Shown: one piece after another, positions 1-33,835 of the stretch
Numbering within the stretch: position 1 is the stretch's first letter
Layout of the letters: each line of letters opens with the position of its first letter
NCBI GenBank assembly: GCA_016285265.1
Contig: JAEEQL010000016.1
Location: 1-33,835, forward strand
Direction: 5' to 3'
DNA from: Lachnospiraceae bacterium
GTDB taxonomy: Bacteria; Bacillota; Clostridia; Lachnospirales; Lachnospiraceae
Length of the DNA stretch: 33,835 nucleotides
Translations under genes and position numbers: made by a program
Notes under the pieces: model-generated
Seen by the model: only the letters and a program-made list of their open reading frames with translations
Told to the model about the DNA's origin: nothing
The model's database searches: none

Positions 1-108
1 AGACCGCCTCGTTATGACCGCTTCGATACCTCTCCAGGCTGTTAGAGCACAAAAAAATAAAAGCGCCAGCACAGCGGCAACGATTATATTAGCAAAATCA
101 CCCGCCAT
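1..108 (-). CDS. Possible 5' part of a small membrane protein, cut by the window edge
   Basis: Reading the minus strand from an ATG at 108-106 gives 36 codons with no stop before the window edge. Residues 5-25 form one convincing hydrophobic helix (FANIIVAAVLALLFFCALTAW), followed by a basic segment. The layout resembles the short FeoB-associated Cys-rich membrane proteins, but the part that would carry the cysteines lies outside the window, so this is only a guess. No good ribosome binding site precedes the ATG, and a near-consensus promoter (86-114) overlaps the first codons. The true start may therefore lie further on, or this may be leader DNA rather than a gene. Confidence 0.25.
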   Translation of the reverse strand, partial: MAGDFANIIVAAVLALLFFCALTAWRGIEAVITRRS

Positions 109-114
109 AGTCAA
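86..114 (-). promoter_or_regulatory. Candidate sigma-A promoter reading out of the window
   Basis: On the minus strand TTGACT (114-109) is followed after exactly 17 bases by TAATAT (91-86). It lies just after the terminator of the XRE operon, where a new transcript would be expected to begin. It overlaps the ATG of the candidate ORF at 1-108, so promoter and that start codon cannot both be used as drawn. Confidence 0.4.
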
Positions 115-175
115 CACAATTTTCAAGATTTTTTCAACTATATTTAGTATGTAAAAAACGGCCGTATAATTATAC

Positions 176-220
176 AAAAAAGCACCGGCCGAAGCTATCC
201 GAAAACGCCTCGGCCGGTGC
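176..220 (-). terminator. Intrinsic terminator of the XRE operon
   Basis: An 11-base-pair perfect stem (182-192 with 210-220, GCACCGGCCGA against its complement) is followed on the minus strand by a run of six T at 181-176. It begins 13 bases after the XRE stop codon. The plus side also has a T-rich tail (CTTCTTTTT), so it could work in both directions. Confidence 0.8.
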
Positions 221-233
221 CTTCTTTTTCCCG

Positions 234-434
234 TCAGACCTCATCTTCCCAGAATAATTCATCGAGTGTTTTATTCAGGACTTTGCATATTGAAATGCAC
301 AGATTGATCGTCGGGTTGTAATCACCTTTTTCTATGGCACTTATGGTCTGTCTGGATACACCGCACTTTGCCGCAAGATCCTCCTGTGAAAGATCGAGTG
401 AAGCCCTGGCGGCTTTAAGCCTGAGATTCTTCAT
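234..434 (-). CDS. XRE-family helix-turn-helix regulator, 66 residues
   Basis: This is a minimal one-domain DNA-binding protein of the XRE/Cro-CI type. The helix-turn-helix spans about residues 5-60, with the family core LSQEDLAAKCGVSRQTISAIEKGDYNP at 14-40 and the usual ending LNKTLDELFW. There is no sensor domain, so it must respond through a partner or through its own level. It starts four bases after the stop of the membrane gene at 439-966, and its SD (GAGGAGG) lies inside that gene's last codons, so translation is probably coupled. Last gene of a three-gene operon. By analogy with other small XRE and membrane-protein operons it may repress its own promoter (1343-1371); this is inference. 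Confidence 0.9.
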   Translation of the reverse strand: MKNLRLKAARASLDLSQEDLAAKCGVSRQTISAIEKGDYNPTINLCISICKVLNKTLDELFWEDEV

Positions 435-438
435 AAGC

Positions 439-966
439 TCAATCCTCCTCTTCTTCCTTTGCCCGGATGCGGTTCCTGATGCAGGTGACGGCAGCCAAAA
501 AGAACATCATAAAACCGCACAGAAGAGCCACAAGTCCGATAGTGAATTTCCCATCCACATACATCATGCCGGTCGCGATAAAGAATATCGCCGAAACCAG
601 ATTTGCAATACCAATCCAGATATATGACTTGAACACCGCTTTCTTCTTAGCATTAAGTCCCTCATCGGCGTCATTCCATATGGCAAAGAACCCCTGAACA
701 AAACCCGAAGGAATCAGCGCGATGAAAAATGCAATATATGGTTCGAACGGAACAGGTGCATTCATTGCGTAAAGAGCCATCATGATCATATTGGAAGCAA
801 CAAGCGTATAAAACGCATATGTATAAGAACGGCCTCTTGCCAGGATCTGCTTTTCATCATATTTTCCCATCACCTTGCCGTCGGTATGGATAGCCAGATA
901 CAGGACCAGAACCAAAAACAATCCGAAGATCAAACCTAAACCAACTGCTATGCCTGTAACATTCAT
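439..966 (-). CDS. Multi-pass membrane protein of unknown function, 175 residues
   Basis: I do not recognise the family. The protein has five likely membrane helices: about residues 4-26, 48-68, 75-96, 113-133 and 140-162. It ends in a charged tail (RIRAKEEEED). The stretch between helices 1 and 2 is basic and polar (GKVMGKYDEKQILARGR), as is the loop around NDADEGLNAKKK. No catalytic motif is visible. The ATG is supported by AAGGAG seven bases upstream. It lies between a 74-residue membrane protein and an XRE regulator, all on one transcript. Proteins of this sort next to XRE regulators are common in Clostridia, but their role is not known to me. Confidence 0.85.
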   Translation of the reverse strand: MNVTGIAVGLGLIFGLFLVLVLYLAIHTDGKVMGKYDEKQILARGRSYTYAFYTLVASNMIMMALYAMNAPVPFEPYIAFFIALIPSGFVQGFFAIWNDADEGLNAKKKAVFKSYIWIGIANLVSAIFFIATGMMYVDGKFTIGLVALLCGFMMFFLAAVTCIRNRIRAKEEEED

Positions 967-1015
967 TTCTTACTCCTTTCACTCCGGGGCATTTCGCATC
1001 CCGGGAATCGTTTAT

Positions 1016-1240
1016 TTATCTGGGATAGATCCTGTCCCTGTACTTGCATATGAAGAAGAAATTCATTGACTGAGCGACGATCAGCATGAGCATTCCCGGA
1101 TTATGCATATTCCACATGCCGGCGAAAATATCGAGGGACAGAAATATGATCGCGAGTGCACAGAGGATCGTGGAGATCATCCAGCATACAAATACGTGTT
1201 TGGGGAGTTCCTTAAAGCTTGCAAAATTGATCTTTCTCAT
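1016..1240 (-). CDS. Small two-helix membrane protein, 74 residues
   Basis: The open frame extends further upstream, but the ATG at 1240-1238 is preferred. It has AAAGGA eight bases before it, the downstream sequence looks like a protein (MRKINFASF), and the upstream extension is low-quality, basic and lies in the leader of the promoter at 1343-1371. Two membrane helices are likely (about residues 18-40 and 47-64), with a basic C terminus (KYRDRIYPR). First gene of the operon with the five-helix protein and the XRE regulator. No family was recognised; a partner role for the next gene is only a guess from position. Confidence 0.75.
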   Translation of the reverse strand: MRKINFASFKELPKHVFVCWMISTILCALAIIFLSLDIFAGMWNMHNPGMLMLIVAQSMNFFFICKYRDRIYPR

Positions 1241-1342
1241 TTTATTGTTCCTTTCTGTTAAAGAAGTATGTTTGTTGTCTTGTACCGGATGTTTTGTATG
1301 TTTACCCGTCGGTAAAAACATCTTTCGGAAGCTTCTGTAATG

Positions 1343-1371
1343 ATAATACATCCTCGATAGCATAATGTCAA
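1343..1371 (-). promoter_or_regulatory. Near-consensus sigma-A promoter of the XRE/membrane-protein operon
   Basis: TTGACA (1371-1366), 17-base spacer, TATTAT (1348-1343) on the minus strand. Transcription should begin near 1336, giving a leader of about 95 bases. The leader contains a 6-base inverted repeat with a 4-base loop at 1301-1316 (TTTACC CGTC GGTAAA), which could be an operator or a small hairpin. Such a strong promoter in front of an operon ending in a repressor suggests autoregulation (inference). Confidence 0.7.
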
Positions 1372-1417
1372 CTATATTTTACATATTTCTTTTCTGAATT
1401 GCAATTTGCTAATGAAG

Positions 1418-1446
1418 AAAGCCTGCAGGAATGCCCTGCAGGCTTT
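1418..1446 (-). terminator. Terminator hairpin after the AI-2E-family permease gene
   Basis: A 12-base perfect inverted repeat (1418-1429 and 1435-1446, core AGCCTGCAGG) with a 5-base loop lies 29 bases beyond the stop at 1475. The tail on the minus strand is only moderately T-rich (TTTCTTCATT), so it may also act as a 3' end protector. Confidence 0.65.
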
Positions 1447-1474
1447 ATAAATACTGTGTTTGCAAGCGTTTTGG

Positions 1475-2644
1475 TCACTCTTCTTCCGACTTGTCATTCA
1501 CTGCTTCTATCTTCTCTTTCCGGGCCTTATGTTCCAAAAGCAGAGGCATAATGAGTTCTTCATATGTGAATACCACTATAGCCGCAAAGGGAATGGCCAG
1601 GATGATTCCGGCAACACTGAACAGCTTTCCGCCCACAACGATGGAAATGAGGACCCATGCAGCCGGTACACCCAGCGAATCTCCGAAGAGCTTGGGCTTG
1701 AGCACATAACCGTCAACAAGCTGAAGTACAAGTGTAAATATCAGGAATATGAGTGCCTGCATGGGATCGACCAGTACAAGTATGAATGCACCTATCGCGG
1801 CACCTATCATTGGTCCGAATGTAGGAATAAGATTGGTAACGCCTACGAGCACCGAGATCAGAGGTACATAAGGGATCTGAGCGATCACCATGAATACCGC
1901 ATTCACTACACCCACGATGATGCCGTCAAGAATATCGAATCCCAGATACCTGATAAGGATCTCATGGCACTTTTTCCAGAATGCAGTGTGGGAAGCATAT
2001 TTCTTATCGGTAAGGAGTGCATGGCGTATACGCCTTATGCTGTTTTTGAACTTCTCTTTATCCGCAATGAAATAAACCGCAAGAATGAATCCGATAACAA
2101 GATTGAAAAGAGAACTTCCGAGGCTTACGGATGTGGAGAATATCGTCCCGATATTATCGGGAATGGTCTTTATCAGATCCGTGAAACTCTTCTCAATGGA
2201 TCTTTCTATATCTTCTACATTGATACCGAACTTGGAAAGCGTAACCGAAAGCTTATCAAGATTGGCTTCCAGATTTTCCGCATAAGCAGGCACATTGGAT
2301 ATCAGCACGGATATGCTCTTAACCAGTGAGGGGATCAGTGCTATGCAGAGAAGTGCTCCGGCAAGGACAACCAGGAGAACGGTCAGTATCACAGCAAGCG
2401 TATGTCTGAATCTTTCTTTCTTCACTTTGCGGAAACACTTTTTCTCAAAGAATTTGCATATGGGGTTCATAAGATACGCCATTACGGCTCCGCATATAAC
2501 GGGTGAAACAACATCCTTGAACGCCGCAAAAAAACTGCCTATGCCGGAAAAATGCGTGAGCACAACATAGAGAACAACCGCAATGCAGGCGGCAAAGGTA
2601 TAAGCAAACCACTTCTTCTCAAGTAATTCCTTCAGTTTCTTCAT
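1475..2644 (-). CDS. AI-2E family (UPF0118/PerM/TqsA-like) membrane transporter
   Basis: A 389-residue polytopic membrane protein of the family once named after the E. coli AI-2 exporter TqsA. Members export small molecules or exchange sodium and protons, and the substrate here cannot be told. Hydrophobic helices occur at about 13-32, 36-60, 82-108, 178-196, and then as a cluster from 235 to 360. The family hallmark GVTNLIPTFGPMIGAAIGA is at about 268-286, and the central stretch of about 110-175 is the typical amphipathic extracytoplasmic region. The ATG has GAGGA upstream. Last gene of the long tsa-rnz-ispD-tex operon, 47 bases after tex, and followed by a hairpin. Confidence 0.88.
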   Translation of the reverse strand: MKKLKELLEKKWFAYTFAACIAVVLYVVLTHFSGIGSFFAAFKDVVSPVICGAVMAYLMNPICKFFEKKCFRKVKKERFRHTLAVILTVLLVVLAGALLCIALIPSLVKSISVLISNVPAYAENLEANLDKLSVTLSKFGINVEDIERSIEKSFTDLIKTIPDNIGTIFSTSVSLGSSLFNLVIGFILAVYFIADKEKFKNSIRRIRHALLTDKKYASHTAFWKKCHEILIRYLGFDILDGIIVGVVNAVFMVIAQIPYVPLISVLVGVTNLIPTFGPMIGAAIGAFILVLVDPMQALIFLIFTLVLQLVDGYVLKPKLFGDSLGVPAAWVLISIVVGGKLFSVAGIILAIPFAAIVVFTYEELIMPLLLEHKARKEKIEAVNDKSEEE

Positions 2645-2691
2645 AAAACATTCCTCGCAAACATGACATGAAAGTCATAAAACGCACAGGT

Positions 2692-5073
2692 TTATTTTTT
2701 CTTCTGATGGGCAAGCATATATCCGATGGTACCGGGAGCAAATTCCTCGCTTCTTCCGGCAGGCTTCCGATCGTCTCTGCGGGGTCTGTCCGAATTATCC
2801 CTGCGGGGTCTGTCCAGTCTGTCATTACGCAGAGCATTAGTCTTGGGTGCTCCGGCACCCGGAACCTTCTTCTCGGAGCTTCCGTCATCATCAAGTCTCA
2901 TGGAAAGAGAGATCCTCTGCTTGACCGCATCGACATCGACCACTCTAACTTCTACGATATCACCGACCGATACAACTTCAAGAGGATGCTTGATATAATG
3001 GTCGGTCATTCTTGAAATGTGAACGAGACCGTCCTGATGAACACCGATATCGACAAATGCGCCGAAGTCGATCACATTTCTTACGGTTCCTTTCAGGATC
3101 ATTCCGGGCTTAAGATCCTTGATGTCGAGAACATCGCTTCTGAGAACGGGCTTGGGCATATCCTCTCTGGGATCTCTTCCGGGCTTTTCGAGTTCATGGA
3201 AGATATCGGTAAGTGTGATCTCACCTATTCCGAGTTCCTCGGAAAGCTTTATCTTGTCGGCCGTCATCTCATAAGCCTTGATCGCTTTCTCATCCCTGAT
3301 CTCACATCCCATCTTATCGAGAAGCTTTCTTGCCGCATCATAGCTCTCGGGATGCACCGATGTCTGGTCGAGGGGATCCTTACCGCCGTTTATGCGTAAG
3401 AAGCCGGCACACTGCTCGAATGCCTTGGGTCCGAGCTTGGGTACCTTCTTGAGCTGGGCTCTTGATTCGAATCTTCCGTTCTCTTCCCTGTAGGTAACTA
3501 TGTTCTTGGCAAGTGCCGCGGATACGCCGGAAACATACTTAAGAAGCGCAGCTGAAGCGGTATTGAGATCAACGCCTACACTGTTAACCGCATCTTCGAC
3601 AACACCGCCGAGAGTCTCGGCAAGTTTTTTCTGGTCACAGTCATGCTGGTACTGTCCGACACCGATGGACTGCGGATCTATCTTAACAAGCTCCGCAAGG
3701 GGATCCTGAACTCTTCTTGCGATGGAAGTTGCGCTTCTCTGACCAACGTCGAAATTCGGGAACTCCTCAGTCGCAAGTGCGCTTGCGGAATATACGGAAG
3801 CGCCTGCTTCGTTGGTGATAACGTACTGTACGTGTGATTCGGGAATCTCGCTTATGATCTCCGCAATGATGGCTTCGGATTCTCTCGATGCGGTTCCGTT
3901 ACCTACGGAAATAAGGTTTACACCGTACTTTTTGATAAGAACCTTGACGATGTTCTTGGATTCTTCAACTTTGTTCTGGGGCTCGGTGGGATAAATGACA
4001 CGAGTGTCAAGAACCTTTCCCGTGGGATCGACGATTGAAAGCTTGCATCCCGTCCTGAATGCGGGATCCCATCCGAGAACGGTGCATCCTGCGATGGGAG
4101 GCTGCATAAGGAGCTGCTTTAAGTTCTTGCCGAATACATCGATTGCTCCGTCCTCTGCCCTGGATGTAAGATCGCTTCTTATATCTCTTTCGACGGCGGG
4201 AGCAATGAGTCTGTCATATGCATCCTGCACGGTAGCCTTAAGGAGAGGAGTAGTATATTCGTTGTCGGAAGTTATGTACTTCTTTTCCAGATATCCGACC
4301 GCCTTCTCGGTGGGAGCCTGTACGGAAACGGTAAGGATCTTCTCCGCTTCTCCTCTGTTTATTGCAAGGATCCTGTGACCGACAACCTTGGAGACAGGCT
4401 CGGAATAATCATAATAATTGGTATATACGGATTCCGCCCCGGCATCCTTCGCAACGGAAACGAGATTTCCTTCGGCAACGGTAAGTTCTCTTAAATAGCT
4501 TCTTACGTCCGCATCATCGGAAATTCTCTCGGCAATGATATCGCATGCGCCCGCGATGGCGGCAGCGGTATCGGGAACTTCCTTCTCGGCAGCCTTTACC
4601 GCAGCTTCTTTGGTGTCATTTTCGGGAGCAATCTTGCCGGTGACATACTTGGCGGCTTCCTCTTCAACTGGAGAAACGGCGGTCTGTGCAAGTATATACT
4701 CTGCAAGAGGTTCGAGTCCCCTTGCCTTTGCAGCCGATGCTCTTGTCTTTTTCTTCTGCTTATAGGGTCTGTAGAGATCTTCAAGAGTGACAAGCTTTTC
4801 GGCCGCTTCAATCTTGGCCTTCAGCTCATCGGTAAGCTTTCCCTGCTCATCAATGGAGGCGATATATGAGGCTTTCTTTTCTTCGAGGTTTCTCAGATAG
4901 ACAAGCCTTTCATGAAGGCTTCTGAGCTGTTCGTCATTTAATGAACCTGTGACTTCCTTTCTGTATCTTGCGATGAACGGAATGGTGTTTCCTTCATCGA
5001 TAAGTCCCACAGCGGCATCCACCTGGGATTTTTTTATCTTCAGTTCTTCGGCGATCTTAAGAGATATGTCCAA
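2692..5073 (-). CDS. tex: Tex-type S1 RNA-binding transcription accessory protein
   Basis: A 793-residue homologue of the Tex/Spt6-like nucleic-acid-binding factor. Domains in order: Tex N-terminal helical region (1-190), YqgF/RNase H-like domain (about 330-440, with GWDPAFRTGCKLSIVD), helix-hairpin-helix region (about 495-560, VGVDLNTASAALLKYVSG) and an S1 domain (about 658-732, KGTVRNVIDFGAFVDIG). A basic arginine-proline-aspartate tail with a repeated DRPRRD unit follows, ending GYMLAHQKKK. The start is TTG, placed by a GGAGG seven bases upstream and by homology of the first residues. Those codons overlap the last 17 bases of ispD, so the two are probably coupled in translation. The family binds structured RNA and the transcription machinery; its exact role is unsettled. 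Confidence 0.95.
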   Translation of the reverse strand: MDISLKIAEELKIKKSQVDAAVGLIDEGNTIPFIARYRKEVTGSLNDEQLRSLHERLVYLRNLEEKKASYIASIDEQGKLTDELKAKIEAAEKLVTLEDLYRPYKQKKKTRASAAKARGLEPLAEYILAQTAVSPVEEEAAKYVTGKIAPENDTKEAAVKAAEKEVPDTAAAIAGACDIIAERISDDADVRSYLRELTVAEGNLVSVAKDAGAESVYTNYYDYSEPVSKVVGHRILAINRGEAEKILTVSVQAPTEKAVGYLEKKYITSDNEYTTPLLKATVQDAYDRLIAPAVERDIRSDLTSRAEDGAIDVFGKNLKQLLMQPPIAGCTVLGWDPAFRTGCKLSIVDPTGKVLDTRVIYPTEPQNKVEESKNIVKVLIKKYGVNLISVGNGTASRESEAIIAEIISEIPESHVQYVITNEAGASVYSASALATEEFPNFDVGQRSATSIARRVQDPLAELVKIDPQSIGVGQYQHDCDQKKLAETLGGVVEDAVNSVGVDLNTASAALLKYVSGVSAALAKNIVTYREENGRFESRAQLKKVPKLGPKAFEQCAGFLRINGGKDPLDQTSVHPESYDAARKLLDKMGCEIRDEKAIKAYEMTADKIKLSEELGIGEITLTDIFHELEKPGRDPREDMPKPVLRSDVLDIKDLKPGMILKGTVRNVIDFGAFVDIGVHQDGLVHISRMTDHYIKHPLEVVSVGDIVEVRVVDVDAVKQRISLSMRLDDDGSSEKKVPGAGAPKTNALRNDRLDRPRRDNSDRPRRDDRKPAGRSEEFAPGTIGYMLAHQKKK

Positions 5074-5803
5074 TTTTGTCCTCCAGTATCTTACCGGCTA
5101 TAAGTACATCGACCGGTGTTGTTATCTTGATATTTTCATAGCTGCCCATGACAAGCTTGATCTTTGTTTCCGTAAAAATGCTCACCATACGGGCGTCATC
5201 CGTTATTCCCGCATCCCTGTCCGCTTCGGAAGCTTTTACACAGGCTTCATGCAGGATCTGCGAATAGAAAACCTGAGGCGTCTGCATATTCCAGACCTGT
5301 TTACGCGGCGGTTCGCTTGTGACGATATCATTGTCATCCGCAAGCTTTACCGTATCCTTGCTCGGAACTGCCGCAACACACGCTCCGGTTTCTTCAACTC
5401 CTTCAAGGCACCTTCCGATGATCTCATCATCGAGAAAAGGTCTGGCCCCGTCGTGCACGAGTATTATCTCGGGCGTTCCGGTAAAAGCTTCGCATTCCTT
5501 TCCTCTTTCGAAGATTGCCTTTACACCGTTGGCCACGGAAAGGTATCTTTCCTCCCCGCCCTTTACTATCATACTGACCTTATCGAAACCGTATCTGCTT
5601 ACGAGCTCCCTGATCTGTGCCATGTCTTCCTCACCGGAAACGAGTATGACATCATCTATAAGGTCAGACTTTTGAACCGTATTCAGACTGTGCCAGATGA
5701 GCGGTTTTCCCCCGAGCTCGAGGAACTGTTTATGCACGCCGGCGCCCATTCTTGTTCCCCTGCCTCCGGCAAGGAGTACGAGAGCATTTCTTTTACGGCT
5801 CAT
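5057..5803 (-). CDS. ispD: 2-C-methyl-D-erythritol 4-phosphate cytidylyltransferase
   Basis: IspD couples CTP to methylerythritol phosphate, the third step of the non-mevalonate isoprenoid pathway, in the cytoplasm. The 248-residue length is normal. The nucleotide-binding loop [10 protein letters not shown] (11-20) with the following KQF, then VHDGARPF, the DTVK segment, QTPQVF, TDDA and the closing KITTPVD motif are all present, so the enzyme looks intact. Its ATG overlaps the tsaD stop (ATGA) and its own end overlaps tex by 17 bases. Grouping with tsaD reflects a shared housekeeping transcript rather than a shared pathway. Confidence 0.96.
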
Positions 5804-6864
5804 ACCTTAAACACTCCCTTTCTTTCGCCTATCGACAGATTAGGCACCGCATTAAGATCAAGTCCGCTCCTGTAACCGAGGAGATAGTCATATGAGCCTG
5901 CGACTCCTATCATCGCTCCGTTGTCGGTGCAGTATATGGGCTCCGGTCTTAAGAATTCTATTCCCCTCTTATCGCACTCTTCTTCGAATGCTTTTCTCAG
6001 GGATGAATTGGATGCAACTCCTCCCGCTATCGCAAACTTTTTGACACCTCTGTCACTTGCAGCCTGCATGCTGTGTCCGACAAGGGTATCGACTGCCGCC
6101 TTCTGGAAGGATGCGGCAACATCCGCGGTATTGATCTTCTCACCCTTCATATTGCAGGAATTGAGATAATTGAGAACGGCACTCTTAAGGCCACTGAATG
6201 AAAAATCATATTCATTTTCCCTGACCTTGGCCCTGGGAAATACTATCGCGTCCGGATCACCTTCACGCGCCGCCTTGTCTATCTTGGGGCCGCCGGGATA
6301 TCCGAGTCCTATAGCCCTCGCAACCTTGTCAAAGGCCTCTCCCGCCGCATCGTCACGGGTTCTTGCGATGATCTCATATTCACCGTACCCCGAAACATTT
6401 ACCAAATGTGAATGACCACCCGATGCAACAAGGCACATAAAGGGAGGCTCAAGTTCGGGATTGGAGATAAAGTTTGCACAGATATGTCCCTCGATGTGGT
6501 TTACTCCGACTACGGGAACGCCCGCTGCCCAGCCGAGAGCCTTTGCATGAGCGACTCCGACAAGAAGCGCACCTACAAGTCCGGGACCGTAGGTTACGGC
6601 TATTGCATCCAGATCCTTTAAACCCACACCCGCTTCGGACAGAGCCTGCTTTACAACGAGATTGATCTTCTCGATATGTCCCCTCGATGCGATCTCGGGA
6701 ACAACTCCTCCGTAAACGGTATGGATGTCTATCTGCGAATATATGACATTTGAAAGAACACTTCGGCATCCCCTGATAACGGACGCAGCGGTCTCGTCAC
6801 AGGATGATTCAATACCAAGAACGAGCAGATCTTTATTTTCCGATAGAATGGTACTCATAATCAC
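5800..6864 (-). CDS. tsaD: tRNA threonylcarbamoyladenosine (t6A) synthase subunit TsaD
   Basis: TsaD is the ASKHA-fold catalytic subunit that transfers the threonylcarbamoyl group to A37 of ANN-decoding tRNAs, working with TsaB and TsaE. Visible motifs: [12 protein letters not shown] near the N terminus, the metal-binding histidines in [42 protein letters not shown] and [10 protein letters not shown]. The length of about 354 residues is normal. Two starts are possible: GTG at 6864, with GAAGAG at good spacing, or ATG at 6858; they differ by two residues. The gene begins 2 bases after the preceding stop and overlaps ispD by ATGA. tsaB and tsaE lie upstream in the same operon. Confidence 0.96.
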
Positions 6865-6866
6865 GA

Positions 6867-7475
6867 TCAGTTCTCTTCGGCGGAAGGCGCTCCTTCGCCG
6901 GTAAGATCAACATTCTCCATAAGATCCCAGCCGAATATCTTCCAGCGCTTATCGGAAGGATCCTTTCTAAGCAGATATATAAGCTTCAGCGTGTAGTTAT
7001 TGTTGTTCTCGCTGACATTGTATGTGCACAGAAGTCTTGCGAAGCTGTGTCCGTCACGCTCGTAATAGTCAACATTGGTGCTGGCCGCAGTCGAGGCATT
7101 GGTGATCTTCCTGCCGGCCTCCTTGTACTCCCTTATATCGGAGTGAAGCCTTACCAGGTAGGAACCGGTCTCGTTGATCGCCTGAAGGTCGGGATCGAAA
7201 AGTTCTCTTGCCCTTATGCCGAGTTCGTCTATCTCGTCATTCGAAACATCGTCACTGTAGTAACAGATCATGATGTCGTTGTAGTATTTCATCACTTCCT
7301 TGGGTGTCGGAGGATAATTACTTACAAGGTCCCTGGAAAGAATCTTTTCCACGGCCGTCATCTCGGCTTCCCTGGCATCGGTCTTGGCCTTGCCCGTAAG
7401 ATAGGAATAATATCCTACCAGGCCGAATACAAGGATCAATATGATGATTGTCACTCTGATCTGTCCGGACTTCAT
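6867..7475 (-). CDS. Single-pass membrane protein, DUF6715-like
   Basis: A 202-residue protein with an N-terminal membrane anchor (about 9-26, [18 protein letters not shown]) and a mostly polar outer domain. The pattern ([21 protein letters not shown], then LCTYNV and [13 protein letters not shown] near the end) matches what I recall of the DUF6715 family, found in Lachnospiraceae near housekeeping genes. The family name is from memory and the function is unknown. The fold of the C-terminal half looks like an NTF2-type or small alpha-beta domain, but this is only an impression. ATG supported by AAGGA. It lies between rnz and tsaD on one transcript. Confidence 0.8.
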
Positions 7476-7508
7476 GGGATCCTTCCCGGTTGGTGTTAAC
7501 AGTTTCCG

Positions 7509-8420
7509 TTAGTCTTCTTCAAAATTCAGTTCCCTTGTCTCGCCGTCCTTGGGGATCAGCGATGAGGGGAATATTTCCTTTATCTCGGTTTCGTACTTCT
7601 TCGCCCTTCCCATGGAAGGTGAAAAATGTGTGAGCCACAGTTCATGGACACCGGCCTGCGCTGCGATCGCCGCAGCTTCCTGCATGGTCATGTGCTTCTT
7701 CTTGAGCGCCTTGGGAGCATCCTCTGCTTCACCGTACATACCTTCAAGAATGCACAGGTCGCTTCCCGCGGCATTTTCCGTTATGGCAGGGACCGGTCTT
7801 GTATCGGTACAGTATGTGACCTTGATGCCTTTTCTGTCAGGCCCCATTACCATTGAAGGTTCATAAGTAACATCACCGCTTACAATGGTCTCACCGTTTT
7901 GAAGCCTGCTCCAGAATTCAAGAGGAATGTTATTTGCAACCGCCGCATCCTTATCGAATCTTCCCGCACGATCGATCTCAAATGTATATCCGTAGCATGT
8001 TACGCTGTGGTTTACTTTGAATGACTTAAGTCTGTATCCGAATAGTTCGAACGATTCTCCTTCACCGGAAAACTCTGTGAGCTTTACTTCAAAAGGAAGC
8101 TCGGGAGCTATCACCCTGAGTCCGCTCACAACCCTTTCAAGTCCCTTGGGTCCGATAAGCGTCACAGGCTCCGTCCTGTCGGAATTGGCCATATCCAGAA
8201 GCAGTCCCGGAAGGCCGCTTATATGATCCGCGTGATAATGGGTAAAGCAGATCACATCTATGGGATTTGCACTCCAGCCTCTCTGCTTCATCGTGATCTG
8301 CGTGCCTTCGCCGCAGTCGATGAGAAGTGAGCTGCCGTTATATCTGATCATGAGAGAGGTCAGCCATCTGTAAGGCAGAGGCATCATTCCTCCCGTTCCG
8401 AGCAGTGTTACATCAACCAT
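7509..8420 (-). CDS. rnz: Ribonuclease Z, tRNA 3'-processing endonuclease
   Basis: A metallo-beta-lactamase-fold nuclease that removes the 3' trailer from tRNA precursors. The 303-residue length fits the short bacterial form. The zinc-binding signature HYHADH (about 61-66) with its preceding FT, the histidine in KVNHSVTC, the aspartate in YCTDTR and the late histidine in WLTHFSPS are all present. The KKKHMTMQEAA segment is typical of this enzyme. ATG with GGAG at good spacing. It sits among t6A genes, giving a cluster for tRNA maturation and modification. Confidence 0.93.
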   Translation of the reverse strand: MVDVTLLGTGGMMPLPYRWLTSLMIRYNGSSLLIDCGEGTQITMKQRGWSANPIDVICFTHYHADHISGLPGLLLDMANSDRTEPVTLIGPKGLERVVSGLRVIAPELPFEVKLTEFSGEGESFELFGYRLKSFKVNHSVTCYGYTFEIDRAGRFDKDAAVANNIPLEFWSRLQNGETIVSGDVTYEPSMVMGPDRKGIKVTYCTDTRPVPAITENAAGSDLCILEGMYGEAEDAPKALKKKHMTMQEAAAIAAQAGVHELWLTHFSPSMGRAKKYETEIKEIFPSSLIPKDGETRELNFEED

Positions 8421-8441
8421 TTAAATACTCCGATAAGAACA

Positions 8442-8918
8442 TTACTGTTTGCTGCGGATCCACATGATGTTGGCATCTTCCTTGGGATCCTCGTAAAATC
8501 CGGGGCGGATCCCCTCGGATACAAAGCCTGCTTTTTCGTAAAGCTTTATTGCATATTCGTTACCGACACGGACCTCGAGAGTGAATTCGGTCACTCCCTT
8601 CTGCCTTCCCATATCGAGAAGTCCGTCAAGAAGCTTTCCGGCTATACCGAGATTCCTGAATTCGGGAAGCACCGCAACATTGTCTATATCCCCTTCGTTT
8701 CCGAGGATCCTCATGCCTGCGGTCCCGACGATCTTTCTCATTCCGTCTTCAAAGGTAACATCGGCGACAAGATAGAGCGCATCGGTCTTTCCGACCAGAT
8801 GGCCGAATTCTCTTTCCGACCACGGCCTCGAAAAGCACTGCTTCTCGATGTTAGCCAGAGGTCCGATATCGCTGACCTCCATACGCCTTACCTTAATTTC
8901 CCTGATAGTCTGTTCCAT
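8442..8918 (-). CDS. rimI: Ribosomal protein N-alanine acetyltransferase RimI-type GNAT
   Basis: A GNAT-fold acetyltransferase. The acetyl-CoA-binding motif A is seen in NVAVLPEFRNLGIAGKLL, and motif B in NEYAIKLYEKAGF. The ending (GFYEDPKEDANIMWI) is typical of RimI, which acetylates the N terminus of ribosomal protein S18 in E. coli; other N-terminal targets are possible. An in-frame GTG at 8927 exists, but the ATG at 8918-8916 is chosen because GAGGTG lies about six bases before it and the GTG would fall inside that site. The tsaB-rimI-tsaD order is common in Firmicutes. A gap of 17 or more bases separates it from tsaB. Confidence 0.92.
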   Translation of the reverse strand: MEQTIREIKVRRMEVSDIGPLANIEKQCFSRPWSEREFGHLVGKTDALYLVADVTFEDGMRKIVGTAGMRILGNEGDIDNVAVLPEFRNLGIAGKLLDGLLDMGRQKGVTEFTLEVRVGNEYAIKLYEKAGFVSEGIRPGFYEDPKEDANIMWIRSKQ

Positions 8919-8944
8919 GATCCCCACCTCTGATGAAACTTAAG

Positions 8945-9667
8945 CTATGTCAGATTGAAATCCTTCGCACCTTCTCTTTCGGCCTGGGATACGCGTAAAT
9001 ATTCCGGGCTGTGATCGTCGGCATTTACCGTTTTGCCTTCCGCATACATTCCGGAGGCAAGTACCGCGACCGATGCGGCATTTTGTCTGTTTAAATGAGC
9101 GGGAGCAAATACGAACGGGACTTTCACCCTGCTTACGATCTCATCCCTGTATGCATCAGCTCCGTCCCCGAGGAATACGACTTCCTTTCCGAGGGAGTTT
9201 ATAAGCTCCGTCATATCTTCAAGTGCAAGTGCCGACTGATCTTTATATGTGACGGTCTTACCGTCCTCAAAACCGTAAAGTGCGGAATAGACCTGATTCC
9301 TTCTGGCGTCCATCATCGGACATACAAGCCTCTTTTCGCACCTGAAGTTATATGCAAGCCCGAGAAGCGTGGGAACCTCTATTATGGGAACATCCGCAGC
9401 CATCGCTATGGCCTTGGCGGTAGCGGATCCTATCCTGAGTCCGGTAAAGGAACCGGGGCCTGCGGCAACGGCAACCGCATCGAAATCCTCAGCCTTTGAA
9501 TCCGTCTGAGCGCATATATGGTCGATCATAGGAAGGAGCGTCTGCGAATGTGTTTTTTTGAAATCCGTCGAGCAGAGCGCAAGTATCTTTTCTTCGCCGT
9601 TTTCCTTTTTCTCAAGGACGGCACAGCTTGCGACAAGTCCCGATGAATCAAGTGCCAGTATCTTCAT
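8945..9667 (-). CDS. tsaB: t6A biosynthesis protein TsaB
   Basis: TsaB is an inactive paralogue of TsaD and forms the TsaBD dimer needed for t6A synthesis. It is 240 residues long. Motifs include LALDSSG at the start, the strongly conserved AAGPGSFTGLRIG (about 67-79), DARRNQVY and the ending PEYLRVSQAERE. The C-terminal subdomain is shorter than in TsaD, as expected. The ATG overlaps the tsaE stop (ATGA), showing tight coupling with the ATPase partner. rimI follows. Confidence 0.95.
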   Translation of the reverse strand: MKILALDSSGLVASCAVLEKKENGEEKILALCSTDFKKTHSQTLLPMIDHICAQTDSKAEDFDAVAVAAGPGSFTGLRIGSATAKAIAMAADVPIIEVPTLLGLAYNFRCEKRLVCPMMDARRNQVYSALYGFEDGKTVTYKDQSALALEDMTELINSLGKEVVFLGDGADAYRDEIVSRVKVPFVFAPAHLNRQNAASVAVLASGMYAEGKTVNADDHSPEYLRVSQAEREGAKDFNLT

Positions 9668-10110
9668 ATCTCGCTTACCGTTATCCTGCGGTAGTCAAAT
9701 CCCTTTTCCGGATCCTTTTCTATGGATATCTTCGTAAAGTGTTCGGGCAGGTATTCTTCTATATTGCATGCCCATTCGATAAGGCAAGTGCCCTCGCCGT
9801 AAAAGTAATCCGTATATCCTATCTCTTCCATCTCGGAAGGATCTTCTATCCTGTATGCGTCATAGTGGTACAGATCCAGCCTTCCGCCCTCATACACCTT
9901 CATTATGGTGAATGTCGGGCTGTTGACCGTCTCTGTGATCCCAAGGCCTTCCGCAAAGCCTTTGGCAAAAACAGTCTTTCCGACTCCGAGGTCGCCTTCA
10001 AGGGAAAATACACTCCCGGGCCGGGCCTTTTTGCCGTACTCTTTCCCGATACCAAACGTTTCGTCTTCGGAAAAGGATTCATATTCCGTTATATTCGTTC
10101 CTGCGCCCAT
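9664..10110 (-). CDS. tsaE: t6A biosynthesis ATPase TsaE
   Basis: TsaE is a small P-loop ATPase that resets the TsaB-TsaD complex between rounds of t6A formation. It is 148 residues. The Walker A motif GDLGVGKT is at about 39-46, followed by NSPTFTIMKVYEG, LYHYDAYRI and the conserved LIEWACNIEEYLP. It begins 7 bases after the YcxB-like gene and overlaps tsaB by four bases. The threonylcarbamoyl-AMP synthase (TsaC/Sua5) is not in this window. Confidence 0.95.
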   Translation of the reverse strand: MGAGTNITEYESFSEDETFGIGKEYGKKARPGSVFSLEGDLGVGKTVFAKGFAEGLGITETVNSPTFTIMKVYEGGRLDLYHYDAYRIEDPSEMEEIGYTDYFYGEGTCLIEWACNIEEYLPEHFTKISIEKDPEKGFDYRRITVSEI

Positions 10111-10117
10111 TTACTTG

Positions 10118-10594
10118 TTATCCCTTTATATTGACCCTGTCGGGAGGCATATGGGCCGCTATTGTGCGTATCACCAGCGCCGTTTTATCCCCCAGCTGGT
10201 CCCTGGGGAAAATGGTGGCGCTTACGCCCGATGTAAAAAGAAGTATGCTCCTGGATGTGGAAACAGCCTTTAAGCACTTATCCCACTCAACGGTCTGGGT
10301 CTGGTCATCCTGGGAGACGGTAAGACCGTCGTCATCAAGGACATAGTGGAGCGGCTTTTTGAAAGCCGGATTAAGGGCAGCGGTCTGTTTGCTCCTTATC
10401 CAGAGAGTTACGGGCAGGTACACGAGCACGGCCGCGCCTATGACCGCAAGGGGTATGTTTTTGGAATAAATACCGTAGCAGATCGCCGCGATCCCGGCGA
10501 TCTCCGCGATGATATTGATGGGTTTTCCGTATGTATATTTCAGGTTGTAATCGTACAGGTCACCCGACGATATCTTAACGTCACATTCAACCAT
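10118..10594 (-). CDS. YcxB-like membrane-associated protein
   Basis: A protein of about 158 residues with an N-terminal YTYGKP segment, two closely spaced hydrophobic helices (about 30-47 and 50-68), and a C-terminal cytoplasmic half (LHYVLDDDGLTVSQDDQTQTVEWDKCLKAVSTSRSIL split by turns). That half resembles the PH-like YcxB domain. The frame is open further upstream, but the ATG at 10594-10592 has AAGGA about eight bases before it and removes a low-quality basic extension. First gene of the tsaE-tsaB-rimI-rnz operon. The function of YcxB-like proteins is not known; the family call rests on overall layout. Confidence 0.72.
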   Translation of the reverse strand: MVECDVKISSGDLYDYNLKYTYGKPINIIAEIAGIAAICYGIYSKNIPLAVIGAAVLVYLPVTLWIRSKQTAALNPAFKKPLHYVLDDDGLTVSQDDQTQTVEWDKCLKAVSTSRSILLFTSGVSATIFPRDQLGDKTALVIRTIAAHMPPDRVNIKG

Positions 10595-10695
10595 TTCTGA
10601 TTCCTTAAAAAGTCTATCCGGAAGCGTCCGGAAGCCCGCTTTTTCAAGTGGGCATAATATCAACAAAATATCACTTTATTTTACATCCTGGGCAT

Positions 10696-10746
10696 AAAAA
10701 AAGCAATGTGCGGCGAGGGGGGGACCGGCCGCACAATTGCTTTTTT
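10696..10746 (-). terminator. Terminator of the ChvE-MmsAB transport operon
   Basis: A long imperfect hairpin (GCAA.GTGCGGC against GCCGCAC..TTGC) has a purine-rich loop of about 13 bases. It is flanked by A-runs and T-runs on both sides (10696-10702 and 10741-10746). On the minus strand it follows the mmsB stop by about 33 bases and ends in seven T; on the plus strand it also ends in six T, so it can stop transcription from either side. Confidence 0.85.
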
Positions 10747-10779
10747 GTTCCCAAAGGGAGGGAGGATTATATATTTATA

Positions 10780-11970
10780 TCAGTCCTTTGAGATCAGTTT
10801 ACCGCCGCGCTTTGAAACGACATCAAAGATAACGGCTGCGAGGAGAACCAGACCTTTAACAACCTTCTGCATGTTCTGGTCAACTCCCATAAGTGACATA
10901 CCAAGGTTGATGGTTCCCATGAGAACCGCACCGATGATAACTCCGGGAACGGTTCCGATTCCGCCGTATGCCGAAGCACCGCCGATGAAGCAGGAACCGA
11001 TGGCATCCATCTCATAGTTCTGTCCGTAAGTGGGCTGTGCAGAGGTAAGTCTTGCGATGGTTACCATTCCTGCAAGTGCTGCAAGCAGACCCATGTTGGT
11101 GTATGCAAGGAAGTATACCTTGTTGGTATTGATACCGGAAAGCTTGGTAGCCTTCTCGTTACCGCCTACTGCGTAGAAGTAACGTCCGGTCTTGGTGCTG
11201 GAAGTAATGAAGCCGTAAATGATTATGACGAGAAGTACCCATACGAGAACGGTAGGAATACCCTTGTGCTGTGAAAGTCTGAATGAGAAAGCAAGGATAA
11301 CTGCGGAGATGAATACGAGCTTGCCCCAGAATGAAAGTGCTCCTTCAACCTCGTAGTGCTTCTTGAGTCTTGCTGCTCTGTTCTTGATCTGAAGTCCGAT
11401 GAAAAGAGCTGCGGCAATGGCACCTGCCACCATACATGTCATATTGAATCCGTTAAACTTGAAGATATCGGGGATATAACAGTTGGCACCGCCGCCGAAT
11501 ACATTTACAAATGTGGTGCAGTTCTTGACGGAGATGGTCATACCGTTGAGGACTACGTTGGAAAGACCTCTGAAGATAAGCATTCCGGCAAGAGTTACGA
11601 TGAAGGGAGGGATTCTTACAAATGCGATCCAGAAAGCCTGGAAAGCACCGATGAGAATACCGACGATAAGCATGATTATAACTGCCAGATACCAGGGCAC
11701 TTTGTAGGTGACCATAAGGGTTGCACCGACTGCACCGGTAAAGCAGACTACCGAACCGACGGAAAGATCGATGTTACCACCGGTCAGGATACACAGGAGC
11801 ATACCGGTTGCAAGAATGAACACGTATGCGTTCTGTGAGATAAGGCTGGATACGTTCATGGGAAGCAGAATGGTTCCCTTGGTAGCTACCGCGAAAAGTC
11901 CTATGACGAGGATCAGTACAATGATCATCGTATATTTCTTTACGAAATCAAGTGTTTTTGTTTTGCTCAT
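10780..11970 (-). CDS. mmsB: Multiple-monosaccharide ABC transporter permease (MmsB/GguB type)
   Basis: The membrane subunit of a sugar importer, 396 residues from the chosen ATG. The pattern ILTGGNIDLSVGSVV early and the EAA-like region near GGNEKATKLSGI are typical of the ribose/xylose-type permease family. GASAYGGIGTVPGVIIGA follows, as in the same family. An extra segment of about 60 residues around 200-260 (KNRAARLKKHYEVEG onward) is the usual feature separating GguB/MmsB from RbsC. About ten helices are expected. The in-frame TTG at 11985 is set aside because the ATG at 11970 has GGAG seven bases upstream. It follows mmsA by 22 bases and is the last gene before the terminator. Confidence 0.92.
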   Translation of the reverse strand: MSKTKTLDFVKKYTMIIVLILVIGLFAVATKGTILLPMNVSSLISQNAYVFILATGMLLCILTGGNIDLSVGSVVCFTGAVGATLMVTYKVPWYLAVIIMLIVGILIGAFQAFWIAFVRIPPFIVTLAGMLIFRGLSNVVLNGMTISVKNCTTFVNVFGGGANCYIPDIFKFNGFNMTCMVAGAIAAALFIGLQIKNRAARLKKHYEVEGALSFWGKLVFISAVILAFSFRLSQHKGIPTVLVWVLLVIIIYGFITSSTKTGRYFYAVGGNEKATKLSGINTNKVYFLAYTNMGLLAALAGMVTIARLTSAQPTYGQNYEMDAIGSCFIGGASAYGGIGTVPGVIIGAVLMGTINLGMSLMGVDQNMQKVVKGLVLLAAVIFDVVSKRGGKLISKD

Positions 11971-11992
11971 TTTATTCTCCTTCAATCCTTCC

Positions 11993-13519
11993 TTAAGCAG
12001 TTTTGATTATGTGAGACATGATTATTTCCTGACTTGCTTCGCTGCCCTTAAGTTCGGCAACCATCTTTCCTTCGTTCATGACGTAGATCCTGTCACACAT
12101 ACCGAGTATCTCGGGCATCTCGGAGGATATCATGATGACTGATTTTCCTGCCGCAACAAGGTCGTTCATAATGCAGTAGATCTCGTACTTTGCACCGACA
12201 TCGATACCTCTTGTCGGTTCATCAAGGATCAGGACATCGGGATCCGTGTACATCCACTTTGCAAGAAGGACTTTCTGCTGGTTACCGCCGGAAAGATTAC
12301 CTACGTTCTGTTCTACGGTCGGACACTTGATACCCAGCTTTTCCCTGTATTCGGATGCAACGTTGTACTCTTCGTCTTTGTCGATTATTCCGTTCCTGCT
12401 GACACCGTTAAGATTTGCAAGTGTGGTATTTATCTTGATGGGATTTGAAAGGATAAGTCCGTTACCCTTTCTGTCCTCTGTAACATATGCAAGTCCGTGT
12501 GCTATGGCATCGCTTACGGAGTTAAGCTTTACTTCCTTACCGTCTATGTAAAGCTCGCCGGAGATGTTCTCTCCATAGCTCTTTCCGAAAAGGCTCATTG
12601 CAAGCTCTGTTCTGCCCGCACCCATGAGTCCGGAGATGCCGACGATCTCACCCTTCCTTACATTGAAGTTGACATTATCGACAACCTTTCTCTCCGAATA
12701 GAGAGGATGATATGCAGTCCAGTTCTTAACTTCCAGCTTGATGTCAGAGATATGGGGCTCACGCTTCGGGAATCTGTCGGACATTTCACGTCCTACCATT
12801 CCCTTGATGATCCTGCTCTCCGAGAAGTCATCAACCTGCTTGTCAAGGGTTTCGATCGAGCAGCCGTCTCTGATGACTGTGATCTTGTCCGCAACATATG
12901 ATACTTCGTTAAGCTTATGGGAAATGATTATCGAGGTCATTCCGTCCTTCTTGAACTTCAGGAGAAGCTCGAGAAGTGCTCTGGAATCCTCTTCGTTAAG
13001 TGATGATGTAGGCTCATCGAGAATAAGAAGCTTTGCGTTCTTGGCAAGTGCCTTTGCTATCTCTACAAGCTGCTGCTTACCAACGCCTATATCTTTGATA
13101 AGAGTCTGCGGCGATTCCTTGAGTCCTACAATATCAAGGTACTTCTTCGCAAGCTCGTAAGTTTCATTCCAATTGATAACGCCGCCGTTAGCGCGTTCGT
13201 TGCCGAGGAACATGTTCTCGGCGATGGTCATATAAGGAACGAGGGCAAGTTCCTGGTGGATGATTACTATCCCGCAGCCCTCACTGTCTTTAATGGTATG
13301 GAAATTACATACTTCGTTGTTATATACAATATCACCCTCGTATGATCCGTACGGATATATTCCGCTCAGAACATTCATGAGAGTTGACTTTCCCGCGCCG
13401 TTTTCTCCGACAAGAGCGTGAATCTCGCCCCTTTCAACCTGAAGCTGAACATTGTCGAGGGCCTTGACTCCGGGGAATGTTTTGGTTATATTCCGCATTT
13501 CAAGTATATAGTCAGCCAA
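11993..13519 (-). CDS. mmsA: Multiple-monosaccharide ABC transporter ATPase (MmsA/GguA type)
   Basis: A 508-residue tandem ATPase of the ribose/xylose/galactose class, which powers sugar import with MmsB. The first domain has Walker [10 protein letters not shown] (about 38-46) and Walker [12 protein letters not shown]. The second has the degenerate Walker [10 protein letters not shown], the signature LSGGNQQ and Walker [14 protein letters not shown] degraded P-loop in the second half is normal for this class. The start is TTG, chosen because AGGAGG lies seven bases upstream and the next methionine would cut the first beta strand. A hairpin separates it from chvE, and mmsB follows after 22 bases. 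Confidence 0.95.
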
Positions 13520-13563
13520 CTTAATTCCTCCTTCGCATACACGCTGCTGTCTCTACCCCATAA

Positions 13564-13589
13564 CACAGGCGGGGGTTAACCCGCCTGTG
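13564..13589 (-). other. Intercistronic hairpin between chvE and mmsA
   Basis: A perfect 10-base-pair stem (CACAGGCGGG and its complement) with a six-base loop lies between the binding-protein stop and the ATPase start. On the minus strand it has no T-run after it (TTATGGGG), so it is not a standard terminator. Such hairpins in importer operons usually shield the 3' end of the binding-protein message from decay and so raise its yield over the ATPase and permease; that role is inferred here. Confidence 0.7.
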
Positions 13590-13609
13590 CCAAAAATATG
13601 AACTAATGA

Positions 13610-14761
13610 TTACTTAAGCTGATCCTCGGTGTAGTAACCTGAATCGATGAGGAGCTCTTTGTAGTTGTTGATGTCAGCAAATACGGGCTCGCAGAGGTAT
13701 GAAGGGATGATGCCGGTTCCGTTGTCATAAGTTTCCTTATCGTTAACGGGAGCCTCGCCGCCCTTAAGGATTGCGTCAACCATCTCAACAGTCTTAGCTG
13801 CAAGTGTACGGGTATCCTTGAAGATGGACATTGACTGCTTGCCTGCGATCATGTTCTGTACGCTTACGATATCGCAGTCCTGGCCGGTGATGATGGGCCA
13901 AGCGCCGGTGTAGTTGTTCTCAAGAGAGGTGGTAACACCCTGTGCGGTAGAATCGTTGGAAGCCATAACAGCGTCAAGGGTAGTTCCGTCTGAATAGTAA
14001 GCAGAGATGATAGCATCAAATCTGTTCTGTGCATTCTCGGTTGCCCAGTTAGCGGTTGCGCAGGTCTCGAAATCGGTCTGGCCGGATCTTACTACAAGCT
14101 GGCCGTTGTCGATGTAGGGCTGAAGAACTTCCATAGCGCCGCCCCAGAAGAATCTTGCGTTGTTGTCTCCGGGATCACCGGTGATGAGCTCGATGTTGAA
14201 GGGGCCTGCGCCGCTTGCAAGTCCGAGCTGCTGCTCGATGTACTGTCCCTGCTTGATTCCTACGAGCTTGTTGTCGAAGGTAGCATAGTAGGTAACTGCA
14301 TCGGAGTTCATGATGAGACGGTCATAAGCGATAACGGGAATGTTATTCTCTTTTGCCTGCTCAAGAACGGTTCCGAGTGAATCGCCTTCGATGGAAGCGA
14401 TAACAAGTACCTTGCATCCTGAGTTGATCATGTTCTCGATCTGAGAAACCTGAGTGGGAACGTCGTTTGATGCATACTGAAGATCTACTTCGTATCCAGC
14501 TGCCTCGAGCTGTTCCTTCATGTTAGCGCCGTCCTGGTTCCATCTCTGGAGATCCTTGGTAGGCATTGCAACGCCGACTTTGATCGCGCCGTCATCTGAA
14601 GGTGCGGGAGTGGTAACATCGTCTCCGCCGTTATCAACTACCTGCTGCTGATCATTGCCTGTCTGGCCGCCTGTAGTATCATTGCCGCTCTGTCCGCATC
14701 CTGCAAGGACTGCGGTAAGCATTGATGCTGCAAGCAACAAACTTAAAAGTTTCCTTTTCAT
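13610..14761 (-). CDS. chvE: ChvE-type multiple-monosaccharide-binding lipoprotein
   Basis: The extracellular sugar-binding subunit of the importer, 383 residues. A lipoprotein signal ends in LAGC with the lipid-bearing cysteine at 22, followed by a flexible linker rich in Q, G, D and T (to about 55). The type I periplasmic-binding fold begins at KVGVAMPTKDLQRW. The segments SQIENMINSGCKVLVIASIEG and VIAYDRLI, then YATFDN and TGQDCD, are those of the ChvE/XylF group that binds aldopentoses and related hexoses. The exact sugar cannot be read from sequence. A GGGAG site lies before the ATG. First gene of the importer operon. Confidence 0.93.
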   Translation of the reverse strand: MKRKLLSLLLAASMLTAVLAGCGQSGNDTTGGQTGNDQQQVVDNGGDDVTTPAPSDDGAIKVGVAMPTKDLQRWNQDGANMKEQLEAAGYEVDLQYASNDVPTQVSQIENMINSGCKVLVIASIEGDSLGTVLEQAKENNIPVIAYDRLIMNSDAVTYYATFDNKLVGIKQGQYIEQQLGLASGAGPFNIELITGDPGDNNARFFWGGAMEVLQPYIDNGQLVVRSGQTDFETCATANWATENAQNRFDAIISAYYSDGTTLDAVMASNDSTAQGVTTSLENNYTGAWPIITGQDCDIVSVQNMIAGKQSMSIFKDTRTLAAKTVEMVDAILKGGEAPVNDKETYDNGTGIIPSYLCEPVFADINNYKELLIDSGYYTEDQLK

Positions 14762-14804
14762 AATTTTTGTTCTCCCTTTCTTTTAGGAAAAATTTTTGTT
14801 GCAC

Positions 14805-14833
14805 GTATAAAGTAACACGGACCAAGTGGAATT
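14805..14833 (-). promoter_or_regulatory. Candidate activator-dependent promoter of the chvE operon
   Basis: TTATAC (14810-14805) is a fair -10 box, but the segment 17 bases upstream (AATTCC) is a poor -35 box. It lies about 45 bases before the chvE start and just after the terminator of the sensor operon. A weak -35 suits activation by the YesN-type regulator encoded next door (inference). Confidence 0.3.
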
Positions 14834-14875
14834 AATTTTTATGGGTCTTGAAATTTTTTTTATGATTATGGCATC

Positions 14876-14916
14876 AAAAAAGCCGTACCGGATATTTTTT
14901 GTCATCCGGCACGGCT
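14876..14916 (-). terminator. Terminator of the sugar-sensing operon
   Basis: A 13-base stem with one mismatch (14881-14893 with 14904-14916, AGCCGTaCCGGAT) is followed by six T on the minus strand. It lies about 20 bases beyond the stop of the second binding protein and separates the sensor operon from chvE. Confidence 0.85.
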
Positions 14917-14935
14917 GTAAGCAATAATTTACCCT

Positions 14936-15970
14936 TTATCTGGCATACAGATAAACGTCTTCTTTAAGGTGGAATCCGCTGTTTATAATGACTTCATCCA
15001 TATTTTCGGCAGTTACGGCTATGGGATCGAGTCCTATATAGGGTATGTCAAAGCTTCCGTCATTTATTGTGGTTATATCGTCTCCGGTAAGTTCCTCGCC
15101 TCTTGCAAGGGCAATCGCACATTCCGCCGCGCGCTTTGCGAGCCTTTCAAACGGCTTATATACCGTCATCGTCTGCGTGCCCTCAACTATTCTCTGACAC
15201 GCCTCAAGATCCGCATCCTGGCCGACCACGGGTATCTCTCCCGCAAGCCTCTGGACCGAAAGGGCCTGGATAACCTGACCTGCAAGGTTATCGTTCCCAC
15301 ACATTATCGCATCGACATCCGCAACGGTCTCGGGATGACTGTATATGTAATCTCCCGCTATTTCCGCTCTCCAGCCGTCGCAGTGGATGGAATCTACTAT
15401 CTCCATCCTGTATTTTGCACAGACATCCCTGAATCCGGCTTCGACCAAAGGTACATTATTGTCGGTGGGCGAACCGCCGAGCATGAGAACCTTTCCGCCC
15501 TGAAGTCCGTTTCTGAGGAAAGCTTCCGCCATAAGCTGACCTACCATATAGTTATCGAAAGTTATATACAGATCGACATTCGAATCCGTTATAAGTCTGT
15601 CGTAGGCGATTATCTTTATGCCGGCATTCCTTGCTTTTTCAACCTGCTCCCTGAGGGATTCGGAATCAATGCAGACGATGACTATGACATCGACACCTTT
15701 ATTAATGAAATACTCTATCTGTTCCTTCTGCTTTTCGATATCGCCGTTTGCATTCTGCACATTTACGGTCGCACCGAGTTCCTTTGCGGTGGATACGAAT
15801 ACGTCCCTGTCTCTCTGCCATCTTTCGATGACGAAAGAGTCAAAACTCATTCCGATCTCAATCTGGTCCTCTCCCTGCGACGCATCGGATGTCGTCTCGC
15901 CGGGTGTTCCCGAACAAGATGCCAAAAGCAGAAGTGCGGATAAGATTATTGCCGTGATACTTCTCTTCAA
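14936..15970 (-). CDS. Second XylF/ChvE-like sugar-binding lipoprotein
   Basis: A 344-residue substrate-binding protein with a short lipoprotein signal (LLASC, cysteine 19) and a short polar linker. The type I binding fold follows: IEIGMSFDSFVIERWQRD, then VIVIVCIDSESL, IIAYDRLI, ITFDNYMVG and VVGQDADLEACQRI. It is clearly related to the ChvE protein encoded downstream but diverged. It starts with TTG directly after the TAA of the response regulator, with GAGGG as SD; this start is required for the signal peptide. Because it lies in the kinase operon and not with the ATPase and permease, it may deliver ligand to the sensor or be an alternative binding protein for the importer. Confidence 0.88.
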   Translation of the reverse strand: MKRSITAIILSALLLLASCSGTPGETTSDASQGEDQIEIGMSFDSFVIERWQRDRDVFVSTAKELGATVNVQNANGDIEKQKEQIEYFINKGVDVIVIVCIDSESLREQVEKARNAGIKIIAYDRLITDSNVDLYITFDNYMVGQLMAEAFLRNGLQGGKVLMLGGSPTDNNVPLVEAGFRDVCAKYRMEIVDSIHCDGWRAEIAGDYIYSHPETVADVDAIMCGNDNLAGQVIQALSVQRLAGEIPVVGQDADLEACQRIVEGTQTMTVYKPFERLAKRAAECAIALARGEELTGDDITTINDGSFDIPYIGLDPIAVTAENMDEVIINSGFHLKEDVYLYAR

Positions 15971-17554
15971 TTATTTACCCTCTCTGTATTCCGTAGGTGT
16001 CACTCCTACATTTTTCTTAAATGTCTTACTGAAATAATTGGGATCCGAATATCCGGATCTTGCGCAGATCTCCTTCATGGAATACTGCGTGGTACTGAGA
16101 AGCTCCTTGGCTTTTTCTATCCTCAGCTTGGTAAGATAATCGATGAAGTTCTCACCCGTTCCTTCCTTGAATATCCTGCTCAGATAATAAGAGCTGATAT
16201 TAACTTCGCGTGATACATCCTCAAGTGTAATGTTGAGAGTATAGTTCTTCTCTATGTATTTCTTTGCGGCTTCTATCGCATCGTTGGAGCTTTCCTCACG
16301 CTTGGTCGAAATGTTCCTGCATGAGAAGATTATCCTGTCGGAGAACCAGTTCCATAAGCTCTCGGGATCGTCAATTCCCATAAGCGTGGGAAGATAATCC
16401 CTGCGGTTTGAGATGCTGTAAACCATTCCGCCGCTACTGTATGATATATGTTCGGCGCGGAGTGCGAACTCAAGTATCTTGAGCCTGATGTCCATGATAT
16501 CCCCGCCCTTTATATATTCGAAGTATTCCTTTGCCGCACTTATAGCGGCGTCGGTTCTTCCTTTTTCAACTTCCTCGAAGATCTTCTTTTCGATATCGAC
16601 GGGATAGTTTTCGGAATACTCGCATCCGATGGGAAGGTCATCCGCGTGTGCAACGGTATTGGTGGTAAGAAGAAGGGCGTTGATCGCATCACGGTATGAA
16701 CTCTCCATATCCCTGATCTTCTCAACCCTTCCCATACCGATCCTGAAAGCTATGTCGGTCTTTTCCCTGAGCTTATGCGCAAGATCCCTTGCCTTGGAGA
16801 TCACGTTTACTCTGTCGTTATAATCCATCGAAGGGTCCGTAAAAGGAATGAGCACGGCGATCTTGTTGCTCATTACCGAGCCGACGATACCTCCGAAATA
16901 ATCCTTGATGTAATTTCTTATGTCGTGGTAATGCTGCTGAAGCTTGACACCGGAGCCGACCGCGTTGGTCATATGGTTTCCTTCCGCGGCATCGCCGGAA
17001 ACGATGACCATCATATATCCGTAGTCTTCGTTTATCTCCAGCATTGTCTTGTAGTTTTCGATATCCTCATCGAAATATTCGTGGAAGAGGATATTGTAGA
17101 TAAGTCCGTTCTCAAGTATGGGAATGACGGTCTCGAGTTTTTCCTTTACGACGAGATCGTTGGTTCGCCTGTTCTTCTCCTCATCGACCATTGCCATGGC
17201 CTTTTTGATCGCGGAGATCATCAGGTTCTTGTCCATGGGCTTGGTGATATACTCGATCGCACCGAGTTTGATCGCTTCCTGCGCATAATCGAACTTATCA
17301 TATGCACTCATGATGATGAAGATGATATTATCGTTGCCGGAACGGATCTCCTTCATCGCATCGAGCCCGTTAATGCCGGGCATCTGGATGTCCATTATCG
17401 CGATATCGGGATGGTAGGTTTCCGCAAGCTCGATCACGGAGCGTCCCGTCTTTGCAGACTTGGTCTCACAGTCACTTCCGAATTCTTTTTCAATTATGAA
17501 CTTAAGCGAATCGATGACTATTCCTTCGTCGTCCGCAAGCAAGATCTTGTACAT
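15971..17554 (-). CDS. YesN-type response regulator with AraC output domain
   Basis: A 527-residue regulator. The receiver domain (1-125) has the acidic pair D8-D9, the phosphate acceptor D55 in IMDIQMPG, and the conserved threonine/lysine region ending ITKPMD. A long middle region (about 140-410) has no motif I recognise. An AraC/XylS double helix-turn-helix at about 428-525 (LEDVSREVNISSYYLSRIFKEGTG, then YSMKEICARSGYSDPNYFSKTFKKNVG, each split by its turn) would bind DNA. It starts two bases after the kinase stop, with its SD in the kinase's last codons. It most likely activates the chvE importer operon, by analogy with other YesMN systems next to sugar transporters. Confidence 0.94.
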   Translation of the reverse strand: MYKILLADDEGIVIDSLKFIIEKEFGSDCETKSAKTGRSVIELAETYHPDIAIMDIQMPGINGLDAMKEIRSGNDNIIFIIMSAYDKFDYAQEAIKLGAIEYITKPMDKNLMISAIKKAMAMVDEEKNRRTNDLVVKEKLETVIPILENGLIYNILFHEYFDEDIENYKTMLEINEDYGYMMVIVSGDAAEGNHMTNAVGSGVKLQQHYHDIRNYIKDYFGGIVGSVMSNKIAVLIPFTDPSMDYNDRVNVISKARDLAHKLREKTDIAFRIGMGRVEKIRDMESSYRDAINALLLTTNTVAHADDLPIGCEYSENYPVDIEKKIFEEVEKGRTDAAISAAKEYFEYIKGGDIMDIRLKILEFALRAEHISYSSGGMVYSISNRRDYLPTLMGIDDPESLWNWFSDRIIFSCRNISTKREESSNDAIEAAKKYIEKNYTLNITLEDVSREVNISSYYLSRIFKEGTGENFIDYLTKLRIEKAKELLSTTQYSMKEICARSGYSDPNYFSKTFKKNVGVTPTEYREGK

Positions 17555-17556
17555 GA

Positions 17557-19035
17557 TTAATTGTCTCCGCCTTTTTTGAGATAGATCGTAAATTTGGTTC
17601 CCTTGCCCTCACCCTCACTCGATATGTCGAACACATCCTCGTTCTCGGAAAAGAGCTTGAGTCTCGCTATAACATTATCCATACCGATGCCGTTGGATTC
17701 TTTCTTTTCGGGATCGGGCTGCTGACCGTTCATAAGCTTTTCAATGGTATCCTCGCTCATTCCGATGCCGTTGTCCTCGATCCTTATGCAGGCATAATCA
17801 TCCATCGGGTAAACGCTGAGCTTGATCCTGCCCTCTCCGAGCATATCCCTTATGCCATGGTTGACACAGTTTTCGACAAGAGGCTGAAGGATCATACTCG
17901 GCATCTTTACATTAAGAAGAGAACTATCGATTTCCTTTTCAAAAATGATATCGCCGGAAAAACGCACATTCAGAATGTATATATAATTGTCGACCAGCTC
18001 CAGTTCCTCGCCGACTGTGACCGTCTGGAAGCCTTTCTTAACATTGTATCTGAAAAACTCTGCCATGACGCGAACGTATTCGCTTGTCCTGTCGGCACCC
18101 TCGAGCATTGCAAGCTGCGCGCCCGCATTGAGCGTGTTGAAGAGGAAGTGCGGATTTATCTGTGACTGAAGATACTTAAGCTGTGCATCCTTGAGATGCG
18201 CCTCCATCAGAAGCTCCTTTTCCTTCAGCTGTCTCTCGGTCTCCGCATTTTCCCTGACCTGTCTGATATAGTTCTGTATACTTACAACCATCTGGTTGAA
18301 TGCACGCGTAACGACACCTACCTCATCTTCGGATTCAACCGTCAGGGGTGCGACATCGAAATTTCCCTTACCGACTTCATCCGCCCTTCCGGCAAGAAGC
18401 TTCAAAGGTCTGATCAGATTTGCGGTAAGCCTTATGATAAGAAGTGCGTTGACAATAATAACGGCAATGAGGATCATGTTTCCGCTCGTCTCGAATGTCT
18501 TGAACGCAGATATCATCTCTCTGTAGTTCTCGGAGTTTTCCTTGAACTGCTCATTATTAAGGCTGTAGATATATGTATTGATATAGCTGTAAAGCTTGGT
18601 GGCCTCTTCATAATGACTTCTGTATTTCTCGACATTTCTTCCGCGCTTTGCCTCGATGGTCTCACTGACCTCGGATAGATATTCCGAACTCATGTTGCGG
18701 ATGGAATATTCCATTCTGTCGGGAAGGCTTCCGGTCACTTCCGCAGACAGTGCTTCAGCCTGATCGGAATAGATCTGAGCGGAGCGGTAATACTCCTCGA
18801 GCGAATCACTCGTCTTCGCATTGAGGTATTCGGTCATCGCTTCCTGAACATTTCCGAGCGAAACGGAAAGCTCGTTCAGTCTCATATTCTCCTTATAGAC
18901 ATTGTCTATACGTCCGCTCATTATATTGATACCGGCCAGGAGAACGATATTGATGACGAACACGAAGAGGTTCGCGATAAGTGATATGGCTGTCATTTTT
19001 ATCTGCAGCGAAAGGTTTCTGAACCGTGTGATCAC
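17557..19035 (-). CDS. YesM/LytS-type sensor histidine kinase
   Basis: A 492-residue membrane kinase. Helix one is at about 13-38, an extracellular helical sensor region at 39-185, helix two at 186-206 and a HAMP linker at 206-258. The His_kinase motif INPHFLFN has the phospho-accepting H296, and an HATPase domain follows with VENCVNHGI (N box) and DNGIGM. The extracellular part is helical and lacks a sugar-binding fold, which fits a kinase that senses through a separate binding protein. Start GTG, overlapping the previous stop (GTGA) and preceded by AAGGAGG. Partner of the response regulator immediately downstream. Confidence 0.95.
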   Translation of the reverse strand: MITRFRNLSLQIKMTAISLIANLFVFVINIVLLAGINIMSGRIDNVYKENMRLNELSVSLGNVQEAMTEYLNAKTSDSLEEYYRSAQIYSDQAEALSAEVTGSLPDRMEYSIRNMSSEYLSEVSETIEAKRGRNVEKYRSHYEEATKLYSYINTYIYSLNNEQFKENSENYREMISAFKTFETSGNMILIAVIIVNALLIIRLTANLIRPLKLLAGRADEVGKGNFDVAPLTVESEDEVGVVTRAFNQMVVSIQNYIRQVRENAETERQLKEKELLMEAHLKDAQLKYLQSQINPHFLFNTLNAGAQLAMLEGADRTSEYVRVMAEFFRYNVKKGFQTVTVGEELELVDNYIYILNVRFSGDIIFEKEIDSSLLNVKMPSMILQPLVENCVNHGIRDMLGEGRIKLSVYPMDDYACIRIEDNGIGMSEDTIEKLMNGQQPDPEKKESNGIGMDNVIARLKLFSENEDVFDISSEGEGKGTKFTIYLKKGGDN

Positions 19036-20078
19036 GGAGCACCTCCTTCCTGCAGATCTTCCCTGTCTTTGGTTATGATGGATATTCCAGCAGTCGAATA
19101 CTGGTTGGTGTATCCGTAATCAAAATACTCCGTGAGCGCATCTATGCTTGAAACGCCCATCTGGGAAGTGTCAGCCGATATCGTAGCGTATATAACGCCC
19201 CTGTCGATACCGTTAAGGATTACTTCCGAATCATAGTATCCGAGGATGTCTACAAGACCTACTTCATTGTAGTCGACAACCATCTGATATACCGCGACCG
19301 TATCAAGCTCTCCGAGACATACCACTATCTCGGGGAGTGTACTTCTTTCCCTGAGAAGAAGACCTTTGATCGATTCCTCTGCGGAATATTCATTTGTGGA
19401 ATCCACGGTATATGTCGAGATCTCGATGTTTGGATGAAGTGCTCTTGTCTCTTCGCTTTCTCCGTCAATCGCTTCCTGAACGGCACTGAGAACGACATTC
19501 TGTCCGGTACTTACGGATCCCGCATCGACAAGTATCACGGCATCTATCGTATCCGTCGAATACGCTCTTTCCGTCGCAAGGCGGAGGATAAGTTCACCGT
19601 AAAGCTTTCCGAGATCGTTATTACTGATACCGACAAAGCTGAGTCTGTCAGAGGATGTATTATCCGAATAAAGGGTAACGACTCCTATGCCCCTTGATGC
19701 GGCGGTATTTATGAGATCGGTCATCTGTTCGCTTTCATCGGCGGAAACTATTATTCCGTCCACACCGGATGCTATGGCGATCTCCATAAGCTCATATTTG
19801 GAATAATCCCTCGACAGATTCTCGGAGATCATTTCGACATAATCACCGTGCTCCTCGGCGGAAGCCCTTGCCGCCGCATATACGGACTGCCAGAAAGAAG
19901 AATCCGAATTATCGGTGATCATCGCATAATAATGACCGTAGGGCACTTTTTCCTCAGCCGATCCGAACTTCCGGCTGTAAGCGATAAAGTTAACGACCAG
20001 CGCGCCGGTGAGAGCAATTATCACCGCCGTAGTGATCATGATCACTATTGAATTTAAGGCCTTGCCTTTTCTTTTCAA
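19032..20078 (-). CDS. Membrane-anchored sugar-binding sensor protein (XylFII-like)
   Basis: A 348-residue type I binding protein. A single N-terminal helix (about 10-33) is followed by no lipobox and no clear cleavage site, so it should stay anchored with the binding domain outside. The fold starts at YYAMITDNSDSSFWQSVY and continues through GVDGIIVSADES, VVTLYSDN, FVGISNND and VVCLGELDTVAVYQ. Start TTG with GGAGG six to seven bases upstream. It overlaps the kinase gene by four bases. This arrangement matches the described clostridial XylFII-LytS-YesN xylose sensor, in which an anchored binding protein contacts the kinase. The ligand here is not known. Confidence 0.88.
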   Translation of the reverse strand: MKRKGKALNSIVIMITTAVIIALTGALVVNFIAYSRKFGSAEEKVPYGHYYAMITDNSDSSFWQSVYAAARASAEEHGDYVEMISENLSRDYSKYELMEIAIASGVDGIIVSADESEQMTDLINTAASRGIGVVTLYSDNTSSDRLSFVGISNNDLGKLYGELILRLATERAYSTDTIDAVILVDAGSVSTGQNVVLSAVQEAIDGESEETRALHPNIEISTYTVDSTNEYSAEESIKGLLLRERSTLPEIVVCLGELDTVAVYQMVVDYNEVGLVDILGYYDSEVILNGIDRGVIYATISADTSQMGVSSIDALTEYFDYGYTNQYSTAGISIITKDREDLQEGGAP

Positions 20079-20109
20079 GCCGGTCCTCCGAATAAAAGAT
20101 TCTCACATA

Positions 20110-20138
20110 AAATAACACATTTCAGGTCCTAAAAACAA
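20110..20138 (-). promoter_or_regulatory. Weak candidate promoter of the sugar-sensing operon
   Basis: TTGTTT (20138-20133), 17-base spacer, TTATTT (20115-20110) on the minus strand. It partly overlaps the T-tail of the ribU terminator. Fit to consensus is modest; it is listed because a start point is needed between the terminator and the TTG at 20078. Confidence 0.3.
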
Positions 20139-20163
20139 TGTGCGGCACAGCAGTGCCGCACAT
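20131..20163 (-). terminator. Terminator of ribU
   Basis: A perfect 11-base-pair stem (20138-20148 with 20153-20163, ATGTGCGGCAC) with a four-base loop is followed on the minus strand by TGTTTTT. It begins 36 bases after the ribU stop. Confidence 0.85.
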
Positions 20164-20199
20164 CCGTATCTCAGTTGATTGTTCAGGGTTAAACTATGG

Positions 20200-20964
20200 T
20201 TACTGCTTTGCCGTTTCCTTGACCAGGTCGGCCTGGATGCCCGCTCCCTTGAGGACGGGGCTGATCGTCTTGTAAACAAGAAGGGTAAGGAGCGAATTGA
20301 GGCTTCCTTTTATAAGGTTCAGGGGAGCAACACATGCGAATACGAAGCTGTATACATTGTCGCCCGCGAAAGGATTGACCTTGCTTCCCATATCAATGAT
20401 AGCCTCAAGGGGCATTCCGTAGAGCTTGGCAAAAGCGGGAAGCAGATATACCGCATTGAACACGGTTCCGAAGATCGTGATGCAGATCGTACCGACAAGG
20501 CATGAAAGGGTCGCGGTCTTTCTGGTCTTCTTTGCATAGTATATGACCGATGCGGGAAGAATGAACGAAACTCCAACGGCAAAATTAGCAAGCTCACCGA
20601 CAAATGCAGTCGAGGTTCCCTTAATGAAAAGCTTGAGCACGATCTTGATGAACTCGATCATGACTCCCGCCGCAGGACCGAATGCAAAAGCTCCGATAAG
20701 AACGGGAAGCTCACTCAGATCGAGCTTGTAGAATGACGGAGCAAAGAGGATCGGGAACTCAATGAGCATGAGGATCGCGGATAAAGCCGATAAAAGTCCT
20801 ATGCTTGCCGCTCTTCTTGCAGCGGATGTCCTGTCGGTAATGCCGTGCTTTTTCTGTATCAGCTTCTCGGCGATCACCGCAAAAACAAACAGCCCTGCAA
20901 TGATAAGAACAAAACTTACCACATACAGAGCATTCTTAGCTACCTGGTTAAACAGGTCTGACAT
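20200..20964 (-). CDS. ribU: RibU-type riboflavin ECF transporter S component
   Basis: The substrate-binding membrane subunit of an energy-coupling-factor importer for riboflavin, 254 residues. An extra N-terminal helix (about 10-33) precedes the usual core of six helices. The core begins near ARRAASIGLLSALSAILMLIE and shows FKLDLSELP-like APSFYKLDLSELPVLIGAFAFGP, as expected for RibU. The call is strongly backed by the FMN riboswitch directly upstream. The shared energy-coupling module (EcfA1, EcfA2, EcfT) is not in the window and must be encoded elsewhere. ATG with AAGGAGG, which lies at the riboswitch boundary. Confidence 0.93.
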   Translation of the reverse strand: MSDLFNQVAKNALYVVSFVLIIAGLFVFAVIAEKLIQKKHGITDRTSAARRAASIGLLSALSAILMLIEFPILFAPSFYKLDLSELPVLIGAFAFGPAAGVMIEFIKIVLKLFIKGTSTAFVGELANFAVGVSFILPASVIYYAKKTRKTATLSCLVGTICITIFGTVFNAVYLLPAFAKLYGMPLEAIIDMGSKVNPFAGDNVYSFVFACVAPLNLIKGSLNSLLTLLVYKTISPVLKGAGIQADLVKETAKQ

Positions 20965-20976
20965 ATTAATTTCCTC

Positions 20977-21141
20977 CTTCTTTCATCCGGACTTGAGACC
21001 CTTAAAGGCCCTTCACCGTTGGTACCGGAGTTTCACCGGTTCAGCCCGTATTTTACGGGGTCGCGGACTGTAGAAGCTGCAGATACTGCCTGTAAAAGCT
21101 GCTCCGTAACCGCCAGTAGGGAGTTTCACCCTGCCCTGAAG
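20977..21141 (-). promoter_or_regulatory. FMN riboswitch (RFN element) controlling ribU
   Basis: On the minus strand the conserved blocks appear in order: AGGGCAGGGTGAAACTCCC, TACTGGCGGT, a variable arm with inverted repeats, ACCGGTGAAACTCCGGTACC, ACGGT, and AGTCCGGATGAAAG. The closing stem P1 can be drawn as CTTC (21141-21138) with GAAG (20980-20977). That GAAG is part of the SD GAAGGAGG in front of the ribU ATG. No terminator hairpin with T-run lies between the aptamer and the ATG. FMN binding would therefore hide the SD and block translation (inference from layout). Confidence 0.95.
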
Positions 21142-21152
21142 TCAACGAATGG

Positions 21153-21181
21153 ATTATAGTACATGTCCCGTGATATTGCAA
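21153..21181 (-). promoter_or_regulatory. Promoter of ribU and its riboswitch
   Basis: TTGCAA (21181-21176), 17-base spacer, perfect TATAAT (21158-21153) on the minus strand. The predicted start is about ten bases before the first riboswitch block. Confidence 0.75.
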
Positions 21182-21204
21182 TAGTCAGCAAATAATGATA
21201 AATT
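21176..21204 (+). promoter_or_regulatory. Candidate divergent promoter sharing the -35 box with ribU
   Basis: The same TTGCAA (21176-21181), which is its own reverse complement, is followed on the plus strand after 17 bases by TAAATT (21199-21204). Transcription would begin about 25 bases before the ATG at 21235. The -10 box is moderate, so this is tentative. Confidence 0.35.
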
Positions 21205-21234
21205 CTAGGTAAGTACAGACATTTGCGGTGAGAG

Positions 21235-21624
21235 ATGATGACCGGTGATTCGCCTTACAATAATTTCAATCCCGACAAGGGAAGACATGCATTCGGAACG
21301 GCTGCCCTCGTCATGAGCATCATATCAGCAGTCCTGCTCTGCACGGGGATTCTGGCGATACCATTCGGAGCTCTCGGGCTTTTATTCGCATTGCTGAGCC
21401 GCAAAGGAAAAGACAGTCTCGAAAAGATCGCCCTTACGGGAGCGATAATATCGGTCATATCAATGATAACAGGGGCATTCATAACCGTTTATTCCGTATA
21501 TACGGTAATGACGGATCCTTCGGTACTTGAAGAAGTAAGCCGCATGTATGCCCGTTACGGCATGGAAATGCCTACAATTCCGACATTTTACGGGGAAGGA
21601 GGCTCATTATGGATCTATCGATAA
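21235..21624 (+). CDS. Small DUF4190-like membrane protein
   Basis: A 129-residue protein with an N-terminal polar stretch containing PYNNFNPDKGRHAFGTAALVM, two close helices (about 22-53, with GILAIPFGALGLLFALLSR) and a third helix at about 62-88. It has a C-terminal tail outside the membrane. The first two helices with the small loop SRKGKDSLEKIALTGAIIS resemble the DUF4190 family, whose function is unknown. Two tandem ATGs (21235 and 21238) are possible; the SD (GGTGAGAG) is weak. It overlaps the next gene by 16 bases. First gene of a plus-strand trio divergent from ribU. Confidence 0.78.
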   Translation: MMTGDSPYNNFNPDKGRHAFGTAALVMSIISAVLLCTGILAIPFGALGLLFALLSRKGKDSLEKIALTGAIISVISMITGAFITVYSVYTVMTDPSVLEEVSRMYARYGMEMPTIPTFYGEGGSLWIYR

Positions 21625-22100
21625 GATCGGTTGCCGAACAGATTCCCGGATACAGTGAGTCTCAGGTGAGAAGGATCGCCGGCCCCACCGTAACACCTGC
21701 GGAAGAATCCGCCCTCAAAACCGGTAACCCCGGCAGAGTCAATAAGGCGGAATGCCAGACCTGCAAATCCAGAAAATACCAGGACGGCTCGAATGAGAAC
21801 GTTTCATTCAAGTCCGCCCAGCACATGTCCCCCACTCAGGCGGGATCGAGAGTCCGTGCGCACGAGCAGGAGCATGTATCCAATGCATACTCCAAAGCTT
21901 CCGAAAAAGGAGGAAAGGTACTCCAGGCATCGGTAGCAATACACACAGCGATCTGTCCGGAGTGCGGACGCACTTATATTTCCGGAGGAACCACCACAAC
22001 CAGGATCAAATATCCTTCGGAGAAGAATCCTTATCAGCAGAATATGAAGAGCCTGCACAAACAGGCTACAGAGGGAATGAACTTTGACGCAGCAGTATAA
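21609..22100 (+). CDS. HEQEH putative metalloprotease-like protein with two CxxC pairs
   Basis: A 163-residue protein with no membrane helix and no clear signal peptide. Two features stand out: RAHEQEH at 83-89 is an HExxH zinc-protease motif, and CQTC (49-52) and CPEC (116-119) are two CxxC pairs that could hold a second zinc. The sequence around the HExxH (VRAHEQEHVSNAYSKA) resembles the SprA-related family, which is annotated as putative metalloproteases, though activity is unproven to my knowledge. ATG with AAGGAGG six bases upstream. It overlaps the upstream membrane gene by 16 bases and the downstream gene by 17, so the three are translated together. A membrane-linked role is suggested by the neighbours only. 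Confidence 0.82.
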   Translation: MDLSIRSVAEQIPGYSESQVRRIAGPTVTPAEESALKTGNPGRVNKAECQTCKSRKYQDGSNENVSFKSAQHMSPTQAGSRVRAHEQEHVSNAYSKASEKGGKVLQASVAIHTAICPECGRTYISGGTTTTRIKYPSEKNPYQQNMKSLHKQATEGMNFDAAV

Positions 22101-22860
22101 GTACCGGTCAGCTCAGGAACTGAAGACACGGGCACTTTCAATGATGGCAGGCAGATACGGGAGAGCCGCGATGATGACTCTCTCGTATTTTATTTGGATG
22201 TATCTCATCTCATATGCGGGCAGCATTCTTTCGACAATGCTCCTCAGGCTTCCTTACTTTTCCTCGATAAGTTCGAATACGACCGCGGATATTGTCTTCA
22301 CAGTCCTTGCGGCACTTATCGCAATGTTCCTTGGAGTGGTCGCTGAGATGTTCACCTGCGGCATATGCCTTTATTACCTGAACGTATCTACGGGCCGTGA
22401 TGCCCAGACAGCGGATATCTTCAGGGGCTTCCGCGAAAATCCTTCGGAGGTGTTCAAGATCTCGGCTTTTCTGCTGAGCCCGTCATTGATCATGACAATC
22501 CCCGTCAATGTGACATCCGAGCTTTATATCATCACCTCGGATATCAAATGGCTCATTATTTCATTGATCCTGTTTGCTCTTGCTTCAGCCGGATCCCTTT
22601 ATCTTCATCTGACATACGGCATTGCATTTTTCGTGCTGCTGGATTTCCCTTCCTACAGTGCGGGACGCGTACTCGGGATCGCAGGGCAGAAAATGAAGGG
22701 ACACAGATGCAGGTTTTTTATGATCGATCTTCTGTTCATCCCGATGTTCATTCTCGGTATCCTGTCATTCGGAATAGGTCTGATATGGATCTATCCTCTC
22801 ATAAACGAATGCAGGACGCTGTTTTTCTTAAACCTTATGAATCCCGAAGAACAGCAGTAA
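22084..22860 (+). CDS. DUF975-family polytopic membrane protein
   Basis: A 258-residue protein that opens with YRSAQELKTRALSMMAGRYGRA, the amphipathic start typical of DUF975 proteins. It then has about six helices (about 29-50, 70-100, 120-142, 150-172, 178-190 and 213-237) and the ending IWIYPLINECRTLFFLNLM. The start is TTG, chosen because GAGGGA lies about eight bases upstream and the conserved opening would otherwise be lost. It overlaps the HEQEH gene by 17 bases. The family's function is unknown. Last gene of the plus-strand trio, followed by a terminator. Confidence 0.85.
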   Translation: MTQQYKYRSAQELKTRALSMMAGRYGRAAMMTLSYFIWMYLISYAGSILSTMLLRLPYFSSISSNTTADIVFTVLAALIAMFLGVVAEMFTCGICLYYLNVSTGRDAQTADIFRGFRENPSEVFKISAFLLSPSLIMTIPVNVTSELYIITSDIKWLIISLILFALASAGSLYLHLTYGIAFFVLLDFPSYSAGRVLGIAGQKMKGHRCRFFMIDLLFIPMFILGILSFGIGLIWIYPLINECRTLFFLNLMNPEEQQ

Positions 22861-22876
22861 ATAAATGCAAAAAATC

Positions 22877-22897
22877 AACCCGGCCGTCGGCCGGGTT
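22877..22897. terminator. Bidirectional terminator between convergent genes
   Basis: A nine-base-pair GC-rich stem (AACCCGGCC, 22877-22885, with 22889-22897) and a three-base loop. On the plus strand a T-rich tail (TTAATTT) follows; on the minus strand GATTTTTTGC follows. It ends the DUF975 gene and the HD-GYP-like gene. Confidence 0.8.
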
Positions 22898-22901
22898 TAA
22901 T

Positions 22902-24011
22902 TTATGTCAGTGCTTCTATCCTGAGTTCCCTGCGTTTGTTCAGATCGATGAATTCATTGCCGCATTTAACGACCGGTCTTGAATACTGCCCGGGATTCTG
23001 CATTATTATCGTTCCGGTCTTTCCGTCGGAAAGCCTGCAGGTATTCTGGATGTAAGTATATGTAACATTCTTGAGGAAGGTCATTATGATATCGGGATCA
23101 TATTTTTCAAGTCCCTCATCCTCAAAGATCTCAACCACTCTGAAAGGACAGATGGGATCCCTGTAGACTCTCGCGCTGGTCATCGCATCATACACATCCG
23201 TAACGGCGGTAAGCCTTGCGAATCTGTCTGCCTTCTCTCCTTTTATCCTGAGAGGATAGCCGCTTCCGTCAAACCTTTCATGATGCATTATCGCGGTCGT
23301 CTTGATATGCTCGGGAAGATTCTTATCCTTAAGGATCCTGTAGCCGTGCTCCGCATGGTGCTTTACTTCGATAAGCTCGCTCTCGGTAAGGGGCTCAACT
23401 TTATTGAGTACTTCCCTGGGAACTCTCATCTTGCCGATATCAAAAAGAATACCGCACATCATTGCCATTTCCTGATCCTGCTTGTTCCATCTGAGCCAGC
23501 CGGCAACGACGAAATTAAGAAGGGAAACATTCATGCAATGAGCGAATGTGGAATCATCGAAGCCTCTCATTGCATGGAGCATATCGATGACGGATACTCT
23601 CGAACCTGCCTTGGAGATCATCTCAAGGGGCTTTTCAAGAAGAAGCACGGGATCGACTTCGACGTTCTTATCTACCATTTCACTGACATGGAATTCGAGT
23701 GATTTCTTTCCTTCCTCATAGTCAGCCTTAAACTCTTTGAAGAGCTGGGTATCCCTGATCTTCTCGTAATTGGTCTGCTCGTCTTCGGGTTCCGTGACAG
23801 CTGCAGGTGCAGCTTCTTCGGGCTCCTGAGCGGATGCCTCGGGAATCTCATCTTCAACATAAATGCTGAGGATTCCGTAAAGCTCCAGTCTCGTGATCAG
23901 AGTCTGGGAAAGCTTGGTTCCCTTGGCTATGACCGTTTTGTTATCGTAATTGAGAACGTCGCTTCCGACAACCATTCCGGGTTTTAATTTGGAAGTTGCG
24001 ATCTTATTCAT
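22902..24011 (-). CDS. HD-GYP-like phosphodiesterase domain protein with altered HD pair
   Basis: A 369-residue protein. The N-terminal part (about 1-55) is a DUF3391-like segment with LKPGMVVGSDVL. An acidic alanine-glutamate-proline linker follows (55-80), then an HD-GYP region (about 140-330). The GYP motif HHERFDGSGYP is intact (243-253), as are H158 and H219. However, the HD pair itself reads FD (F190-D191) in LFDIGKM, so one metal ligand is missing. HD-GYP proteins normally hydrolyse cyclic di-GMP; this one may be weak or only bind the ligand. The ATG at 24011 is preferred over an upstream GTG/ATG extension because the DUF3391-like start is there. It lies 41 bases after prfB, in the secA operon. 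Confidence 0.88.
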   Translation of the reverse strand: MNKIATSKLKPGMVVGSDVLNYDNKTVIAKGTKLSQTLITRLELYGILSIYVEDEIPEASAQEPEEAAPAAVTEPEDEQTNYEKIRDTQLFKEFKADYEEGKKSLEFHVSEMVDKNVEVDPVLLLEKPLEMISKAGSRVSVIDMLHAMRGFDDSTFAHCMNVSLLNFVVAGWLRWNKQDQEMAMMCGILFDIGKMRVPREVLNKVEPLTESELIEVKHHAEHGYRILKDKNLPEHIKTTAIMHHERFDGSGYPLRIKGEKADRFARLTAVTDVYDAMTSARVYRDPICPFRVVEIFEDEGLEKYDPDIIMTFLKNVTYTYIQNTCRLSDGKTGTIIMQNPGQYSRPVVKCGNEFIDLNKRRELRIEALT

Positions 24012-24052
24012 ATGCTTACCCCCTGAACAGAAACAGGTCAAAAAGCGGATCC

Positions 24053-25192
24053 TTAAACCTCTTCGTCATCTCCGCCGACTTCCGCACCGCCGGTACTCTT
24101 CCACTTAAGATAACTTACAATGAACTGGTCAAGCTTTCCGTCAAGCACTCCGAGTGCATCGGCCGTCTTGAATCCGGTACGCTTATCCGTGACCATGGTG
24201 TAAGGCTGAAGGAAATAGCTTCTTATCTGGTTGCCCCAAGCGATATCCTTGATCTCACCCGCGATACCCTTGCTCTTTGCTTCTTCCTCTTCCATCTTCA
24301 GTTCGAAGAGTTTGGCACGGAGCATTTCCATAGCCTTATCCTTGTTCTGGAACTGGCTTCTTTCGTTCTGACAGGTGACCACGATACCCGTGGGATTATG
24401 TGTGATACGGATGGCGGACGATGTCTTGTTGATGTGCTGACCGCCGGCACCGCTGCTTCGGTACGTATCGATACGAAGGTCTTTTTCCTCGATGACGATA
24501 TCATTGTTCTGGGGAAGGACAGGCATTACCATGCAGCTTACAAAGGAAGTCTGACGCTTTGCCTGTGCATTGAAGGGAGAGATCCTTACAAGTCTGTGGA
24601 CGCCCTTCTCACTCTTCAGATAACCGTATGCGTTATCGCCGCTCACCTGGAATGATACGGATTTGATACCCGCTTCATCACCGTCAAGCTGATCGAGAAC
24701 TTCTATCTTGAGGCCTTTCTTATCAGCCCATTTGGAATACATTCTGAAGAGCATTCCGCACCAGTCACAACTCTCGGTACCGCCGGCACCGGCATTGAGT
24801 TCGACGATGGCGTCGGAATCATCATACTCACCCGAAAGAAGCGTCGAAAGACGGAGCTGTTCGAATCTGCTCACAAAGCTGTCGAACTCTTCCCTTGCCT
24901 CGGGAATGAGCGATTCGTCCTCCTCTTCGTTACCCATTTCAACCAGGGTAAGTACATCATCGATACCTGTTTCGAGACTCTTTACGAGGTCTCTGGTATC
25001 CTTCATATTCTTGAGCTCTTTCATCTTGGCATTCGCCTTGTCGGGATCGTCCCAGAATCCGGGAGCTTCCATTTCCCTTTCGAGCTCTTCTATCTTCTTT
25101 GATTTGTTTTCAAGGTCCAGTGATTCTTTGACTTCGGCAAGGGGTGCCTTGTACGAAAGAATATCCTGTTTTATCTGATCAAGTTCTACCAT
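24053..25192 (-). CDS. prfB: Peptide chain release factor 2
   Basis: Release factor 2 ends translation at UGA and UAA codons. The 379-residue frame contains the stop-codon recognition motif SPF in RLVRISPFN and the catalytic GGQ in SSGAGGQHINKTSSAIR. The N-terminal coiled region (MVELDQIKQDILSYK to LEREMEAPGFWDDP) is read in one unbroken frame, so the usual programmed +1 frameshift at an internal UGA is absent. The ATG at 25192 is preferred to an in-frame TTG at 25213, because a GGAAAGAGAG site lies in front of the ATG and none before the TTG. It follows secA by 58 bases. Confidence 0.95.
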   Translation of the reverse strand: MVELDQIKQDILSYKAPLAEVKESLDLENKSKKIEELEREMEAPGFWDDPDKANAKMKELKNMKDTRDLVKSLETGIDDVLTLVEMGNEEEDESLIPEAREEFDSFVSRFEQLRLSTLLSGEYDDSDAIVELNAGAGGTESCDWCGMLFRMYSKWADKKGLKIEVLDQLDGDEAGIKSVSFQVSGDNAYGYLKSEKGVHRLVRISPFNAQAKRQTSFVSCMVMPVLPQNNDIVIEEKDLRIDTYRSSGAGGQHINKTSSAIRITHNPTGIVVTCQNERSQFQNKDKAMEMLRAKLFELKMEEEEAKSKGIAGEIKDIAWGNQIRSYFLQPYTMVTDKRTGFKTADALGVLDGKLDQFIVSYLKWKSTGGAEVGGDDEEV

Positions 25193-25250
25193 AGTATTAC
25201 GCTCTCTTTCCAAACACTTTTACCGGTTATTCCATCTGTGTTCAGAGTAC

Positions 25251-27827
25251 TCAGAGCTTCATTCCGGGTCTTCCGTGGCAGGCCTTGAACTTCTTGCCGC
25301 TGCCGCAGGGGCAGGGATCGTTGGGATAAACCTTCTGGGCCGATCTTGTCTTGGGGGCTCTGGGGCCGGAATCATCCTTGTTGGTTCCGGTTACCTGGGC
25401 AACCTGTTCACGCTCGACCTTCTGTTCAACCTTGATATGCATGAGAAGCTTGACGGTATCTTCCTGAATATTCTGGATAAGCTCGTCAAACATTGCATAA
25501 CCCTGGTTCCTGTATTCGATAAGAGGGTCCTTCTGACCGTAGGATGCAAGTCCCGCACCCTGTTCCATGATGGCCATATCATCGATATGTCCCATCCACT
25601 TGCGGTCGATGGTACGAAGGAGAATGACTCTCTCCACTTCACGGATAGCTTCGGGATCGGGGAATTCCGCTTCCTTGGTCTCATAGAACTTGACCGCTTC
25701 TTCCTTGAGAGCCTGCTTGATGCTGTTCTTCTTGAGCTTGCTCATTCTCTCCTTGGTGATGGGCTCAAGGGGAATGATGGGAAGAAGGATCTCGTTGAGC
25801 TCGGTGAAGTCCCAGTTTTCGGGAGAAACATCATCATTGATGCAGATATCAACGCTTCTCTCGACGATATCGGTGATCATCTTGTAGATGTAATCCCTCA
25901 TGCTCTCGCCGTCGAGAACCTTGCGTCTCTCTTCATATATGATCTGTCTCTGCTCGCTCATGACCTTGTCATACTCGAGGAGATTCTTACGGATACCGAA
26001 GTTGTTGGACTCTATCCTCTTCTGTGCGGTCTCGATGGCGCCGGTAAGAGCCTTGTGCTCGATCTCCTGACCCTCGGGAATTCCGAGTGCATTGAACATG
26101 GAGATGAGTCTCTCGGAACCGAACAGTCTCATCAGATCGTCTTCAAGTGAGATATAGAATTTGGATTCACCGGGATCGCCCTGACGTCCGGAACGTCCGC
26201 GCAGCTGGTTATCGATACGTCTGGATTCGTGACGCTCCGTTCCGATAATCTTAAGTCCGCCTGCGGCAAGCGCTTCCTCGTCAAGCTTGATATCGGTACC
26301 ACGGCCGGCCATGTTGGTAGCGATGGTGACGTTTCCGTGGATACCTGCCTGTGCTACGATCTCTGCTTCTCTTTCATGGAACTTTGCGTTTAGAACTTCA
26401 TGCTTTATGCCTGCCTTACTGAAGATCCTGCTGAGTTCCTCCGATGCATCGATGTTGATCGTACCGATGAGGACGGGCTGACCCTTTTCATGTGCTTCGA
26501 TGGTTGCCTGAAGGATGGCATTAAGCTTCTCCTTTTTGGTCTTGTAAACCGCATCCTGAAGGTCTTTCCTGATGACGGGTTTATTGGTGGGGATGGTGAC
26601 TACGGGCATTCCGTAGATCTCCCTGAACTCGGCTTCCTCAGTGAGAGCGGTACCGGTCATGCCGGATTTCTTCTCAAAGAGATTGAAGAAGTTCTGGAAT
26701 GTGATGGTGGCGAGAGTCTTGGACTCGCGCTTGACCTTAACATGCTCCTTGGCCTCGATAGCCTGGTGGAGACCGTCGGAGAATCTTCTTCCGGGCATAA
26801 TACGTCCGGTGAATTCGTCTACGATGAGGATCTGGTCGTCCTTTACGACGTAATCCTGATCCTTGAACATCAGGTTATGTGCCCTGAGTGCAAGAATGAT
26901 ATTGTGGTTGATCTCGGTATTCTCGGGATCCGAAAGATTCTCGATATGGAAGAACTGCTCTACGCGTGCGGTTCCCGCTTCCGTAAGGTTTACGATCTTG
27001 TCCTTCTCGTTTACGACAAAGTCTCCGGTCTCTTCCTGTGTGATACCCATGATGGCATCCATCTTGGAAAGTTCCTTGACATCATCACCGCGCTTTAACT
27101 GTCTTGCGAGAAGATCGCACATCTCATAAAGAGCAGTGGACTTTCCGCTCTGTCCGGAAATGATAAGAGGGGTTCTTGCTTCGTCGATAAGAACCGAGTC
27201 AACCTCGTCGATGATACAGAAATGAAGGTCCCTCAGAACAAGCTGCTTCTTGTAGATAGCCATATTGTCCCTGAGGTAATCAAATCCGAGCTCGTTATTG
27301 GTGACATAGGTGATGTCGCAATTGTACTGCTGCTGTCTCTCCTCGGAATTCATCGAATTGAGCACGCAGCCTACGGTCAGTCCGAGGAATCTGTGAACCT
27401 CACCCATCCACTCGGCGTCACGGTTTGCAAGATAATCGTTAACGGTAACGATGTGAACGCCTCTGCCCGTAAGTGCATTGAGATAAGCGGGACAGGTGGA
27501 CACAAGGGTCTTACCTTCACCGGTTCTCATCTCGGCAATGTTGCCCTGATGAAGAACGATACCGCCTATGAGCTGGACCCTGAAGTGCTCGAGTCCTATG
27601 CTTCTTTTGGCCGCTTCCCTTACGACGGCGAATGCTTCGGGAAGGATGTCGTCAAGGGTTTCTCCCTTTTCGAGACGCTCCTTGAACCAGGGTGTCTTTT
27701 TCTTAAGCTCCTCATCGGAAAGAGCCTGCATCTCCGGCCTTAAGCTTTCTATCTTATCTACGATCGGATAAATCTTTTTAAGTTCTCTATCGGAATAAGT
27801 ACCGAATATTTTTTCAACAAGTTTCAT
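25251..27827 (-). CDS. secA: Preprotein translocase ATPase SecA
   Basis: SecA drives proteins through the SecYEG channel using ATP. The 858 residues are a normal length. Walker A MRTGEGKT (about 102-109), the DEAD-type IIDEVDSVL, the preprotein-binding region and [14 protein letters not shown] are seen. [11 protein letters not shown] and [17 protein letters not shown] follow, and the C-terminal zinc motif [14 protein letters not shown], used for SecB or ribosome contact, is complete. Own promoter at 27855-27883. The SD in front of the ATG is weak (GAGG about 13 bases away). secA-prfB order is very common in Firmicutes. Confidence 0.97.
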
Positions 27828-27854
27828 AATCTGTCTTTTACCTCACATCCGACT

Positions 27855-27883
27855 ATTTTATCAGAAATGAGATGTTCTTTCAA
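27855..27883 (-). promoter_or_regulatory. Promoter of the secA-prfB operon
   Basis: TTGAAA (27883-27878), 17-base spacer, TAAAAT (27860-27855) on the minus strand, about 27 to 50 bases before the secA ATG. No clear terminator lies between the LUD gene and this promoter, so read-through from upstream is possible. Confidence 0.65.
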
Positions 27884-27915
27884 TTAAAAGGATTTTTGCC
27901 ATGTTCCCGTTTTCA

Positions 27916-28545
27916 TCAGAATCCGAGGTCATCATTAACCAGTATCACATGGATCCTTCCCTCATGTCTCGAGTATCTCGTGATAAGGATCTGGCAGCAT
28001 ATGGTATCCGGGGATTTGCAGTTCATGCAGGAGCCCGTCTCCGAGCAGGGAGTCTTCAGACCGAATCTCTGGGCATTTATGGGCGCAGCGACATTTCTGG
28101 CCCTCTTCATGGCGGAATCAACGTCCTTGCAGACCTTGTTCATTCCGACGATGAAGACCACCTTTTTGGGGCCCTGGGCGATCATGGAAACCCTGTTTGA
28201 ATTTCCGTCAATATTGATGAGAACGCCGTCCTCAGTCATCGCATTGGTGCTTGCAAGGAAAACATCGGCATCATAGGAATCCATCATTGCGGATCTCTTG
28301 TCAGCCACGGCATCCCTGTCGATGAAGCGGTAATTGCCGTTCTTTACGGCATCCACAAGACCGATCTCGTGGGCGCTCATTGCACCTCCCATAGCCACGG
28401 TCGAACCTTCGGGAATGAGCTCGAGTGCCTTTTTGAGAGCTTCGGCTTTATCTGCGGCATAGTACCCCGTCATATTGCGGGATTCGAGCCCCCCTATGAC
28501 CTTCCGGGCGAGCAGTTCGTTTCTCTTTGTGATGTTCTCGTTCAT
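27916..28545 (-). CDS. LUD-domain (lactate-utilisation-like) protein
   Basis: A 209-residue protein of the LUD/DUF162 group (LutC-related fold). The glycine-rich region GSTVAMGGAMSAHEIGLVDAV (split by a turn) and the segment ASTNAMTEDGVLINIDGNSNRVS are typical. Near the C terminus a cysteine cluster (CSETGSCMNCKSPDTICCQ) could hold an iron-sulfur centre or zinc, a feature of the short stand-alone branch. The family is linked to lactate oxidation only in its LutABC form; lutA and lutB are not here, so the real role is open. ATG with GGAG. It is divergent from the LacI-UxaC fusion across 186 bases. Confidence 0.86.
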   Translation of the reverse strand: MNENITKRNELLARKVIGGLESRNMTGYYAADKAEALKKALELIPEGSTVAMGGAMSAHEIGLVDAVKNGNYRFIDRDAVADKRSAMMDSYDADVFLASTNAMTEDGVLINIDGNSNRVSMIAQGPKKVVFIVGMNKVCKDVDSAMKRARNVAAPINAQRFGLKTPCSETGSCMNCKSPDTICCQILITRYSRHEGRIHVILVNDDLGF

Positions 28546-28639
28546 ATTATTCTCCTTTCACCGGACCGGCTACCTGTTTATGATATACAAATTCGTATGT
28601 CATGTCGAATTAATTAGTTATTAACTTAAAATTAAGCCC

Positions 28640-28668
28640 TTGAAAATGCCTGTTATTTTATTTATAAT
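28640..28668 (+). promoter_or_regulatory. Promoter of the LacI-UxaC fusion gene
   Basis: TTGAAA (28640-28645), 17-base spacer, perfect TATAAT (28663-28668). Transcription should begin near 28675, inside the operator at 28668-28681. The leader is about 57 bases and contains ATTAT.....ATAAT, a weak hairpin near 28701-28715. Confidence 0.8.
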
Positions 28669-28681
28669 GTAACCGCTTTCA
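28668..28681 (+). promoter_or_regulatory. cre/LacI-family operator on the transcription start of the fusion gene
   Basis: TGTAACCGCTTTCA fits the palindromic cre consensus TGWAANCGNTNWCA at every position. It has the central CG expected for a LacI/GalR-family site that the hinge helix enters. It begins on the last base of the -10 box and covers the start point, a position that blocks transcription when bound. It could be read by CcpA or by the fusion protein itself, whose recognition helix is very close to that of CcpA. Confidence 0.75.
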
Positions 28682-28731
28682 TGCAAAGAGAGCGCCGATA
28701 ACATTATTTTTCATAATATACGGAGGCAGAA

Positions 28732-30351
28732 GTGAAAGAAAGCAACCTCACCATATATGATATATCAGAAAAGGCCGGCGTATCCATCGCCACGGTCTCC
28801 AGAGTCCTCAACAATTCGGGTTCCGTCAGTGAAAAGACCCGGAAAAAGGTAATGGACGCCATCAACGATACCGGCTACACTCCCAATGCTTTCGCAAGAG
28901 GGCTGGGACTCAATTCAGACAAAAAGTCAGTAAAGGAATTCATGGATGATGAATTCCTGCTTGATAATGCCACGGCATCAAAGCTCTACCACGACTATGC
29001 CGAAAAAATGCCGATCCTCGATTATCACTGCCATATCTCTCCCAAAGAGATCGCAGAGGACAGAAGGTTTGACAATATCGCGCAGGTCTGGCTCGGCGGT
29101 GACCATTACAAATGGCGCTTTATGAGAAGCTGCGGCATCGAGGAAAAGTACATAACCGGCAAGGCATCCGACCACGATAAGTTCATCAAGTGGGCCGCGT
29201 GTCTCGGAAAGGCAATCGGTAATCCTCTCTATCACTGGAGCCACCTTGAGCTTCAGAGATATTTCGATTTCCACGGACATCTGTGCGAAGACAATGCCGA
29301 GGAGGTATGGGAGCTCTGCAACAAAAAGCTTGCGGAGCCGGATATGAGCGCAAGGGGACTCATCAAAAAGAGCGGTGTCACCCTCCTTTGCACCACAGAC
29401 GATCCCATCGACGATCTCCGCTGGCATAAGCAGATCAGGGAGGATTCCTCTTTTGACGTAAAAGTCCTTCCCGCATGGCGTCCCGACAGGGCCATGAACA
29501 TCGAAAAGCACGACTACAAGGATTACCTCAAAAAGCTCGCTTCGGCCGCCGGCGTCGCCAAGATCAAAACCTGGGAAGATCTGAAGACGGCACTCAGGAG
29601 AAGAATGGAGTTCTTCAGGGAGCAGGGCTGCGTGGTCTCCGATCACGGACTTGAATTCCTTATGTATTATCCCGCCAATGACGAAGATATCGAAGCGATC
29701 TTTGCAAAGAGACTTTATAACATGCCCGTTTCAAAGGAAGACGAGTATATGTTCAAGACCGCATTCATGACATTCATGGCGTGCGAATACGTAAAGGCAG
29801 ACTGGACTATGCAGCTCCACTACGGATGCAAGAGGGACAACAATACCGCAATGTTCAAGTCGATCGGTCCCGATACCGGTTTCGACTGCATCAACAACCA
29901 CACACCTTCCGACCAGTGTGCGAACTTCCTCGATTCGCTTGAAAGATTCGGAAATCTTCCGAGAACGATCCTCTACTCTCTCAATCCGATAGACAACGCA
30001 TACATCGGAACGATAATCGGATGCTTCCAGGATTCCACCGCAGTCGGCAAGATCCAGCAGGGAAGCGCATGGTGGTTCAACGATCACATTCAGGGAATGA
30101 CAGATCAGATAAAGTCGCTTGCAGCTCTCGGAAATCTCTCGGGATTTGTCGGAATGCTGACAGACTCAAGATCGTTCTTAAGCTACACGAGACACGAGTA
30201 TTTCAGAAGGATACTCTGTAATATCATAGGTGACTGGGTCGAAAAGGGAATGTTCCCCGAAGACTACAAGATACTCGGCAAGATAGTCGAAGACATCTCA
30301 TACAACAACGCGGTAAGATACTTCAAGTTCCCGCTCGGGGATAAAAAGTGA
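28732..30351 (+). CDS. uxaC: LacI-type DNA-binding domain fused to uronate isomerase (UxaC)
   Basis: One unbroken frame of 539 residues. Residues 6-62 are a full LacI/GalR DNA-binding head: [21 protein letters not shown], turn, [19 protein letters not shown] and the hinge helix NAFARGLGL. From about 66 to 539 it is a complete uronate isomerase, which turns glucuronate or galacturonate into the keto-sugar. Seen are the metal-binding HCH (99-101), [71 protein letters not shown] and the ending NNAVRYFKF. LacI proteins normally carry a sugar-binding domain; here the enzyme takes that place. GTG start with GGAGG six bases upstream. Monocistronic, with no other uronate gene nearby in this window. 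Confidence 0.93.
28932..28944 (+). other. Internal SD and ATG at the fusion junction
   Basis: AAAGGA (28932-28937) lies four bases before an in-frame ATG (28942-28944, codon 71). This is close to where a normal UxaC begins ([14 protein letters not shown]). It could be a leftover of the ancestral free-standing gene, or could still make an enzyme-only product. The spacing is a little short for strong use. Confidence 0.4.
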
Positions 30352-30374
30352 TCCGATAAGAAATTGAACAGATT

Positions 30375-30402
30375 AAAAGGCAGGTCATATGACCTGCCTT
30401 TT
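30375..30402. terminator. Bidirectional terminator between uxaC fusion and lipoprotein genes
   Basis: A perfect 12-base-pair stem (AAAAGGCAGGTC, 30375-30386, with 30391-30402) with an ATAT loop and T4/A4 ends. It ends the plus-strand fusion gene and lies 16 bases beyond the minus-strand lipoprotein stop. Confidence 0.85.
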
Positions 30403-30417
30403 GCATTCACTTATTTT

Positions 30418-32376
30418 TCAGGGTTTAAGAGTTTCTCTTCCGAGAAGTTCTTCGTAGGGAATGAAAATCTCGACATAATCCACCTGGTACACTGCCACCT
30501 CGTCCGGAAGGAAACAGTAATATATTCCGTCGTCCGTAAATCTGATCAATCCTCCGAAGGAAACAAAGCTCTTGGCATCGGAATAAACCTCATCTTCATT
30601 GCTTCCGTAGTAGGGACTTGAATACTCATCGAAAGTAAGGAAATTTTCAACCGTCTTCTTCGCGACAAGCTCAATGAATTCCTTTTCGGTTCCTGTATAA
30701 AAATCATTTATCGAAAGACTCTCGCCGGTTTCAAGATCGAACAGATAGTATGCCCTTGGGTAATAACCGGCCGACCCTCCGCCATACCAGAATCCGCTCA
30801 TATCCACAGCAAGATATCTGCCGTCTATAACAAAGGCCGAATCCATTCCAAAAGAATTCGTAACCTGACAGAATGTGGGACGTTCGGAGTGATCCGTACA
30901 GGAAGTCTCGTAATAATCCTTTTCCCAATCGCTCATTTCAAGAGCTTTTTGTTCAAGATAATCATTTATCTCCGCCGCGTGACCGGAATACTCATCGTCC
31001 AGGATGAAGTACTCGCAGTATTCCATTATAAGATCGGTTCCGCAGTCGGGACACACATAGGTATCCGAGACATATGAAACCGTTCCGAGATCAAACATAG
31101 GGATATGCGAAAGAATTATCCCCGTCTTTTCCGGAACGGATGCATCGCTTATTTTTCTCCGCATCCAGGTGATATTTCCGTCATCAAATCCGAGATAATA
31201 CAGATAATCTCCCGCAAGGGTAAATCTTTCCGTGGCGGGCACAATCCCGGAACCCGGGACAGTCTTTTCTTCGTACAAAAAGGTATTTGTCCCTTCCGCC
31301 GCATCATACTCATAAACCCGGTGATTCCGTATTCCGAATTCCGAATATTCATATGTGGTGTAATAGAACTTATCACCGGCATTCGAAAGGAGATTCGCTC
31401 CGGTGAGCTGTGTACTGTAGATAGACTCGCCTATCTGTGTTTCTTTACCGGTTTTTACATCAGTGACAAATATGCTGTATAAATGATTGGTATAGTCACT
31501 GTTAAGATAAAACAGATTCCCGGCATCATAATAAAATGCATAAAGTTTCTTGCCGGTATCAATACGTTTCAGCACTTTGCCACTCTCATCGACAGCCGCA
31601 AGAAAGTCCTCTCCGCCTGCAAAAATATAACCGCATTCATCAAGAGTTCTTCTGTAGCAATAAGTCAGCGTTCCACTGTGCCTGTCCTGTCCCTCTATCG
31701 ACATACCTACAGAAACCGCCTTCTCAAAGACCGCATCCAGATCATGAGTCTCCTCACATGTAAAAGAATCCGTGTTTTCATCGTATGTAAATGCTAACTC
31801 ACTGTATCCGGATATATCATAATTCTCATCGTATCCGAGAATAAAATCTATATAAAGGGAACCGTTGTAATAATCAACGCTTCTCACACGTTGCTCCGTA
31901 CTTCCCTCCCAGAGCGGATAAATTTTATAATTTCCGTCATCGATCCCGCCGACCGCAAAAACTATCGGATGATAATCATATTCATCACCGTAAATAAATT
32001 CATCGAAAAAAAGAAAACCTTCACCGAAGCAGACCGCATCCGCTTCAAGTCCTTCCTCGCCGCTAACAATATATTTATCCCCATCGGCATCGGTCAGAGA
32101 ATCCTGAATCTCCTTCTTATCGATCTCATACAGGATATCACCCTCTCCGTCAACGATGTGAAACATATCTGAGCCGAAGTAGGGAAGGATAAAATATTCT
32201 TCATCCGAGGAGTGCTCTCCGGGTTCATCCTCTTCCTCGGGCACGTCATCATCATAGCCATCTTCTTCGACGATATCTTCATTATCATCAGCGGTTTCTT
32301 CCGTAACCGAGCCGCATCCGGCAATCATAAGGCAGCACAATCCGGCGAAAAGAAGGTTGAATATCTTTTTCTTCAT
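30418..32376 (-). CDS. Large lipoprotein with propeller-like repeats and RsiV-like (DUF3298) C-terminal domain
   Basis: A 652-residue exported lipoprotein. The signal ends in MIAGC with the lipid-bearing cysteine at 21, followed by a very acidic linker (about 25-60). The region of about 60-420 has repeated strand patterns (GDYLYYLGFDDGN, GDKFYYTTYEYS, GNLFYLNSDYTN) like DUF5050-type beta-propellers. From about 465 to the end it looks like a DUF3298/RsiV-type domain (YFILDDEYSGHAAEINDYLEQ, RAYYLFDLETGESLSINDFY, GIYYCFLPDEVAVYQ), known from lysozyme-sensing anti-sigma factors and peptidoglycan-related proteins. A CPDC motif lies just before it. ATG with AGAGGA. It follows the EpsG gene by 12 bases. 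Function unknown; a surface sensing or binding role is a guess. Confidence 0.85.
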   Translation of the reverse strand: MKKKIFNLLFAGLCCLMIAGCGSVTEETADDNEDIVEEDGYDDDVPEEEDEPGEHSSDEEYFILPYFGSDMFHIVDGEGDILYEIDKKEIQDSLTDADGDKYIVSGEEGLEADAVCFGEGFLFFDEFIYGDEYDYHPIVFAVGGIDDGNYKIYPLWEGSTEQRVRSVDYYNGSLYIDFILGYDENYDISGYSELAFTYDENTDSFTCEETHDLDAVFEKAVSVGMSIEGQDRHSGTLTYCYRRTLDECGYIFAGGEDFLAAVDESGKVLKRIDTGKKLYAFYYDAGNLFYLNSDYTNHLYSIFVTDVKTGKETQIGESIYSTQLTGANLLSNAGDKFYYTTYEYSEFGIRNHRVYEYDAAEGTNTFLYEEKTVPGSGIVPATERFTLAGDYLYYLGFDDGNITWMRRKISDASVPEKTGIILSHIPMFDLGTVSYVSDTYVCPDCGTDLIMEYCEYFILDDEYSGHAAEINDYLEQKALEMSDWEKDYYETSCTDHSERPTFCQVTNSFGMDSAFVIDGRYLAVDMSGFWYGGGSAGYYPRAYYLFDLETGESLSINDFYTGTEKEFIELVAKKTVENFLTFDEYSSPYYGSNEDEVYSDAKSFVSFGGLIRFTDDGIYYCFLPDEVAVYQVDYVEIFIPYEELLGRETLKP

Positions 32377-32388
32377 GTGGTTTTCCTC

Positions 32389-33489
32389 TTACTGGAAGAT
32401 CCAGTTGTAATAAGGGAGTATCCTGACATCGGTGTTGTACGCACTCCTTAAGAAGAGTGCAAAGAACGCTATGAATGCAATGCAGATAAGAACCGTCCAT
32501 ACGGTCCTTGCCTTTTTGTTTTCGATCCTGCGTATCAGACCGGGAATAAAGAATATATTGGTGATATTGAGATAAAAACCGATCCTGGAGATCTCGGGCA
32601 TGAACGAACAGAACACATACAGAAGCAGTGCCCAGAGATTGCAGTAGAATCCGAATTTAAGCTTCGGATCTTCCTTTACGTTTTCACGGTATATAAGTGC
32701 GAAGATAAATACCGCCGCAGCCTTTGCGATATTGGTCAGGCTCGTCTGACCGGTATCGAACATCGATCCCTCATAGAAGGGATAAAAGATAAAGATGATA
32801 CTGCGGTAAAGTCCGGGGAAGAAAAGAAGTGTTGCGCAGAATGCACCTATGATGATATGCCCGATGCGGTTCCAGTTCACCGTCGCAAGGAGGTAAAGAG
32901 GAATGACTATCAGCACGGACTTATGGAAAAGCGCCGCGAAGGCAATGACGGCAATGAACTTGATGTAGTCCTTTCCGAGAACATACTTGATTGAATACAT
33001 CGCTGCGGAAAGGGCAAGATAATATCTGACATTGTTCAGGCTTCCGAAATAGTAGCCCGCAGTCATGAATATAAAAAGAGAAAACACAAACCACTCGCTC
33101 TGATCGTAAATGGCCTTGACCATCAGGAATACTGTCACGAGTGAAAAGAATGCAAATATCGGAAGGTAATTATCATAATCAAGAAACCACTGAAGGAACT
33201 TCACCACATACCTGAAGCCGATCTCATAGCTGACATGTCTGTCCTGTGCGATGAGATTGAAATTGTCCCTGTATACCCAGTAGTCGTTACCGACAGCGAT
33301 CCTGCAGACGGAAACCGCGGACAGCAGAATAAATATCGCAAGGGCTATGATGCGGTTTCTTGCGGTAAGTCTGGATGTGTATGGATTTTTCGTCAGTACA
33401 TCCTTCTCGCTTACGGTCCCTATTCCGAATGCCAGAAATACAACAACCGCGGTAAGAATGATATACAGGAAGAGTCCGTAGGTTATCAT
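32389..33489 (-). CDS. EpsG-family polysaccharide-associated membrane protein
   Basis: A 366-residue protein with about ten membrane helices. The family-type segment SVCRIAVGNDYWVYRDNF sits after the second helix, followed by FYFGSLNNVRYYLALS-like YYFGSLNNVRYYLALSAAM, and FHKSVLIVIPLYLL. These are marks of the EpsG family, thought to act in exopolysaccharide polymerisation. The ATG overlaps the previous stop (ATGA). Other capsule or exopolysaccharide genes may lie beyond the window edge. The lipoprotein gene follows on the same strand. Confidence 0.87.
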   Translation of the reverse strand: MITYGLFLYIILTAVVVFLAFGIGTVSEKDVLTKNPYTSRLTARNRIIALAIFILLSAVSVCRIAVGNDYWVYRDNFNLIAQDRHVSYEIGFRYVVKFLQWFLDYDNYLPIFAFFSLVTVFLMVKAIYDQSEWFVFSLFIFMTAGYYFGSLNNVRYYLALSAAMYSIKYVLGKDYIKFIAVIAFAALFHKSVLIVIPLYLLATVNWNRIGHIIIGAFCATLLFFPGLYRSIIFIFYPFYEGSMFDTGQTSLTNIAKAAAVFIFALIYRENVKEDPKLKFGFYCNLWALLLYVFCSFMPEISRIGFYLNITNIFFIPGLIRRIENKKARTVWTVLICIAFIAFFALFLRSAYNTDVRILPYYNWIFQ

Positions 33490-33835
33490 TTCTTATTCTT
33501 AGCGTCATCCGCAAATCTTGATCTTTTGCCTGCGTAATATGCCCTGATCAGTCCGTCATCCGAATCCGCAAGAACGGCACACATGGGTTCTTTGCCGCAC
33601 TTGCTCAGAAGCGAAAGAGCAAGTTCATCCTTCCTGACATCTTCCTTCGAACTGAAAATGTAAACGACAGGCTTGTCACATTTCTTGATCGATTCAATGA
33701 GTCCTTTGCTCTCCGCATCATCAATACCGAGTATTGAGCCTTCGGGCTTAGCCCCCGCTTTCTTAAGTTCATCGATGACAGCGGAAATTTTTTCCTTGGA
33801 AAGGGTCGAAGCAACCGCAAATCCCTCATCTCCCG
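33486..33835 (-). CDS. C-terminal part of an unidentified protein, cut by the window edge
   Basis: Reading the minus strand from 33833 gives 115 residues ending in KRSRFADDAKNKK and a TGA at 33488-33486, which overlaps the EpsG start. The fragment is soluble and alpha-beta in character, with segments GSILGIDDAESKGLIESIKK, KPVVYIFSSKEDV and EPMCAVLADSDDGLIRAYYAG, like a nucleotide- or sugar-binding subdomain. I do not recognise the family. The codon pattern and the overlap support a real gene. The start is beyond the window, so its length and the role in a polysaccharide cluster cannot be judged. Confidence 0.7.
   Translation of the reverse strand, partial: GDEGFAVASTLSKEKISAVIDELKKAGAKPEGSILGIDDAESKGLIESIKKCDKPVVYIFSSKEDVRKDELALSLLSKCGKEPMCAVLADSDDGLIRAYYAGKRSRFADDAKNKK

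Follow-up and report, generated by a model that had tools for sequence, protein, structure and literature searches.

Can the enzyme for a sugar acid take the place of the repressor that once controlled its gene? This question is raised by a single open reading frame in the window, i.e. the whole 33,835-nucleotide stretch of DNA analysed in the current work, which starts with GTG at 28732, ends with a stop codon at 30351 (+ strand) and encodes 539 amino acids, combining the DNA-binding head of a LacI repressor with a uronate isomerase (UxaC). The features on which the argument depends are as follows.

28640..28668, + strand: promoter TTGAAA-17-TATAAT, agreeing with 11 of 12 consensus positions, hexamers identical in all five fusions
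28668..28681, + strand: putative LacI-type operator TGTAACCGCTTTCA on the -10 box (pattern match and conservation)
28722..28726, + strand: Shine-Dalgarno sequence GGAGG of the fusion (read directly from the sequence, aligned in five fusions)
28732..30351, + strand: LacI-head/UxaC fusion gene, 539 amino acids (open reading frame and Pfam; five genomes)
28750..28887, + strand: LacI helix-turn-helix, residues 7-52 (Pfam PF00356, 70.4 bits)
28882..28905, + strand: hinge helix, approximately residues 51-58 (helix 51-57 in the AF2 model; invariant in five fusions)
28915..28929, + strand: junction linker, residues 62-66 (variable sequence, constant length of five residues in 5/5 fusions)
28930..28932, + strand: codon that stands where uxaC originally started, GTA in the window, native start lost (alignment with unfused relatives)
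28933..30324, + strand: uronate (glucuronate) isomerase domain UxaC (Pfam PF02614, profile positions 2-464 of 464; aligned to 3iac)

Both parts of the protein are complete with respect to their Pfam profiles, PF00356 being matched over its full model (1-46 of 46, residues 7-52; 70.4 bits against a cut-off of 27) and PF02614 over positions 2-464 of 464 (residues 68-531; 670.9 bits against a cut-off of 25), while the NCBIfam glucuronate isomerase family NF002794 is matched with 613.6 bits (cut-off 387) and a match to HTH_3 (19.5 bits) stays below its cut-off of 23. No match to Peripla_BP was obtained in the fusion with Pfam, i.e. the periplasmic-binding-like effector/dimerisation core is absent. 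Among proteins of known structure, the nearest in sequence is the glucuronate isomerase 3iac (residues 67-532, E 5.1e-165), to which the HCH, WRPD, QLHxG and TDSRSFLSY motifs of the fusion align, these being the motifs which we take to be catalytic in UxaC. These results agree with the initial annotation, which had described a LacI helix-turn-helix and hinge joined in one frame to a full-length UxaC with its motifs in place, the enzyme occupying the position of the sensor. The segment PNAFARGLG of the hinge is common to the four unfused LacI heads aligned, and the hinge helix presumably ends at the leucine equivalent to Leu56 of LacI. The linker reads SDKKS in four fusions and TPGRP in the fifth (from strain AC2028), so that its length is kept and its sequence is wholly different. 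A single-chain AF2 model, which is modest in confidence (mean pLDDT 76.7; range over five models 63.2-76.7) and silent on the pairing of heads, displays three helices of the helix-turn-helix, the hinge helix at residues 51-57 and the enzyme from residue 67 onward, with pLDDT below 50 at residues 59-63 between hinge and enzyme.

The fusion is present in five genomes from a small set of rumen bacteria, namely the window genome, three ruminant metagenome-assembled genomes (L032, L033 and L035), in which it is 97-99% identical to that of the window, and Lachnospiraceae bacterium AC2028 (L034), in which it lies on a 621-kb scaffold and is 92% identical. Since synonymous divergence in the enzyme part ranges from 0.15 to 1.01 per site among the ten gene pairs, the five fusion genes are not copies of one error. 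An assembly or frameshift artefact, for which the 190 contigs of the window assembly might speak, is ruled out with near certainty by independent assemblies, as the junction is common to five genomes in homologous yet diverged sequences, and four of these genomes are named records that differ in source, the 621-kb AC2028 scaffold belonging to one of the four; the initial annotation had listed a junction error, and likewise absence of the fusion in all relatives, among the findings that would undo its reading. AC2028 is named among mapped genomes in PMC9562222, and a culture of it may be available given that its genome carries a strain-level name.

Across genomes, for which the initial annotation had suggested a search for the LacI plus UxaC architecture, the fusion was found in 5 of the 31 genomes of the genus, all 31 of which have a UxaC match, and in no others among the matches listed; the five fused census genomes correspond, by contig position, to the window genome and L032-L035. 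With residues 1-130 as query against 392 order-level and 398 phylum-level genomes, a match running from residue 1 or 2 to 130 was obtained, among the matches listed, only for the window genome and AC2028 at the level of the order and only for the window genome at the level of the phylum, the next-best rows starting at residue 66 (123.7 bits, order) and at residue 60 (109.8 bits, phylum); matches being listed best first, weak fusions lower down are possible. A LacI-head profile applied to 20 candidates, picked by eye from the search rows for an early start (residues 11-60) or a long frame, detected a LacI head in frame with UxaC in 0/20 and a separate LacI frame nearby in 3/20; another long uxaC frame (L007) is likewise without a LacI head. 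Of four pattern matches in viral contigs none was a relative, and the best 10 of 1116 matching plasmid records start at query residue 47 or 67.

The origin of the fusion can be read from its relatives. Among 111 loci checked, in which seven fused loci represent the five genomes (the window and AC2028 loci having each been entered twice), many unfused loci have uxaC immediately preceded, in the same orientation, by a LacI gene, mostly of 330-400 amino acids. Within the genus, 30 loci comprise 5 that are fused, 14 in which lacI immediately precedes uxaC in the same orientation, 9 with no lacI in the flank retrieved (two of which have shortened flanks) and 2 in which a LacI gene is otherwise arranged; G646, which gave no more than a fragment of the enzyme, preceded by a separate LacI frame, was excluded from this count and from the tree. 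In the enzyme tree the five fusions form one clade with full support (100/100) within a 16-member group, and the other 11 members (11/11) have lacI directly upstream of uxaC, with frames of 349-388 amino acids. The LacI neighbour in one of these unfused relatives (L036:4958-5983) has the full LacI architecture, with a helix-turn-helix and a PBP-like core, and residues 2-65 of the fusion are 78% identical to it. The fusion tracks the neighbour LacI to 'ARGLGLN' just past the hinge and, after the five-residue linker, uxaC from its first codons. Therefore, as head and enzyme match two neighbouring genes and the break lies just past the hinge, the sensor core was lost through a deletion in cis, and on this alignment the head of the fusion is a remnant of the neighbouring repressor gene, a point absent from the initial annotation. 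Such a deletion within an autoregulated lacI-uxaC operon would have removed the whole sugar-sensing core of LacI and spared the helix-turn-helix and hinge, leaving them in frame with uxaC via the linker. No close intact copy of the old repressor was detected in the five fusion genomes (four of which are 76-92% complete), where it is matched closely by the fused head alone (78-81%), other LacI-family hits reaching at most 37%.

The DNA upstream of the fusion gene retains the site at which the old repressor is expected to have acted. The putative operator TGTAACCGCTTTCA is palindromic with a central CG, and its first base is the last base of the -10 box. It is exact in four fusions, the fusion in L035 having TGTAAACGCTTTCA, a form with one change which is also present in unfused relatives. 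When the five fusions are aligned, the operator is identical in 13 of 14 columns and promoter plus operator in 40 of 42, compared to only 12 of 40 columns in the stretch from the operator to the Shine-Dalgarno sequence; upstream of the promoter (28590-28639) the figure is 40 of 50, so that operator conservation is not unique in the intergenic region. In the 11 unfused members of the group, the lacI promoter carries this site with 0-2 mismatches, starting 6 bp (ten members) or 7 bp (one member) after the -10 box, whereas it overlaps the -10 box by one base in 5/5 fusions, so that in the fusion lineage it has moved into the promoter by approximately 7 bp. Consequently, the operator geometry relative to the -10 box was not simply inherited. 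Three unfused genus members outside the group have weaker sites, with 2-3 mismatches and other arrangements. The degenerate pattern TGTAANCGNTTNCA has one match each in the window and AC2028 genomes, both at the fusion's own promoter, although sites more degenerate than these exact matches may be present elsewhere; in seven genomes it has 1-5 matches each, always with one at this promoter, and the reversed-pattern control has 0-2. As the number of matches is near chance, the telling evidence is the place and the conservation of the operator and not its count. A shared regulon was searched for in the uxuA regions of AC2028, L190 and the unfused L191 and in a LacI region of the window genome (L192), and none of these regions holds a site with fewer than 2 mismatches from TGTAACCGCTTTCA.

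Several observations were made alongside. Comparison of the window (28640-28681) with L159-L169 gives the appearance, from the shift of about 7 bp, of a promoter re-tuned in the fusion lineage. The conserved stretch 28590-28639 has an AT-rich block and may belong to the divergent LUD-domain gene (27916-28545, - strand) located between secA and the fusion; by eye, a similar-looking frame, for which NCBIfam returned no family, lies beside the AC2028 fusion and is absent from the unfused locus L043. In L036 a palindrome TGTAAGCCCTTACA is located approximately 190 bp upstream of lacI, between lacI and divergent genes (L036:1720-4777, - strand) that encode a tagaturonate reductase and a dehydratase of the altronate/galactarate type; this palindrome may be a second operator of the old repressor, and similar second sites are listed for L037, L041, L042 and L050, whereas none within 250 bp is listed for AC2028. 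Elsewhere in the window (10780-20078, - strand) are genes for a BPD_transp_2-type ABC permease, two periplasmic binding proteins, a sensor kinase and an AraC-type response regulator.

The operator might serve another regulator, for instance as a CcpA-like cre site, with the head being kept for folding or expression. The site also fits the general LacI/CcpA-type consensus, and the genome encodes further LacI-family proteins. We nevertheless regard this reading as quite improbable, given that there is one site per genome in the window genome and AC2028, unlike the many loci of a global regulator, that in the 11 unfused members of the group it is at the promoter of this very LacI that the site occurs, and that the invariant residues of the head span nearly the whole helix-turn-helix and hinge.

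This last point leads to the head itself, on which purifying selection is strong. Between the window and L035, residues 5-60 differ by 23 synonymous and 0 non-synonymous changes, approximately 71 non-synonymous changes being expected under neutrality (binomial P ~8e-15), and between the window and AC2028 by 15.5 synonymous to 3.5 non-synonymous changes; these are simple Nei-Gojobori counts, and the sequence pairs are not independent. The enzyme domain is under similar constraint (omega 0.02-0.05). Across the five fusions nearly the whole helix-turn-helix and hinge is invariant, and residues 30-31 are Gly-Ser in the fusion clade compared to Ser/Asn-Asn elsewhere, a difference that counts against retained binding. 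From these counts, DNA binding by the head seems to be still selected. That the head is a harmless leftover without DNA binding could be argued from the loss of the core that normally pairs LacI heads and from the youth of the fusion, confined to 5 of 31 genomes of one genus, but such a remnant would be expected to have accumulated the missing non-synonymous changes, and promoter and operator would not be expected to persist next to 40 bases that have drifted; we consider it an improbable explanation.

A different division of labour would be obtained if the gene gave two products, a minor full-length regulator and a free, working UxaC started at Met71. In four fusions AAAGGAATTC-ATG ends at residue 71, an AAGGA-like sequence lies just upstream in the window, and an enzyme started there would lack just a few native N-terminal residues. 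Against this, the native uxaC start, which is ATG or GTG in six unfused relatives, is GTA or GTC in 5/5 fusions, and the native Shine-Dalgarno sequence is likewise missing in 5/5. Moreover, the AAGGA-like sequence is spaced only shortly from the ATG, AC2028 has GGC in place of GGA, and the ATG is also present in 12 unfused enzymes aligned, which argues that it was not selected as a start. Internal initiation is thus judged unlikely.

The conserved motifs and the profile scores indicate that the fused domain is probably a working isomerase, and no second UxaC match was found in the window genome (91.8% complete). With regard to its substrate, no close tagaturonate reductase was detected in the five fusion genomes, three of which gave matches of 26-27% identity and two none at E 1e-10. 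In AC2028 a mannonate dehydratase (460.7 bits, cut-off 191) adjoins the weak tagaturonate reductase match, a protein of the polyol-dehydrogenase type which scores below the cut-offs for fructuronate and tagaturonate reductases and which, judging from its neighbour gene, may be a fructuronate reductase. By eye, the uxuA region of L190 resembles that of AC2028. As no close tagaturonate reductase was found and the mannonate dehydratase is present in AC2028, glucuronate is the likely substrate of the fusion. In two fusion genomes, a frame of AraC/cupin-type appearance was noted by eye close to the uxuA cluster (L189:1797-2726 and L190:2418-3335), suggesting that later steps of the pathway may be under different control.

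Self-repression is well motivated by these results, i.e. by an inherited fusion, a lost sensor, a constrained head and an operator at the gene's own promoter. The suggestion of the initial annotation that the enzyme may act as its own repressor has therefore gained in substance with respect to sensor, head and operator, while repression itself is inferred. On balance we consider it probable that the protein is an autorepressor enzyme, made in cis by loss of the sensor, which binds the operator on its own -10 box and limits its own level. LacI heads act as pairs held together by the core. In the fusion, the oligomeric body of the enzyme would supply the association formerly given by the LacI core, and two heads of one enzyme oligomer would bind the operator and shut RNA polymerase out of the -10 box. 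Repression would become stronger as the enzyme level rises, and the enzyme would in this way cap its own amount. The three solved UxaC entries (3iac, 1j5s and 2q01) list three chains each in the PDB, no more than a hint that UxaC is trimeric; if the enzyme is a trimer, its body would fit a two-fold operator awkwardly. A literature search for the oligomeric state returned nothing usable among the papers listed.

A further step, more speculative, is that uronate in the active site would weaken DNA binding and so act as the inducer of the enzyme that converts it. By sequence, this step, which the initial annotation had proposed as a change of oligomer or hinge state upon binding of glucuronate or galacturonate, is indistinguishable from autorepression that needs no ligand. 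UxaC has a single substrate and catalyses a reversible reaction; its pocket might for this reason stay occupied for as long as uronate lasts. The active isomerase would then be an inducible repressor, its active site having replaced the LacI sensor core and its occupancy by glucuronate or fructuronate loosening the paired heads, a proposal which we advance tentatively as a whole and which, if repression occurs at all, we regard as about evenly balanced. The experimental counterpart of such a protein is Q1, a synthetic fusion of an XRE helix-turn-helix to an active shikimate kinase, which bound DNA, repressed its promoter and kept catalysis; shikimate relieved the repression in vitro but failed to do so in vivo, its authors blaming catalysis in the presence of both substrates (PMC3602430). 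The absence of induction in vivo is a warning against the inducible version of our model.

The strongest competitor is a variant of the main model in which the protein is blind to its ligand: self-repression would be proportional to its concentration, no sugar would have an effect, and induction would have been lost in favour of a fixed low level of the enzyme. This has a substantial claim, though one we would place short of even. The whole sensor is gone with no other close copy found, and a linker that is SDKKS in four fusions and TPGRP in AC2028, together with the low-confidence residues 59-63, argues against finely coupled allostery; Q1 retained an active enzyme and was not inducible in vivo (PMC3602430). 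On the other hand, a catabolic enzyme that is permanently repressed would be costly, and the linker length has been kept, which allows for coupling when it is considered that removal of the linker of Q1 abolished its response to shikimate in vitro (PMC3602430).

Should the inducible reading be correct, the fusion would be a natural, recent and still catalytic counterpart of the laboratory-made Q1, with its unfused state kept in sister species of the genus. The states before and after the event are found within one genus and at one promoter, where operator and head have been kept and the sensor is gone; discussions of how regulators arise from enzymes usually draw on ancient proteins in which the change is complete, or on engineered chimeras. 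The idea that the active site of an enzyme doubles as the sensor of its repressor is made testable, and a structural puzzle is posed by a two-fold operator that would be read by heads on a body whose solved relatives list three chains.

Compared to known systems, the fusion is nearest in its two halves to its own relatives. The upstream LacI/GalR repressor of these has a head 78-81% identical to that of the fusion and the same operator at its promoter, but carries a PBP-like sensor/dimerisation core where the fusion has the enzyme. With respect to UxaC (PF02614; 3iac, 1j5s, 2q01), the domain of the fusion is full-length with conserved motifs, to which a 66-residue N-terminal DNA-binding head and linker have been added and from which the native start codon has been lost. 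In literature searches, based mainly on listings, no paper on a LacI-UxaC protein was found, in keeping with the remark in the initial annotation that no characterised protein of such a design was known to it. BzdR, which PMC3602430 describes as an enzyme fold turned regulator, a natural protein without activity, resembles the fusion, as does Q1, in linking a DNA-binding head to an enzyme fold. Both combine an XRE head with a shikimate-kinase-like domain, whereas the fusion, by Pfam, combines a LacI head with UxaC; BzdR is inactive and Q1 is a laboratory construct, whereas the fusion occurs naturally and its UxaC domain shows the conservation of an enzyme. Although the parts of the fusion are ordinary, the way in which they are combined is not, nor are an origin that can be traced and an operator that has been kept. 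PutA, BirA and NadR are trigger enzymes, in which a catalytic and a DNA-binding domain in one protein control its own pathway. In the fusion, catalytic and DNA-binding domains both appear, from their sequences, intact and under selection. Enzyme and regulator are one protein in PutA, BirA and NadR, as is proposed for the fusion, but these do not employ LacI heads, and in the fusion, in contrast to them, the step from a separate repressor is still visible in living relatives.
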